Source of the DNA: Aquificota bacterium
Lineage (GTDB): Bacteria > Thermosulfidibacterota > Thermosulfidibacteria > Thermosulfidibacterales > B14-G1
Direction of reading: 5' to 3'
Assembly: GCA_015486015.1 (NCBI GenBank)
Contig: WFSL01000022.1
Location: 1-64,000, forward strand
Length of the DNA stretch: 64,000 nt
Part shown: positions 1 through 64,000 of the stretch, piece by piece
Layout of the letters: the number at the start of each line of letters is the position of its first letter
Position numbering within the stretch: position 1 is the stretch's first letter
The notes under the pieces: model-generated
What the model was told of the DNA's origin: nothing
The model's database searches: none
The model's input: only the letters and a program-made list of their open reading frames with translations
Translations under genes and position numbers: made by a program

Positions 1-1655
1 ACAAGCACTTCCACCAAACCCCTCCCCCTCTCTAAGGGGATACCTCCCATTCGAAAGACCTCCTCTACAGTGGGTGGTGCAAAACCTGCCTCCCTGAACC
101 TCCCCCTTATGAAGGACAGCCACTCCTGCTCTTGGATGGAGAGGCGTGGCCCTGCACCTGGCAACGAGACACCCTCAGGCCGTAACACCACTTTCCCATC
201 CCGATGCATCTCTGCCAGCAGAGCTGCGAACACTTTTCCGTCCCCATCCCATACCCGATGGGCCAACTCCTCCTTAGAGACAAAGGCCCTTAAGGGATTT
301 TCTTGGAAGAAGGCCTCCACGGACCTCAGCACCTTCTGCCTTAGCCCCTCTACCGTCTGGGGATGGAAATACCTCCCTTCCAAGACACAAACCCCTTCGC
401 CCTCAAGGGTACGTAACACATCCGCCGTGGTGCCCCTGCGTGAGGTCTTGAGCAGTAGATCCTGAAACACCATGCCCTTCTCCCCTGCCCACCGGAGAAA
501 CAGGAGGAGCCTGCCCTTATCGGATTCACCCTTCAGCTCCTGGAGCCTGCCTGCCAACACCCTCCTCCTCGCAGGCTCATCAGAGGGGTTGCTATCCAAG
601 ATTCTCCCCCCTCCCACAGTCACCACCGGAGAGAAGGAGCGTACCACAAAGGGGTCGCCAGGGGCGGTCACAACGGGACCTTCCAGATGAAGTCTCACCT
701 CAGCCTCATCCCCGGGTTTTAAGACGTCCCTATCCAGGAGTTTCACCCTCCCCATGGTCTCACCAGTACCCCAGTGAAACCGGACCCGAGACCAATTCTT
801 CATGGCTCTAACCTGAGGTAATAGCCTGAGGGAGAGATCCACAAAGGTAGATGGGGCAAAATGTCCAGGGGTAACCAGCACGTCCCCCCTTCTCAGTGCG
901 CCCTTCTCCGCCCCCGCCAGGTTTATGGCGGCCCTACATCCAGGGGGCACCTCTTCCACAGGACCTCCATGGATCTGGAGGCCCCTTACCCTCACCCTAA
1001 TCCCCTTAGGCAGAATCTCCAAAGTGTCTCCCACGTGCGCCACCCCAGAATAGACCGTACCCGTCACCACAAGGCCAAACCCCTTGATGTGAAAGGCTCT
1101 GTCAATAGGCATCCTGAAGGTCTCACTTGCCCCTTTTGGAGGGACCTCAAGGCACAGCCTCAAAAGCTGTGCCTTGAGGTCCGCAATGCCCCTCCCTGTG
1201 ACCGCCGAGGTGATCACCACAGGAGCACCCTCAAGGAAGGTCCCTTGGAGAAATCCCTCCACATCTTGGCGCACCATCTCCAGCCACTGGGCATCCACCA
1301 AATCCGCCTTTGAAAGAACCACCAACCCCTTCTGCACCCCCAAAAACTGGCAAATGGCAAGATGTTCCCTCGTCTGGGGCATCACCCCCTCATCAGCCGC
1401 TATCACCAGCATCACCAAATCAATGCCCGAGGCACCTGCTACCATGTTCCGCACAAAGCGCTCATGCCCCGGTACATCCACAATCCCCACCTTCACCTCT
1501 GGTGAAAGCTCCAGATGGGCGAAACCAAGATCTATGGTGATGCCCCTCTCCTTTTCTTCTCTAAGCCTGTCCGTATCTATTCCTGTGAGGGCCTTCACCA
1601 GCTCCGTCTTACCGTGATCAATGTGCCCAGCAGTCCCCACCACCACGTACCTCAT
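1..1655 (-). CDS. selB: Selenocysteine-specific elongation factor SelB (3' end cut by window edge)
   Basis: SelB is the GTPase that carries Sec-tRNA(Sec) to the ribosome at UGA codons marked by a SECIS hairpin. Translating the minus strand from the ATG at 1655 gives [17 protein letters not shown], with the P-loop GHIDHGKT near residue 10 and the G3 motif DVPGHE near residue 60, followed by EF-Tu-like beta-barrel domains and the first of the C-terminal winged-helix modules. About 551 codons are present and the frame runs off base 1, so the last winged helices that bind SECIS lie outside. The start overlaps the selA stop by 4 bases (ATGA), so selA and selB are translationally coupled. The family assignment is firm. 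Confidence 0.95.
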
Positions 1656-3049
1656 ACAAGTGCCCTCCCTAAGGAATCTGCGAGGGGCCCTACCTCATCC
1701 TCCCTGACGGTACGCATATCCAGTAGAAAGGCCTCGTGCTTTATCCTTCCCACCACAGGCAAAGGGGCAGCACGTGCCCTTTCATCTATGAACTCGGGAG
1801 AAAACTCCTCATGTTTCACAGCCACCACCACTGTGGGCATCTCCAACAAGGGGAGAGCACCCCCACCTACATAGGAACAGTCCTCCATAAGAGTAAAAGT
1901 GTAACTGGAAGGAAGCCTCTCCATCAACAGGGAGACAAGCCTCTCGGCCCTTCCCCTCAACACCCCCAAAGGCGTGGAGAGACACTTAAGAGTGGGAAGC
2001 CTCTCTGGAAGGCGCTCCGGTTCCATGTACAGGCGCAGGGTGGCCTCCAACCCAGAAAGGGTAAGCTTATCTATGCGCAGCGCCCGATTGAGGGGATGCC
2101 GCCTCACCCTCTCAACAAACTCTGGCTCACCCAGGATGACCCCTGCCTGAGGTCCACCGAGAAGCTTATCACCACTAAAGGAGAGAAGGCTCACCCCAGT
2201 CTTAAGGCTCTCCTGGACCGTGGGCTCCTTGGGGAGACCATAGGTCCTGAGGTCTATCAGATTCCCAGAGCCTAAATCCTCATAAACAGGAAGTCCCCTC
2301 TCCCTACCCAAGGCAACCAGCTCCCGCAAAGGAACCGAGGCCGTAAAGCCCAAGACCCTATAGTTACTGGGATGCACCTTCATGAGAAGAGCAGTATCCT
2401 CCCCAATAGCCGCCTCGTAATCCCGAAGGTGGGTCTTGTTCGTGGTACCCACCTCCCTGAGGATGGCACCTGAGGCAGCCATAACGTCCGGCATCCGGAA
2501 GCTCCCCCCAATCTCTATAAGCTCACCCCGAGAGACCACCACCTCCTTCCCCTTGGCCAAGGCAGCTAAGACCAAAAGGACTGCCGCAGCATTATTGTTC
2601 ACCACCATGGCTGCAGGGGCCCCAGTCACCTTGCGCAGTATACCCACCACATGAGTGTACCTAAGACCCCGTTCCCCCTTTTCCAGGTCATACTCCAGAT
2701 TGGAGTAATTCAGGGCGATCTCTTCCATCTCTCTCCAAACCTCCCGGGCCAAGGGGGCACGGCCCAGATTGGTATGCAGCACCACACCCGTGGCATTGAT
2801 TACCCGCCTCAGACTGGGAGCAGCAAAGATATCTATACGATCCTGAAGCTCACGAACAATGGAAGAAGGCTCTACCAACCCCCTATCCCCTCTTCCATTC
2901 ATGATCCTTTGGCGCCTCTCTTCCAACACCCTTCTTAGCGCATCCACCACCATCCACCGGGGATACCCCTGAAGCACCTCCTGGACCTCAGGGTAATTCA
3001 ACAATGCATCCACCTGAGGAATCTCCTTAAGGAGCTCCCTACCCATCAT
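1652..3049 (-). CDS. selA: L-seryl-tRNA(Sec) selenium transferase SelA
   Basis: SelA is a PLP enzyme that converts Ser-tRNA(Sec) to Sec-tRNA(Sec) using selenophosphate. At 465 residues it has the family length. The N-terminal helical region (IPQVDALLNYPEV) resembles the domain that recognises tRNA(Sec), and the PLP lysine lies in SFSGDKLLGGPQAG near residue 295. Conserved blocks VINATGVVLHTNLGRAPL and RYTHVVGILRKVTGA are visible. ATG at 3049 follows a GAGGGG element. It is the first gene of a selA-selB pair; the selenophosphate donor enzyme SelD is encoded 56 kb away in this same window. Confidence 0.97.
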   Translation of the reverse strand: MMGRELLKEIPQVDALLNYPEVQEVLQGYPRWMVVDALRRVLEERRQRIMNGRGDRGLVEPSSIVRELQDRIDIFAAPSLRRVINATGVVLHTNLGRAPLAREVWREMEEIALNYSNLEYDLEKGERGLRYTHVVGILRKVTGAPAAMVVNNNAAAVLLVLAALAKGKEVVVSRGELIEIGGSFRMPDVMAASGAILREVGTTNKTHLRDYEAAIGEDTALLMKVHPSNYRVLGFTASVPLRELVALGRERGLPVYEDLGSGNLIDLRTYGLPKEPTVQESLKTGVSLLSFSGDKLLGGPQAGVILGEPEFVERVRRHPLNRALRIDKLTLSGLEATLRLYMEPERLPERLPTLKCLSTPLGVLRGRAERLVSLLMERLPSSYTFTLMEDCSYVGGGALPLLEMPTVVVAVKHEEFSPEFIDERARAAPLPVVGRIKHEAFLLDMRTVREDEVGPLADSLGRALV

Positions 3050-3073
3050 CCACCCCTCTGTTTATAAGTTACT

Positions 3074-3103
3074 CTTATAGACCATATAGAATTCCTTGAG
3101 CAA
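3074..3103 (-). promoter_or_regulatory. Possible sigma70-type promoter for selA-selB
   Basis: On the minus strand TTGCTC is followed after 18 bases by TATAAG (17 bases to CTATAA). It lies 25 to 55 bases upstream of selA in a gene-free stretch. The -10 is good and the -35 matches four of six positions. Confidence 0.4.
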
Positions 3104-3181
3104 GGTGGGAAAACCCACAAAAGATCGAATGCCCACCAACTCACCATCACACAATTACGTCTATACACTGGTTATCGGAGG

Positions 3182-3210
3182 TTGACGAGGCTGATTGGGA
3201 CGGTTATTTA
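3182..3210 (+). promoter_or_regulatory. Sigma70-type promoter for tRNA-Ser / SRP RNA
   Basis: TTGACG, a 17-base spacer and TATTTA end ten bases before the first base of the tRNA, which places the transcription start just ahead of the tRNA. The downstream SRP RNA lies only 18 bases after the tRNA and may be co-transcribed. Confidence 0.7.
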
Positions 3211-3219
3211 ACCTTTTAT

Positions 3220-3313
<94 letters not shown>

Positions 3314-3331
3314 ATACACGTGATCTCAGGT

Positions 3332-3440
3332 GACCGCTACCGGGTCCTACGCAGCGGGTGCCCCCGAACCCCGCCAGGCCCGGAAGGGAGCAACGGTAAG
3401 GGGGACCTCCCGGGTGCCGTGGGGTAGCCTGGTGGCGGTC
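3332..3440 (+). ncRNA. ffs: Signal recognition particle RNA, bacterial small (4.5S) type
   Basis: The apical domain shows the conserved GCCAGGCCCGGAAGGGAGCA core, including the GGAAG tetraloop hairpin, and the asymmetric-loop strand AGCAACGGTA. The ends pair as a long hairpin: GACCGCTACC at the 5' end with GGTGGCGGTC at the 3' end. At about 109 bases this is the short form without an Alu domain. It binds Ffh and directs ribosomes making membrane proteins to the Sec translocon. Exact ends are inferred from pairing. Confidence 0.93.
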
Positions 3441-3497
3441 TTTACAAGGAGGCAAATATTGAGAGTCAAAGAGCAGACTTCAGCGGAGGGGGTCCCC

Positions 3498-4052
3498 ATG
3501 GGGCTTGTGGGGATCTTCGCTCAGGTGGGCAGGGATCTTTACCACGGCGGATTGGTTACTTCCCATGGGGGGAACCTCAGCCTCCGGAGGAAAGGCGAAA
3601 TGGTGATCACTAAGACAGGGGCCATGCTGGGGCACCTCTCAGATAACGACCTGGTAAGGGTGCCTTTGGACGGAGAGATCAGCCCTCAGGCCTCCAGAGA
3701 AGCACCACTCCATAGGGCCGTGTACCTTGCTACTAATGCCAAGGCCTTAGTCCACGCTCATCCTGCCCATGCAATAGCCCTCTCCTTCTCTCACGACACT
3801 ATAGTGCCGCGCGATGCTGAAGGTCTTTACACACTTCCAACCGTTCCTGTGGTAGAAGTGGCCCAGCCTATTGGCTCCCAGGAGCTGGCTCAGGCTGTAG
3901 CCCAAACGCTGATGGATGCCCCAGTGGTAGTAGTGAGAGGACACGGGACCTTCGCTAAGGGCGAAGATCTGTGGGATGCTTTACGCTACACATCGGTGCT
4001 CGAGACCTCCTGTGAAATCCTCTATCTATTGACCCTTAGCCAGCCCCTCTAA
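3498..4052 (+). CDS. Class II aldolase/adducin family protein (fuculose-phosphate-aldolase-like)
   Basis: A 184-residue protein of the zinc-dependent class II aldolase family, which cleaves small phosphosugars such as fuculose-1-phosphate or ribulose-phosphate derivatives. Visible family features are TSHGGNLSLR near residue 27, ITKTGAMLGHL, the HAHPAHA metal-binding histidines near residue 88, and RGHGTFAKG carrying the third histidine. ATG at 3498 is chosen because GGAGGG lies just upstream and the family begins here; the frame is open further upstream but that part lies inside the SRP RNA. The gene end overlaps the convergent lptG by 17 bases. The actual substrate cannot be told from sequence. 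Confidence 0.85.
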   Translation: MGLVGIFAQVGRDLYHGGLVTSHGGNLSLRRKGEMVITKTGAMLGHLSDNDLVRVPLDGEISPQASREAPLHRAVYLATNAKALVHAHPAHAIALSFSHDTIVPRDAEGLYTLPTVPVVEVAQPIGSQELAQAVAQTLMDAPVVVVRGHGTFAKGEDLWDALRYTSVLETSCEILYLLTLSQPL

Positions 4053-5103
4053 GCAACACTCCAGCCACTATCACGGCCGCCACTGGGGGAAGGGGAGCCG
4101 CTATCATAGAAGGTAGCAAGCCCGTGCGGCCAAGAAAGGCGAGGAGGGAAGTAGCACCCCAATACAGGACAAGAACACCAGCAGTGATGGCCACCCTCTT
4201 CCATCCCCCCTCCCTGGGCGACCTTAAAGAGAGGGGGAATACCAATAACACAAGGGCAATAGGGGAGAAGGCCAAGGCAATCCTCTGATATAGTTCCATC
4301 TTGAGGTTGGGGACCTTGTAACCTTCCTCCTCCATAGCCCGAAGATAGTCCCTCAGCTCATGGTATGTCATCTCCCAGGGCTCCTTCTTCTCACTCAGGA
4401 GCCCTTGGGGAGTGATGCTCAAGGCCAGGGGCAGTGTTTTTGGCCTATCTTCCTGCACTTGGTCGTTAAGCACCTTCAGGAAGATAGGTTTCACCATCTG
4501 CCAGGTCCCTTCCCGCCAGACTACGGTATCGGCAGTGGCAAGGGCCTCTATGTGTCCATTCTCCACCCATACACACTTTGCCTTTCTAAATAGCATCCTC
4601 CTTTCGTCAAAGAAGCGGATAAAACAACTGACATTCTGTTGCTTTATCCACAGGTCGGTGTATCGGGTAAAGGCAGCCTCTTTATTCCGGTTTATCTCTA
4701 CCTTCTCGGCGAGTGCAGCCTCTGTGAGATGGAGAGGGACAACATAGAGATTCCAGGGGACAAGGGCTATACTGGCAAGCACCGCCACAATGAGGAAGGG
4801 CACAAGCACCCTCTCCGTCCTCATACCCAGCGCCCGGAGGGCAACCAGTTCGAAGTTCTTAGAGGCGATGATGAGGTATGTGAGGGTGGCGAAGAAGAAA
4901 GCCAGGGGTAAGACATCCCTGATCACCTGGGGCTGGTAGTGGATAAGATAAACGGCTACGGCCTTGAGGGGTGCCTTATTCTCCAAGACATTATCCAAGA
5001 TCTCGAAAAAGAGGATAAGGGTGTATATGGCCTCCAGCACCACCCAAACACCCAGGAGGATGGCAAGATACCCCTTGAGGATGTATCGGTCTAAAATTTT
5101 CAC
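4036..5103 (-). CDS. lptG: Lipopolysaccharide export permease LptG (YjgQ family)
   Basis: One of the two inner-membrane subunits of the LptB2FG ABC extractor that lifts lipopolysaccharide out of the inner membrane. At 355 residues it has family length. Three hydrophobic helices occupy roughly the first 120 residues (YLAILLGVWVVLEAIYTLIL and following), a periplasmic beta-jellyroll spans the middle (about 130-265) and three helices close the C-terminus (IALAFSPIALVLLVFPLSL onward). Its start overlaps the stop of the lptF-like gene by 4 bases, the usual lptF-lptG arrangement. No lptB is seen in the window. Confidence 0.92.
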   Translation of the reverse strand: MKILDRYILKGYLAILLGVWVVLEAIYTLILFFEILDNVLENKAPLKAVAVYLIHYQPQVIRDVLPLAFFFATLTYLIIASKNFELVALRALGMRTERVLVPFLIVAVLASIALVPWNLYVVPLHLTEAALAEKVEINRNKEAAFTRYTDLWIKQQNVSCFIRFFDERRMLFRKAKCVWVENGHIEALATADTVVWREGTWQMVKPIFLKVLNDQVQEDRPKTLPLALSITPQGLLSEKKEPWEMTYHELRDYLRAMEEEGYKVPNLKMELYQRIALAFSPIALVLLVFPLSLRSPREGGWKRVAITAGVLVLYWGATSLLAFLGRTGLLPSMIAAPLPPVAAVIVAGVLLRGAG

Positions 5104-6833
5104 AGACCCACCTTTTCAGACCTCATATAAAGGATTGCGCCTCCCCCTGCCCCCAGGATGATATCGGGGAGCCAGGCCCCAAGGAAGGATGATATCAGGC
5201 CCTTCATGGCCATATTCTGGGAGATGCTAAGGAGGACGTAGTAGAGGAGGAAGAGCCCAAAAGTAAAGAGGAGCCCTGTCCATCTCTCTGCCCTGGGGAG
5301 GAAAGGCCCCAAGGCCAGGGCCAGGAGTGCGAAGACCACCGTGGAGAAGGGCAGTGAGAAGCGCTTGTAGAGGTGGTTGAGCACATCCCAGTAGTGCTCG
5401 GGCCCTCGCTGCTTTTCCCTTTGGACCCGCCTTAGGAGCTGCGGTAGGGTGAGCTCCTTCTTGGAAAAGCCCTTAAATGAGGGCCCCAAGGCAGGGAGCA
5501 GGAACCGATACTTGTCGAAATTTAGGAGATTGTACCTCCTTCCCCCCACCGTGAGGATCTCACCATCCTTCAGAATAAGGATAAAAGAGTGGGTCTCCGG
5601 ATCCACCTTGAGCCTACCCTTCACAGCGGAAAGCACCCTGATCCCCCCATCCCCATTCTCATACAAGAGCAGGTCCCTCAAGTGCGTTTCATGGAGATGA
5701 GAGCTATAAAGCCATAAATGGCTTGAAAGCTTAATAAACCTCCCCTCCTGAAGCCCCAGCCCCTTAGAGGAATAGGCCATCCTCATTACGGAACCGTAGA
5801 ACGCTTGATTGGCCAGAGGGCCCACATATAGGGAGAAGAAAAGGGCAACCGCGGTTACCCAAAAGGCCAGGATCAGGATAGGCTGGGCTATCCTCCTGAG
5901 GCTTATGCCGAGGGCCTGTGCTGCTATGAGCTCCGCATCCGAGGAGAACCTGGAAATGGCCACCACAGAGCCAAAAAGAAAAGCGGGTGGAAGGACTAAG
6001 CTTATGGAAGCCACCGTGAGGGAAGCAACAATACTAAGCAGGAGCGTGAGAGATCCACCCCTGAGAAAGACGAGCAGATCAGTTATCCTACCTATGAAAA
6101 GGAGAAGGACAAATATACCTATACCGAGAATGAACGGCGATAAAATCTCCCGAAGCACATAACCATCTATGATCCCCCTCCAGGGCCATAGGAGAGATGC
6201 CCTTGCCCTCCTATATTCCCGCATGGGCACAGGCCTTGGCTGAGGAGGTGCCACCTCTGGCACCGGCGGTGAAGGGATCTCCTCCTGTTTAGGTGTCTCC
6301 TCTGGCATCGGCGGTGTCCTATGGAAGGCCCTTTCGATCCCCTGCAGCACCTTACGGTCAGCATGGCACACTATGCCAGGGGGCATGATCTCTGTTAAAA
6401 GGCAGGCTGCTTCAAAAGGATCCCCAATCTTGTAAGGATCATAGCCCGGGAGGAGGTAAGCCACCCGAGTTAAGTCAAGGCGCTTCAGGTCCTCCCGGAG
6501 CGCTTCTAACTCTCCTGCTATAACCTCTAATGACAAATCCTGTTCAGGTCCCAAGCCATAGAGGAGGAGCCAGGAAGACTTCCACAGGCCCAAGGTAGAG
6601 ATGAGCACCCTCTCACCCTGGGCACCAGTGATCTCCCCCTCCCTACGATCTAAGAGGAAGTTCAGGGTATGATTGATGTAGCCCAGGATACCCCTCTGAG
6701 AAAAGGGATAGGCAATGCCTATCACCACCACATCCGCCTCCACATCCTGAAGGGGAGAGTCTGTCAAGGTCCAAGTAATGGGGGTTACAGGCCGCTTTGT
6801 CCCTTTCTTCATTCTCAGGCATCCCTTTAGCAT
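5100..6833 (-). CDS. lptF: LptF permease with N-terminal aminopeptidase (M17 N-domain)-like extension
   Basis: A 577-residue protein. Residues about 222-577 are a full LptF/YjgP permease (GYVLREILSPFILGIGIFVLLL, then VLPPAFLFGSVVAISRFSSDAE, a periplasmic domain and three C-terminal helices). Residues about 20-170 are extra: they resemble the macro-like N-terminal domain of leucyl aminopeptidase (VEADVVVIGIAY, LLLYGLGPEQDLS, helix VIAGELEALREDL, RVAYLLPG). Neither the M17 metal-binding catalytic domain nor its motifs are present. A proline/glutamate-rich linker (about 172-203) joins the two. ATG at 6833 overlaps the RDD gene; ATG at 6812 is an alternative that leaves both domains intact. A start at internal Met 204 would give a plain LptF, but the upstream frame is continuous and well conserved in pattern, so I favour the fusion. 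It probably acts with LptG. Confidence 0.85.
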   Translation of the reverse strand: MLKGCLRMKKGTKRPVTPITWTLTDSPLQDVEADVVVIGIAYPFSQRGILGYINHTLNFLLDRREGEITGAQGERVLISTLGLWKSSWLLLYGLGPEQDLSLEVIAGELEALREDLKRLDLTRVAYLLPGYDPYKIGDPFEAACLLTEIMPPGIVCHADRKVLQGIERAFHRTPPMPEETPKQEEIPSPPVPEVAPPQPRPVPMREYRRARASLLWPWRGIIDGYVLREILSPFILGIGIFVLLLFIGRITDLLVFLRGGSLTLLLSIVASLTVASISLVLPPAFLFGSVVAISRFSSDAELIAAQALGISLRRIAQPILILAFWVTAVALFFSLYVGPLANQAFYGSVMRMAYSSKGLGLQEGRFIKLSSHLWLYSSHLHETHLRDLLLYENGDGGIRVLSAVKGRLKVDPETHSFILILKDGEILTVGGRRYNLLNFDKYRFLLPALGPSFKGFSKKELTLPQLLRRVQREKQRGPEHYWDVLNHLYKRFSLPFSTVVFALLALALGPFLPRAERWTGLLFTFGLFLLYYVLLSISQNMAMKGLISSFLGAWLPDIILGAGGGAILYMRSEKVGL

Positions 6834-7201
6834 TTAAGGACCCGGGTGCCCGCCAGGATGTCGTGCCATCCCCGCTTCTCCCTATCCCTCAGTATCCAGA
6901 GAATACCCAACCCCAAGGAGACAACATCCAACAGGTACCCTATGGTGCGTACAAGGGCCCTGAAATATCCCACGGTATAAAATCCCCATGGATCAGTAAC
7001 CCTGATCCCCATGGCCCACTTTCCCAAGGTTTGCCCCCTGTATCCCGTCCAGAAGGTAAAATATAGGATGGCTACCGCCAGCCAGGGATACGAAACCTCC
7101 GAAGGCCACACCAAAGATGAGCCCTCCCAGATCACCCCTAAGAGGAGGATATCAAGGATGAAGGCCAAGATCCGGATGAAAAGACCAGCCTCTCTCTTCA
7201 T
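6827..7201 (-). CDS. RDD family membrane protein
   Basis: A 124-residue membrane protein with the RDD pattern: AGLFIRILAFILDILLLGVI at the N-terminus (the Arg...Asp-Asp type motif), a second helix YPWLAVAILYFTFW, the turn GQTLGKWAMGIRV, and a third helix before the C-terminal DREKRGWHDILAGTRVL. RDD proteins are small integral membrane proteins of mostly unknown or transport-related role. It lies 6 bases after lolA and overlaps lptF, so it belongs to the envelope operon. Confidence 0.85.
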   Translation of the reverse strand: MKREAGLFIRILAFILDILLLGVIWEGSSLVWPSEVSYPWLAVAILYFTFWTGYRGQTLGKWAMGIRVTDPWGFYTVGYFRALVRTIGYLLDVVSLGLGILWILRDREKRGWHDILAGTRVLKC

Positions 7202-7207
7202 GCCTAC

Positions 7208-7828
7208 CTATGGTTGGGAGATCCTCACATCCGGAGGGAGGATTATCTCGAAGGTCTTAGAGGGGATGGCAGCATTGACCTTGATATGCCGGAAGGAAAC
7301 AGCATTCAGGTTGCCTAAGGAGTCCAAGGTTTCTACCTTCTTTATAAGGAGACTCTTGGGGTCAAGGTAAACTATCACCTTTTGAATGGGGCCATGGGTA
7401 TCTACAGGGGTAAGGGTGAGAGTGGATTGCCCTTTCCCCCCCTCCTTTACGGTATAGTACCTCTTTATCTGGTCAATGAGGGAGAAAAACGGCCCCTTGG
7501 TAACAATGGCCTCCTTGTCCAATTGACCCTTAACAGCCTCCCTGTTGACGGGATCATAAAGAACAAAGAGGTCACCGTTGGTCCATACTATCTGGGGCTG
7601 GGGGGTTTTATACTCCCACATGCTCTTACCTGGCACAATGTACACCCTGCCCGTGTAGGTCATCCTCCTTCTCACCCCCACAGTGGTCTCCTGAACAAAG
7701 TCGGCCTGAATGGAGTGGATCTCGCTGTAAGAGGCCTTCAACCTCTCCATAAGGGATGTACCCCAAGCAGCCGTACCCATGAGCAGGACCAGCACCCCTA
7801 TGAAGATGCCCCTTCCAATCCTACTCAT
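7208..7828 (-). CDS. lolA: Outer-membrane lipoprotein carrier protein LolA
   Basis: Periplasmic chaperone that ferries lipoproteins from the LolCDE exporter to the outer membrane. The 206-residue product has a signal peptide (IGRGIFIGVLVLLMGTAAWG) and the LolA core: LKASYSEIHSIQADFVQET, GRVYIVPGKSMWEYKTP, LFVLYDP and a C-terminal FRHIKVNAAIP. ATG at 7828 is chosen because GAGGAG lies 7 bases upstream; it overlaps the end of dnaB by 8 bases. LolA next to lptF/lptG suggests a shared envelope-assembly operon. Confidence 0.92.
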   Translation of the reverse strand: MSRIGRGIFIGVLVLLMGTAAWGTSLMERLKASYSEIHSIQADFVQETTVGVRRRMTYTGRVYIVPGKSMWEYKTPQPQIVWTNGDLFVLYDPVNREAVKGQLDKEAIVTKGPFFSLIDQIKRYYTVKEGGKGQSTLTLTPVDTHGPIQKVIVYLDPKSLLIKKVETLDSLGNLNAVSFRHIKVNAAIPSKTFEIILPPDVRISQP

Positions 7829-9161
7829 TAGCATACTCCTCAAAGGTGGTGTACTCCTTCAAGAAAGTGAGCTTGAAAGAGCCCGTAGGCCCGTTGCGCT
7901 GCTTGCCAACAATGATCTCGGCGATGCCCTGGTACTCCGGCTTATGCTTGTTGTAAACCTCTGGGCGATAGATGAAGACGATGAGATCGCCGTCTTGCTC
8001 AATGGCGCCTGACTCCCTCAGATCAGAAAGCTGGGGTCTTTTGTCCTGCCGGGACTCCACCGCCCTCGAGAGCTGTGAGAGGGCCACTACAGGGGTGTTA
8101 AGCTCCTTGGCTAACGCCTTGAGAGAACGCGATATCTCCGATATCTCCTGCTGACGGCTCTCTGGCCTGCCTCTCCCCTTCATGAGCTGCAGGTAGTCTA
8201 TGATCACAAGGTCCAGACCATGATCGGATTGGAGCCTCCTGGACTTTGCCCTCACCTCTAAGACAGAGGAGGCAGGGGTGTCATCCACATAAATCCTGGC
8301 CTGAGAGAGCTTGTCTGCGGCCCTGATCACCCTTTTCCAATCCTCCTTAGAAAGGATACCTGTACGGAGCTTGTGGGACGGGACCTTTGCCAGGCTGGAG
8401 AGCATCCGAAACGCCAATTGCTCTTTTGACATCTCCAAAGAGAAGAAGGCTACAGTTTTCCCCCCCTTCAGGGCAACGTTTTGGGCAATGTTGAGTGCCA
8501 GGGCTGTCTTACCCATGCTCGGTCGGGCAGCAATGATTATGAGGTCGGAGGGCTGAAGCCCCGAAGTAAGGCGGTCAAACTCACTGAACCCTGTGGCGAT
8601 GCCTGTAACAGCTTCACGCCTCTGGGAAAGCATCTCCAAGGTTTTAACGGACGCCTTTACCAGCTCCTGAGAGGTGATGAAGTCCTCCTTGATCTTCCTT
8701 TGTGAAACGGAGAATATCACCCTCTCCGCCTCGTCCAAAACCTCTTCTCCCTCCATCCTCCCATCATAGCATAAGGAGATAACATCGTTGGCCGCCGAGA
8801 TGAGCTGACGGAGCAGGGCCTTCTCTCGAACAATCCTGGCATAGTGAGGGGCATGTGCAGAGCTGGGCACGGTCTCAGTGAGCTCCATGAGGTACTCAGT
8901 GCCCCCAATGGCTTCTATCTCCTCCCTCTGGCTCAGGAGGTCACTAACAGTGATGAGATCTATAGGCTGCCCCCTCTGAAAGAGCTCCAACATGGCAGAA
9001 AAGATAATCCTATGTTCCCTCTTATAGAAATCTTCAGGCGTGACGTTCTCCAAGACCCTCAGAAGGGCATTATTATCCAAGAGGATGGACCCCAAGACAC
9101 TCTGCTCTGCCTCCACATTCTGTGGAGGGAGCCGCAGTTCCTGGGCAGTGCTACCCTTCAT
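7821..9161 (-). CDS. dnaB: Replicative DNA helicase DnaB
   Basis: Hexameric 5'-3' helicase that unwinds the fork and recruits primase. The 446 residues contain the N-terminal helical domain (PQNVEAEQSVLGSILLDN), the RecA-like ATPase with Walker A ARPSMGKTALALN near residue 215, Walker B VIIDYLQLM and the arginine-finger region DLRESGAIEQDGDLIVFIYR. The length matches the intein-free form. It starts one base after the rplI stop, the widely conserved rplI-dnaB pairing. Confidence 0.97.
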   Translation of the reverse strand: MKGSTAQELRLPPQNVEAEQSVLGSILLDNNALLRVLENVTPEDFYKREHRIIFSAMLELFQRGQPIDLITVSDLLSQREEIEAIGGTEYLMELTETVPSSAHAPHYARIVREKALLRQLISAANDVISLCYDGRMEGEEVLDEAERVIFSVSQRKIKEDFITSQELVKASVKTLEMLSQRREAVTGIATGFSEFDRLTSGLQPSDLIIIAARPSMGKTALALNIAQNVALKGGKTVAFFSLEMSKEQLAFRMLSSLAKVPSHKLRTGILSKEDWKRVIRAADKLSQARIYVDDTPASSVLEVRAKSRRLQSDHGLDLVIIDYLQLMKGRGRPESRQQEISEISRSLKALAKELNTPVVALSQLSRAVESRQDKRPQLSDLRESGAIEQDGDLIVFIYRPEVYNKHKPEYQGIAEIIVGKQRNGPTGSFKLTFLKEYTTFEEYANE

Positions 9162-9162
9162 C

Positions 9163-9609
9163 TTACCCAGCCTCTATCACGTCCACCTGGACCTGGGCCT
9201 CCACCTGGTATGGAAGCTTCACCTTTATTAGATAGTGCCCCGTAGTCCTTATGGGCTCTTCTATAACGATCTTTTTCCTGTCCACCTTTATCCCCTCCAT
9301 CTCTAAGGCGTCAGCGATGTCCCGGGTAGTAACCGATCCAAAAAGTCTCCCCTCCTCCCCCGCCTGCTTCGCCACAACCACACGCGTTTGCGAGAGACGC
9401 TCCCCCAGAGCCCTTATCCTCTTTGCTTCCTTATCCACCCTCCGCATGATCTCAGCCCTTTGCTTCTCCAGTCCCTTGACGTTTTTAGAAGTAGCAACCA
9501 GAGCAAGGCCCTTTGGTATGAGGTAATTCCTTGCATACCCCGGAGAGACATCCACCACAGTACCGGCTGGGCCTATCCCCTCCAGATCAGCCTTCAGAAT
9601 CACCTTCAT
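9163..9609 (-). CDS. rplI: 50S ribosomal protein L9
   Basis: The 148-residue L9 has the N-terminal rRNA-binding domain (MKVILKADLEGIGPAG, then SPGYARNYLIPKGLA), the long connecting helix rich in charged residues, and the C-terminal domain LFGSVTTRDIADAL. ATG at 9609 is set by the GGAGG element immediately upstream and by the invariant MKVIL start; an upstream in-frame extension is not conserved. It leads the operon rplI-dnaB-lolA-RDD-lptF-lptG behind a strong promoter. Confidence 0.97.
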   Translation of the reverse strand: MKVILKADLEGIGPAGTVVDVSPGYARNYLIPKGLALVATSKNVKGLEKQRAEIMRRVDKEAKRIRALGERLSQTRVVVAKQAGEEGRLFGSVTTRDIADALEMEGIKVDRKKIVIEEPIRTTGHYLIKVKLPYQVEAQVQVDVIEAG

Positions 9610-9638
9610 GGAAACCTCCAGCATGCATGAATACAAAA

Positions 9639-9668
9639 AATATACCGACCACTCTCTGGCTGTGTCAA
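9639..9668 (-). promoter_or_regulatory. Strong sigma70-type promoter for the rplI operon
   Basis: On the minus strand the perfect -35 TTGACA is followed after 18 bases by TATATT, about 30 bases ahead of the rplI start. This is the best promoter match for the six-gene leftward operon. Confidence 0.75.
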
Positions 9669-9683
9669 CCGAGAAGCCTTCCC

Positions 9684-9710
9684 TTGAAAGTTGGCCCCTG
9701 TTCCTATATT
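9684..9710 (+). promoter_or_regulatory. Possible promoter for the ybbR-glmM operon
   Basis: TTGAAA, a short 15-base spacer and TATATT lie back to back with the rplI promoter and about 60 bases ahead of ybbR. The short spacing lowers confidence. Confidence 0.35.
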
Positions 9711-9770
9711 TCAAAAAACACCAGTAAAAAGGCCTGCTATTGGGGCCATGAGCTCTTTAGGGAGGGGTCC

Positions 9771-10427
9771 TTGTCCAACTTTCTCACCAAGAACTGGCTT
9801 GAGAGGCTACTTGCCCTAATCTTCGCCCTCCTCTTGTGGGTCTATGTGACAGGACATGAACAGTCTGAAATGGGGTTCACGGTACCCCTCGAGCTCACCA
9901 ACATCCCTGCCAAGATGGAGATCGTCAACGAGCCACCCGCTTACGTGAGCCTCCGGGTGAGAGGTGATAGCCGGGTCCTTAACAACATCAAGCCAGGGAA
10001 GATCAAGGTAACACTGGATCTGTCACAGCTAAAGGAAGGAAAGAATACCTTCACCATAACCAGGGAGCAAGTGATCCTGCCCAAGGGCTTAACGGTAACC
10101 AGGATAAGCCCTTCGTCCCTCAAGATCTTTGCAGAGGAGGTGGTGGAGAAGAAGGTCCCAGTGGCCCTCAATGCTAAAGGGATTCGAGCCTCCTGGAAGG
10201 TGAAACTTGAGCCCCCTGAAGTTACCGTCCAGGGGATGAGGTCGAGGGTGGAAAAGATAAGAAAGGTAAAGACCCAAACCTTTTCGCTAAATAAGAAGGA
10301 TATTATGCCTGGAAAATCCATTAAAAAGACGGTAGAATTGCTTCCTCCAGGGAAGGGACTTTTTCTCTTCCCTGACAGGGTGGAAGTAGTGATAATTGTA
10401 CCTCCAAAAGGAGGAAAAAGGCCATGA
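9771..10427 (+). CDS. YbbR-domain membrane protein (CdaR-like)
   Basis: A 218-residue protein anchored by one N-terminal helix (NWLERLLALIFALLLWVYVTG) with two YbbR repeats facing the periplasm (VPLELTNIPAKMEIVNEPP, VSLRVRGDSRVLNNI, then VPVALNAKGIRASWKVKLEPPEVTVQG). In other bacteria YbbR/CdaR regulates the c-di-AMP cyclase CdaA and is followed by glmM. No cdaA gene precedes it; rplI lies divergently. The TTG at 9771 is chosen as start because GGGAGG sits just upstream and the translated helix begins there. The stop overlaps glmM by 4 bases. Confidence 0.85.
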   Translation: MSNFLTKNWLERLLALIFALLLWVYVTGHEQSEMGFTVPLELTNIPAKMEIVNEPPAYVSLRVRGDSRVLNNIKPGKIKVTLDLSQLKEGKNTFTITREQVILPKGLTVTRISPSSLKIFAEEVVEKKVPVALNAKGIRASWKVKLEPPEVTVQGMRSRVEKIRKVKTQTFSLNKKDIMPGKSIKKTVELLPPGKGLFLFPDRVEVVIIVPPKGGKRP

Positions 10428-11785
10428 AACGCATATTTGGAACTGATGGGATCAGAGGGGTTGCCAACATTGAGCCCATGACGGTAGAGATGGCGTTGCG
10501 GGTGGGCAGGGCCATAGGCTACCTATTCAGAAACTCTTCAAAGGGACGCATCATTATAGGAAAGGACACCAGACTCTCTGGATACATGCTGGAGGCAGCC
10601 TTAGTGGCTGGGATATGCTCTATGGGGTCCGATGCCATCCTCTTAGGTCCATTCCCCACACCGGGGATAGGCTTCATCACCAAGGACATGAGGGCCGACG
10701 CTGGGGTAGTGATCTCCGCTTCTCATAATCCTTATCAGGACAATGGCATAAAGGTCTTTAACAGAGAGGGGATGAAGCTATCCGACGAGATGGAAAAGGA
10801 GCTGGAGGAGTTGGTGTTTTCTGGGAAGATAGACCATGTGAGACCAACCGCTACCCACATAGGGAAGGCCTACAGGGTGGTAGACGCCCTGGGCCGCTAT
10901 ATCGTCCATTTGAAGAGGACATTTCCCTCTGGCCTCTCCTTGGATGGCATCAAGATAGTAATAGACTGCGCCCATGGTGCCACTTACAAAGTGGCACCCG
11001 CAGTCTTCTCTGAGCTGGGGGCACAGGTAGTGGTTATGAATTGTGCCCCCGATGGGACCAATATCAATAGGGAGTGCGGTGCTGTCTATCCCCAAGCCAT
11101 GGCCTCGAGGGTAGCAAAGGAGGGGGCACACATCGGGGTGGCATTTGATGGCGATGGCGACAGGGCTATCCTGGCCGATGAAGATGGGCGCATCCTTGAC
11201 GGCGATTACGTCCTGTCCATATGCGGGTTGGATCTGCTCAAGTCTGGCACCTTGCCCAAGAGGACTGTGGTGGCCACTGTGATGTCCAACATGGGGCTGG
11301 AGTTTACCCTGGCCCCTTATCAGGGGCGAGTGCTGAGAACAACCGTGGGGGACAGGTACGTGTTTGAAGAGATGGAGAGGGAAGGTTGTGCCTTAGGGGG
11401 CGAGGCATCTGGCCATGTGATCTTCAGAGACCACGCCTCTACTGGGGATGGCATTATCACAGCCCTGCAGGTGCTTAAGGTAATGATCAAGAGGAACGCA
11501 TCACTTTCAATGCTGTCTCGGGAGGTGATCAGGCTGCCGCAGGTGCATAGGAGCCTCCCTGTGACAAGGACCCCACCCTTGGAGTCCCTGCCCGAGGTGC
11601 AGAGGGAGCTGGAATGGGCCAGGGGGGTGCTGAGAGAAAAGGGCCGTGTTCTGGTGCGGTACTCAGGAACGGAACCCAAGGTGCGCATCATGGTAGAGGG
11701 AGAGGATCAGGGACTCATCTCCCACATCTTGGATCGCCTGAGTGCCGCTATGTCCAAGAGCTTAGGAGGGGAAGAAATGGGGTAA
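10424..11785 (+). CDS. glmM: Phosphoglucosamine mutase GlmM
   Basis: Converts glucosamine-6-phosphate to glucosamine-1-phosphate, the step between GlmS and GlmU in UDP-GlcNAc synthesis; glmS and glmU are also in this window. 453 residues. Hallmarks are [13 protein letters not shown] at the start, the phosphoserine loop [14 protein letters not shown] near residue 100, the metal loop DGDGDRA near residue 243, the sugar-binding GGEASGH and the phosphate-binding [12 protein letters not shown] near the C-terminus. Starts inside the ybbR stop. Confidence 0.97.
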
Positions 11786-11793
11786 AACTGGGG

Positions 11794-12489
11794 GTGAACA
11801 TAGACCATGTTGCCACGGTGAGGGAGGCCAGAAGGGCCCAGGAGCCCGAGCCCGTGGCAGCAGCAGTTCTGGCAGAACTGGGAGGCGCAGATGGGATCAC
11901 TATCCACCTTAGGGTAGACAGGAGGCACATCAAGGACAGAGACCTAAAGCTTCTGCGCCAGGTAGTAAAGACCAAACTCAACCTGGAAATGTCCTTAGCT
12001 GAAGGAATGGTGAAAGTGGCCCTTGAAGCGAAGCCCCACCAGGTCACTTTGGTGCCAGAGGAACCCAATGAGGTGACTACGCAAGGGGGACTTGACGTAA
12101 AGGGCAACTTAGACACCGTGACACGAGTTGTGGAGCGCCTGAAAAACGCAGGCATTACCGTGAGCATCTTTATCGATCCCGACCCTGTGCAAGTGAGGGC
12201 AGCCAAGGAGGCAGGTGCAGACGCCATAGAGATCCACACAGGGCTTTACGCCGAGGCCCCCAAGGATAAGGTAGATGAAGAATACCAGAAGATCCTAAAT
12301 GCCGCTCAGTTGGCCCAGAACTTAGGTCTCGTGGTCCATGCTGGTCACGGGCTCAACTATAAAAACGTGGCCCCCATCGCCGCCATTCCAGGGGTCGAAG
12401 AACTGAATATCGGCCATAGCATCGTGGCTCGGGCGGTATTGGTGGGCATGGAGAGGGCGGTATATGAGATGAAAAGACTCTTAAAATGA
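11794..12489 (+). CDS. pdxJ: Pyridoxine 5'-phosphate synthase PdxJ
   Basis: Condenses 1-deoxyxylulose-5-phosphate with 3-amino-2-oxopropyl phosphate in DXP-dependent vitamin B6 synthesis. The TIM-barrel signature is clear: [31 protein letters not shown]-type sequence (here [16 protein letters not shown]), [22 protein letters not shown] and [16 protein letters not shown] at 11794 is the only standard start near the 5' end; it trims the usual LGV ahead of NIDHV, so a non-standard start at 11788 (CTG) or slightly upstream is possible. An AGGAGG lies at 11764. Follows glmM by 8 bases and overlaps pgpA by 4. Confidence 0.93.
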
Positions 12490-12920
12490 GCAGGGCCAGA
12501 CTCCTCTTTCTTACAGGTTTGGGGGCCGGCTACTTCCCGTGGGCCCCTGGGACAGCAGGATCGGTGGTAGGGGTTGTACTCTACCTCATCCTCTGGCATC
12601 ATTGTGGATGGTTCCTCTATCTCCTGCTCACATTAGCACTATTCTTCGGGGGGGTGGTAGCATCGGATACAGGCCTCCAACTGTTTGGAGAGGAGGATAG
12701 CCCCCACATAGTCATAGATGAGATAGTAGGGTACCTCATCACCATGTGGGGGATCCGCTATGGGTTTTGGCCAGTGGCGTTGGGCTTCATCCTCTTCAGG
12801 ATATGGGACATATGGAAACCCTTCTCCTGGGCAGAAAAGATTCCTGGGGGATGGGGAGTGATGGTGGATGATGCATTGGCAGGTGTGCTGGCCAATGTGA
12901 TGCTGAGGATCATATTTTGA
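12486..12920 (+). CDS. pgpA: Phosphatidylglycerophosphatase A
   Basis: Dephosphorylates phosphatidylglycerophosphate to phosphatidylglycerol in the inner membrane. The 144-residue protein carries the PgpA motifs [17 protein letters not shown] near the N-terminus, [12 protein letters not shown] near residue 75, FRIWDIWKP and the C-terminal [12 protein letters not shown], with about four hydrophobic helices. ATGA overlap with pdxJ upstream and TTGA overlap with lptD downstream. Confidence 0.94.
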
Positions 12921-15040
12921 GAAAAGTGATCGTCATCCTTCTATTTGTCTTTGCCCTTGTGCCAAGGGGATGGGCCAAGGGTGGACGTATTAATATCTCT
13001 GCCAAGTCCATCAAGCGATACCCCCAGGAGCACCTGCTGGTGGCTCAGGGAGAAGTAGAGATCACCTACAAAGATGTGAAGCTTACAGCTGACAAGGTAA
13101 GCCTCTATACCACAACAAAGGACCTTATCGCAGAGGGAAACGTCACCCTATATCAGAAACAGGACTACCTCAAGTGCGACAGGCTGGAGTTTAATCTCTA
13201 TTCGAAAACGGGGGTGGCCTACAGGGCAAAGGGCTACTTCCACCCCTTCTACTATGTACAGGGGAAGAAGATAGAGAAGGTGAGCAAAAGGCGATATATA
13301 GTAGAAGAGGGGACATTCACTACCTGTGCCCCAGGGAAAGTTTGCAAGAAGGCTCCTGCGTGGTGCTTCAAGACAAAGAGGATGACGGTAGATGTAGGGG
13401 GATACGCCAGGGGGAAATCCGTCTCATTTTGGATCAAGAAGATCCCTGTACTTTATACCCCCTACATCAGGGTGCCGGTGTATCAGGAGAGGAAGACAGG
13501 TTTCCTTACGCCCCGGCCCGGCTACTCGTCTACTAAGGGCTTCTTTCTACATATCCCTTTCTTCTGGGCCATATCGGAAAGCCGAGACGCAACCATCACC
13601 GTGACCCCATATACAAAGAAGGCTATTAGGGGTACATTGGAATACAGGTACGTCATTGACAAAGAATCCAGGGGGTACTTCTTAGGAGACTACTACCGAA
13701 GAGCGCACCCCAAACGCAGGAAGTGGTCCATCTACTTCGAACATAACCAGTGGCTTAAAAACGATTGGCGCCTGCTGGCAAAGGGAGACATCAGGAGCGA
13801 TAACAGGTATGCCAGGACCTTTGGGGAGAATCTGGAGAAGAGGGTAGAACGCTACACCGACTCCTACGTGACCCTCACCAAGAACTGGCACCATACCCAC
13901 TTCTACCTTGACCTTAGAGGGAAGAAGGATCTCATAGACAAGTTCAGTGAGAGCACTTATAAGATGCCAGAGTGGAAGGTCTCTATTACACCCACCCCCT
14001 TCTTTGGCCTTCCCTTCTACCTGGAAGCGGATAACTCGCTATTGAGCTACGAAAAGAAGAGCACCTCCATGCATCTCAGCCACAAGCTTACCCGCTTGGA
14101 CCTCCACCCTGCCGCCTCTCTGCCCCTGAGGATAGCCCCATGGTTTAGCATCACCCCCAAGGTGGGATTGAGGGAAACCTGGTACAGCAAGAGCCTGAAA
14201 GAGGGGAATGAGAAACACCTAAGGCATGCCTCCCTCAGCCGCTTCCTTCCCAATATAGGGGTGGCATTGAGGGGGCCCCAGATAGAGAGGTTGTTTAAGC
14301 TGAAGGGCGAGAAAAGGATTAAGCATACAATCATACCCGAGATCCGATACACCTATATCCCACCCAAGGACCAGCATAATATTCCATACTTCGATCTGGA
14401 GGATTATGTCCCCCCCCAGGATATGTTCCTCTTTTCGCTCACTAACTGGGTCTATCTCTACACCCCAAAGGGGGGCAGGCGGTTGGCGAAGGTGAGAATA
14501 GAAGAGGGGTACAATAACCACTTTTATAGAAAAACGTGCCCTACCAAGAGACCTTTCACCGACCTACTGGTGGACGTAGACACAGACATACTGCCCACAG
14601 TAAGCCTGGATACTCAGGTGCGATACAGCGTCTATGGCAGGGGAATCACCTCCTGGGATACCCAGCTAAATCTAACCAGGGGAATATTCAGATTCAATGG
14701 GAGCTACCATTACAAAAAGAGGCCTGAGGAGCGTTTTGCGATACTGGAGCCTGGAATCACCTTAGGCCCATGGAACCTATGGGGGGCTGTGAGGTACGAT
14801 CTCAAAAAGTGCTTTACGCGAGAGAAGGAGATCAGGGCTATCTACCAGCAGGAGTGCTGGGCCGCTACGTTGGATTATATCTACATAGACAACCGTTGGA
14901 ACGACGCCCCCAACGAAAAGAGGCTCACCTTCTTTGTAACCTTGAAGGGTATAGGGAGTGTGGGAAGGAAAAAATATTCCTCTTCTCCCGAACAAAGTGG
15001 TTTTATCTTTATGCCTGCATGGGGTCCAAGCGGTTGGTGA
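12917..15040 (+). CDS. lptD: LPS-assembly outer-membrane protein LptD (OstA/Imp)
   Basis: Outer-membrane translocon that places lipopolysaccharide on the cell surface. The 707 residues contain a signal peptide (VIVILLFVFALVPRGWAKG), an OstA/LptA-like jellyroll (LVAQGEVEITYKDVKLTADKV, LIAEGNVTLYQ) and a C-terminal beta-barrel rich in alternating aromatic strands (GYFLGDYYRRAHP, WSIYFEHNQWLKNDW). Start is TTG at 12917 overlapping the pgpA stop. The pairs of cysteines (near residues 134-145) may form the disulfides seen in the family. Partners lptF and lptG are 8 kb to the left; no LptE is recognised here. Confidence 0.9.
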   Translation: MRKVIVILLFVFALVPRGWAKGGRINISAKSIKRYPQEHLLVAQGEVEITYKDVKLTADKVSLYTTTKDLIAEGNVTLYQKQDYLKCDRLEFNLYSKTGVAYRAKGYFHPFYYVQGKKIEKVSKRRYIVEEGTFTTCAPGKVCKKAPAWCFKTKRMTVDVGGYARGKSVSFWIKKIPVLYTPYIRVPVYQERKTGFLTPRPGYSSTKGFFLHIPFFWAISESRDATITVTPYTKKAIRGTLEYRYVIDKESRGYFLGDYYRRAHPKRRKWSIYFEHNQWLKNDWRLLAKGDIRSDNRYARTFGENLEKRVERYTDSYVTLTKNWHHTHFYLDLRGKKDLIDKFSESTYKMPEWKVSITPTPFFGLPFYLEADNSLLSYEKKSTSMHLSHKLTRLDLHPAASLPLRIAPWFSITPKVGLRETWYSKSLKEGNEKHLRHASLSRFLPNIGVALRGPQIERLFKLKGEKRIKHTIIPEIRYTYIPPKDQHNIPYFDLEDYVPPQDMFLFSLTNWVYLYTPKGGRRLAKVRIEEGYNNHFYRKTCPTKRPFTDLLVDVDTDILPTVSLDTQVRYSVYGRGITSWDTQLNLTRGIFRFNGSYHYKKRPEERFAILEPGITLGPWNLWGAVRYDLKKCFTREKEIRAIYQQECWAATLDYIYIDNRWNDAPNEKRLTFFVTLKGIGSVGRKKYSSSPEQSGFIFMPAWGPSGW

Positions 15041-15058
15041 AGGGGAGGATAAGATAAG

Positions 15059-16156
15059 GTGGCCGTAACCCAATTGGACCTCACAAGGGAGTATCGTCTC
15101 TTCCGAAGGGAGATAAACCGGGCCATAGAGAGGGTATTAGAATCCGGCCGCTTTGTCCTGGGCGAGGAGGTAGGGGCCTTAGAGAAGGAGGTGGCTTCCT
15201 ACTGTGGGGCGACATGGGGGATTGGGGTCTCTTCAGGCACCGACGCCCTCCACCTGGCCCTGAGGGCCCTCGACATAGGACCAGGAGACGAGGTGATCAT
15301 CCCCTCCTTTACATTTGTAGCAACAGCGGAGGCCGTTCTTTACTGTGGTGCCACCCCTCGTTTCGTGGATATAGACCCTACCACCTTCAATCTAAACCCA
15401 GAGAGGGTGGAGGAGGCCATTACCCCCAAGACGAGGGCTATTGTGGCTGTACACCTATTCGGCCTGCCAGCACCCATGGATCCTCTTCTGGAGCTGGCCA
15501 GGCACTACTCGCTGTTGGTGATAGAGGACGCTGCCCAGGCCTTTGGCGCCTCTTACAATGAGAAAAGGGTAGGAGGAATCGGGGATGCTGGATGCTTCAG
15601 CTTCTTCCCCACAAAGAACCTCAATGCCTACGGAGACGGAGGCATGGTGCTTACTTCCCATAGTGATGTGGCAGATCGCCTCAGGACGTTGAGGGCCCAT
15701 GGGAGTAGTGAAAGGTACATCCACAGGGAGCTGGGATTTAATAGCCGGCTGGACGAGATCCAAGCGGCCATTCTAAGGGTGAAGCTGACCCATATTGATC
15801 AGCTCAACGAGAAAAGGAGAAGTGTGGCGGCGGCCTATTCCAGGGCACTGAAGGAGGTGGTTCAGGTGCCTGTGGAGCCCGCCGGCTCCTACCACGTCTA
15901 TCACCAGTACACCATCAGGACCCCTAAAAGGGGGAGGCTCATGGAGTGGCTGAAGAAAAGGGGGATAGGGTGTCAGGTATATTATCCCGTTCCACTGCAT
16001 CTGCAGGGGCCCTTCAAGTATTTCCCACGGACATGCCTTGAGGAGACAGAGAAGGCCTCTCAAGAGGTGCTATCCCTACCTATTCACCCATTTCTCACGC
16101 CAAGAGAGGTGGACGAGGTGATAGAGGGTGTCCTATCCTTTTTCAAGGCCTTATAG
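15059..16156 (+). CDS. DegT/DnrJ/EryC1/StrS-family sugar aminotransferase
   Basis: PLP-dependent aminotransferase acting on nucleotide-linked keto-sugars for surface polysaccharide or lipid A type amino sugars. 365 residues. Family marks are SGRFVLGEEVGALEKE, the phosphate-binding SSGTDALHLALRAL, VIPSFTFVATAEAV, IEDAAQAFGA and the PLP lysine in FPTKNLNAYGDGGM near residue 187. GTG at 15059 follows GGGAGGAT. The closest types would be WbpE/FdtB/QdtB-like enzymes, but the sugar cannot be assigned. It sits directly after lptD, in keeping with an envelope role, and its last 14 bases overlap the convergent HIT gene. Confidence 0.88.
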   Translation: MAVTQLDLTREYRLFRREINRAIERVLESGRFVLGEEVGALEKEVASYCGATWGIGVSSGTDALHLALRALDIGPGDEVIIPSFTFVATAEAVLYCGATPRFVDIDPTTFNLNPERVEEAITPKTRAIVAVHLFGLPAPMDPLLELARHYSLLVIEDAAQAFGASYNEKRVGGIGDAGCFSFFPTKNLNAYGDGGMVLTSHSDVADRLRTLRAHGSSERYIHRELGFNSRLDEIQAAILRVKLTHIDQLNEKRRSVAAAYSRALKEVVQVPVEPAGSYHVYHQYTIRTPKRGRLMEWLKKRGIGCQVYYPVPLHLQGPFKYFPRTCLEETEKASQEVLSLPIHPFLTPREVDEVIEGVLSFFKAL

Positions 16157-16556
16157 CATTGCGAAGCTTCTCCCCATAATCCTCTATCTCCCCCTCCTCG
16201 TACTTCAGATGCCGCCATCCGAAGGCGACCCCATCATCTACAAACCTGGGAATGATATGGAGATGCAAATGGGGGATCTCCTGTCCTGCAGTTCTCCCAT
16301 TGTTCATGAGGAGGTGGTAGCCGTCTGGCTTGAAGGCCTTTACCATACCCTGGGCCACCAAATGGGCCACCTCCAGCATCTCCTGAAGGACCCCGATGGG
16401 CGCTTCTGCGAACATCTCATAGTGGGCCTTGGGTATAACCAGTGCATGTCCCTTGTTGAGTGGGAATAAATCCAGGATAGCAATGCACTCCCTTGCGTCA
16501 TAGACCTTCTCTGAGGGAACCTCACCTTTAACAATCTTGCAAAAGATGCAGTCCAT
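16143..16556 (-). CDS. HIT family nucleotide-binding hydrolase
   Basis: A 137-residue histidine-triad protein, typically a purine nucleoside phosphoramidase or dinucleotide hydrolase. The triad HLHLHIIP lies near residue 97 and the N-terminal CIFC with later histidines may bind zinc. Other conserved parts are FPLNKGHALVIPKAHYE and LLMNNGRTAGQEIPH. It begins 9 bases after the stop of the Fe-S protein gene upstream, suggesting co-transcription. Confidence 0.92.
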   Translation of the reverse strand: MDCIFCKIVKGEVPSEKVYDARECIAILDLFPLNKGHALVIPKAHYEMFAEAPIGVLQEMLEVAHLVAQGMVKAFKPDGYHLLMNNGRTAGQEIPHLHLHIIPRFVDDGVAFGWRHLKYEEGEIEDYGEKLRNAIRP

Positions 16557-16565
16557 GTCGCCCTC

Positions 16566-17807
16566 CTATCCTGTTGTTTCTTTTGAATTATTCTCCACCT
16601 CCCTAAGGCGAAAATCAATGGCCTCCACGATATGGAGGGCCTTAGACCTTATCCCTTCCATTGCTAAGCACCGGTTTATCTGGAGGATGCAAGCAGGGCA
16701 GTCGGTCAGCACTACCCCACAGCCCGTCTGGGAGATGTGCCGGGCCTTGACCTTCCCCACCCCTAAGGAGACCTGGGGATAGATCCAGGCTGCACTCCCT
16801 CCAAAACCGCAGCACCTTTCAAACTCGGCCATTTCCACAAACGATGAGCCCAGGAGAGCCCTGAGGAAGGATGGGACCCCCTTTATCCCCTGCCCACGCC
16901 CCAGATGACAAGGTTGGTGATATGTGGCCCTTTCAGCCAGCTTATATCGGAATCCTCCAGGCCCTACCTCCAACAGCAACTCCGCAACGTCCTTTACCGG
17001 GATAGAAAGCCTGTAATGCCTCTTGAGATGCGCCGTGCACGTGGCACAGGCAGTAACAACAAGGTGGGCCCCGGAGGATTCCAGGACCCGGGTATTCCTC
17101 TCCTTGAGCCTCTCGGCGCCACCCTTATCGCCCATGGCCAAGTGAGGATGGCCGCAACACCCTTGCCCCTCTGGGATGATCACCCTGTATCCCATCCCTG
17201 AAAGGATCGCCACGGTGGCCTCTGCAATGGAAGGGTAGACATACTCCAGCAGGCATCCCAAGAAGAGGGCCACAGTGCCCCTATTCCCCGTACCCTGCTC
17301 TACAGGTGCCTCCCTGGAGTATGGAACCTCGACGGGAGGCATAAGGCCCAGCTCCTTCAGCAAGGGAATCCTCAGGGCAATACCTCTGTATTCCTCCACC
17401 TTCCTTCCCCAGAGGGGACGAGTAAGAATTCCAACGCTCACCAACCTATGGGCTAAGGTCTTGTCTTCAAGGATGCGCTTCAGACACCTCCCAGGAAGAG
17501 AGACACCCTTAGCCTTGGCCAATACTGCCCGAGCGGCTTCCACAATATCCACCACAGGGGTCTCATTGGTGCAGACCTCTTCGCAGGCCATGCATAGGAG
17601 GCAAGTAGAAAGATGCTCCTCTAATCTCCGTGAGGGAGGAACATCTCCCTTCTCAAGGGCCTTTGTCAGGGCCACCCTCCCTCGAGCAACCGCCCATTCT
17701 CGCTGTATAAGATCAAAGGTGGGACAAACAGCCCTACATCTCCCACACCGCACACATCGGGAAATGGCCTCCTCAAGGCCCACCTCTTCCCTCTGCTGGG
17801 ATCCCAC
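16566..17807 (-). CDS. GlcF/HdrD-like (Fe-S)-binding oxidoreductase subunit with two CCG domains
   Basis: A 413-residue electron-transfer protein. Two [4Fe-4S] ferredoxin motifs are visible near the N-terminus, CVRCGRCRAVCP and CLLCMACEEVC. Two CCG (DUF3400/cysteine-rich) domains follow, one with GCLLEYVYPSI, EGQGCCGHP and ACATC, and the second with HQPCHLGRG, ERCCGFGGS and DCPACILQ. This layout matches the iron-sulfur subunit of glycolate or lactate oxidase (GlcF) and related HdrD-type proteins. No FAD subunit (GlcD) is adjacent, so its electron donor is unknown. Start ATG at 17807; upstream is the M48 lipoprotein gene. Confidence 0.85.
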   Translation of the reverse strand: MGSQQREEVGLEEAISRCVRCGRCRAVCPTFDLIQREWAVARGRVALTKALEKGDVPPSRRLEEHLSTCLLCMACEEVCTNETPVVDIVEAARAVLAKAKGVSLPGRCLKRILEDKTLAHRLVSVGILTRPLWGRKVEEYRGIALRIPLLKELGLMPPVEVPYSREAPVEQGTGNRGTVALFLGCLLEYVYPSIAEATVAILSGMGYRVIIPEGQGCCGHPHLAMGDKGGAERLKERNTRVLESSGAHLVVTACATCTAHLKRHYRLSIPVKDVAELLLEVGPGGFRYKLAERATYHQPCHLGRGQGIKGVPSFLRALLGSSFVEMAEFERCCGFGGSAAWIYPQVSLGVGKVKARHISQTGCGVVLTDCPACILQINRCLAMEGIRSKALHIVEAIDFRLREVENNSKETTG

Positions 17808-17893
17808 CAGGACCCCTTCCTATGATGGGATGCTGCCCTTCATGGTTCCCCGATGCAAAGGCCTGACTGCACCTGTGGAAAACATAAAATGCT

Positions 17894-18928
17894 TTATCCT
17901 TTTGTCTTTTCTGGCGTTTCTTGTTTCTCTTCTTTCATGATCTCCTTAAAGGTCTTCCCCTCCTTCAACATCTCCACGATCTTCTTCATCCTGGCCAGCC
18001 TTTCAGAGGTAAGGGGATGATCCGAGAGGTAACTCTTCCTGCCGCTCTCCGGGAGCACTGTAGCCAGTCTCAGCCAGGCATCCACCGCCTTCTTCACATC
18101 ATACCCCGCTTGGTAGGCGAACATCATCCCAAAGAAGTCTGCCTCCCTCTCCTGATCCCGAGAGAACTTCAGAAAGGCAAAGGAGGCTGCTGTCCTGTAT
18201 GCCTCGTATCCAGGCCTGCCCCCAAGGGAACTTGCAACAACACCCAGTATACCATACACGAAAGAGAGGGCCTCCCGTTTCTTCAGATGGCCCCTCTTCA
18301 AATGGCCGAGTTCATGGCCAATCACGATGGCCAACTCGTCGTCGTCGGGGAGGGTACGACACATGGCTGTAGTAACATAGAGGTTGTTGCCAGGGGTCAC
18401 CCAGGCATTTATCACCATACTGTCCACTATGTGAAAGCACACAGGCGTCGTCTTGATTGTCTCAGGCTTTACCTTAATCTTCTTGCCGTTCATAAGAAGC
18501 AGCGTAAAGGGCTTTCCCACTTTTGCTGAGACGTTTCCCTGCTTAGGATCCAAGATATCGAAGACCTTTACCCCATGATGCCTGTAGTACGGAGGGACGT
18601 AAACGATCAGGTAACCCCTTTTGGGTAGGATCACCTTTTCGGCACGATAAAAGGCCTCCCTCTCGTCCTTGTCCAGCCCCTCCAAGTTGACAGCCTTTAT
18701 CCCCACATAAGGATAGCTCTTCCCAGAAGGGTCCTTAATATGCTCCAGTATCCTGGTCATTATGTCACCCACCCTCTGCTGACAGGCAAGATAGGTCCTG
18801 ATCTTACGTTCAAGGATCTCCACCCTGGCCAGTCTCTGCTCCTCCTTGGAGACAGGGGGACCAGTCACAGTGGCACATGCTGTCAATAAGAGGGCAAAGA
18901 CTACTATGCATCTCTTCAGATATCTCAT
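17894..18928 (-). CDS. M48-family metalloprotease, lipoprotein
   Basis: A 344-residue periplasmic or outer-membrane-anchored zinc peptidase. The N-terminus MRYLKRCIVVFALLLTAC carries a lipobox (LTAC) so the mature protein would start at Cys18. The metal motif HELGHLKRGH sits near residue 205 and the third ligand in DQEREADFFGM near residue 262. The sequence TTAMCRTLPDDDELAIVIGHE is typical of LoiP/YcaL/BepA-like M48 proteins that clear misfolded outer-membrane components. The N-terminal half is less conserved. The C-terminus is lysine/glutamate rich. Confidence 0.9.
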   Translation of the reverse strand: MRYLKRCIVVFALLLTACATVTGPPVSKEEQRLARVEILERKIRTYLACQQRVGDIMTRILEHIKDPSGKSYPYVGIKAVNLEGLDKDEREAFYRAEKVILPKRGYLIVYVPPYYRHHGVKVFDILDPKQGNVSAKVGKPFTLLLMNGKKIKVKPETIKTTPVCFHIVDSMVINAWVTPGNNLYVTTAMCRTLPDDDELAIVIGHELGHLKRGHLKKREALSFVYGILGVVASSLGGRPGYEAYRTAASFAFLKFSRDQEREADFFGMMFAYQAGYDVKKAVDAWLRLATVLPESGRKSYLSDHPLTSERLARMKKIVEMLKEGKTFKEIMKEEKQETPEKTKG

Positions 18929-18956
18929 GTTTTCCCCTTCCTTGGGACCCAGACTT

Positions 18957-19014
18957 CCTTATAACACTCTCCTTCACCAATCTCCAGAGTAGCCAGGGTT
19001 TGCCTTATAACACT
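18957..19014. repeat. Two exact 12-base direct repeats in the M48 / NFACT divergent region
   Basis: CCTTATAACACT occurs at 18957-18968 and again at 19003-19014, 46 bases apart. Read on the minus strand each copy contains AGTGTTATAAGG, so each could hold a -10-like TTATAA for the M48 gene. They may be paired regulator sites or duplicate promoters; the function is unknown. Confidence 0.6.
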
Positions 19015-19035
19015 TTACCTTTTAGACTGGTTTTA

Positions 19036-20706
19036 ATGGACTACTTCCTCTTGCGTTCGGTGACCAATGCCCTGAGTTCCCTGCTCCCCGGAACCAGGGT
19101 AAGGCGGGTGCTCCAGACCATCCCCTTAGGGGTGGAGCTGGACTTGGGAGGTGGCCTCCTCTTCTTTGCCTTAGATCCAGGGATGGCAGGGGCCTACTGG
19201 TTCAGTCGAGCCCCCGCTCCCGCTGAGAGGGGTCACTTTGCCCGCTACTTAGAGGGCCTCTTGAGAGGTGCAATGGTGAAAAGGGTCTTGCAGGTTCCAA
19301 GAGAGAGGATCCTCCACTTAGAGCTTGCGAAGCGGGATTTTGTGGGTCAGGAGGATGTGTACACCCTAATTGCAGAGATCATGGGCCGTCGTTCCAATCT
19401 CATAGTGCTGGACAAGGAGGGTCGCATCTTGGAGGCAGCCAAGCGGGTATATAGGAACATGAGCCGGGTAAGGGAGGTGCTGCCTGGCAGGCCATATACA
19501 CCACCGCCACCCCATAACCGGCTGGATCCATTCATCTTAAAAAGAGAGGCCTTTCTGGAACTCCTCACCGAGGGGGCCACTCCACTGGATGCCTTAGCCC
19601 ATCACACCCTCTTCCCCTCCTATGCCCTTAAGGAGATGGCTTTCAGGCTTGGTCATGGTGCCCAAGGGCCTTCAACTCTCTTGAGGTGCTGGGAGGTGTG
19701 GAGGGGAATGACAGAAGAAATAGAGAAAGGGGAAGGTTTTCTCTATCGGAGGGAAGGGAGAGCCTTTGGGGTTTACCCCCTGCCCCTTCACCACATGGGA
19801 GAGGGGGAGAGAGGCCCCATACTCTCTATCTTAGAGCTCTTCGCCAGGGAGATGTGGGAAAACCAGGCCACAAATGGGCTCCGGTCTAAGCTCTCAAAGG
19901 TGGTAAGGGGGGAGCTGAAGAAGGTGACAAGGACCCTCTCCCTTTTAAAGCAGGAGGAGCGGGTCGCCCAGGATGCAGACCTTTACAGGAAGTGGGGAGA
20001 GACCCTCCTAATCCACCTATCCCGCATCCCCCCCGGGGGACAGGAAGTGGAGGTGGAAGACCCATACAACCCCAAAGAGACGCTGAGGATACCCATACCC
20101 ACTGGTCTCAAACCTTCCAAGGCTGCGCAAGAGTACTTCCGTCGGTACTCCAAGCTCAAGCGAAAGGCCAAGGCTGTTACAATCCGCAAAGAAGAACTGG
20201 AGACCCGCCGCCGCTACTTGGAGGAACTGGATTGGCTTTTAGGATCAGCCCCAGACTTGAGGGAGCTTGAACTTATGAGGGAGGAACTGGTAGAACAGGG
20301 CCTCATCAAGGGAGAAAAACCCAAAAAATCCAATGTATTACCATATCGGGTCTTTCGCTCCTCTCGAGGCAATACTATTCTGGTGGGTCGCCACCCTCGG
20401 GGCAATGAGGAGGTGACCTTCAGGCGCTCCGACCGGCGGGATCTCTGGTTTCATGTGAGGGGGTACCCCGGCGCCCATGTGATCCTCAAAAATCCTCAAC
20501 CCTCCAACGAAGAGATCCAAGAAGCGGCAACCCTGGCGGCTTACTTCAGCAAGGCCCGCCAAGCCCCAGCGGTAGAGGTGGATTATACCCAACGACGCCA
20601 TGTGAGGAAGATCCCCAAGGCCGCTCCAGGTCTGGTCACCTATACGGACTTCTCTACCATACGGGTAAAACCCCAGATGCCACCCGAGGTAACAGAGACC
20701 TCTTGA
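19036..20706 (+). CDS. rqcH: NFACT-family ribosome quality control protein (RqcH/Rqc2-like)
   Basis: Binds stalled 50S subunits and, in Bacillus, directs C-terminal alanine tailing of nascent chains. 556 residues. The NFACT-N domain shows MDYFLLRSVTNALSSLLPGTRV and AEIMGRRSNLIVLDKEGRIL; a middle helical/coiled-coil part follows (KLSKVVRGELKKVTRTLSLLK); the C-terminal NFACT-R domain has RVFRSSRGNTILVGRHPRGNEE and DLWFHVRGYPGAHVIL. ATG at 19036 matches the family start; the upstream open frame is not conserved. Older annotations call this a fibronectin-binding protein. No NFACT-C domain is present, as usual in bacteria. Confidence 0.9.
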   Translation: MDYFLLRSVTNALSSLLPGTRVRRVLQTIPLGVELDLGGGLLFFALDPGMAGAYWFSRAPAPAERGHFARYLEGLLRGAMVKRVLQVPRERILHLELAKRDFVGQEDVYTLIAEIMGRRSNLIVLDKEGRILEAAKRVYRNMSRVREVLPGRPYTPPPPHNRLDPFILKREAFLELLTEGATPLDALAHHTLFPSYALKEMAFRLGHGAQGPSTLLRCWEVWRGMTEEIEKGEGFLYRREGRAFGVYPLPLHHMGEGERGPILSILELFAREMWENQATNGLRSKLSKVVRGELKKVTRTLSLLKQEERVAQDADLYRKWGETLLIHLSRIPPGGQEVEVEDPYNPKETLRIPIPTGLKPSKAAQEYFRRYSKLKRKAKAVTIRKEELETRRRYLEELDWLLGSAPDLRELELMREELVEQGLIKGEKPKKSNVLPYRVFRSSRGNTILVGRHPRGNEEVTFRRSDRRDLWFHVRGYPGAHVILKNPQPSNEEIQEAATLAAYFSKARQAPAVEVDYTQRRHVRKIPKAAPGLVTYTDFSTIRVKPQMPPEVTETS

Positions 20707-20766
20707 AAATGTTGACCTGAGGAGTATGCTCACTGAACACACCATACTTGATGGAGGCGGCTAAGG

Positions 20767-21984
20767 GTGATGATGCTAAAGAGGGAGTTTTTAAGGATCA
20801 AGAGGCTTCCCCCCTATGTGTTTGCCATAGTGAATGACCTAAAGTACAAGGCCCGCCGTAGGGGTGAAGACATCATAGATTTGGGGATGGGAAATCCAGA
20901 CATTCCCACTCCGAAACATATCGTTCAGAAGCTGGTGGACGCAGCCCAGAATCCACGCAACTATCGGTATTCCAGTTCCAGGGGTATACTCAAGCTCAGG
21001 GAAGCAATCTGCAATTGGTACAAGCGGAAGTTTGATGTGGATCTGGATCCTGAAACAGAGGCCATTGTCACCATAGGAGCCAAGGAGGGAATCGCCCACT
21101 TCACCCTGGCGGCCATACGTCCGGGGGATGTGGCTATGGTGCCTACCCCCACCTACCCTATACACGCTTACTCTGTAGTAATTGCTGGTGGAGACCTCAG
21201 GAGCGTGCCTCTGGTAAATGGTACAGACTTCTTTGACAGCCTCATGAAGGCCGTACGCCAGACCTGGCCTACACCTGAGATGCTCATCCTCAGCTTTCCC
21301 CACAATCCCACCACCAAGGCAGTGGATATAGAGTTTTTCCACAAGGTAATAGACTTTGCCAGGGAACATAATATAATCGTAGCCCACGACTTCGCCTATG
21401 CAGAACTCACCTTCGACGGGTATCAACCCCCCTCCGTACTCCAGATTCCTGGGGCCAAGGAGGTGGCTGTAGAATTCTACTCCCTCTCCAAGTCTTACTC
21501 TATGCCTGGATGGCGGGTGGGATTTATGGTGGGGAATCCTATCCTTGTGGAAGCCCTGGCCAAACTCAAGAGTTACTACGACTATGGGATATTCCAGCCC
21601 ATCCAGATTGCCGCCATTGTGGCCCTGAATGGTCCCCAGGATTGTGTCCGAGAGATAGTGGAAACATACAAAAGGAGGAGGGACACTCTGGTAGAGGGAC
21701 TCAACCGCATAGGCTGGGAGGTGGAGAAACCCAAGGGTACCATGTTTGTGTGGGCTGAGATCCCAGATGAGTACAAACATATGGGTTCCTTGGAGTTCGC
21801 CAAGTTCCTACTGAAGGAGGGGAAGGTAGCAGTATCCCCAGGCATTGGCTTCGGGTACAATGCAGACCACTATGTCCGCTTTGCCCTGGTAGAGAATGAG
21901 CAGCGGATCCGACAGGCCCTGAAGAATATGAAGAGGGCCTTAACCCTTGGGGAGAGGAAAAAGTGCGTAGCCGCATCGGGATAG
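20767..21984 (+). CDS. alaC: Class I aminotransferase, AlaC-like
   Basis: A 405-residue PLP enzyme of the alanine/glutamate-pyruvate type (AlaC, YfdZ), related to LL-diaminopimelate aminotransferase. Visible: [31 protein letters not shown] at the start, [12 protein letters not shown], and the PLP lysine in [16 protein letters not shown] near residue 242, with C-terminal arginine in [16 protein letters not shown] at 20767 follows GGAGG by 8 bases; ATG at 20770 is equally possible. It overlaps the homoserine dehydrogenase gene, which fits a role in aspartate-family or alanine metabolism. Confidence 0.88.
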
Positions 21985-23276
21985 GTCTTATAGGTTTTGG
22001 CACCATAGGCACGGGGGTGGTGAAGCTCCTATCTCAGCATCAGGGATTACTAAGGGAGAGGGTGGGGGTGCCGTTAGAGCTCGTGAAGATTGCCGACATA
22101 GACCTTGAGCGCCCCAGGGGTGTGAAGGTGAAGCCAGGATCTCTCACAAGGGAGGCCACCGAGGTGATTCACCATCCAGGAGTAGACGTGGTGATCGAAC
22201 TCATAGGGGGGATAGAACCTGCCAAGGGGTTTATCTTGGAAGCCCTCCGCGCAGGCAAACCGGTGGTCACAGCCAACAAGGCCCTGTTGGCCCAGGAAGG
22301 GAGAGAGATCTTGGATGTCCTGCGGGAGACCAATCAGGAGCTGGGATTCGAGGCGAGTGTTGGGGGGGGGATACCTATCGTCAAGGCCATGAGGGAGGGG
22401 CTCGTAGCTAACAGTTACAAGTACATATATGGGATCATCAATGGGACTTCTAACTATGTGCTCACCATGATGGAGACAGAGGGGCTCTCCTTTCAGGAGG
22501 CCCTGACAGACGCCCAAGCCAAGGGATATGCCGAGGCTGACCCTGCCTTAGACATCTCGGGCGTGGATGCCGCTCATAAGGCCGCCATCTTGGCTACCAT
22601 GGCATTTGGGAGATACTTTTCCCTATCGGAAGTGTACGTGGAAGGTTTAGAAGGGATGGACTTGAGGGACATCAGGTATGCCAAGGAACTCGGCTACCGG
22701 GTGAAGCTCCTCGCCCTCATCAAGGGGGGACCACAGGTAGAGATACGGGTACACCCTACCCTGATCCCATCGGATCACTCCCTCGCCAAGGTAGATGGGG
22801 TATTCAATGCTATCTATATCGAAGGTGATGCTGTTGGCCCCACTATGTTCTATGGCCAGGGGGCCGGAGAAATGCCCACCGCCAGCGCAGTGGTGGCAGA
22901 TATAGTGGATATAGCCAGGGACCTGCTGAAGGGGGTGAGGAGGAGGGTGCCCCCGTTCTCATATGAGAATCTGGAGAGAGATGTACAGGTAAAGCCCATG
23001 GATGAGGTGGTGACCAGGTACTACATGCGCTTTACAGCCCAAGACAGGCCTGGAGTCCTCTCCAAGATCTCCGGGATCCTGGCAAAGAGGGGGATATCTA
23101 TTGAATCCGTAATCCAGAAAGGGCGCAGGGAGAGAGGCACAGTTCCTGTGGTGATGATGACCCATGAGGCCAAGGAAAGGGATGTGCGGCTTGCCCTTAG
23201 TGAGATAGACAATCTGGAGGTAATAGGGGGGAAGACGGTCCTCCTCAGGGTAGAGGACGGCAGAAGAAGGTGCTAA
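21963..23276 (+). CDS. hom: Homoserine dehydrogenase with ACT domain
   Basis: Reduces aspartate semialdehyde to homoserine for threonine and methionine. 437 residues: NAD(P)-binding [16 protein letters not shown] at the N-terminus, [10 protein letters not shown], the catalytic block [12 protein letters not shown] and [18 protein letters not shown], then a C-terminal ACT domain ([19 protein letters not shown]) for feedback control, probably by threonine. GTG at 21963 overlaps the preceding aminotransferase by 22 bases. Confidence 0.96.
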
Positions 23277-23289
23277 AAGGGAGGCCTAT

Positions 23290-24492
23290 ATGCCAAAGTA
23301 CTTAGTGCTCTTGGGAGATGGGATGGCCGATGAGCCCCTAAGTACTTTAGGGGGGCGAACACCCCTTGAGGCAGCCTCCACACCCAATATGGATGCCCTT
23401 GCAAAGAGTGGGGTATGTGGTTGGGTGAGGACGGTACCACCTGGCATGCCCCCAGGCTCCGACGTGGCGAATCTCTCAGTATTGGGTTTCGACCCTAACA
23501 GATACTACACAGGTAGGGCTCCCCTCGAGGCTGCCAGCATGGGAATAGAGCTGTCCCCCCAGGATGTAGCCTACAGGTGCAATCTGGTGGCCATCAAAAA
23601 TGGCGTTATGGTGGATTACAGCGCCGGCCACATCACCTCTGAAGAGGCAAGGCAACTCATTGAGACCCTCAACGATGCCTTAGGGAATGGGGCTTTCCAC
23701 TTCTATCCCGGCGTGAGCTATAGGCACCTGATGGTCTGGAGGGGGGGAAGGGAGACCCCCCAAACTACCCCTCCTCACGACATCTCAGGCCAGCCCATCG
23801 AACCGTATCTCCCAACCGGAGACGGTGCAGAAGAGTTGAGGCACCTCATGCAGAGCTCCATAGAACTTTTGGCCCACCATCCAGTAAATGAAAGGAGGAT
23901 CATGGAAGGAAAGAGACCTGCCACCATGATATGGCTCTGGGGGCAGGGGAAGAGGCCTGTGCTACCCTCTTTCCGCGAGACATACGGCGTTGAGGGGGCG
24001 GTGGTATCTGCGGTGGATCTCGTGAGGGGGATTGCAGTACTTCTCGGCATGGAGCCTATCCAAGTCCCTGGTGCCACAGGTTACCTGGATACAAATTATG
24101 AAGGTAAGGGCCAAGCAGCCATGGACTTTCTGAGGTCATCGGGGGACTTCGTATATCTCCACATAGAGGCGCCAGACGAGGCGGGGCACCAGGGTGACGA
24201 GAAGGCCAAGATCAGGGCCATTGAGGATATAGATGCCAGGGTGCTTTCCACGATTCTAAGGGAAGCCCAGAGGTGGGAGGCACCCTTCAACATCCTTCTG
24301 CTTTGCGATCATCCTACCCCTATCTCTATAAAGACCCACTCCCCCGACCCCGTGCCCTTTGTGATCTGGAGGAGCAACAGGGAACAGTTAGGGGAGAGTG
24401 GGTACAACGAGGCCGCCTTGGCTCATCTCAAACCATACACCATCCAGCAGGGTCACAGGCTCATGTCCCTCTTTTTGGAACACAAAGGGTGA
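23290..24492 (+). CDS. apgM: Archaeal-type cofactor-independent phosphoglycerate mutase family; candidate homoserine kinase
   Basis: A 400-residue alkaline-phosphatase-superfamily protein: LLGDGMADEPLSTLGG at the N-terminus, the active serine loop PPGSDVANLSVLGFDP near residue 57, and metal ligands in EAPDEAGHQGDE and CDHPTPISIKTHSPDPVPF near the C-terminus. The family was named for 2,3-bisphosphoglycerate-independent phosphoglycerate mutase. Members encoded beside homoserine dehydrogenase have been proposed to act as homoserine kinase where thrB is absent. Here it follows hom by 13 bases, which supports that proposal; no thrB or thrC lies in the window. Both activities remain possible. Confidence 0.88.
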   Translation: MPKYLVLLGDGMADEPLSTLGGRTPLEAASTPNMDALAKSGVCGWVRTVPPGMPPGSDVANLSVLGFDPNRYYTGRAPLEAASMGIELSPQDVAYRCNLVAIKNGVMVDYSAGHITSEEARQLIETLNDALGNGAFHFYPGVSYRHLMVWRGGRETPQTTPPHDISGQPIEPYLPTGDGAEELRHLMQSSIELLAHHPVNERRIMEGKRPATMIWLWGQGKRPVLPSFRETYGVEGAVVSAVDLVRGIAVLLGMEPIQVPGATGYLDTNYEGKGQAAMDFLRSSGDFVYLHIEAPDEAGHQGDEKAKIRAIEDIDARVLSTILREAQRWEAPFNILLLCDHPTPISIKTHSPDPVPFVIWRSNREQLGESGYNEAALAHLKPYTIQQGHRLMSLFLEHKG

Positions 24493-24549
24493 CAGAACCG
24501 CTAAATGGCCTGAGCCCAGCAACAAATCCTGCGCCGGGTGGCCCAGTCC

Positions 24550-24578
24550 TTGACAAAGGGGGCTCGGCGGGAAATACT
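24550..24578 (+). promoter_or_regulatory. Sigma70-type promoter for tRNA-Met
   Basis: Perfect TTGACA, a 17-base spacer and AATACT end 12 bases before the tRNA. A TTATCCACA nonamer lies between the -10 and the tRNA at 24581-24589. Confidence 0.7.
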
Positions 24579-24590
24579 AATTATCCACAA

Positions 24591-24664
24591 GGGCCCGTAG
24601 CTCAGTTGGTGAGAGCCACCGGCTCATAACCGGAAGGTCCCAGGTTCGAGTCCTGGCGGGCCCA
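24591..24664 (+). tRNA. tRNA-Met (anticodon CAT; isotype Ile2 not excluded)
   Basis: A 74-base cloverleaf with acceptor GGGCCCG pairing with CGGGCCC and discriminator A; the CCA tail is not encoded. Loop CTCATAA gives anticodon CAT. The T arm CCAGG-TTCGAGT-CCTGG is perfect. The top pair of the anticodon stem is an A-A mismatch (ACCGG/CCGGA). The acceptor start lacks the C-A mismatch of initiator tRNA, so it is elongator Met or lysidine-type Ile. Confidence 0.88.
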
Positions 24665-24723
24665 TTTGATCTCGCTCTCAGGGGCAGAAATGAAGAATTG
24701 TTATGCTAAAAGGGTGCTCCAAG

Positions 24724-24761
24724 GAAGGGGGGGATATGCCTCTGGTATATCCCCCCTTCTT
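24724..24761 (+). terminator. Hairpin terminator after tRNA-Met
   Basis: The arms GAAGGGGGGGATAT and ATATCCCCCCTTC form a very GC-rich stem with one bulged G around the loop GCCTCTGGT, followed by TTAGTA. It lies 60 bases after the tRNA and 9 bases before nif3. Confidence 0.65.
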
Positions 24762-24769
24762 AGTAGGCC

Positions 24770-25564
24770 ATGATCTTAGAGGAGGTCCTGTCCCTTTTAG
24801 ATCAGATAGCCCCCTTCTCCCTTGCCCTCCCCTGGGACAACTCTGGCCTCCAGATTGGAGACCCCCATCAAGAGATCTCCTCGGTTTACTTAGCCTTAGA
24901 GGCAAGCCACAGGGTGATAGACAGTGCCAAACAGTCAGGGGCCCAGCTCATCGTCACCCATCACCCCCTCCTATTTGAGCCGGTGAAGTCCATCGTTCGG
25001 AGGGGATATCCTGGTCCCCTCATCTACCGGCTCATAGAGTCACGCATAGCCCTGGTGGCCATGCATACCAACTGGGATGCTGCCCCAACGGGGCTCTCCC
25101 ACGCCTTGGCCCAGAAGATAGAGCTAAGGGAGGTTAGGATCTTAGAGCCCACACATGGAGGTGATGCAGGTATAGGAAGGGTAGGCGTCCTCCTGAGGCC
25201 CATCACCCTCCAAAGGCTTGCCAAAAGGCTTATGGAGGAACTTCCTGCCCCCTGGGCCCGATTGGTGGGGGATCCGCAGGCAAAGGTGCAGCGCATAGCC
25301 GTCTGCCCTGGATCGGGAGGAGACCTCTGGAGAAAGGCCCAGGAGGCAGGCGCCCAGTTGCTTGTAACAGGGGACATTAGACACCATCAGGCCCGAGAGG
25401 CCCAGGAATCAGGGATGAACCTCTTGGACATGGGCCATTTTGCTACAGAGGCCTGGGGGATGAAGGTGCTCAAACACAAGATAGAGAAGGTGGCTCCTAA
25501 GCTCAGGGTGGAGTTGGACAACACCCTAAGGGACCCCTTCACCACATACACCAAAGGAGGGTAA
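24770..25564 (+). CDS. Nif3-like dinuclear metal centre protein (DUF34)
   Basis: A 264-residue member of the NIF3/YbgI/YqfO family, which binds two metal ions and has been linked to GTP cyclohydrolase-like or metal-insertion roles. Metal ligands are visible in VTHHPLLFEP near residue 65, MHTNWDAAPTG near residue 98, and DMGHFATEAWG near the C-terminus. Begins just after the tRNA-Met terminator and is followed after 1 base by the zinc-ribbon gene, a pairing often seen in Desulfobacterota and other bacteria. Confidence 0.92.
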   Translation: MILEEVLSLLDQIAPFSLALPWDNSGLQIGDPHQEISSVYLALEASHRVIDSAKQSGAQLIVTHHPLLFEPVKSIVRRGYPGPLIYRLIESRIALVAMHTNWDAAPTGLSHALAQKIELREVRILEPTHGGDAGIGRVGVLLRPITLQRLAKRLMEELPAPWARLVGDPQAKVQRIAVCPGSGGDLWRKAQEAGAQLLVTGDIRHHQAREAQESGMNLLDMGHFATEAWGMKVLKHKIEKVAPKLRVELDNTLRDPFTTYTKGG

Positions 25565-25565
25565 G

Positions 25566-26273
25566 GTGAGGGAAGAGGTGAGGCTTTTGGTAAAGCTCCA
25601 AGCATTGGACACGTGGATAGAGGAGGCAGAAAGGCTGAAGGTTTCTCTTCCCCAGCAGATCCAGAAGGAGACAAGGGCCTTAGAAAAAGCCAAAGAGCAT
25701 TTAGGAGGACTCCAAGGAGAACTCAGGGCCCTGGAACTTGAGCGCAGAAGCAAGGAAAGGGAGATCAATGAGATCGGAGAAAAGGTGGGGGAGAAGAAGG
25801 CCAAGCTCTTTCAGGCCAAGAGTAATGAAGAATACGCCGCCATCACTAAGGAGATAGAGATGCTCAAAGAGAAGATCAGCCAACTGGAGGACGAGGTAAT
25901 CCTCCTCCTGGATCGGATAGAAGAGGTAAAGATGATGGAGCAAGGGGCAAGGGAGGAGGTGAAGGAGAAGGAGCGGCGCCTCCAGGCTGCACAGGCTGAG
26001 GCAGAGAGACAACTTCAAGAGACGGAGAAGAATCTTCAGGAACGGAGGAAGGAACGGGAAGAGATCTCCCACCGGTTGGCCCGTCGCACCTACCAGCTAT
26101 ACGAGAAGGTGAGGAAAAACAGGGGCAACGCTGTAGTTCAGGCCCAAAATTATACCTGTCAAGGTTGCCACATGGAAATCCCCCCCCAGACCTTCTTAGA
26201 GGTAAGAAAGGGGGAAACCCTTATCCAATGCCCTTTTTGCAATCGGATCCTTTACTACTGGGAGGAGAATTGA
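25566..26273 (+). CDS. Coiled-coil protein with C4-type zinc ribbon (DUF164/YbgI-neighbour family)
   Basis: A 235-residue protein. Residues about 5-180 are an almost continuous charged coiled coil (heptads of Leu with Glu/Lys), followed by a zinc ribbon: CQGCHMEIP near residue 199 and CPFCNRILYY near residue 223. Members of this family are predicted to bind nucleic acid; the role is not settled. GTG at 25566 is one base after the nif3 stop. Its 3' end provides the GGAGG and TTG start of rnhA. Confidence 0.88.
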   Translation: MREEVRLLVKLQALDTWIEEAERLKVSLPQQIQKETRALEKAKEHLGGLQGELRALELERRSKEREINEIGEKVGEKKAKLFQAKSNEEYAAITKEIEMLKEKISQLEDEVILLLDRIEEVKMMEQGAREEVKEKERRLQAAQAEAERQLQETEKNLQERRKEREEISHRLARRTYQLYEKVRKNRGNAVVQAQNYTCQGCHMEIPPQTFLEVRKGETLIQCPFCNRILYYWEEN

Positions 26274-26782
26274 CGAAGGATGTCCCGGCAAGAGGGCGAA
26301 AGAGGCCTCTCTACCGGCTTTTCATTGATGGGGCCTGCCGAGGCAACCCAGGCCCGGCAGCTTATGGTTGCATCCTCTACAAGGGGGACGAGGTGATGGT
26401 CGAGGGGAAGGGATATATAGGGAGGGGAACAAACAATTCTGCTGAGTACGCCGCCCTTATCAAGGGGCTGGAGCTGGCCTGGGAGGTAGGAGTGAGGGGA
26501 GAGATGGAGATATTTAGCGACTCTCAACTCATCGTAGGGCAGATGAGGGGGACTTACAAGGTTAGACACCCTCAGCTCCTCCCCTTACACCAAAGGGCCC
26601 GGGCCCTCTTGAAAAGATTCAAGGGAACCCGTATCTCTTATATAAGGCGAGGCCTAAACAGGGAGGCTGATCGGTTAGCAAACAGGGCCCTGGACGAGGC
26701 ATTGAAGAAGGCCGGGCAGCCGCCGGTGGGAGATTTTCCACTGGAGGAAAGTCCGGGCCCCGAAGGGCAGGACGCTGGGTAA
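26270..26782 (+). CDS. rnhA: Ribonuclease HI-family protein
   Basis: A 170-residue RNase H that degrades RNA in RNA-DNA hybrids. All four acidic residues of the active site are seen: FIDGACRGNPGP, NNSAEYAAL, IFSDSQLIVGQ and LNREADRLANRAL. TTG at 26270 is chosen because GGAGG lies 4 bases upstream, overlapping the zinc-ribbon gene stop (TTGA). The catalytic domain is complete by about residue 144. The last 26 residues (from KKAGQPPVGDF) are encoded by the first 79 bases of the RNase P RNA gene and so are constrained by that RNA. Confidence 0.9.
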   Translation: MTKDVPARGRKRPLYRLFIDGACRGNPGPAAYGCILYKGDEVMVEGKGYIGRGTNNSAEYAALIKGLELAWEVGVRGEMEIFSDSQLIVGQMRGTYKVRHPQLLPLHQRARALLKRFKGTRISYIRRGLNREADRLANRALDEALKKAGQPPVGDFPLEESPGPEGQDAG

Positions 26783-27110
26783 CACCCAGGTTCCGTGAGG
26801 AACGGAGAGTGCCACAGAGAGGAGAACGCCAGTTTCGGCCCGTCCACCCTAATGCAGGGGCAGGTGACGGGTGGTAAGAGGCTGGTAAGGGTGAAAGGGT
26901 GGGGTAAGAGCCCACCAGCAATCCAGGTGACTGGATTGGCTAGGTAAACCCCGTCTGGGGCAAGACCAAATAGGGGAGCGCGAAGGGTGGCCCGCCCGTT
27001 GCTCCCGGGTAGGTCGCTGGAGGCGTTGGGTAACCAGCGCCGTAGATGAATGGCTGCCCTCTACCCCAATGGGGTAGAGACAGAACCCGGCTTACAGGCC
27101 TTCTTCGGCC
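26704..27110 (+). ncRNA. rnpB: RNase P RNA, bacterial class A
   Basis: Catalytic RNA that trims tRNA 5' leaders. The ends pair as P1: GAAGAAGGCC at 26704 with GGCCTTCTTC at 27097. Conserved cores are GAGGAAAGTCCGGGC (26742 on), AGGGTGAAAGGGTGGGGTAAGAG-type P10-P11 sequence with CCCACCAGC, GGCAAGACCAAATAGGG, and the 3' core ACAGAACCCGGCTTA. The gene is complete at about 407 bases. Its first 79 bases overlap the 3' end of rnhA on the same strand. No clear U-tract terminator follows; a GGGGG/CCCCC hairpin lies near 27147-27163. Confidence 0.96.
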
Positions 27111-27192
27111 TTGTCCAGGTCGTTTGTGGTATCAGCAATGACAGCGGGGGTTATCCGCCCCCAAAGGGAGGGATTCAATAAGGCAACCAGCA

Positions 27193-27942
27193 CTGACTAT
27201 CTTTTTCTTTGCCCTGGGGGCCTGCATAGGGAGCTTCATCAACGTGGTGATTTACAGACTCCCCCGGGGTGAATCCCTTGTCTATCCCCCTTCTCACTGT
27301 CCCAACTGTGACCACCCCATCGCTTGGTGGGAGAACATCCCCCTTATCTCCTTCCTCATTCTAAGAGGTCGGTGCAGGGGATGCGGCCTGCCCATTTCAC
27401 CTCGTTACCCCTTAGTGGAACTGGCTGCCGGACTCCTCCTCATAGGATGCTACCTCTCCTATGGAGTATCCATAAGGTTGCTCTGGTCAGGCCTCCTCAC
27501 CCTCTCCCTCCTTCCCGTATTCTTCATCGACTTGAGCCATCAGATCATCCCCGACGAGATAGATCTCCCAGGAATCGGTGCAGGACTCCTCCTGTCCCAC
27601 TGGACCACAGGGCTATTACATTCCATCATGGGAACCTTGCTGGGGGGTGGAGGTTTCCTAATCCTGGGGTTCACTGTATCTCGTATCTTGAAGAAAAAGG
27701 CCTTGGGGGGAGGGGACGTGAAGCTGATGGCCATGGTAGGGGCCTTCTTAGGTCCCATAGGGGTGCTCATCACTGCCTTCGTAGGGGCACTATTAGGAGC
27801 CGTCTTAGGCACCTTCTGGCTCCGACTCTCAGGGAGGGGGCGTGACACCCCTATCCCTTTCGGCCCCTTCTTAGTGATAGGGACATACATAGCCCTCTTT
27901 TGGGGGCAAGAGATCACTCGGTGGTATCTCCACTCATCCTGA
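27193..27942 (+). CDS. pilD: Type IV prepilin peptidase / N-methyltransferase (PilD/GspO)
   Basis: Inner-membrane aspartic protease that cleaves and methylates type IV pilin and type II secretion pseudopilin leaders. The catalytic aspartates are in FFIDLSHQIIPDEI and GGGDVKLMAM; the zinc-binding loop has CPNCDHPI and CRGCGLP; about seven hydrophobic helices are seen. The conserved first helix (ALGACIGSFINVVIYRLP) begins upstream of the first ATG/GTG/TTG codon (GTG at 27244), so the true start must be a rarer codon; I place it at CTG 27193, uncertain. No pilus genes are adjacent. Confidence 0.85.
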   Translation: MTIFFFALGACIGSFINVVIYRLPRGESLVYPPSHCPNCDHPIAWWENIPLISFLILRGRCRGCGLPISPRYPLVELAAGLLLIGCYLSYGVSIRLLWSGLLTLSLLPVFFIDLSHQIIPDEIDLPGIGAGLLLSHWTTGLLHSIMGTLLGGGGFLILGFTVSRILKKKALGGGDVKLMAMVGAFLGPIGVLITAFVGALLGAVLGTFWLRLSGRGRDTPIPFGPFLVIGTYIALFWGQEITRWYLHSS

Positions 27943-27964
27943 GCCGACTGATCGGGAGAAACGG

Positions 27965-28609
27965 ATGGCAGAAACTGTTAAATCAGGTTTTCTCCGGCAT
28001 GAGGCAAGGGACCTATCCCTCCCCCCGCCCCTGGGTTGGGGGCACGGCCTGGTAATCAGGAGGAGGGTGTTAGGGGAAGCAGACTTGGTAATAGAGGCCC
28101 TCTTTTTGGGCAGAGGGGTTATGGAGTGCATTGTGCGGTCGGGCGCCCTAATCACCGCCCCCCAAAAGGCTGCACTAAGCCCCCCATGCCTCACCTTCTT
28201 CCGTTTCCAGTGGCTGAAAGAGGAGCAGGTGAGGGCCAGGTGGTACCACTGCGTGGAGCCCTTTCCCGCCGCCAGGAGGCACCCCTTTATCGCCTTAGAG
28301 ATATGCTACACCCTATCCACCTACCTCCCCCGCGGTTGGTGGGAACCTGGGCCCCTTCGTGTGGCGCTACGAGCTCTCAGATCCTTAGAAAGAGGAACCC
28401 CCCCGGGTGATGCCCGTCTCCTTTTCCGACTGGGCTTCTTAGAGGTTACAGGTCACTCCCCCATAAACCTCCTGCCAGGCATCCCCCTAAAAGGGGCCCT
28501 CCGGAGTCCCCTTTCCAAGGATAGGCAGCGGCTGGAACGCATAGTCAACGCCCTATGGGCCAGGGCCTTCCCCCAAGGGCCATGGCATGGTAGCCTGTTG
28601 CCACCATGA
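27965..28609 (+). CDS. recO: RecO-like DNA repair protein
   Basis: A 214-residue protein with the RecO plan: an N-terminal OB-fold (GLVIRRRVLGEADLVIEALFLGRGVMECIVRSG) and a helical domain (HPFIALEICYTLSTYLP, LLFRLGFLEVTGHSP). RecO helps load RecA on SSB-coated gaps. The sequence is divergent, the usual zinc-finger cysteines are lacking, and about 28 residues precede the OB-fold, so assignment rests on pattern and size. Overlaps dut by 4 bases. Confidence 0.62.
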   Translation: MAETVKSGFLRHEARDLSLPPPLGWGHGLVIRRRVLGEADLVIEALFLGRGVMECIVRSGALITAPQKAALSPPCLTFFRFQWLKEEQVRARWYHCVEPFPAARRHPFIALEICYTLSTYLPRGWWEPGPLRVALRALRSLERGTPPGDARLLFRLGFLEVTGHSPINLLPGIPLKGALRSPLSKDRQRLERIVNALWARAFPQGPWHGSLLPP

Positions 28610-29040
28610 GGATCTTGGTGAAAAGGGTTCGTCCCCACGCCCGCTTGCCCGAGTATATGAGCCCCCAGGCCTCGGGCATGGATCTCTACTGCTCATTAGA
28701 TGCCCCTATCACCCTCCAGCCTGGAGAGAGGGCCGCCATCCCCACAGGAATATCCGTTGCCATCCCCCAGGGCTGGGAACTCCAGATCCGACCCAGGAGC
28801 GGCTTAGCCTTGAGGCACGGCATCACACTCCTCAATTCTCCTGGCACCATAGACGCTGACTACCGGGGAGAGATCCATCTGATCCTCGCGAATCTGGGGA
28901 ATACACCCTTCACAATAGAGCCTTTCATGCGCTTGGCTCAGGCAGTGGTGACCCCAGTGGTGCGGGGAAGACTGGAGGAGGTAGAGGAACTTCCCCCTTC
29001 ACCCCGGGGAGAGGGAGGATTTGGACATACGGGGTTGTAG
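28606..29040 (+). CDS. dut: Deoxyuridine 5'-triphosphate nucleotidohydrolase
   Basis: Hydrolyses dUTP to dUMP, keeping uracil out of DNA and feeding thymidylate synthesis. 144 residues with the trimeric dUTPase motifs: SGMDLYCSLD, RPRSGLALRHGI, NSPGTIDADYRGEI, and RLAQAVV, with the flexible C-terminal phosphate-binding GEGGFGHTGL. Starts inside the recO stop and ends 5 bases from the convergent fmdB-like gene. Confidence 0.96.
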   Translation: MRILVKRVRPHARLPEYMSPQASGMDLYCSLDAPITLQPGERAAIPTGISVAIPQGWELQIRPRSGLALRHGITLLNSPGTIDADYRGEIHLILANLGNTPFTIEPFMRLAQAVVTPVVRGRLEEVEELPPSPRGEGGFGHTGL

Positions 29041-29044
29041 CACA

Positions 29045-29392
29045 TCACAGTTCCTCATCATCCTCTTCTCCTTCAGGCAATTCCCCTGCCTCCATCCGAT
29101 CCACCATCTCTTGGAAGTCATCACCCAAGTCCTCCCCCATCTCCGCCCCCATCTTCCGCATAAAACGGGCCATGGACCTGGGATCGTTTTCATCCATGTC
29201 TCCCCACCTCGCAGAGTCTGCGAGACGTTCCAGCCGGGATTCCTCAGAGAGTGCCACCCTCACCCGGGAGACGACCCTCCTCAATCTGGTCCCCCCACAC
29301 AGCTTACAGCGCAGGCTCACCTCCCTGCCACTCAATACGAGGAAGGCCTGCCTCTTCCCACACTCTTCACACTTGTACTCATAGATAGGCAT
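29045..29392 (-). CDS. FmdB-family zinc ribbon protein
   Basis: A 115-residue protein with an N-terminal zinc ribbon (PIYEYKCEECGKRQ and LRCKLCGGTRLRRVV) and an acidic C-terminal tail ending in EEDDEEL. FmdB-type proteins are putative regulatory or metal-binding proteins of unclear function. It is 51 bases after the ClC gene and probably the last gene of the glmU-glmS-clcA unit. Confidence 0.85.
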   Translation of the reverse strand: MPIYEYKCEECGKRQAFLVLSGREVSLRCKLCGGTRLRRVVSRVRVALSEESRLERLADSARWGDMDENDPRSMARFMRKMGAEMGEDLGDDFQEMVDRMEAGELPEGEEDDEEL

Positions 29393-29443
29393 CCCACTAC
29401 CCCTAAGCCAGCACCCCTTGGTTAAGCTCTTACCTAAGGGTGC

Positions 29444-31270
29444 CTATTCTTCCTGGGCCGCTGCCGCCCTCTTTGCCTGCTCCCTATTGTACACCTCAAT
29501 AACCCCCCGCCTGGTCACCATCCCCAGTAATCGACGGTCCCCCTTGCTCCTCACCACCGGCAGATGGTCCACCCCACCACGACCAAAGCGCCCCATGGCC
29601 TCCATTAGACTGTCCTCCAGCTCCAAGGGCTCCACCTCGGTGACAGCCAGATCCCTGGCTACCACAATCTCCTGAAGCTCATCCATAAAGAGCGCCTCCT
29701 TTAAAATAGAGAAGGGGATCACTCCCACCAGCTTCCCTTCCTCGTCCACGACAAACAGGTCCGTGTGGCGGGAGAATCTCCCAAAGTACACCCTCAATCC
29801 CTTCACAGAGGTGCCCTCCCATATGGCGTCAAACTCCTTGTTTACAGCATCCCTTACCTTCAGGGTCTCCAGGATATCTCCCTCCCTACCGTGGGGAAGG
29901 ACAAGCCCCCTCCTTGCGAGACCATAAGTGTCTATGGAGAAGGGGAGAAGCCTCTCAGCCACCTCAGCACCTACCATGGCGGAGAATATAGCGGGGAGCA
30001 TAATCTGGTAGTTCTTCGTCATCTCAAACAGGAGGAATATCCCTGTGAGGGGGGCATGACAGGCAGCTGCCAGAAAGGCCCCCATCCCCACAGATGCATA
30101 TGCCCCTGGGGGACCGGCGACGCTTGGAAAGAGGGTGTGCAGGATACCTCCGAACGAGGCCCCCACCATACAGCCAATATAAAGGGCAGGAGCAAAGAGC
30201 CCACCAGGACTCCCGGACCCCACAGTGAGAGAGGTGGCCAACATCTTGGCGAAGATGAGCACCGTGATAAGCCCCCAGGTCAATCTTCCCTGCAGGGCCT
30301 CTTCTATGATGGGATAGCCATTGCCCATCACCTGGGGCAGGAAGATGCCCATGAACCCTACCAAAAAGGCCCCCGTGAGGATTTTAAGGTAGAGGTGCAT
30401 TCTGGCCTGGTCAAACCTCTCGTTGACCGCATGGAAGAGCCTAATAAACAAGATCCCCAGAAAGGCCACCACCAGGCCCAGTATTACGTAAAAGGGCATC
30501 TCCACCCACAGGTTCTTGATGTGGAAGGGGGGGAGGGGAAAGGTGACATGGGAGCCGTAAAGGGCCTCTGTAAGCACCGTAGCAGTCCCAGCGGAGATGA
30601 CCACTGGGGGGAAGTACTCCACATCGAAGTCGCCCAACAGCACAATTTCAAGGGCGAACATCATCCCCGCTATAGGGGCGTCAAAGGCCGCTGCTATGGC
30701 CGCTCCCGCACCGGATGCCGCCAGCACCCGCATGCGCTGGGGAGGCATCTGGACCACCTGCCCCACGATAGAACCCAGCGCCCCCCCCAGCGCAGCAATA
30801 GGTCCTTCCCTGCCAGCGGAACCTCCAGACCCTATAACCAGCGTGGATATGGTGATATTCAAGGGCACCACCCTGGCCTTGATGTAGCCCCCCCTCCTGG
30901 CCACCGAGAGCAGAAGCCTGGGCATCCCGTAACCCTTTATAGACTCGGGGAACCTCCAAACAAACAGCCCCACCACCAGGGCACCTGCAACAGGGAGAAG
31001 GAGGTAAAAGGCCCTATGCCAACCCCCAAGGGGTATGCCCAGCCAACCCCCAAATCGGACAAAAAACAGATGGTGGTAGAAGGCCATAAACTCCCTAAAG
31101 GCCCCATTACCCAAAGCGGCGAGCACCCCCACCGCCAAAGCCAAGAAGACCATAGAGGTCCTCTCCCCGAGGCGCACGCCCAACCTCCACTGACCAGGGA
31201 GAAGCCCCCTTAGGGTGCCCACCTTCAACTGCCTTCCCCCTCCGTCAACGGTCTCCCCATCCCGCCGCAT
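29444..31270 (-). CDS. ClC-family chloride transporter with C-terminal CBS pair
   Basis: A 608-residue membrane protein. The chloride-pathway motifs are present: GSGGSAGREGPIAALGG near residue 145 (with the gating glutamate of H+/Cl- antiporters), and GSGSPGGLFAPALYIG near residue 350. About ten to twelve hydrophobic segments occupy residues 40-440, followed by two CBS domains (about 465-595) that may bind adenosine nucleotides. Start ATG follows the glmS stop with no gap, so the two are co-transcribed. Confidence 0.93.
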   Translation of the reverse strand: MRRDGETVDGGGRQLKVGTLRGLLPGQWRLGVRLGERTSMVFLALAVGVLAALGNGAFREFMAFYHHLFFVRFGGWLGIPLGGWHRAFYLLLPVAGALVVGLFVWRFPESIKGYGMPRLLLSVARRGGYIKARVVPLNITISTLVIGSGGSAGREGPIAALGGALGSIVGQVVQMPPQRMRVLAASGAGAAIAAAFDAPIAGMMFALEIVLLGDFDVEYFPPVVISAGTATVLTEALYGSHVTFPLPPFHIKNLWVEMPFYVILGLVVAFLGILFIRLFHAVNERFDQARMHLYLKILTGAFLVGFMGIFLPQVMGNGYPIIEEALQGRLTWGLITVLIFAKMLATSLTVGSGSPGGLFAPALYIGCMVGASFGGILHTLFPSVAGPPGAYASVGMGAFLAAACHAPLTGIFLLFEMTKNYQIMLPAIFSAMVGAEVAERLLPFSIDTYGLARRGLVLPHGREGDILETLKVRDAVNKEFDAIWEGTSVKGLRVYFGRFSRHTDLFVVDEEGKLVGVIPFSILKEALFMDELQEIVVARDLAVTEVEPLELEDSLMEAMGRFGRGGVDHLPVVRSKGDRRLLGMVTRRGVIEVYNREQAKRAAAAQEE

Positions 31271-33088
31271 CTACTCAACAGTGACACTCTTAGCAAGGTT
31301 CCTGGGCTGATCCACATCGCAACCCCTTCTGTCAGCGATATGATAAGCAAGGAGCTGAAGGGGCAACACCGTGAGGAAAGGGGTAAGATCCTCCTCCACA
31401 AGAGGTACCTCCAAATACCTATCCACCCGCCCCTGCAAGGGATCACTTGGAAAGACCACCGCTACCACCAGACCGTCCCTGGACTTCACCTCCTCCACAT
31501 TGGCAACCATCTTCTCATAAACCCTGTCTCGAGGAGCCACAACCACAACGGGGAGGCCCTCTTCCACAAGTGCAATGGGGCCGTGCTTCATCTCCCCCCC
31601 GGGATAGCCCTCTGCATGGGAATAAGAGATCTCCTTCAGCTTCAAGGCGCCTTCCAGGGCGATGGGATAGTTTAGCCAGCGGCCAAGAAACAGAAAATCC
31701 TTCGCCTGATACAACTCGCGGGCAAGGGTGGCTATGCCCTCATCCCGCGAGAGGGCCTCCTCCATCCTCCCTGGGAGGGCAAGCAGCCTCTTGAGGCACA
31801 CCGACACCCCTTCCTCGGAGACCCTCCCCGTCCTGACCCCGGCAGCAAGTGCCAACAAATAGAGGACCGCAAGCTGAGTGGTAAAGGCCTTCGTAGATGC
31901 CACCCCTATCTCTGGGCCAGCATGGGTATACACCACCTCATCCGCTTCCCTGGCTATGCTCGAACCCACCACATTGCAGACTGCCAAGGTCCTGGCCCCC
32001 TTACCCCGGGCAATCCTCAGGGCTGCTAAGGTATCCGCTGTCTCTCCGGACTGAGACACGAGCACAACCAAGGTCTTCGGGTCCAGCACAGGGTCCCTCG
32101 CCCGGAACTCGGAGGCAATCTCCACATCCACCGGTACCCCTGCATAGGCCTCCATCCACAGCTTCCCCACCAATGCTGCATGCCAGGAGGTGCCACAGGC
32201 CACGAGCATCACCCTTCCTATGCCACCCTCAAGCACCTCCCCCACTGGAAGATCGACAGCCCCCTTGGCCAGGGAGACATATCCCCGGATCGTATCCGCC
32301 ACGGCCCGGGGCTGCTCGAATATCTCCTTCAGCATGAAGTGCTTATATCCCCCTCTCTCCGCCAGCGAGACGCTCCAAGTGATCTCCTGGAGCTCCCCCT
32401 TCACCCTCTCTCCCTTCTCGTCCACTACCGTCATGCCCTGGGGGGTAAGGAGCACCCTCTCTCGATTCTCAAGAAAGACCACCCTCCTGGTATAAGGGAG
32501 GAGGGCAGGAACATCTGAGGCTAAAAAATACTCCCCTTCCCCAAGACCCACCACCAGGGGACTGTCCTTCCTGGCACCCACCAGGACAAAGGGCTCCTCC
32601 CTCGAAACCACGGCAATGGCATAGGAGCCCTCGAGGCGTCCCATCACCTCACCGACGGCCTCGAATAGGTCCCCCCGATAGTACCTCTGGACCAGCTTGG
32701 CCACCACCTCAGAGTCGGTATCGGAGGCAAACTCATACCCTAAGGCTGCAAGCTCCTCCCTCAGCTCCCAGTAGTTCTCTATTATCCCATTGTGGACCAG
32801 GGCTATAGGCCCTGCCACATGGGGATGGGCATTGGACTCGCTGGGCCTCCCATGGGTGGCCCACCTGGTGTGCCCCAGACCCAGATGAAAACCATTCCCT
32901 CCCCCGCGCCTCCTGAGGGTGCGTTCCAGGTCCCTTATCTTTCCCACAGACTTCACCACCCTGAGTTCCCCTGGGCGCACCAAGGCCACACCCGCAGAAT
33001 CGTACCCCCGGTACTCCAACCTCCTGAGACCCTCCAGCAGAACGTCTACCGCCTCTCCCTCCCCCAGGTACCCCACGATCCCACACAT
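31271..33088 (-). CDS. glmS: Glutamine-fructose-6-phosphate aminotransferase (isomerizing)
   Basis: Makes glucosamine-6-phosphate from fructose-6-phosphate and glutamine, the entry to UDP-GlcNAc. 605 residues: catalytic Cys2 in MCGIVGYLG, GHTRWATHG, then two SIS domains with ACGTSWHAALVGK, VSQSGETADTL and the C-terminal RNLAKSVTVE. The gene order glmU-glmS, with glmM in another operon of this window, covers the whole pathway. No glmS ribozyme is seen in the 3-base gap upstream. Confidence 0.97.
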   Translation of the reverse strand: MCGIVGYLGEGEAVDVLLEGLRRLEYRGYDSAGVALVRPGELRVVKSVGKIRDLERTLRRRGGGNGFHLGLGHTRWATHGRPSESNAHPHVAGPIALVHNGIIENYWELREELAALGYEFASDTDSEVVAKLVQRYYRGDLFEAVGEVMGRLEGSYAIAVVSREEPFVLVGARKDSPLVVGLGEGEYFLASDVPALLPYTRRVVFLENRERVLLTPQGMTVVDEKGERVKGELQEITWSVSLAERGGYKHFMLKEIFEQPRAVADTIRGYVSLAKGAVDLPVGEVLEGGIGRVMLVACGTSWHAALVGKLWMEAYAGVPVDVEIASEFRARDPVLDPKTLVVLVSQSGETADTLAALRIARGKGARTLAVCNVVGSSIAREADEVVYTHAGPEIGVASTKAFTTQLAVLYLLALAAGVRTGRVSEEGVSVCLKRLLALPGRMEEALSRDEGIATLARELYQAKDFLFLGRWLNYPIALEGALKLKEISYSHAEGYPGGEMKHGPIALVEEGLPVVVVAPRDRVYEKMVANVEEVKSRDGLVVAVVFPSDPLQGRVDRYLEVPLVEEDLTPFLTVLPLQLLAYHIADRRGCDVDQPRNLAKSVTVE

Positions 33089-33091
33089 GTT

Positions 33092-34468
33092 CTATCTCCC
33101 CCGTCTCTTTCTTAAATAGAGCATCCCCTTGCCCGCAAATATCTTCTGAGGCGTGCGAGAGAGGGCCAGGGCATTCTCTGGCACATCCTTGGTTATGGTA
33201 GACCCTGCCCCTATCAAGGCATGGTCACCCACTCTCACAGGTGCCACCAACTGCGTGTCACTACCGATGAACACTCCATCCCCTATGATGGTGGGATGCT
33301 TCCTGAATCCATCATAGTTGCAGGTGATGGTACCTGCCCCCACATTCACACCCCTCCCTATGGTTGCATCTCCTATGTAAGCCAGGTGGCTCGCCTTAGT
33401 ACCTGCACCCAGTTGTGACCCCTTCACCTCCACAAAGTTCCCTACTTTCACCTCAGCCCCAAGGACGGTGCCGGGCCTCAGGTGTGCCATGGGCCCAACC
33501 CTCACACCCTCCCCCAAAGTGACTCCCTCCATGTAAGAGGCCTCCAGAACCCTCGCCCCCTTGCCCAGGTGCGAGTCCCTTATCCTCACATGAGAACAGA
33601 TGAGGCAATCCTCCTCCAGTCGGCTCTTACCCTGAATCTGGACCCAGGGCGCAATCACAGTATCCTGCCCTACCTCAACCTCTACGTCCACGTATGTACT
33701 GCAAGGATCCACTATGGTGACCCCTCCCTCCATGAGGGCCTCGTTTTTCCTGTCCCTCAGCACACCCCAAGCCTTGGCAAGCTCCCTACGGGTGTTCACA
33801 CCCATCCCCTCAAGAGGGTCCTTCACCTGGACCGCCCCCACCTTATACCCCCCCTTTACAGCCCATGAAACTACATCTGGGAGGTAGTATTCCCCTTTTG
33901 GGGGATGAGGGGAAAGCAGCGGAAGGGCCTTCACCAGCAAAGATAGAGAAAACAGATAGACCCCTGTATTCACCTCCTGAAGCGCCTTCTCTGCCAAGCT
34001 CGCCTCCCGATCCTCCACAATGGCCACCACCGCACCGCCGTCACGCACCACACGGCCATACCCCTCAGGATCCTTTACAAAAGCGGTGAGAACCGTCACG
34101 TCCATGCCTTCCCTTAGATGATGCTCCACCAGCCCCCTCAAGGTAGAGCCCCGAATGAGAGGCACATCCCCTGGGGCAACCAGGATAAGGGGTGCAGTGA
34201 GGGAAGAGACTACCGTCCGGAGAGCGTCTCCCGTACCCTTTGGAGCGCCCTGCCTCACAAACGAGGAACACCACTGCCTCAAACCTTCCTCCACCTCTTC
34301 ACAGCGATACCCTGTGACTACCCATACCCTGTCCACCGCCTCTCTCATAGCCCTCAGCACATATGCCCCCATAGGGAGGCCCAGAATCTCGTGCAAGACC
34401 TTCGGCCTCCTGGAGCGCATCCTCCTTCCCTCGCCCGCTGCGAGCACCACACCCTCAATCCTCTCCAT
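33092..34468 (-). CDS. glmU: Bifunctional GlmU (GlcN-1-P acetyltransferase / GlcNAc-1-P uridylyltransferase)
   Basis: Carries out the last two steps to UDP-GlcNAc. The N-terminal nucleotidyltransferase has VVLAAGEGRRMRSRRPK, QGAPKGTGDALRTV and EVNTGVYLF; the C-terminal left-handed beta-helix has hexapeptide repeats with GRGVNVGAGTITCNYDG and FIGSDTQLVAPV. ATG at 34468 is preferred: it follows AGGGGG and puts the family VVLAAG motif near residue 5. ATG at 34498 would add ten residues. It is the first gene leftward of the putative origin. Confidence 0.95.
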   Translation of the reverse strand: MERIEGVVLAAGEGRRMRSRRPKVLHEILGLPMGAYVLRAMREAVDRVWVVTGYRCEEVEEGLRQWCSSFVRQGAPKGTGDALRTVVSSLTAPLILVAPGDVPLIRGSTLRGLVEHHLREGMDVTVLTAFVKDPEGYGRVVRDGGAVVAIVEDREASLAEKALQEVNTGVYLFSLSLLVKALPLLSPHPPKGEYYLPDVVSWAVKGGYKVGAVQVKDPLEGMGVNTRRELAKAWGVLRDRKNEALMEGGVTIVDPCSTYVDVEVEVGQDTVIAPWVQIQGKSRLEEDCLICSHVRIRDSHLGKGARVLEASYMEGVTLGEGVRVGPMAHLRPGTVLGAEVKVGNFVEVKGSQLGAGTKASHLAYIGDATIGRGVNVGAGTITCNYDGFRKHPTIIGDGVFIGSDTQLVAPVRVGDHALIGAGSTITKDVPENALALSRTPQKIFAGKGMLYLRKRRGR

Positions 34469-34560
34469 ATCCTTCAACCCCCTATTGTTTTTACTCATAG
34501 CGCCTGCAGCCTCATTCTACAAGGCCTGTCCCGAAGATCTACTCCCCCTGTACGACCCAA

Positions 34561-34580
34561 CTCTCCCATTGAATGGAGAG
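34561..34580. repeat. Imperfect palindrome upstream of dnaA
   Basis: CTCTCC and GGAGAG flank CATTGAAT; the arms pair through ATT/AAT with only central mismatches. It lies 10 bases left of the second inverted repeat. Confidence 0.6.
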
Positions 34581-34589
34581 GGGAGGAGT

Positions 34590-34608
34590 GCTATAAAAAA
34601 TTTATAGC
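34590..34608. repeat. Perfect inverted repeat upstream of dnaA
   Basis: GCTATAAA and TTTATAGC are exact reverse complements around a 3-base AAA spacer. Size and symmetry suit a dimeric regulator; AT content would also suit strand opening. Confidence 0.7.
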
Positions 34609-34620
34609 CCGGGAAGAAGG

Positions 34621-34642
34621 CTTTGGAAAACCTTTGGAAAAC
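34621..34642 (+). repeat. Exact 11-base tandem repeat upstream of dnaA
   Basis: CTTTGGAAAAC occurs twice head to tail with no spacer. One helical turn of spacing puts both copies on the same DNA face. Confidence 0.75.
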
Positions 34643-34736
34643 TCGATTAGAATATATTTCTTTCCCCGGGAGCCGCAGATTTTTAAAGGCGTTACTGGAG
34701 GCGTGGGAAAAAGTTCCCCTGTGGATAGTAGATCCG

Positions 34737-36068
34737 ATGAGCGAGAGAGAGGGAGATAGGATCTTGGAGGATCTGTGGCAACAGCTACTGGCCCGACTGG
34801 AGGAAGATGTACCAAAGGAGTGCATTGAGACCTGGATCCAGCCCATAAAGGTCTCCTCCCCACAACCAGGGGAGCTGGTCCTCCGAGTCCCCAACAGGTT
34901 CTTTCAAGGGTGGATCGCTGAGAACTACGAAGGGATCATAAAAAAAAGGGCATGCGAGCTCTGGCAGCGGGACATCCATCTAACATACGTCGTGGAGAAA
35001 GAGGAAGACGAGGTCCACACCCCCAAGAAGACTATTCCCCCTCAGGAGGCCACCTTTAACCCAAGATATACATTCGAGTCCTTCGTAGTAGGTGCTGGCA
35101 ATCAGTTCGCCCACGCTGCCTGTATGGCGGTCGCTGATGAGCCAGGTGAGGCTTATAACCCCCTCTTCATTTATGGGGGGGTTGGACTGGGAAAGACCCA
35201 CCTCCTCCATGCCATCGGGCATCACATCCTGGGTAGGGACCAGGACACAAAGATGATCTACATCTCTGCTGAGCAGTTCATGAACGAACTCATAGACAGT
35301 ATCCGCTTCGACAGGATGGGCCTCTTCAGGAAGAGATTCAGGAGCACCGAGGTCCTGCTGGTGGACGATATCCAGTTTATCGCGGGGAAAGACCGCACCC
35401 AAGAGGAATTCTTCCACACCTTCAATGAGCTTTATGAGGCGGGCAGCCAGATAGTAATCTCCTGCGACCGCTTTCCAGGAGAGATGGAGAGATTGGAGGA
35501 ACGCCTCAAGTCCAGATTCCACTGGGGGCTCATAGTGGACATCCAGCCACCGGACCTGGAAACGCGGATAGCAATACTCCGCAAGAAGGCAGAAATGAGT
35601 GGGATATCTATTCCTCAGGATGTAGCCTTTTTCATAGCAAGGCGGGTGAGATCCAATGTGAGGGAACTGGAGGGGTGCTTAGTTCGCCTGAGTGCCCTCT
35701 CTTCCATAACAGGGACACCCATAACCTTAGAGATGGCCAAGAGGACCCTGGGAGACATACTCCCCTCTTCTACAGGAGAGGTGACAGTGGAGAGAATACA
35801 GAAGGTGGTGTGTGACCACTTTGGGATACGACTCATGGATCTAAAGTCCAAGAAGAGGAGCAGGGGTATCGTTCTTCCTCGCCAGGTGGCAATGTACCTT
35901 TCCAGGAAGCTCACCCACCTCTCCCTCCCAGAGTTGGGAGAGGCGTTTGGGGGAAAAGACCACACATCGGTGCTCCACTCTGTCAGGAAGGTGGAAAAGC
36001 TGTTGGAAAACGATGAACAGATGAGAGAGCTCGTGGAAAAGCTGGAAGAACTGTTAGAGGTTCCATGA
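34737..36068 (+). CDS. dnaA: Chromosomal replication initiator protein DnaA
   Basis: AAA+ ATPase that opens oriC and loads DnaB. From ATG at 34737 the protein has 443 residues: domain I (EDLWQQLLARLEEDVPKECIETWIQPI), a short linker, Walker A YGGVGLGKTHLLHAIG, Walker B LLVDDIQFIAGKDRTQEEFF, sensor and box VII region (RLKSRFHWGLIVDIQPPDLETR) and the C-terminal DNA-binding helix-turn-helix with LPELGEAFGGKDHTSVLHSVRKV. An in-frame TTG at 34623 is rejected as a start because it lies within the tandem repeat and adds non-conserved residues. Confidence 0.95.
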   Translation: MSEREGDRILEDLWQQLLARLEEDVPKECIETWIQPIKVSSPQPGELVLRVPNRFFQGWIAENYEGIIKKRACELWQRDIHLTYVVEKEEDEVHTPKKTIPPQEATFNPRYTFESFVVGAGNQFAHAACMAVADEPGEAYNPLFIYGGVGLGKTHLLHAIGHHILGRDQDTKMIYISAEQFMNELIDSIRFDRMGLFRKRFRSTEVLLVDDIQFIAGKDRTQEEFFHTFNELYEAGSQIVISCDRFPGEMERLEERLKSRFHWGLIVDIQPPDLETRIAILRKKAEMSGISIPQDVAFFIARRVRSNVRELEGCLVRLSALSSITGTPITLEMAKRTLGDILPSSTGEVTVERIQKVVCDHFGIRLMDLKSKKRSRGIVLPRQVAMYLSRKLTHLSLPELGEAFGGKDHTSVLHSVRKVEKLLENDEQMRELVEKLEELLEVP

Positions 36069-36212
36069 TCCTTACCACTGCCCCCAGGATCTCACGGTTG
36101 TTCCCCACCCATTTCCCCAAGAAAAACGATTGAAAAAGCTAAGGCTATATGGGATTTACAGGACAATCAAAACCCCCTACTATTACTAAAAAGGGCACTA
36201 TGGAGGATAAAG

Positions 36213-39759
<3,547 letters not shown>

Positions 39760-39768
39760 GGGGTACGC

Positions 39769-41199
39769 ATGGAGTTGCATTGGCTCACGGTGAAGGAAGC
39801 AGGGGAGCTGCTGAGTAGGGGAGAGCTGGGATGGAGGGAGCTGTTCCTCGGGCTGAGGGAACGTATAGACAGGGTGGATCCCCGTGTTAGGGCGTATATC
39901 AGCCTTGCTGGTGATGATGCTATCAGTCCGCCTGGGGGGAAGGGGTCCCTTTCAGGTATTCCCTTGGCCGTAAAGGATAACATCTGTACTAAAGGGCTGG
40001 AGACCACGTGTGCCTCTAAAATCCTTAAGGGGTTTAGGCCCCCGTACGATGCTACGGTGATAGAGAGGCTCAAGACTGCAGGATGCGTGCTGCTTGGAAA
40101 GACCAATCTGGATGAATTCGCCATGGGTTCAAGCACGGAGAACTCAGGTCTCTTTACCACCCATAATCCCTGGGATTTGGGCCGTGTGCCAGGAGGGTCC
40201 AGTGGTGGGTCAGCGGCGGCTGTGGCTGCTGGAGAATGCCTTGCTGCCTTAGGCTCAGACACGGGGGGGTCCATCCGCCAGCCGGCAGCCTTCTGTGGAG
40301 TGGTTGGGCTTAAACCCACTTATGGGCGGGTCTCTCGGTATGGTCTGGTGGCCTTTGCCTCCTCCCTTGACCAGATTGGACCTATTTGTAGAACGGTTGA
40401 GGATGCCGCCCTTATCATGGAAGTGATTTCTGGGTATGACCCCAAAGACTCCACTTCTGCGCCTTATCCACCCCTCAATGCTCATGAGCTCCTCTCTAAG
40501 GAGGTGAAGGGCATGGTGGTGGGTCTTCCACGGGAGTACTATGGGGAAGGATTGGATCCCCAGGTGAGGGAGGCCGTGATGGAGGGGGTGAGGGTGTTGG
40601 AGGGCCTGGGGTGTCGAGTAGAAGAGGTCTCCCTTCCCCACACGCCATACGCCGTGGCCACGTACTATCTGGTAGCCACGGCGGAGGCCAGCTCTAACTT
40701 GGCTCGGTACGACGGCGTGAGATACGGTTTACGGGCGGTGGGTTACGAAGACCTCTACGAGATGTATGTGAAGACTCGCTCTCAGGGCTTTGGGGAGGAG
40801 GTGAAGAGGCGGATCATGCTGGGGACCTATGCCCTCTCTGCTGGGTATTACGATGCCTACTATCTCAAGGCCCAGCGGGTGAGGACGCTGATAAGGGGGG
40901 ACTTTGAGAGGGTCTTTGAGACCTGTGAGGCTCTTGTCACGCCCACCTCCCCTACCCCTGCCTTCAGGATAGGGGAGCGGGTGCAAGATCCTCTCACCAT
41001 GTACCTTTCGGACATATACACCATCTCCGCCAACCTTGCAGGGATCCCAGCGATTTCTATCCCCTGTGGTTTCACGCAAGAGGGCCTGCCTGTAGGCCTT
41101 CAGATCATGGGGAGGGCATTTGATGAGGCTACTATCCTCTCCTTGGGCCATGCCTATCAAGGGGTAACGGATTGGCACAAAAAGACGCCCCCCTTGTGA
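39769..41199 (+). CDS. gatA: Asp/Glu-tRNA amidotransferase subunit A
   Basis: Amidase subunit of GatCAB, which converts Glu-tRNA(Gln) (and Asp-tRNA(Asn)) to the amidated form. 476 residues with the amidase-signature triad: Lys in [11 protein letters not shown] near residue 77, cis-Ser and Ser in [17 protein letters not shown] and [15 protein letters not shown]. Starts 9 bases after gyrB. GatB is encoded 22 kb to the right; a gatC gene was not recognised in the window. Confidence 0.96.
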
Positions 41200-41245
41200 G
41201 GGCCCTTGGGTCCAAGGGATAAGGCGGCCTCGGTTGGTCGCTGTG

Positions 41246-43393
41246 ATGTCTACGCATACTCGGCTCTGCCAAGTGGTCCCACTTCTCCCCGTCTCACGGG
41301 CCTATACCTACAGGATACCCTCGGGACTCTCTCCCCGGATTGATGAGGGGTCCCGGGTGGTGGTGCCCGTGGGCAGTAGAGAGGTGGTGGGTGTGGTGGT
41401 GGGTTGGGATGGGGAGGAGCAGGTGAGGATAAAGGAGGTGCAAGGGGTATTGGATCCGGAGCCTGCTCTCTTGCCAGGGGTCCTTGATCTTACTCGAAGG
41501 GCCTCGCAGTACTACTTGGAGCCTTGGGGGCTGTATCTCCGTTGTTCTTTACCACCTGGCCTCAGGAAGGGTAGGGGTCCTGTTGTCCCGATGACGAGGT
41601 GGGTAGTCTATGCAGGGCCATCGCCCCAGTTACCTACAAGGCGGCAGAGGGAGCTTCTCAACCGGCTGGAGAGTGTGAGGGAGGTCCCATTGAGGACGGT
41701 GATTGCGGAGTGGGGCTATGGTAAAGGGGTGGTAGATCGTTTGGTGGCGGCGGGGTGGATTACAGTGGAGGAGCGGGAGTCCCACGGCCCCCTTCCTTTT
41801 CCGCTCTCCCCTCCGCAACCTCCCCTTAGGCTCACCCCTGAGCAGGAGGAGGCCTTCAGGAGGGTAGAGAATGCGCTGGGCGATTTTACCCCCTTCCTTC
41901 TCTATGGGGTGACGGGTAGCGGTAAGACCGAGTTGTACCTCCAATGGGGTCAGAGGTGCATGGAGGAGGGGATGGGATTTCTCCTGCTCATCCCGGAGAT
42001 CGCCCTTACCCCCCAGTACATCAGTAGGTTCACCGCCCGGTTTGGAGAGCGAGTTGGGGTGCTTCACAGTGCCCTTTCTCCCAAGGACCGGCTCCGAGAG
42101 TGGCTGCGGATCAGAGGGGGCGAAGCCAGGGTGGTGTTGGGGACACGGTCGGCCCTTTTTGCGCCAGTAGACGGCCTTGGCCTTATCGTGGTGGATGAGG
42201 AGCACGACCCATCCTTCAAGCAGGAAGAGACCCCTGTGTACAATGCCAGGGACATGGCTCTGGTGCGCGGGCAGATAGAGGGGTGTCCCGTGGTGCTGGC
42301 CTCTGCCACGCCTTCCCTGGAAAGCTTTTATAATGCCCAGAAAAACAAGTATGCCATGTTGACGCTGAGCAAGCGTGTAGGTACCCCCATGGCCCGGGTA
42401 AGGGTGGTGGACATGGGCCAGGAGGAGGGCATCTTTTCTAAGGCCTTCCTCCACGGATTGAGGGGGGCGTTGAAAGATGGGGGTCAGGCTTTGGTGTTGC
42501 TTAACAGGAGAGGCTATGCGGCCTTCCTCCTTTGCCCTAAGTGTGGGGAGACGGTGAGATGTCCAAACTGCGACATCACCCTCACCCTGCACCGTGAGCC
42601 CCTGCTACTGAGGTGCCACTACTGCGGCTATTCCAAGCCCCCCCTGGATCGCTGCAAGCACTGTGGCAGCGAGATGAGGGCGGTGGGCTTGGGGATCCAG
42701 AGGGTAGAGGAGGAGCTCGCAAGGAGCTTCCCTGAGGCAAGGATAGACAGAATGGATAGGGATGCCCTGAGGTCCAGGCAGGCCCATTGGGAGGTGCTCA
42801 GAAAGGTTGAAGAGGGATACACAGATATACTGTTGGGCACCCAAATGATAGCCAAGGGCCACCACTATCCTCGGATCTCGTTTGTGGGTGTGGTACTGGC
42901 GGATGTCGCCCTCCACCTTCCGGATTTTAGGGCAGCTGAGCGCACATTCCAAATCCTTACCCAGGTAGTGGGGAGGGCAGGAAGGGGGGGGAGAGGCATG
43001 GCTGTGATCCAGACCTTTATGCCTACCCATCCCTCTGTTGTCTGGGCCGCCCGGCAGGATTATCTCTCCTTCGCCGCTGAGGAGCTGGAGCGCAGGAGAG
43101 CCCTGGGATATCCTCCTTTCTCCCATATGGCGAGGATCTTGGTCACAGGGACTAATGAGGATAGGGTAGAGGATGGGGCCAACAAGGTGGCAGGGTTGCT
43201 GAGGAGAGGGGCTGAGGGGATGGTGGTGTTAGGGCCCGCTCCTGCCCCTCTTTACAGAGTGAGGAACCAGTACCGGCGCCACATTATCCTCAAGGGCAAG
43301 CGGAAGGCTCTTCTATTGAACCTTGCCCGCCTTCCCAGGAGGGTGGGGGGCGTACATGTCAAGGTGGACATGGATCCTTATAGCATGCTTTAG
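41246..43393 (+). CDS. priA: Primosomal helicase PriA
   Basis: Restarts collapsed replication forks. The product of about 715 residues has the N-terminal 3'-end-binding domain (QVVPLLPVSRAYTYRIP), helicase motifs GVTGSGKTELYLQ (Walker A), IVVDEEHDPSFKQEE (DEEH box) and SATPSLES, the paired zinc motifs CPKCGETVRCPNCD and CHYCGYSKPPLDRCKHC, and C-terminal VVGRAGRGGRG. ATG at 41246 is used; a TTG 12 bases upstream is possible. No strong ribosome site is visible at either. Confidence 0.95.
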   Translation: MSTHTRLCQVVPLLPVSRAYTYRIPSGLSPRIDEGSRVVVPVGSREVVGVVVGWDGEEQVRIKEVQGVLDPEPALLPGVLDLTRRASQYYLEPWGLYLRCSLPPGLRKGRGPVVPMTRWVVYAGPSPQLPTRRQRELLNRLESVREVPLRTVIAEWGYGKGVVDRLVAAGWITVEERESHGPLPFPLSPPQPPLRLTPEQEEAFRRVENALGDFTPFLLYGVTGSGKTELYLQWGQRCMEEGMGFLLLIPEIALTPQYISRFTARFGERVGVLHSALSPKDRLREWLRIRGGEARVVLGTRSALFAPVDGLGLIVVDEEHDPSFKQEETPVYNARDMALVRGQIEGCPVVLASATPSLESFYNAQKNKYAMLTLSKRVGTPMARVRVVDMGQEEGIFSKAFLHGLRGALKDGGQALVLLNRRGYAAFLLCPKCGETVRCPNCDITLTLHREPLLLRCHYCGYSKPPLDRCKHCGSEMRAVGLGIQRVEEELARSFPEARIDRMDRDALRSRQAHWEVLRKVEEGYTDILLGTQMIAKGHHYPRISFVGVVLADVALHLPDFRAAERTFQILTQVVGRAGRGGRGMAVIQTFMPTHPSVVWAARQDYLSFAAEELERRRALGYPPFSHMARILVTGTNEDRVEDGANKVAGLLRRGAEGMVVLGPAPAPLYRVRNQYRRHIILKGKRKALLLNLARLPRRVGGVHVKVDMDPYSML

Positions 43394-43407
43394 CCTGTTT
43401 TTGATCT

Positions 43408-46317
43408 CTAAGGGGGTGTAGCAAAGGGCCCAATGGTGGGGTTGAGCCTTCTCTTTCCACGAAGGATGGTGATTTGGAGGGTATCCCCCGGTGTTTTTCC
43501 CAGGAGGAGAACCCGGAGGTCAGCAATCCCCTTTATGGGGTGGCCATCGGCTGCCACTATGACATCCCCCTCCTTGAGTCCCCCTCTCTGGGCAGGGGAA
43601 TGGGGGAGGACCGATACGATTAGCAGCCCCTTTCGCTTCTCCCTCACCAACACCCCTATCTTGGCTGAGAATGGGGGCCTCTTCCGAGGAGGTATCAGCA
43701 GGTAGTCACCCATGTCAGGGGCCAGCTCCTGGTCACTGCCAAGGATGACTGTGGAGGAGGGGCCAATCCCCCTCCTCTTTATCCGGGAGGGGATGCCATA
43801 ACCATAAACCACGTGGCCTTTTCCCACAATAACCACCATCTGCTTCTCAGGATGTTTGGTGAGGTATTCGGCGATAGAGGAAGCCATGCTTTCATCCCAT
43901 AAGACCTGAGACTCACAGAACGTCTCAAAGTCCCTGATCTCCCTTGTGTTCTTCCTGTGAAGCTTGTATGCCTCTTTGAGGTATTGGCGGTAGCTCTTGT
44001 TGGATAGGTCCAGGTGTTGAGGGATCTCCCTCCTCTCTTTCGGGGACAGGGCCTTGAGGCCCCCTCTTGCCACCTTTTGGACGAGCCCCTTAGGGAGGTT
44101 GATAGCTACAATGGGGAGCTGGTGCTTCTTGGCGTAGTCTATTATTGGCTTGTAGAGCTTGTAGTCGTATCCCCATTGGGAGAAGTATCCGGTCCCCTTT
44201 AGGAACTGGGCTGTGGTCAGCTCCCCTTTCAGGTACCGATCTATCACCTTCTGGGAAGTGCGTGGGAACATCTCCATACCTATGGCTATGTCGTGCCCGT
44301 GCTCTACCAGCCAGCGGATGATCCCCAGTTGGGCCATGTGGTGGCCATATTCTCGGTGGTCCTCTCCCAAGAAGATCACACGAGAGGAGGAGACCCCTTG
44401 GGCTACTTGTGGGAGCGAGAGAAGCCTGTGCAGATCAACTCCCATCGCTTCGTTCCCCATAAATGTCTTGATGCCTCGCTGGAAATGAGGCTCCTCCATC
44501 TTCACCAGCTTACCTTGAGAGACGGCGAGGATCTGATAGGCCCCTAAGTGGGGGAGTTTTGGGAGGAATTGCTGGGCCTCTTTTTGGGAAGTACTCAACA
44601 GCCATGTAATGGTGGCCCCCCTGTGGAAAGGGTTTTCCTGGACCTCCAGGTACAGGCAGCTTTGCTTAGGGGGAGAATGGAAGAGGAGGGATAGATTGGA
44701 AGGAAGCTTCCCTAAGTATATCACATTCTCCTTGATCTCCTGAGGGGTGATCAAGGCGGTTTCCACTTCCCTGTACCCCTTCTCCCTCAAAAAACCCTTA
44801 AGGGGGTAGTAGGCAGGGGAGTTGCCCCCCACCATATAGCCCCTTTCACCCAGCACTCGGGCCACTACTGGTGGATACTCGGGAGGGGTAAGTCTTCTCA
44901 GGAGATCGTAGTTGGGATCTATGAGAACCTGTTTGGGCTCCCCTGCAACTTCCACTTCTGCCTCTGTAGTTTCTCCATCCAAGTTCAGTATGACCTTCTT
45001 CCTCCACCTCTCCCCTTCGATTACCACGGGCACTTGAAGGGGAAACAGGGGGCCCTTCTCCCTCAGGTTGATGTGAACCAGGTGATCTCCCTTCCCCCTG
45101 TTGATGATGTGGATCTTTGCCTTTAGTTGTGGGATGCCTTCCTTGTTGAGCCATGGGCGGAAGAAGCCCGTGAGGTCTTCCCCTGATGCCTCTTCCATGA
45201 GGCGCTCTATGTCCTCCCATCCGGCTTCTCTGAAGAGGAACTCCTTGTAGAGGTTTGAGAGGGCCCTGAAGAAGGGCTTGTCCCCTATCCTCCTTCTCAG
45301 CATGTGAAAGACCATGGTCCCCTTGCCGTAGCCGATGGCCTGGGAGGCACGACTGTATCTCTCTCGGAATCGGATAAGGGGAAACTCCCTCTCGGGGGTG
45401 ACGTATGCTTGGTAGTTCAAGAGGATACGGTGACGGTACCGCCATCCCTCACCCTCCTCTTCTGCCATGCGTTGGTCTGCCAGATAGCTCACCAGTCCCT
45501 CGCACCAGTTGCCGCCCTTTACATAGACCCCATTTCCGAACCAATTGTGGAGGATCTCATGGGGCAGGGAGGAGCGCAGGATGAAAGGAAGGCGAATCAC
45601 ATGGCTTCCCAACAAGGTGAAGGTGGGAAAGGCATATCCCGTTTCGCCAAAGGGGTTTACCACCACGGCCATGCGCCGGTAAGGATAGGTGCCTATGAGG
45701 TGGCTGTACTCTTTGAGGTACTGGGCCATGGCCAGGAGGTAGCGATGGGCAAGGTGCTCATCCCTTTTCAGCAAGTAGACTGCCAGGGTTGTCCCGTGGG
45801 CTCTGGCCCTGAAGACGTGGTAGGGCGCCGCTACCAGGGGCATGCCTTTGCAGGGGTAAGGGAAGAAGAAGGTGTATGACACCTGCCCCTTTATGGGGCG
45901 GGCCTCTAACTTGTCCATGGGGGCAATAGGAATGAGACCCTTGGGCAAGGAGATGGAGACCCTGTATCGGGATAGCCCAACTGGTTGGGGGAACCAAGCT
46001 CCTGTCAGCACAATGCCCTCTGCCCCTATGTATCCCTTTGGTGAGGGGGCCTGAAAGGTGGTGGTGAAGTCGTAGGATGACCCTTGGGGGGAGGGCCTAA
46101 ATGTCACACAGGGGGCTGCTGTTATTTGAACCCTCGCATGGGGGGGAATGAGGATGGTGACCCTTCCTGTCACCCTGTGAGTGCTCAGATCGAATTGGGC
46201 GGAGACGGTTACCTGGGGGAGGTCCTCCACGAGGGCTTGGGCCTTGAGAGGGAGGATCAGGAAGGATGCCAAAGTCAATATCACCAAGTTTTTTGCTTGG
46301 GGGATGCGGATGCTCAT
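43408..46317 (-). CDS. Secreted three-part protein: M1-like metallopeptidase + ChaN domain + PDZ domain
   Basis: A 969-residue exported protein. Residues 1-29 form a signal peptide (LVILTLASFLILPLKAQA). Residues about 35-480 resemble M1 aminopeptidases: zinc motif HEILH at 253-257 with the third ligand Glu in WCEG at 273 and a preceding beta-sandwich; the canonical GAMEN exopeptidase motif is replaced by PFGETGYAF, so it may not be a true aminopeptidase. Residues about 625-870 match the ChaN/DUF399 heme-binding-type domain (VIFLGEDHREYGHH, DIAIGMEMFPRTSQ, VVIVGKGHVVYG). Residues about 880-955 form a PDZ domain (GVLVREKRKGLLIVSVLP, GGLKEGDVIVAADG). ChaN has been tied to iron/heme uptake. Function here is unknown. 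Confidence 0.85.
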   Translation of the reverse strand: MSIRIPQAKNLVILTLASFLILPLKAQALVEDLPQVTVSAQFDLSTHRVTGRVTILIPPHARVQITAAPCVTFRPSPQGSSYDFTTTFQAPSPKGYIGAEGIVLTGAWFPQPVGLSRYRVSISLPKGLIPIAPMDKLEARPIKGQVSYTFFFPYPCKGMPLVAAPYHVFRARAHGTTLAVYLLKRDEHLAHRYLLAMAQYLKEYSHLIGTYPYRRMAVVVNPFGETGYAFPTFTLLGSHVIRLPFILRSSLPHEILHNWFGNGVYVKGGNWCEGLVSYLADQRMAEEEGEGWRYRHRILLNYQAYVTPEREFPLIRFRERYSRASQAIGYGKGTMVFHMLRRRIGDKPFFRALSNLYKEFLFREAGWEDIERLMEEASGEDLTGFFRPWLNKEGIPQLKAKIHIINRGKGDHLVHINLREKGPLFPLQVPVVIEGERWRKKVILNLDGETTEAEVEVAGEPKQVLIDPNYDLLRRLTPPEYPPVVARVLGERGYMVGGNSPAYYPLKGFLREKGYREVETALITPQEIKENVIYLGKLPSNLSLLFHSPPKQSCLYLEVQENPFHRGATITWLLSTSQKEAQQFLPKLPHLGAYQILAVSQGKLVKMEEPHFQRGIKTFMGNEAMGVDLHRLLSLPQVAQGVSSSRVIFLGEDHREYGHHMAQLGIIRWLVEHGHDIAIGMEMFPRTSQKVIDRYLKGELTTAQFLKGTGYFSQWGYDYKLYKPIIDYAKKHQLPIVAINLPKGLVQKVARGGLKALSPKERREIPQHLDLSNKSYRQYLKEAYKLHRKNTREIRDFETFCESQVLWDESMASSIAEYLTKHPEKQMVVIVGKGHVVYGYGIPSRIKRRGIGPSSTVILGSDQELAPDMGDYLLIPPRKRPPFSAKIGVLVREKRKGLLIVSVLPHSPAQRGGLKEGDVIVAADGHPIKGIADLRVLLLGKTPGDTLQITILRGKRRLNPTIGPFATPP

Positions 46318-46349
46318 CTTTTTCGCCTTGGTCTTTTAAGCTTTTTAGG

Positions 46350-46378
46350 TTGGCCTGGGGCCTTAGGCCCCAGGCCAA
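46350..46378. terminator. Perfect 13-bp hairpin between two minus-strand genes
   Basis: TTGGCCTGGGGCC and GGCCCCAGGCCAA are exact complements around a TTA loop. It lies just after the stop of the dehydratase gene. No U-tract follows on either strand, so it may act as an mRNA-end stabilising hairpin or weak terminator. Confidence 0.5.
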
Positions 46379-46389
46379 AAGTTGGGTGG

Positions 46390-47844
46390 TTAGTCCTGGA
46401 TATTAAGGATCTTTTTGACTAATGCCACCTCCTTGTCATAAGTGACTGCCCTGCCCAGCATGATCTTCTGGGCCATGATGGGGCCTGCCCCATGGTAGGT
46501 GCCAACTCCATGCAACCCTGCAGTCCAGTTTTGCAGGAGTTTGGTCAGCCTCATGATCTTTTCTGCCCCTGCTGACGAGCCAAAGCTCAGGTACTCTTTT
46601 ACGTATTCCTTAGTCTCGGGGTTCTTCAGCTCCCTGATGGAGGGCATAGTGACTACCAATCCTCCTCCGATGTCGCCTGCCAACTCCATCACCCTCCAGA
46701 AGTAATGGCACACGTTCAGTTTGGAGATGTTGCCCATCACCTCGTCGGGCAGAAAGACGCCGGAGCCAGGAGGGTCCTCCTTCCCCAAGTTGGCAGCAGC
46801 CAGACCGCAAGCCCTGGCCGTCTCCTTCATGACCACCATCTCCAGGATCTCGTCGTTTATGTGCCTGGCCTTGGTCAGCCCCTTGTACTCCTGGAGCAGT
46901 TTGCATGCGCCCACGATGATGTTCATAAACCCGACCTTGCATGTGCCGCCGCAGGTCATCCTGTGGGTCCTGGCAAACTTCTCCACGAATTTCCCTGCGT
47001 ATTCCACCTCTCCGCAGGAAAAGACCCTCTCCCAAGGGACAAAGACGTTGTCGAAGACGATCATGCTGGTCTCCCTCTCGCCGAACACGGGGTTGCCCAA
47101 TTCATAGATGTCCTCTGCCTGCTCCCGTTCTGCGGAATAGGGGGTGTACTGGCAGATGTAGGTGAGCCCCTCGGTATCGGTGGGGATGGCGAAGGCTACG
47201 GCATAGTCCTCCTCCCCGGGGTAATGGGCCATCTGGGGAAGGACTACTACCTCATGACTGGCGTATGCCCCGGAAATGTTGATCTTGCAGCCCCTCACCA
47301 CGATCCCATCAGACTTTTTCTCCACTACCTTCAGGGAGAGGTAGGGGTCTGGCCAGTCTAAAAGCTTCTTGTCCCTGGGTCCCCTGGGCTCTGTCAGGGC
47401 CCCTGCCACGGCGAGGTCGTTCTTCTGTACATACTTCAGGTACTCTAAAAATCTGGGGAAGTAGGATGTACCAAGCTTGTGGTCCATCTCCCAGGTGGTG
47501 GACCAGAGGGAGTGAAAGGTATCCAGTCCCACGCATCTGTAAATACATGTGCCCAGGTTCTCTGCCGTGAAGCATCCGGCGTTGGCCTTGGCCACCAGGT
47601 CTTCTACGCTTTGGCAGACATGGGTGTAGCGGTTGATAGGTTCGTTAATGAGGGGTGAGATAGTGGACATAATCTCCTTCGTCTCAGGATCCAAGGCCCA
47701 GGCGTAGCTGGCCTTGTTGGCCTCCACTACGGTCCGGGTGATAGGGTGATCCAGGATGTCTTCTATCCTCTTGCCGTTCATGAAGATCCTGAGCTTTCTA
47801 CCTCTTATGCTCTCGATAAACTCTTCTGGGGTCTTAAGGGCCAT
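46390..47844 (-). CDS. 4-hydroxybutyryl-CoA dehydratase-like flavoprotein (AbfD / HpaB family)
   Basis: A 484-residue protein closely patterned on 4-hydroxybutyryl-CoA dehydratase/vinylacetyl-CoA isomerase: SLWSTTWEMDHKLGT, YLKYVQKNDLAVAGAL, DGIVVRGCKINISGA, VFDNVFVPWERVF and LHGVGTYHGAGP. The [4Fe-4S] ligands of the known enzyme appear conserved at Cys100, Cys104, His294 and Cys302, which separates it from the plain 4-hydroxyphenylacetate hydroxylases. The enzyme uses FAD and a cluster to form crotonyl-CoA in GABA/4-hydroxybutyrate catabolism or in the 4-hydroxybutyrate cycle. GGAGG precedes ATG at 47844. No CoA-transferase or dehydrogenase partner is adjacent. Confidence 0.88.
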   Translation of the reverse strand: MALKTPEEFIESIRGRKLRIFMNGKRIEDILDHPITRTVVEANKASYAWALDPETKEIMSTISPLINEPINRYTHVCQSVEDLVAKANAGCFTAENLGTCIYRCVGLDTFHSLWSTTWEMDHKLGTSYFPRFLEYLKYVQKNDLAVAGALTEPRGPRDKKLLDWPDPYLSLKVVEKKSDGIVVRGCKINISGAYASHEVVVLPQMAHYPGEEDYAVAFAIPTDTEGLTYICQYTPYSAEREQAEDIYELGNPVFGERETSMIVFDNVFVPWERVFSCGEVEYAGKFVEKFARTHRMTCGGTCKVGFMNIIVGACKLLQEYKGLTKARHINDEILEMVVMKETARACGLAAANLGKEDPPGSGVFLPDEVMGNISKLNVCHYFWRVMELAGDIGGGLVVTMPSIRELKNPETKEYVKEYLSFGSSAGAEKIMRLTKLLQNWTAGLHGVGTYHGAGPIMAQKIMLGRAVTYDKEVALVKKILNIQD

Positions 47845-47877
47845 GATACACCTCCGCGGAATTTAGTTTCAAATGTG

Positions 47878-47906
47878 AAAATACCTCACAAACAGAAAAA
47901 AGTAAA
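47878..47906 (-). promoter_or_regulatory. Possible promoter for the dehydratase gene
   Basis: Minus strand TTTACT, a 17-base spacer and TATTTT lie about 35 bases ahead of the gene, in the 106-base gap after argC. Both boxes match four of six positions. Confidence 0.35.
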
Positions 47907-47950
47907 GCTCTCCACAAGAGATCTCAATGGGTGCCCCCGGCGATGCTCAT

Positions 47951-48991
47951 CTATACCATCTGTGGGGGGGTCAGTAAGCCCATGGTCTCCGGATATCCAC
48001 ACATAAGGTTCATGTTCTGTACAGCCTGGCCAGAGGCTCCCTTCATCAAGTTGTCTATGGCGGAGGTGATCACTATCACCCCGGTCCTCTCGTCCCACAC
48101 CAACCCTATGTCACAGAAGTTGGAGCCCTTTACACTGTGCGTGTTCGGCATCTCTCCGGGGGGAAGGACCCGAACGAAGGGGGAGGCTGCATAGAAGGAG
48201 TCGTAGAGCTCGTGAATCTCTTCTATACTGAGGGCGCGTTGCTCCACTTGTGCATAGACGGTGCTGAGGATCCCCCGGTTCATGGGTGCTAAGTGGGGAG
48301 AAAAGAGGATATGGGGTCTGACGCCGGAGAAGGCCTCTAAGGCCTCCTCCATCTCTGGTTGGTGACGGTGCTGACCGATGGAGTAAGGGGAGAAGGACTC
48401 ATTGCACTCTGGGAAGTGAAACCGCTGGGCAAGCCTCCTCCCTCCCCCCGTCACCCCGGACTTGCAGTCTGCCAGTACGGGGGAGAGTCGGAGCCATTGT
48501 GCCTTGAGAAGGGGCGCCAGGGCGAGGACCACCCCTGTGACATAGCATCCAGGGTTGGCCAGAAGCCTTGCTTGGGCAATGAGAGAAGAGAAGAGCTCTG
48601 GGAGACCAAACACTGCCTCTTTTAGCAGGTCCGGGGCACGGTGTTTTATATGATACCATCTCTCGTACACTGCAGGATCTTTGAAGCGGAAGTCCCCGGA
48701 CAAGTCAATTACCCTCACCCCTGCGCTAAGCAAGGCCGGAGCAGCCTCCATGCTGGAGCCGTGGGGGAGGCAGAGGAAGGCAAGTTCTGCCCTTTTGGCT
48801 ATCATCTGAGGATCCATTGCTACCAGGGCCTCGTCGTACACCCCCCGAAACGCTGGGAACACCTCGGAGAAGGCCCTTCCCTTGTAACTCTCGGATGTGG
48901 CCATTGCCACTTCTACCTCTGGATGCAGTGTTAGGATCCTCATAAGCTCCATTCCTGTGTATCCTGTGGCACCTACCACGGCCACCTTCAT
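47951..48991 (-). CDS. argC: N-acetyl-gamma-glutamyl-phosphate reductase
   Basis: NADPH-dependent third step of arginine synthesis. 346 residues: KVAVVGATGYTGMELMRIL at the N-terminus, AFLCLPHGSSMEA, VIDLSGDFR, the active-site cysteine in LANPGCYVTGVVLAL near residue 146, and KSGVTGGGRR. ATG overlaps the stop of the TPR-protein gene by 4 bases, so it is the last gene of the accA-ABC-TPR operon. No other arg gene is in the window. Confidence 0.95.
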   Translation of the reverse strand: MKVAVVGATGYTGMELMRILTLHPEVEVAMATSESYKGRAFSEVFPAFRGVYDEALVAMDPQMIAKRAELAFLCLPHGSSMEAAPALLSAGVRVIDLSGDFRFKDPAVYERWYHIKHRAPDLLKEAVFGLPELFSSLIAQARLLANPGCYVTGVVLALAPLLKAQWLRLSPVLADCKSGVTGGGRRLAQRFHFPECNESFSPYSIGQHRHQPEMEEALEAFSGVRPHILFSPHLAPMNRGILSTVYAQVEQRALSIEEIHELYDSFYAASPFVRVLPPGEMPNTHSVKGSNFCDIGLVWDERTGVIVITSAIDNLMKGASGQAVQNMNLMCGYPETMGLLTPPQMV

Positions 48992-49800
48992 CCCTTCTCC
49001 ACCTCCCGGAGGTTACTTGTAGTCCATACTGTACCATCGGGCTTGAAGAAAAACCTGCCCCCGTATGGGTCTTCAGGGACATGGGTTAGGAACCCTGCCC
49101 GCACTAAGTCCTGGAGCGTATGGGGGAAGGCCCTGTACTTCCTCTGGTACTCATTGGCGAGCCTCTCTATCCTTTCCATGATGGTAAGGGCATCGAGGCG
49201 CTTCTTCACAGGGCCCCTAAGCATTGGATCCCTGAGGGTACGGTGGAGGCCCCGGAGGTATACAATAGCGGCGGAGAATCGCCCCTTCTCTGAGTAAAGC
49301 CTGGCAACCAAGAGTGGGAGGTAAGGTGGGGCCTCTGGAGATTGGGTGGCCATGGAAAGGTACCTGGCCCCTTCTACCGGCTCCCTTTTGAAGTAGAAGT
49401 AAAGGAACCCTAAGTAAAAAGGGATCCTCCAGTCCCAGTATCTGTGCTCCAGCCCCTTCTTCAGTATAGATATGGCCTGGTCGAGCTCCCCCTTCCAAGG
49501 CAGCACATTGCCTGCAAAGTAGTACGGTTCTAAGTAGTGTGGGTCCAGCTTTGCAGAGAGGGCGAGGGCTCCGGTCATCCACTTTACCTGGGCGGGGGTG
49601 GATGGGCCGGGTCCCCCGTATATCTGGGCCACCTTCGCAATGTAGTAGTCAGAGAGGAGGGCCTTGAACTCTACAGTAGAGAGGAGGGCCACCTCCTTCT
49701 TAGGGAGAGGGGGGAGGTAGCCCCCTGTCACTGGCGAGAGGACCAAGTGGAGCCAGTGGGTGAGGAGGAGTAACGGGAGGGTCAGTATCCCCTTCTTCAT
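48988..49800 (-). CDS. TPR-like protein with signal anchor, ABC-transporter associated
   Basis: A 270-residue exported or anchored protein: hydrophobic start (KKGILTLPLLLLTHWLHLVL), helical repeats with TPR spacing (LEPYYFAGNVLPWKGELDQAISILKKGLE, WRIPFYLGFLYFYFKREPVEGARYL, PYLPLLVARLYSEKGRFSAAIVYL) and a C-terminal segment YRAFPHTLQDLVRAGFLTHVPEDPYGG that resembles the tail of type II pseudopilins. ATG at 49800 overlaps the ABC permease stop by 4 bases. Its role in the transporter operon is unknown. Confidence 0.75.
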   Translation of the reverse strand: MKKGILTLPLLLLTHWLHLVLSPVTGGYLPPLPKKEVALLSTVEFKALLSDYYIAKVAQIYGGPGPSTPAQVKWMTGALALSAKLDPHYLEPYYFAGNVLPWKGELDQAISILKKGLEHRYWDWRIPFYLGFLYFYFKREPVEGARYLSMATQSPEAPPYLPLLVARLYSEKGRFSAAIVYLRGLHRTLRDPMLRGPVKKRLDALTIMERIERLANEYQRKYRAFPHTLQDLVRAGFLTHVPEDPYGGRFFFKPDGTVWTTSNLREVEKG

Positions 49801-50612
49801 TTCATTTCCCTCTTTTTGAAGATAAAGGTGGCCAGGATGAGGAGGGCGAGGATGTAGCATATGGCATACAAGGCAGTCTTCATGAGCCTCAAGGGTGGGA
49901 GGGGGAGATTGTGCACGGCGGCGGCCTTCAGATCCAGGAGCGATAGATCGGGGAAGATATAGAAGGCCCCCATTGCCAGTGCCTTGAGCACGGGGGAGGT
50001 GCGCTGGCCTAAGGGGCTGTGGAGTATCTCCGATACCTGATGGGTGCTCTCCCCCACCAGATACACAGCGAGGGTTAGGAATAGGGCGAGGAGTGGGGAA
50101 CTGGCGAAGCTGGAAAAGAAGACAGAGAGCGCCAGGATGAGGCTGGCCTCCAGGAAGATGAATATGGAGGCCAGTACCAGCTTCCCCCAGGCAATTTGGG
50201 GTGGGAAGTAGAGGCGTGAGGTCTTGTAAAAGTAGAAGGTGGCCACCAGCATGAACAGGGTAATAAATGCAAGAGAGAGCCCCACTAATGCCACCAATCC
50301 ACCGTATTTCCCAGCTATATAGCTTCCCCTTCCCATAGGCTTGGACAGCACCATGTAGATGGACCGCTTGTCCAGGTCTTTGGCTATGAGGTGGGTGCCC
50401 ATGAAGAAAGCCAGCAGTAGGCCTGTGAATGAGACGGCAGAAAGCCCCAGGTCCTGGGTGACCTTCAGGATGTTTCCTATGGAGAGATCGGCAATGACTC
50501 CCGAGGCAATGAGCAGGAGCAGTGCGAATGTCATGATGCCCATGAAGGCCCTCTCCCGCATCCCCTCCTTTAGGGTGACCCAGGCTAAGGCAATTTCAGC
50601 CCGCGGTTTCAC
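49797..50612 (-). CDS. ABC-2 type transporter permease
   Basis: A 271-residue permease with six hydrophobic segments (GIMTFALLLLIASGVIADL, GLSAVSFTGLLLAFFMGTHLI, GLVALVGLSLAFITLFMLVA and others) and the conserved LDKRSIYMVLSKPMGRGSYIAGKYGG loop of gliding/Cu-processing type ABC-2 permeases. It overlaps the ATPase gene by 17 bases. The cargo is unknown. Confidence 0.87.
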   Translation of the reverse strand: MKPRAEIALAWVTLKEGMRERAFMGIMTFALLLLIASGVIADLSIGNILKVTQDLGLSAVSFTGLLLAFFMGTHLIAKDLDKRSIYMVLSKPMGRGSYIAGKYGGLVALVGLSLAFITLFMLVATFYFYKTSRLYFPPQIAWGKLVLASIFIFLEASLILALSVFFSSFASSPLLALFLTLAVYLVGESTHQVSEILHSPLGQRTSPVLKALAMGAFYIFPDLSLLDLKAAAVHNLPLPPLRLMKTALYAICYILALLILATFIFKKREMK

Positions 50613-51513
50613 TTCCTACCTCCTTCGCGAAGATCTCTTCTAAAGAGCATCTCCTTTTTTCTAAGGAGTAGATGGGGAGGTTGCAGCCCCTCACTGCGTC
50701 CATCACCTCCCACAGCTCATCCTCCTGGATCTCCACCTGGGTGATGCGCCCCACCATTGTGGCATGGGTTAAGCCCTTCTCCCTTAGGATCCCTCGATAA
50801 TCTCCCTCTATCTTCAAGAGCCAGGTGGGGGTGCTGACGATGCGGGATGGAGTTCCTAAGTACGTGAGGCGCCCCTCCACCAAGATGCCTACCCTATCGC
50901 AGATGGCCTCCACGTCATGGAGGATGTGGGAGCTGAAGAAGATGGTCTTTTCTTGCTTCTTTAGACTCAGTATGAGCTGGGAGACCTCTGCCCTACCTAT
51001 GGGATCCAGGCCTGACATGGGCTCGTCCATCACAACGATCCTGGGGTCCCCCATCAGTGCTTGGGCTATCCCCAAGCGTTGAGCCATTCCTTTGGAATAT
51101 TTCCTTATAGCCATTCTACCTGCATCCTCGAGGCGCACCATCCTTAGAAGTTCCCACGCCTTCTCTCTACCCTCATTTCCCTCCATCCCTAACAATCTCC
51201 CGGTGAACAGGAGAAACTCCTCTCCTGTGAGATGGTCATAGAAAGAGGGGTTCTCTGGGAGATAGCCTAAGTGCTCCCGGGCCTTGGGGGACCTGGCATT
51301 TATACCCATGATCTCCACCCTCCCCTTTGTGGGGAACAGGAGATTCATTATGATTTTGATGGTGGTGCTCTTTCCGGCACCGTTTGGCCCTACAAGACCG
51401 AGGATTTCCCCCTGGTGTACCTCCAAGGAGAGCCCCCTTAGGGCTACTATTTTCTCCCTCAGCCCTTTCTTGTAATGCTTGGTGAGATCTTCTATTCTCA
51501 AGGCAGCTTGCAC
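50596..51513 (-). CDS. ABC transporter ATP-binding protein (ABC-2 type partner)
   Basis: A 305-residue ATPase: Walker A GLVGPNGAGKSTTIK, Q-loop YLPENPSFYDHLTGEE, signature YSKGMAQRLGIAQAL, Walker B IVVMDEPMSGLDP, and the H-loop FFSSHILHDVEAICD. A C-terminal extension of about 75 residues is typical of the drug/polysaccharide export class. GTG at 51513, one base after the accA stop and behind GGGGAG, is preferred over an upstream ATG lying inside accA. Confidence 0.92.
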   Translation of the reverse strand: MQAALRIEDLTKHYKKGLREKIVALRGLSLEVHQGEILGLVGPNGAGKSTTIKIIMNLLFPTKGRVEIMGINARSPKAREHLGYLPENPSFYDHLTGEEFLLFTGRLLGMEGNEGREKAWELLRMVRLEDAGRMAIRKYSKGMAQRLGIAQALMGDPRIVVMDEPMSGLDPIGRAEVSQLILSLKKQEKTIFFSSHILHDVEAICDRVGILVEGRLTYLGTPSRIVSTPTWLLKIEGDYRGILREKGLTHATMVGRITQVEIQEDELWEVMDAVRGCNLPIYSLEKRRCSLEEIFAKEVGSETAG

Positions 51514-51514
51514 G

Positions 51515-52468
51515 TTACTCCCCGAACACGCCCATGGCACGCCACTTCTTATGGCGTTCTTCGATTAGCTGGTCTGGATCCTTCTTCATGAGTTCTGAGA
51601 GGTGACGCCTGATTGCCCTCCTCAAGATAGAGGCTGCCCTTTTGGGGTCCCTGTGTGCACCACCTAAGGGCTCTTTGACAATCTCATCTATTACCCCCAG
51701 CTCAAAGAGATGCTGGGCAGTGAGCCTCATGGCCTCTGCTGCCACAGGGGCCTTTTCTGTATCTCTCCAAAGGATGGAGGCACAACCCTCTGGGGAGATC
51801 ACGGCATACACGGCATTTTCCTGCATCAGTAGTCTGTCTCCTATGGAGATGCCGAGGGCACCACCACTTCCCCCTTCTCCGGTTATGGAGACCACGATGG
51901 GCACTTTCAAGATGGACATCTCATAGAGGTTGTGCCCTATGGCCTCTGCTTGGCCTCTCTCCTCTGCCCCGATGCCGGGGAAGGCCCCTGGGGTATCCAC
52001 AAACGTGAGCACAGGGAAGCCGAACTTCTCTGCGAGCTTCATTATTCTGAGTGCCTTCCGGTAGCCCTCTGGGTGGGGCATGCCGAAGTTCCTCTCGATG
52101 TTTTCCTTTGTGGTTCTTCCCTTCTGGTGGCCTATGATGGCTACAGTCATTCCCTCGAACCTGGCCATTCCTGCTATTATTGCTTTGTCGTCGGCAAATC
52201 TCCTGTCCCCCCTGAGCTCTACAAAGTCTGTGGTCATCTCCCGGATATAGTCTAAGGTGTAAGGCCTCATGGGGTGGCGAGCCACCTGGACGCGCTGCCA
52301 GGGAGAAAGGTTCGCATAGGTGTCCCGCAGGAGCCTCTTCAGCTTCTTCTGTAACTTCCTGACGTCTTCCTCCAGATCTACCTGGCTCCCCTGGCCGATG
52401 GTCTTGAGCTCAGAGATCTTGTTCTCTAACTCCCGGATGTGTTTTTCAAAGCTCAGGTATGCACTCAC
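51515..52468 (-). CDS. accA: Acetyl-CoA carboxylase carboxyltransferase subunit alpha
   Basis: With AccD transfers carboxyl from biotin to acetyl-CoA, forming malonyl-CoA for fatty-acid synthesis. 317 residues: [81 protein letters not shown] and [10 protein letters not shown]. It leads the minus-strand operon accA-ABC-permease-TPR-argC. accD is not in the window. Confidence 0.96.
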
Positions 52469-52528
52469 TCTGCCTCCTTCTGCCTTGCTGCATAGGTCGG
52501 TTGGCGTGTTCCTTTTCTTTAAGGGTGT

Positions 52529-54253
52529 TCATTCCACGAACAGGTCTACTATTTGAAACTTCTCCACGTCCACCACCCCTAAGTCGGTGATCTTGAGCTG
52601 AGGGATCACGGGGAGGGCCAGAAAGGAGAGGGCCATGAAGGGGTTCTCTAAGGTGGTGCCTAATGCCTTGGCACTCTGGTGGAGAATCCTTACTTTCCGT
52701 GCCACTACCTCTAATGGCTCCAAGGACATGAGACCGGCCAGCGGCAATGCAAGGGAGGCAACCACTTTCCCCCCCTTCACTACTACCAACCCCCCTTTCA
52801 TCTCCTCAATGGCCTTCACCGCTGCCAGCATCTCCTCGTCAGATGTGCCAACCACCACTACATTGTGGGAGTCGTGGGCTACACTGGAGGCCAAGGCACC
52901 CTCTTTTAGCTCAAATCCAGAGACTAAACCCACCCCCACATTCCCTGTACCGTGGTGCCGCTCCACAACCGCTATTTTCAGGATGTCTCTGGAGGGGTCT
53001 GCACGGACCTCTCCGTCCTCAATAGTGACAGGTGATGTCTCGGCCTCAGTGACGATCTGGTTTGGTATCACCCTGATCACCCTTGCACTCCTTCCCTTGG
53101 CCGGTATGGAGAAGGGCCTGGGGGGTAACCTCGTGTGGAAAGATGAGGGGCAGGCCTCTGGTAGGGTGCTATCCACCTCCTCCAGCAAGGCGCCATTCTT
53201 TGCTACCACTCTCCCTCCCTTGATTACATAGATGGGGGAAAAATCCTTAAGGTCTTTCAATACAACCAGATCTGCTATGTACCCAGGAGCAGCAGCCCCC
53301 CTCCTCTTCAGATTGAAGTAGAAGGCGGGGTTAAAGGTGGCCATACGTACGGCCAGATTCGGTGCTATCCCCATGTATACAGCCTTCTTCAGGAGGAAGT
53401 CCATATGGCCTTCCTCCAGCAGGTCTTGGGGGTGTCTGTCGTCAGTGACCAGCATGAAGCGGGAAACCCCAAAGGCCCTCACCAGGGGGAGGAGGGCGGA
53501 CATATTCTTTGCAGTGGAACCCTCCCGGATCTGGATGTACATCCCCCTTTTGAGCTTCTCCTCTGCCTCCTTCAAGTGTACACATTCATGGTCTGATGAG
53601 ATCCCTGGGGCTACATAGGCAGAAAGCTCATCTCCCCTAAGCCCAGGGGCATGGCCATCTACTCTTTTCCCCTTTTCCAGTGCCAGGGCTATCTTGCTTA
53701 GCACTTCTGGGTCCCCACGGATCACCCCTGGGAAGTTCATCACCTCCCCTAAACCTACCACCCTTGGGTGATCTAACAGCGTCCTTATCTCCTCTGGTCC
53801 TAAGATGGCCCCTGAGGTCTCTAAAGGGGAGGATGGGACGCAGGATGGGGCGGTGAAAAAGACATCCACGGGGAGATCCTGGGTGATCCTCAAGAAATAG
53901 AGGACCCCCTCCAGACCCAGCACATTGGCGATCTCATGGGGATCGCATACCAGGGCTGTGGTACCATGAGGGAGGACCGCCTTGCAGAACTCCCTTGGAG
54001 ACACCAGGCTGGACTCCAGGTGTAGATGGCCATCTATGAAGCCAGGGGTAACATAGGCCCCTTTCAAGGGGATGGTCTCTCTGGCGGGGAAGTCCAATCC
54101 TATGCCGGCTATGTATCCCTCTTTGATAGCAATGTCTCCCCGCTCGATCTTTCCTGAGAAGACGTCCAGGATCTGTGCATCCTTCAGGACCAGGTCAGCA
54201 GGCGCCCTCTTTGTGGCAGTATCCACAAGCCTCTTCATCAAGGGTACATCCAT
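52529..54253 (-). CDS. ade: Adenine deaminase
   Basis: Amidohydrolase that converts adenine to hypoxanthine for purine salvage. About 574 residues: N-terminal beta part (DLVLKDAQILDVFSGKIERGDIAI), metal-binding FIDGHLHLESSLVSP, DPHEIANVLG, GHAPGLRGDELSAYV and DDRHPQDLLEEGHMDFLL, and a long C-terminal domain (GLVSGFELKEGALASSVAHDSHNVVVVG). ATG at 54253 is chosen with GAGG 8 bases upstream; a GTG at 54262 is the alternative. Confidence 0.95.
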   Translation of the reverse strand: MDVPLMKRLVDTATKRAPADLVLKDAQILDVFSGKIERGDIAIKEGYIAGIGLDFPARETIPLKGAYVTPGFIDGHLHLESSLVSPREFCKAVLPHGTTALVCDPHEIANVLGLEGVLYFLRITQDLPVDVFFTAPSCVPSSPLETSGAILGPEEIRTLLDHPRVVGLGEVMNFPGVIRGDPEVLSKIALALEKGKRVDGHAPGLRGDELSAYVAPGISSDHECVHLKEAEEKLKRGMYIQIREGSTAKNMSALLPLVRAFGVSRFMLVTDDRHPQDLLEEGHMDFLLKKAVYMGIAPNLAVRMATFNPAFYFNLKRRGAAAPGYIADLVVLKDLKDFSPIYVIKGGRVVAKNGALLEEVDSTLPEACPSSFHTRLPPRPFSIPAKGRSARVIRVIPNQIVTEAETSPVTIEDGEVRADPSRDILKIAVVERHHGTGNVGVGLVSGFELKEGALASSVAHDSHNVVVVGTSDEEMLAAVKAIEEMKGGLVVVKGGKVVASLALPLAGLMSLEPLEVVARKVRILHQSAKALGTTLENPFMALSFLALPVIPQLKITDLGVVDVEKFQIVDLFVE

Positions 54254-54339
54254 CGGTGGCACCTCTTTTCGCCCTTTTTCATAAGGAAACTCCCTGAGAG
54301 AGGTATGCTATTGTAAAAGGCCTTGTCAATGGTGCATTC

Positions 54340-54369
54340 TTGATCGATAGGCACGAAAATGGTTATAAA
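54340..54369 (+). promoter_or_regulatory. Sigma70-type promoter for the MarR gene
   Basis: TTGATC, 17 bases, then TTATAA (18 to TATAAA), about 40 bases ahead of the gene. It lies in the divergent region with ade, so the MarR protein may regulate itself or ade. Confidence 0.55.
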
Positions 54370-54408
54370 TACAAGAAGTTCAGCCAGAGAAATTGACGAG
54401 CTTGTTTG

Positions 54409-54873
54409 ATGGATCAAGTTCGGTGGCGTGGGAGTATGGGGTTGAAGGGTGAGCACCTGGAAGCTGTATTCTCAGGCATGAGAAGGGTGAGGCCTGCCTT
54501 TAGGAAGTTGTTTAGCCTCTCCTCGGATTTGAGCGATATGGAAGTGGCGATCTTGGGCAAGATGGTGGATCGAGGGGTGAGGGAGGTCTCTATTAGGGAC
54601 CTCTATGATGATCTGAGCCCTATACGCCCCAGTAAACTCACCCAGGTGACCAATCGCTTGGAGGCAAAAGGTCTGATCAAGAAGGAGAGGGACTCCCGGG
54701 ATAGGAGACGCATCAATGTAGTGATCACCCGGCAGGGTCGGCGAGAGTATGAAAGGCTCCAGGAAAAGATGCGCTCCATCCTCTATGGGGCTATTCAGGA
54801 TCTCAGCAGTGAGGAGTTGGATCTGCTGGCCAGATCCCTTCAGATATGGGAAAGGGCCCTGGAGAGGTTGTAG
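54409..54873 (+). CDS. MarR-family transcriptional regulator
   Basis: A 154-residue winged-helix repressor type. The DNA-binding part reads EVSIRDLYDDLSPIRPSKLTQVTNRLEAKGLIKKERDSRDRRRINVVITRQGRREYERL, the wing carrying the MarR D-x-R-D-R-R motif, flanked by helices for dimerisation. The first in-frame codon is a TTG at 54406; ATG at 54409 is used. Target and ligand are unknown. It stands alone, divergent from ade. Confidence 0.88.
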   Translation: MDQVRWRGSMGLKGEHLEAVFSGMRRVRPAFRKLFSLSSDLSDMEVAILGKMVDRGVREVSIRDLYDDLSPIRPSKLTQVTNRLEAKGLIKKERDSRDRRRINVVITRQGRREYERLQEKMRSILYGAIQDLSSEELDLLARSLQIWERALERL

Positions 54874-54946
54874 GGCCCAACCTCGGGACAAGTCTTCTGA
54901 ATAATTCCCCTGAACAAAGGCTGAAGGTTGCTTGGGCAGATAAGGT

Positions 54947-55918
54947 TTATCGGTATCTTATACGCGGGTCAATCAGGGCGTAGGAGATATCTGCCATAAG
55001 GTTGCCCAGGAGGGTGAGAATGGCTCCTATAGTGAGTATGCCCATAATAGTGGGATAGTCCCTGGCTAAGGCCGCTTCATAGAAGAGCTGGCCCATTCCT
55101 GGAATGGCGAAGATGGTCTCGAATATCACGGATCCTCCGATCAGGGTGGGCACAGAGAGACCAAGGAGGGTGACGATGGGTAAGAGGGAGTTTTTGAGCG
55201 CATGCCGTCTGATCACCTGATCCTCTCTCAACCCTTTGGCCCTGGCGGTGGTGATATAATCCTGACTTAGCACCTCCAGCATGCTCTGTCTCATGTAACG
55301 GGAGAAGCCAGCCAATCCCCCGAAGGCCGCCACGAAGACGGGAAGGATGATATGCTTCATCCTATCCCACCACAGAGATAGACCATGGAGCTGCTCGGCG
55401 TTGAGTGACTCCAGTCCAGATATGGGAAGGAGGTGGAGCTTTATCCCAAACAGGATCATGAGCAATAGGGCCAGCCAGAAGGAAGGAGTAGAGAAGCCTA
55501 TAAAAACAAAGACGGTAAGAGATCGGTCTAAGAGGGAGTTTCTTTTCATGGCTGAGACAATGCCTATGGGTATGGCTACCATGAGGATCAGGATCATGGA
55601 GAGGAGGTTCAGGCCTAAGGTGATGGGGATGCGCTCAGCGATCTTCTTCGATACGGGTTTCCCGTCTACAAACGATGTACCGAAGTCCAACCTTATCATC
55701 CTTTTCACCCAGAGGAGGTACTGGATAGGGAGGGGCTTATCCAGGCCATATATCCTCTCTAACCGCTTCACTGCCTCCGGCTTCACCTTGGGATTGAAGG
55801 CCCCCTGGTAGAAAGTTGGATTGCCTGGCGCTAAGCGGATCACAAAGAAGGTGATGAGGGTAATCCCGAACAATAGGGGTATCATGGAAATGAGCCTTTT
55901 CAGCACGTAGCCCAGCAT
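54947..55918 (-). CDS. DppB/OppB-type oligopeptide ABC permease, orphan
   Basis: A 323-residue inner-membrane permease: [29 protein letters not shown] at the start, the BPD loop region [29 protein letters not shown] (EAA motif) and five to six helices, ending LIDPRIRYR as DppB proteins do. ATG at 55918 lies 7 bases from the terminal repeat of the neighbouring transposon; the bases ahead of it show no Shine-Dalgarno site. No DppA, C, D or F gene is nearby, so it is probably a remnant or a subunit cut off from its operon by insertion. Confidence 0.88.
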
Positions 55919-55924
55919 TGTTTT

Positions 55925-55944
55925 GGGGTCAGGTCTTGAATTTG
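55925..55944 (+). repeat. Left terminal inverted repeat of RAYT element
   Basis: Reads GGGGTCAGGTCTTGAATTTG on plus; the transposase stop codon lies inside it. Confidence 0.85.
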
Positions 55945-56795
55945 GCAAATTCTTTGGCCTTTCTGAAGGCCTTGCTGACGGTAGAATAGTGCAGGCCTAA
56001 GAATTCTCCCACTTCTTTTAAGGTGTATCCATAGTCGTTAACGGCCTTATAAATGAGGGCGTTTCTGGCCTTCTTTTCTTTCCCACCTATGGAGAAGAGC
56101 TGTTCCAAAGTGGGCCTGGTTGCCAGGCGCTGAATTTTGGGTATTTCTCTCTCATCCATCTTTTCTTCTAGATAGGGCTTAAGATCCTCCACGAATCCTT
56201 CGCTACCCAGGAAAACTCCACTTTCCAGTTGCTCCCATACTTTTACACCTTTCCCCTCTGCTACAAAATGCTCGTAAGCCTTTTGGGCATCTGTTCTCTT
56301 TTTCGAGAATTGTCCCAATATCCAATCAAGCGCAAGAAAAGCCGGCGCTTCTTCTCTGCCAGCTGTGGCCTTATAGCTGCTCCACTTCCAATCTCCGGGA
56401 TGAGAGACAAGTCCGGCCCTTACCGGGTTCAGGACTACATACCTGATAAGCTCCAGAAGATAACCTTCCCTTTGCACAATAATCGCTTTGTATCTTCCCT
56501 GAAAGAGATGCCCCACCCGTTTATGCCTCCGGTTGAAGATCTGGGTGTATACTCCATTTAGTTGACGCATCCCTTTGGATAGATTGGCATCGGGTGTCTC
56601 AACAACCAGGTGGTAGTGATTGTCCATTAGACAATAGGCGTAACAAAGCCATCGATACCTCTCTATTACGTCAGCGAGGGTGTCGAGAAAGTCTTCTCGG
56701 TCTCCATCATTTAAGAATACGGGTTGCCTTGCATTACCCCTTGAAGTGACATGATAAAGGGCACCTTCAAATTCTATTCTTAATGGCCGGGCCAT
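55929..56795 (-). CDS. REP-associated tyrosine transposase (Y1/HUH family)
   Basis: A 288-residue HUH single-strand endonuclease: [25 protein letters not shown] start, HUH motif HYH at 60-62 within [12 protein letters not shown], and probable catalytic Tyr119 in [15 protein letters not shown]. The C-terminal part adds a helix-turn-helix resembling the DnaA C-terminal domain ([26 protein letters not shown]). The last codons and stop (KFKT) are encoded inside the left terminal repeat. The gene is intact and may be active. Confidence 0.92.
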
Positions 56796-56821
56796 GATTT
56801 AAAATTACCATGAAAAATTGT

Positions 56822-56841
56822 CAAATTCAAGACCTGACCCC
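56822..56841 (-). repeat. Right terminal inverted repeat of RAYT element
   Basis: Exact reverse complement of the left end. Confidence 0.85.
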
Positions 56842-56881
56842 GAGGCCAATGCATGGGCCTTTTGATATAGGGGTTTTCTAT

Positions 56882-56911
56882 TTGACACCTATCTTGGGGG
56901 GTCCTTAATAC
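56882..56911 (+). promoter_or_regulatory. Sigma70-type promoter for the selenium operon
   Basis: Perfect TTGACA, 17 bases, TTAATA (18 to TAATAC), 45 bases ahead of the DUF3343 gene and just outside the transposon. Confidence 0.6.
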
Positions 56912-56953
56912 TCAGCTTGAGAATCAGGATAAGCGCTTTGCTGAGAGAGGTCC

Positions 56954-57181
56954 ATGATGGGTAAGCGTCTTTTGACTTTTGTCAACACCCACACTGTGAT
57001 CAAGGCTGAAAGGGCTTTGAGGATGCTGGGTTTTGATGTGGAGGTGGTTTCTACCCCTAAGGAGATAAGCTCTGAGTGTGGGATGTCCCTTTTGCTGAAG
57101 GGTGATCAGCTTCAGGAGGTTTTGGACGCTTTGAGAAGGGAGGGCGTCGGGGTGGTGGGTGTCTATGAATGGAGCCAATGA
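56954..57181 (+). CDS. DUF3343 putative Se/S carrier-like protein
   Basis: A 75-residue protein with the DUF3343 pattern: LLTFVNTHTVIKAERALRMLGFDVEVVSTPKEISSECGMSLLL, where a single conserved cysteine (in ECGM) could carry sulfur or selenium. Members cluster with cysteine desulfurase, YedF and selD, as here. ATG at 56954 or 56957; the second has GAGG at better spacing. Overlaps the desulfurase gene by 17 bases. The carrier role is inference from family context. Confidence 0.85.
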   Translation: MMGKRLLTFVNTHTVIKAERALRMLGFDVEVVSTPKEISSECGMSLLLKGDQLQEVLDALRREGVGVVGVYEWSQ

Positions 57182-58334
57182 GAGAGATAGGGTGATTTAC
57201 CTGGACAATGCGGCTACCACTTTCCCCAAGCCCCCATGTGTTTGGGAGGCGATGGAGAAGTGTTTCTTCCAGATAGGGGGCAATCCGGGGCGTTCTGGTC
57301 ACCGCCTATCTTACAAGGCTGCAGCCGTCCTCTTCGACACGAGAGAATCCTTGGCCAAGCTGTTTCATATAGGTTCGTCTGAGAGGATTGCCTTCACAAA
57401 GAATGCAACAGAGGCCATCAATGTGGCCTTGTTTGGTTTGTTGAGGCCTGGGGACCGGGTAGTGACCACGGCCATGGAGCACAACGCGGTGATGAGGCCC
57501 CTGCGCCATCTGGAAAGGTCTAAGGGAGTGCGGATAGATGTAGTGCCTGCCAATGCCCAGGGGATGGTGGACTTGGAGGCAATGGCTCGGGCCTTAAAGG
57601 AGAAGGCAGACCTCTTGGTGGTGAATCACGCCTCTAATGTGGCTGGGAGCCTGGTAGACTTGGTGGAGGTGGGTTCTTTGGCCAGGGATGCAGGGGTCCC
57701 CCTGATGGTAGACGCTGCCCAGACGGCGGGCTGCTGCCCCATAGATGTGGAGGCCATGAACATTTCTATCCTGGCGTTTACTGGCCATAAAGGCCTTCTT
57801 GGCCCTCAGGGGACTGGGGGGCTTTACGTGGCCCCGGGATTGGAACCTTTGCCTTTGATTATGGGGGGCACGGGGTCCAACTCTGAGCGGGAGGAGCAGC
57901 CCAGATTCTGGCCTGATGCCCATGAGAGCGGCACCCCTAATGTGGTGGGGCTTGCGGGTCTTGGGGCGGGGGTAGAGTACGTGATGGATAAGGGCATAGA
58001 GGCTGTTAGGGGCCATGAGGAGAGGTTATTTAAACGCTTCTGGGAAGGGGCCCGGGGTATCCCCGGTCTTTTGCTTTATGGCCCCTCCAGGTGGGAGGAG
58101 AGGGTGGCTGTGGTTTCTGTGAATTTGGAGGGGAGGGACCCTGCCCGGGTTGGCCATAGGCTGGATAGGGATTTTGGTGTTATGGTGAGGGCAGGACTCC
58201 ACTGCGCCCCTTCTGCCCACAAGTTCCTGGGTACCTTTCCTACTGGGACAGTACGGGTGGCCTTTGGCCTTTTCAACACCTTGGATGACGTGGACATTGC
58301 TTTAGAAGCCCTTGAGGCCATTGCCAGGGGGTGA
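57165..58334 (+). CDS. Cysteine desulfurase / selenocysteine lyase-family protein
   Basis: A 389-residue PLP enzyme of the class V aminotransferase fold that strips sulfur from cysteine or selenium from selenocysteine. Marks: YLDNAATTFPKP, SGHRLSYKAA, AMEHNAVMRPL, the PLP lysine in LAFTGHKGLLGPQGTGG near residue 205, and the persulfide cysteine in VRAGLHCAPSAHKFLG near residue 345. The subfamily is that found with selD/YedF. ATG at 57165; a GTG 6 bases upstream is possible. Confidence 0.93.
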   Translation: MNGANERDRVIYLDNAATTFPKPPCVWEAMEKCFFQIGGNPGRSGHRLSYKAAAVLFDTRESLAKLFHIGSSERIAFTKNATEAINVALFGLLRPGDRVVTTAMEHNAVMRPLRHLERSKGVRIDVVPANAQGMVDLEAMARALKEKADLLVVNHASNVAGSLVDLVEVGSLARDAGVPLMVDAAQTAGCCPIDVEAMNISILAFTGHKGLLGPQGTGGLYVAPGLEPLPLIMGGTGSNSEREEQPRFWPDAHESGTPNVVGLAGLGAGVEYVMDKGIEAVRGHEERLFKRFWEGARGIPGLLLYGPSRWEERVAVVSVNLEGRDPARVGHRLDRDFGVMVRAGLHCAPSAHKFLGTFPTGTVRVAFGLFNTLDDVDIALEALEAIARG

Positions 58335-58337
58335 ATC

Positions 58338-58931
58338 ATGGAGAAGGTGGTAGATGCCAGGGGGCTGGCTTGTCCCCAACCTGTGCTCATGACCAAGGAG
58401 GCCCTGGAGGAAGTGGAGGAGGGCATCATCACTGTGCTGGTGGACAATGTGGCTTCCAGGGAGAACGTGAAGCGCTTTGCCCAGCGCATGGGTTGCACGG
58501 TAGAGGTTTTGGAGAAAGATGGGGTCTTTGAATTGAGGGTAGTCAAGGGTTATACTTGTGTGTTGCCCCATGTGCAAGAGGCGAGTGAGAAGGCAAAAGA
58601 TGGTCCAGTCATCCTCATCACCTCTGACAAGATAGGGGATGAGGAAGAGCTGGGTCGTCTGCTTATGAAAGGGTTTATTTCTACCTTAAGGGAGGCCACC
58701 CTCAGGCCTTCCAAGCTCCTTTTTATGAATACAGGGGTGTTTCTCACTGTGGAGGGTTCACCGGTAATAGGGGCCCTGCAGGGGTTGGAGGGTATGGGGG
58801 TGGAGATCTACTCGTGTGGTACCTGTCTGGATTACTTCGGCTTGAAGGACAAGCTGGCCGTGGGCCAGATCACTAACATGTACGATACTGTGGAGAACCT
58901 CACGGGGGCCAGTCTGGTAGTGAGGGTGTGA
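58338..58931 (+). CDS. yedF: Selenium metabolism protein YedF (TusA + DsrE-like)
   Basis: A 197-residue two-domain protein. Residues 1-75 form a TusA/SirA domain with the reactive cysteine in [18 protein letters not shown]; residues about 90-197 form a DsrE-like domain ([51 protein letters not shown], with a cysteine pair). The family is linked to selenium trafficking towards SelD. Lies 3 bases after the desulfurase gene. Confidence 0.95.
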
Positions 58932-58950
58932 GTGTCTAAAGGGGAAGGCA

Positions 58951-59958
58951 GTGGCTGATAAGCTGAGATTGACCACAACCGTTAGGGCCTCTGGGTGAGG
59001 GGCCAAAATAGGACCAGGGGACCTGGTCCGGGTTTTGAGGTCCCTGGATATCCCCCAGGACCCCCACCTGCTGGTGGGGTTGGCCACAGGGGACGATGCT
59101 GGAGTCTATAAGATTAGTGAAGATCTGGCCCTCATCCAAACTATAGACTTTATCACCCCTGTGGTGGATGATCCTTTTCTCTTCGGCCAGATCGCTGCCG
59201 CCAATGCCCTATCCGATGTCTATGCGATGGGGGGAGAACCCTTAATGGCCATGAATGTGGTGTGTTTCCCTACCTGTAAGCTGGAGATGGAGGTGCTGGA
59301 GAAGATCCTTGCAGGGGGGCTTGGCAAGGTGAAAGAGACAGGGGCCTTGTTGGTGGGTGGCCATTCGGTGGATGATCTGGAGCTTAAGTACGGGCTGGCT
59401 GTCACAGGGGCGATCCATCCCCAAGAGGTGGTAACTAACGCTGGTGCCAGGCCCGGGGATTTGCTTTTCCTCACCAAGCCCCTGGGTCTGGGTATTGTGG
59501 CTACGGCTATCAAAGGCGGTTTGGCAAGTCCTGCTGTGGCGGAGGAGGCGGGAAGTGCAATGGCTTCCTTAAACAGGGAGGCCTCCCGCCAGATGAGGAA
59601 GCGTGGTGTCCATGCCTGCACGGACGTGACGGGCTTTGGTTTAGTAGGCCATGGGCTTGAGATGGCTAAGGCCAGCGGGGTTACATTGGAAATAGAACTT
59701 GAGAGGTTGCCCATCATAGAAGGGGTCCTGGAGTATTCCTCTATGGGACTCATTCCCGCCATGGCTTATGAAAACCAGGAGTCTTTTAGGTCCTATGTGG
59801 ATTACGTTCGGGATCCAGGTGAGTTAGAAATTCTCCTTTACGACCCCCAGACCTCTGGGGGACTCCTCATAGCCCTACCCTCTGATAAGGCTCAAGGCTT
59901 CCCTTGGCCCTGTATAGGAAGGGTGGTAAAGGGGGATGGTAGGTTCCGGGTGGTGTAA
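58951..59958 (+). CDS. selD: Selenophosphate synthetase SelD, selenocysteine-containing
   Basis: Makes selenophosphate from selenide and ATP for Sec-tRNA synthesis. The gene is read from GTG 58951 (after AGGGGAAGG) through an in-frame TGA at 58996-58998: MADKLRLTTTVRASG-U-GAKIGPGD. Sec16 stands where Escherichia coli SelD has its catalytic Cys17, and Lys19 where it has Lys20. The rest is a normal SelD: GLATGDDAGVYKI, DFITPVVDDPFLFGQIAAANALSDVYAMGG, MNVVCFP, VGGHSVDDLELKYGLAVTG, DVTGFGLVGHG, YDPQTSGGLLIALP. Gene finders that treat TGA as stop would begin at 59035 and miss the active site. 336 residues including Sec. Confidence 0.94.
58996..59029 (+). promoter_or_regulatory. SECIS element directing UGA recoding in selD
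   Basis: TGA at 58996-58998 is followed after 12 bases by a perfect 8-bp hairpin, GGACCAGG (59011-59018), loop GGA, CCTGGTCC (59022-59029). The apical loop lies 21-23 bases past the UGA, inside the range of bacterial SECIS loops that SelB reads, and contains G as expected. Confidence 0.85.
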
Positions 59959-59995
59959 GGGAGAAATTTTGATCAATCAAGGGCTTGTGCAAGGC

Positions 59996-60865
59996 CTAAT
60001 CCAGCCCCCTTCGGAGCCAGCGGGCCTCCTCCATAATGGCCTCTAAGGTATCCCAGGCCTCTTTCTCCAGGAGTCGTTCTATCTCCTTTGAGGTGGCGTG
60101 AAACCTGCGCATGAATATGAGGATCTGATCCCTATTGAGTCGAAATATCTCCCTCCACATGTGTGGGTTGCTTGCAGCAATCCGGGTGAAGTCCCTGAAA
60201 CCCCCGCCTGAATATCTCAGGAGATCTCCTAAGTCCTTCTCGGCATCACCCATGGCCTTCACTAAGGCGTAAGTGACAGCGTGAGGGAGGTGGCTGATGG
60301 CGGCAAAGACGGTATCGTGGTAATGGGGGTCCATCTCCTCCACCCGTGTGCCCAGGGCCTCCCAAAAGGAGTGCACCAGCTCCAGGGCCCTTCTGGGGGT
60401 TTCTTGGATGGGTGTGAGGATGACCCGAGCACCTACAAAGAGGTCCTTCAGGCTGTGCTCCACTCCAGATTTCTCTGTGCCTGCTATAGGGTGGCCCCCT
60501 ACAAAGGGAATGCCCCTATCCCCCAAGAGGGAGGTCAGTTCCTCTACCACGGGCCCTTTCACGCTGCCTACATCGGTGACCACCGTGTCTCGGGTTAATA
60601 GTGGGAGGAGTTCTTCCACTATCTCCCGGAAAGAGTCTAAGTGGGTGGCCAGGATGATTAAGGTCTTGCCTGGAGGTAGGGGTTCGGCTGGCGTAAAACC
60701 CTCTTGGATGAGGCCCATGGCCAGGGATTTCCTCATGGTCTCGGGGTCCTTGTCCAGACCTAAGCGCATCTTGGCTACCCCAGCCTCCCGAGCGGCCTTG
60801 AGAATGGAGCCTCCCATAAGGCCCATGCCCACTACCAAAAGGTTGTCTACCAAGTGAGGTCTCAA
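59996..60865 (-). CDS. tyrA: Prephenate dehydrogenase
   Basis: NAD-dependent oxidative decarboxylation of prephenate to 4-hydroxyphenylpyruvate for tyrosine. 289 residues: VVGMGLMGGSILKAA, VVTDVGSVKGPVVEEL, FVGGHPIAGTEKSGVEH, HDTVFAAISHLPHAVTYALV and FRDFTRIAASNPHMWREI. No chorismate mutase or ACT domain is attached. ATG overlaps the hisC stop by 4 bases, third gene of gatB-hisC-tyrA. Confidence 0.94.
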   Translation of the reverse strand: MRPHLVDNLLVVGMGLMGGSILKAAREAGVAKMRLGLDKDPETMRKSLAMGLIQEGFTPAEPLPPGKTLIILATHLDSFREIVEELLPLLTRDTVVTDVGSVKGPVVEELTSLLGDRGIPFVGGHPIAGTEKSGVEHSLKDLFVGARVILTPIQETPRRALELVHSFWEALGTRVEEMDPHYHDTVFAAISHLPHAVTYALVKAMGDAEKDLGDLLRYSGGGFRDFTRIAASNPHMWREIFRLNRDQILIFMRRFHATSKEIERLLEKEAWDTLEAIMEEARWLRRGLD

Positions 60866-61953
60866 GTTGCCAGTACCTCTTTTAGGGCCTTCAGAAAGAG
60901 GGCATTCTCTTCGTGGGTGCCCAGTGTGACCCGGATATACTCAGGTAGACCGTAGCCTCGCATATTTCTCACAATGATGCCCTTTTTTAGGAGCTCTTTG
61001 AAGACCTTGTCTCCATCCCCTACCTTTATGAGGAAGAAGTTGGTCTCGCTGGGAACGTATTCCAGCCCCATCTTCTTCAGTTCGGGATAGAGGAAGGCCT
61101 TCCCTTCTCTTACGAGGGCTTTGGAATGCTCTACGTGCTCCTCATCATCCAGGGCGGCTATAGCTCCCTCCTGGGCTAAGAGATTAACATTGAAGGGCTG
61201 ACGCACCCGGTTCATGTAGTCCACCATCTGGGGAGGGGCAATGCCGTAACCTATGCGTAGACCTGCCAGGCCGTATATCTTGGAGAAGGTGCGCATGAGA
61301 ACTATGGGACGTTTCTCCTCCAGGACTAAGGGCAGAAGCTGGGGGAAATCTGGCCTATCCACGAACTCGATGTAGGCCTCGTCGAAGACCACTATGACCT
61401 CGAGGGGGAGTTTTTCCAGAAAGCTTATCACCTCTTTGTGGGTCACCATGGTCCCTGTGGGATTGTTAGGATTGGCCACAAAGACCATCTTGGTCTGTCC
61501 ATCCACGGCCTGGGCCATGGCTTCCAGGTTGTGAGTGAGGCCTTTTAAGGGAATGCCCACCCCCTCTATGGCCATGGCCATGGAGATGAGCCTGTACACT
61601 ATGAAGGATGGCTCCCCATAGATCACCTTGTCTCCAGGTTGGAGGTAGGTGCGCATGAGCAGCTCTATCACCTCGTTAGAGCCGTTGCCAAAGATGAGGT
61701 GCTGAGGGGTTACCCCCAGTTTCTCAGCGACCTTATGCTTCAAGTAATAGCAGCTACCGTCTGGGTAGCGGTGGGTCTTGTACACGGCCTTTTTCAGGGT
61801 CTCTATGGCCTTTGGGGAGGGGCCTAAATTGTTCTCGTTGGAGGCCAGTTTGATAACCCTGGTGAGCCCCATCTCCCTCTGGAGTTCCTCTATGGGTTTG
61901 CCCGGATCGTAGGGCACCAGCTTTTTTATGCCATCGTGGACTTTCAGTTTCAT
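60862..61953 (-). CDS. hisC: Histidinol-phosphate / aromatic aminotransferase (HisC family)
   Basis: A 363-residue class I aminotransferase: KLASNENNLGPSPKAI, YPDGSCYYLK, NGSNEVIELL, VANPNNPTGTMVT, FDEAYIEFVDRP and the PLP lysine in MRTFSKIYGLAGLRIGYG. It sits between gatB and tyrA without other his genes, so it may well serve as the phenylpyruvate/tyrosine aminotransferase following TyrA; the family is known to accept aromatic substrates. Confidence 0.92.
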   Translation of the reverse strand: MKLKVHDGIKKLVPYDPGKPIEELQREMGLTRVIKLASNENNLGPSPKAIETLKKAVYKTHRYPDGSCYYLKHKVAEKLGVTPQHLIFGNGSNEVIELLMRTYLQPGDKVIYGEPSFIVYRLISMAMAIEGVGIPLKGLTHNLEAMAQAVDGQTKMVFVANPNNPTGTMVTHKEVISFLEKLPLEVIVVFDEAYIEFVDRPDFPQLLPLVLEEKRPIVLMRTFSKIYGLAGLRIGYGIAPPQMVDYMNRVRQPFNVNLLAQEGAIAALDDEEHVEHSKALVREGKAFLYPELKKMGLEYVPSETNFFLIKVGDGDKVFKELLKKGIIVRNMRGYGLPEYIRVTLGTHEENALFLKALKEVLAT

Positions 61954-61956
61954 TGT

Positions 61957-63495
61957 TTACCCTCTCTCTTGGAGTTTCCTGATGAGAAGTTTGTTCACCA
62001 CCTGGGGATTGGCCTTGCCCTTAGTGGCCTTCATGATCTGGCCCACGAAGAAGCCGACAATTTTAGTCTTACCTGCCAAATATTTTTTCACCTCATCTGG
62101 ATGTTCGTCCAGGACCCTCTCCACAATGACCTCCAACTCGGACTCATCACTGAGCTGTACCAGCCCCTCCTCTTCCACTATGCGCTGAGGGTCTTTACCC
62201 GTCTGGTAAGTCTTGGCGAAGACTTCCTTTGCCATTTTCCCGCTGATGGTGCCTCTGTCTATCAGGGCCACAAGCTGGGCCACCTGCTGAGGGGAGACTG
62301 GGGAGTTTTGGATGTTTTTGTTCTCTGCATGTAGTCTTCCCATGAGCTCTACCATCACCCAGTTAGCTATGGCCTTGGGATTGCTGGGATGCGCCTTTAC
62401 GGCCTCTTCATAAAAGTCGGCCATCTCCCGTGAGGAGATGAGCACTTCAGCATCATAGGCCGAGAGACTATAGGATTTCATGAATCGCACCTTCTTCTCG
62501 TCTGGGAGCTCGGGGAGAGTGGACCGCACCTCGTTTAGCCAGGCCTCGCTCACTTTCAATGGGACCAGGTCTGGATCGGGAAAGTATCGATAGTCATGTG
62601 CCTCCTCCTTGGAGCGCATGGTCTCAGTCACTCCCAGTTGAGGATTCCACAGGAGGGTCTCTTGGATGATCTCTCCCCCTTCCTCCAAGATACGGTGTTG
62701 ACGCTTTATCTCGTACTCCAATGCCCGCTGCACATGGCGGAAAGAGTTCATATTCTTTAACTCCGTCTTGACCCCCAGGCGCTTCTCCCCCTTGGGGCGG
62801 ATAGAGATGTTGGCGTCGCAGCGCATCTCCCCTTTTTCCATATCGGCATCGGAGATACCAAGGTAGCGCATGATTGTGCGCAGCTTTTGGAGGTAGAGGC
62901 GGGCCTCCTCGGGGGTGCGGATGTCGGGCTCGCTCACAATCTCAATGAGTGGCACCCCTGTACGGTTTAGGTCGACATAAGAGTGGGGGTCTCCAAGTTC
63001 CCCATGGACGTTCTTGCCGGCATCTTCCTCCATGTGGATGCGGGTGATGCCTATGCGCCTCTTGCCCTGGCTGGTCTCAATCTCTAAGTAGCCGTGCTCT
63101 GCCAGGGGGAGCTCATACTGAGAAATCTGATACCCCTTGGGGAGGTCAGGATAAAAGTAGTTCTTCCTGGCGAAGACAGATATGGGATTGATCCTGCAGT
63201 TCAAGGCTAAGGCCGCTTTTATGGCATACTCTACCACCTTTCTATTGAGCACTGGCAGGACGCCGGGCATGCCTTGGCATACGGGGCAGGTGTGGGTATT
63301 GGGGGGTGCCCCAAACTCCGTGGAACAGGGGCAAAAGATCTTGGAGTTGGTCTTGAGTTGGACATGCACCTCCAAACCTATGACGGCTTCGTAATCCACT
63401 TTCAATCCTCCCTTAAGTGGGTCTCTCCCTTGTGGGGTTTGTGTAACAACCGGAGAAGCCTTCCCTTCCATATTCAGCTTCTCTTCCTCGCCCAT
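61957..63495 (-). CDS. gatB: Asp/Glu-tRNA amidotransferase subunit B
   Basis: Subunit of GatCAB that binds Glu-tRNA(Gln)/Asp-tRNA(Asn) and ATP and phosphorylates the aminoacyl group. 512 residues: [84 protein letters not shown]-type block, and a C-terminal YqeY domain ending [15 protein letters not shown] lies 7 bases before ATG 63495, which discards 17 upstream residues. gatA lies 22 kb to the left. Confidence 0.96.
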
Positions 63496-63652
63496 TGAAA
63501 CACCTCCTAACTGGTAGGTATTAACAAATTGAGAGGGGAGAGCCAAGGATTATGGGGATTGAAGGATTAAGGGAATGAGAGATCAGCATTAAGCCGATAG
63601 AAACCCATAAGAAGCCGGAGACCCAAATACATCTAAAGAGCTCTTAAGAATT

Positions 63653-63730
63653 TGGCGTCCCCTGGGGGATTTGAACCCCCGTCGCCGCCGTGAAAGGGCG
63701 GTGTCCTTGGCCGGGCTAGACGAAGGGGAC
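63653..63730 (-). tRNA. tRNA-Glu (anticodon TTC)
   Basis: A 78-base cloverleaf with acceptor GTCCCCT pairing with AGGGGAC, discriminator G and encoded CCA. Anticodon arm CCGCC-CTTTCAC-GGCGG gives TTC. T arm GGGGG-TTCAAAT-CCCCC. Nine bases after tRNA-Lys and probably co-transcribed with it. Confidence 0.96.
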
Positions 63731-63739
63731 AAAAGCAAT

Positions 63740-63815
63740 TGGTGAGCCGCCCAGGACTCGAACCTGGAACCAACGGCTTAAAAGGCCGTTGCTCTGCCAC
63801 TTGAGCTAGCGGCTC
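63740..63815 (-). tRNA. tRNA-Lys (anticodon TTT)
   Basis: A 76-base cloverleaf with acceptor GAGCCGC pairing with GCGGCTC, discriminator A and encoded CCA. Anticodon loop CTTTTAA between ACGGC and GCCGT gives TTT. T arm CCAGG-TTCGAGT-CCTGG. Confidence 0.96.
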
Positions 63816-63831
63816 CCTTAAAGGCGAAGGG

Positions 63832-63860
63832 TTTGTAACAAGCACGTTCATTAGGGTCAA
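63832..63860 (-). promoter_or_regulatory. Sigma70-type promoter for tRNA-Lys / tRNA-Glu
   Basis: Minus strand TTGACC, 17 bases, TACAAA ends about 17 bases before the tRNA-Lys start. Confidence 0.65.
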
Positions 63861-63888
63861 GCCCTATAGATTTTTACCATTTATTTTA

Positions 63889-64000
63889 TTAATTTACAAA
63901 ACTTAGGGGGTTTGTAAAGTGCTTCAAGAGCTGAGGGCACAGAATTTTGCGCTCTTTCATGATGTTTATGTTGCTTTCCGCCCGGGCTTCACTGCCATCA
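63889..64000 (-). CDS. Possible C-terminal end of an unidentified gene entering from the right
   Basis: The minus-strand frame from the window edge is open for 36 codons (reading DGSEARAESNINIMKERK, then KILCPQLLKHFTNPLSFVN) to a TAA at 63889. The segment is AT-richer than nearby genes. I do not recognise it; a fragment this short may be open by chance. Confidence 0.22.
   Translation of the reverse strand, partial: DGSEARAESNINIMKERKILCPQLLKHFTNPLSFVN

Follow-up and report, generated by a model that had tools for sequence, protein, structure and literature searches.

LptF is a subunit of an essential transporter that varies rather little between bacteria. In the solved LptB2FG complex, residues Ile4, Tyr6 and Leu7 in TM1 of LptF touch LptB (PMC5548808). 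Leucyl aminopeptidases of family M17, such as PepA, possess an N-terminal domain (Peptidase_M17_N, PF02789) that belongs to the Pfam macro clan CL0223 (PMC6500376).

The protein described here resembles LptF of the LptB2FG permease (PF03739; TIGR04407) in its complete LptF core, in the adjacent lptG gene and in a genome that also encodes LptB, LptD and LpxC, but it differs from LptF elsewhere by about 215 extra N-terminal residues, which comprise an M17N-like domain and a linker. The extra domain is similar to Peptidase_M17_N over its whole length, in profile as well as in fold. Unlike an M17 leucyl aminopeptidase, however, the protein has no catalytic half and is fused to a membrane transporter. 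Stand-alone M17N-like proteins, encoded next to dgt in its own family and order and next to ribH-nusB in many bacteria, are likewise single domains without a catalytic half, but they are soluble and unfused. ADP-ribose-binding macrodomains are alike in fold class only (about 10-16% identity), and M17 N-domains are the closer match. No report of an LptF-M17 fusion or of any other cytoplasmic addition to LptF was found in the open-licence papers that were searched, and the fusion is considered a new arrangement of domains in a known transporter subunit.

Organization of the fused gene and its neighbourhood

The following features were assigned in the window, i.e. the whole stretch of 64,000 nucleotides that was analysed:

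5100..6833, minus strand: fused gene of M17N-like domain, linker and LptF (open frame, Pfam, orthologues of the same architecture, start context)
6318..6779, minus strand: M17 N-domain-like (macro-fold) domain, about residues 19-172 (hhalign with shuffled controls, two-way profile searches, fold search)
6189..6317, minus strand: Pro/Glu-rich linker, about residues 173-215, Arg-rich at its end (composition; varies between genomes)
5103..6188, minus strand: LptF core, residues 216-577 (PF03739, comparison with E. coli, published LptB contacts)
4036..5103, minus strand: lptG, overlapping the lptF stop codon (PF03739 match at 4048-5088, open frame)
6827..7201, minus strand: gene of an RDD-family membrane protein, directly upstream of the fused lptF (Pfam PF06271)
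7208..7843, minus strand: lolA (Pfam PF03548)
12917..15040, plus strand: lptD, a further component for LPS export encoded in the window (Pfam PF04453)

A sequence-only reading of this DNA had proposed that a single frame of 577 codons joins an M17 N-domain-like module through a Pro/Glu-rich linker to a complete LptF. The frame (6833..5100, minus strand) indeed contains 577 codons without interruption. Pfam LptF_LptG matched residues 225-569 with an E value of 2e-66 (224.6 bits) and was covered from model position 2 to 352 of 353, so that the LptF half is full-length, and among the 43 residues of the linker (about residues 173-215) there are 13 Pro and 6 Glu. From genome to genome the linker varies in both length and sequence; it is the fastest-diverging part of the protein, with 43% identity between G002 and G003. 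The protein scored 194.7 bits with the NCBI LptF equivalog TIGR04407, below the cut-off of 230, and 84.6 bits with the LptG model, so that the LptF model fits better. It was treated as the LptF of a divergent lineage on the basis of synteny and the PF03739 match, with a predicted role in LPS transport.

The fused gene is part of the run dnaB-lolA-RDD-lptF-lptG, in which lolA and the RDD gene were assigned by Pfam and the first gene was identified as dnaB from its sequence. Loci L041, L043 and L044, which come from two further families of this order, show the same succession of lolA, RDD-like gene and lptF, followed by lptG in L041 and L043; LptF of all three loci is without the extra domain. 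As the genome of the window organism encodes LptB, LpxC and LptD, a functional LPS export route is plausible from its gene content.

The small RDD-family gene (RDD-like in relatives) between lolA and lptF was present in the window (6827-7201, minus strand) and in L034, L036, L041, L043 and L044. This lolA-RDD-lptF arrangement spans three families of the order, and the RDD protein is a possible unrecognised partner in LPS export. The window also contains a full-length gene for SelA, the selenocysteine synthase (1652-3049, minus strand), and the organism may use selenocysteine.

Conservation of the fusion and its start codon

The same architecture of M17N-like domain, linker and LptF was found in two genomes of a second genus, in proteins of 608 aa (L036) and 638 aa (L038). 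In a MAG of the same genus as the window organism, the N-terminal half and the LptF half each stop at a contig end within proline-rich sequence, which fits one gene split by the assembly. A scan of named genomes with the window protein as single query matched only the same-genus MAG. The dN/dS ratios between G002 and G003 were 0.15 for the N-domain and 0.17 for LptF; these were the usable values, the synonymous sites of G000 and G001 being saturated or nearly so. Judged by these ratios, the N-domain is under purifying selection close in strength to that on LptF.

The frame could be an artefact if two genes had been run together during assembly or annotation, or if translation of LptF began internally, around Met204. 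In favour of this, the assemblies are drafts made up of many contigs, and Met204 of the window protein is preceded by AAGG. However, independent genomes of two genera carry the fusion with different linkers, and Met204 is missing from the aligned orthologues. An assembly chimera and an internal start at Met204 were both rejected on these grounds, and an artefact of this kind is hardly credible. A conserved Met near the start of LptF was also absent among the aligned orthologues, and a separately translated LptF is therefore unlikely. The sequence-only reading had named a strong start at Met204, with no protein from the part before it, as one result that would speak against its proposal; with Met204 absent from the orthologues and the N-domain under purifying selection, the fusion stands. 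The M17N-LptF fusion is real and conserved in the bacterial family of the window organism.

Met8 (ATG at 6812) is more likely than Met1 to be the start codon of the fused gene. Met1 overlaps the last bases of the RDD gene that precedes it, and in L034 and L036 the orthologous proteins begin where Met8 of the window protein aligns; Met8 was preferred for both reasons. The sequence AAAGGGATGCCTGAGA precedes this ATG.

LptF/LptG were present in 335 of 386 sampled bacterial genomes. The M17N-LptF architecture was not found outside the window's family in this sample; since the order is represented by only nine genomes, and every other family by few, further cases may exist.

The N-terminal domain and its stand-alone paralogues

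In the window copy, Pfam Peptidase_M17_N (PF02789) matched residues 64-129 with 18.6-20.8 bits, just under the cut-off of 23.4, which was exceeded by the orthologues of L036 (30.5) and L038 (25.0). A profile built from nine relatives (A1) was searched against the 386 genomes. Most of what it retrieved outside its own order were M17 aminopeptidases, matched in their N-terminal parts (frames of about 485-570 aa); the remainder included some stand-alone proteins of roughly domain size. Profile A1 was aligned by hhalign with M17 N-domains at a probability of 98.0 and an E value of 1.8e-13 over 123 columns, while 20 column-shuffled profiles and one reversed profile, used as controls, all gave a probability of at most 1.5%. 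In the reciprocal search, a profile made from the ribH-nusB-linked proteins only (A3) retrieved the window domain at 5.8e-9; an LPG motif is common to this set and the window domain.

The AlphaFold model of the N-domain, obtained with two input sequences, was of moderate quality (pLDDT 64.5, pTM 0.65). The best solved match to this moderate-confidence model was 3h8f, residues 1-183 (Z 15.4), and 1gyt gave a Z of 14.9; both are N-domains of leucine aminopeptidases. Macrodomains, ADP-ribose-binding ones included, ranked next with Z values of about 12-13. A profile search of PDB sequences found M17 aminopeptidases only, with E. coli PepA on top. Judged from profiles and the modelled fold, the N-domain is homologous to the M17 aminopeptidase N-domain and has a macro-like fold. 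The resemblance suggested from the sequence was thus confirmed, and the strong fold match leaves the fusion reading intact.

An involvement in DNA binding is described for the N-domain of E. coli PepA (PMC6245113). This role, together with the rank of PepA as the best PDB sequence match, would allow the fused domain to bind DNA as well and to tie sites of LPS export to the nucleoid. The domain of the window's family is acidic, however: the fused copies have a pI of 4.6-6.2, compared with 9.5 for the N-domain of PepA. PepA-like DNA binding is disfavoured by this charge and was regarded as very unlikely.

The M17 catalytic domain (PF00883) was found neither in the window protein nor in its genome assembly, in agreement with the proposed lack of a catalytic half, and it was not detectable in the six genomes G000-G005. 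It was present in two of three genomes of the order's third family. Given that this catalytic domain is missing from G000-G005 and that the nearest relative found is a stand-alone paralogue, an origin from a decayed M17 enzyme of the organism's own genome is unlikely.

This stand-alone paralogue occurs in four genomes of the window's family and is 46-49% identical to the window domain; a fifth locus, in another family of the order, encodes a copy with 21% identity. At all five loci (L035, L037, L039, L040 and L042) the paralogue is adjacent to and divergent from a gene for dGTP triphosphohydrolase (dgt). The dgt gene was confirmed by NCBIfam in L040 and L042; in L035, L037 and L039 it was identified from its sequence. 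The four fused domains formed one group in a nine-row tree with moderate support (85/88), the root of this tree being uncertain and the outgroup branch very long. The dgt-linked copies have kept a conserved C-terminal stretch (RDILHRIHYHCRGPFSYLL-like), whereas the fused copies have lost it. The paralogues, the grouping of the fused copies and the lost C-terminal stretch fit a duplication followed by fusion and a change of role, and the fusion probably arose once, as judged from the tree.

In L040 the paralogue lies at 8001-8564 (minus strand) and 8623-9672 (plus strand) is at the dgt locus. An SbcCD/Rad50-like pair is found on the opposite side, and similar frames were seen in L035 and L037. 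Stand-alone M17N-like proteins of about 175-200 aa adjoined ribH and nusB in 12 of 12 loci matching the test (L078, 5118-5672; L079, 5019-5543; further loci considered are L080, L085-L088 and L090-L096). Frames of stand-alone size were present in about 35 of 366 sampled genomes, which makes this a widespread family. To our knowledge, no function has been assigned to the dgt-linked or the ribH-nusB-linked proteins.

The sequence-only reading had also raised the question of stand-alone M17 N-domains as neighbours of lptF elsewhere. No M17 match was seen by eye within 5 kb of LptF/LptG among the matches listed in the sampled genomes. In E. coli K-12 (L084, 4441-7319) the M17 aminopeptidase gene pepA is the divergent neighbour of lptF-lptG. 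As this adjacency was not seen in the sampled genomes, it is perhaps due to chance, and a general M17-lptF neighbourhood is at most a weak hint.

Placement beside LptB and possible roles of the domain

Tyr225 of the window protein aligns with Tyr6 of E. coli LptF, one of the LptB-contacting residues (E. coli VIIIRYLVRETL, window GIIDGYVLREIL), and the stretch just before the LptF core is rich in Arg. The domain is thus attached immediately before the LptB-contacting residues and behind it follows an Arg-rich stretch; therefore, from homology to the solved LptB2FG and the positive-inside rule, it should be cytoplasmic and tethered beside LptB. The placement next to LptB proposed earlier is supported by this homology.

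Homology, synteny and the tree suggest a duplication, probably a single one, of a stand-alone gene for an M17N-like protein of macro fold in the family's ancestor. One duplicate would then have been placed in front of LptF, with a disordered Pro/Glu-rich linker joining it to the LptF N-terminus. The product would be a complete LptF with a non-catalytic cytoplasmic domain, flexibly tethered near the LptB ATPase dimer. The domain may hold a partner protein or a ligand near LptB2FG and so tune or localise LPS export. Because the linker is long, rich in Pro and variable in length, it suits a tether better than a rigid lever, and a docking or regulatory module was therefore favoured. Duplication and fusion yielding such a tethered, non-catalytic module is the best explanation of the whole and in our judgement a fairly probable one. 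If natural selection has maintained a module beside LptB, LPS export would include an unrecognised control or docking step.

The fused domain might alternatively be a sensor, as the sequence-only reading had proposed, in which a nucleotide or nucleotide-derived metabolite bound in the macro-like pocket controls the passage of LPS by way of LptB2FG. Consistent with this are the macro-like fold, for which ADP-ribose-binding macrodomains rank among the next matches, and the positions of the stand-alone paralogue beside the dGTP triphosphohydrolase gene and of related proteins beside ribH-nusB. In addition, a QGALGYLNHTL-like loop is strongly conserved in the family and may be the counterpart of macrodomain loop 1. 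The closest fold is nevertheless the M17 N-domain, for which we know of no small-molecule ligand, and the long and variable linker makes rigid gating less likely. Such a sensor was considered possible, though rather unlikely. A still wider reading, which we hold to be doubtful, is that M17N-like domains, whether encoded beside dgt or ribH-nusB or fused to LptF, represent an as yet unrecognised class of non-catalytic regulators responding to a nucleotide-linked signal, and that in this lineage one was recruited to couple LPS export to cytoplasmic metabolism through LptB2FG.

M17 N-domains participate in multimeric enzymes, and the fused domain could merely stabilise, oligomerise or help to fold LptF, without a regulatory role. 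The loss of the conserved C-terminal stretch from the fused copies, with which part of the old function would be gone, agrees with such a role. On the other hand, the domain experiences purifying selection of nearly the same strength as LptF, fused and stand-alone copies alike retain the surface motifs GYxNHTL and PGYDPY, and LptF of other lineages manages without the domain. A purely structural role is thus improbable, and the tethered docking or regulatory module is preferred; the fusion would also provide a handle on the widespread stand-alone M17N family.

Matches to both LptF and LptG occurred within one frame in G226:C4:22219-24492 (864 aa) and in G041:C9:157-2574 (834 aa), which suggests that single-chain LptF-LptG proteins may exist in other lineages.
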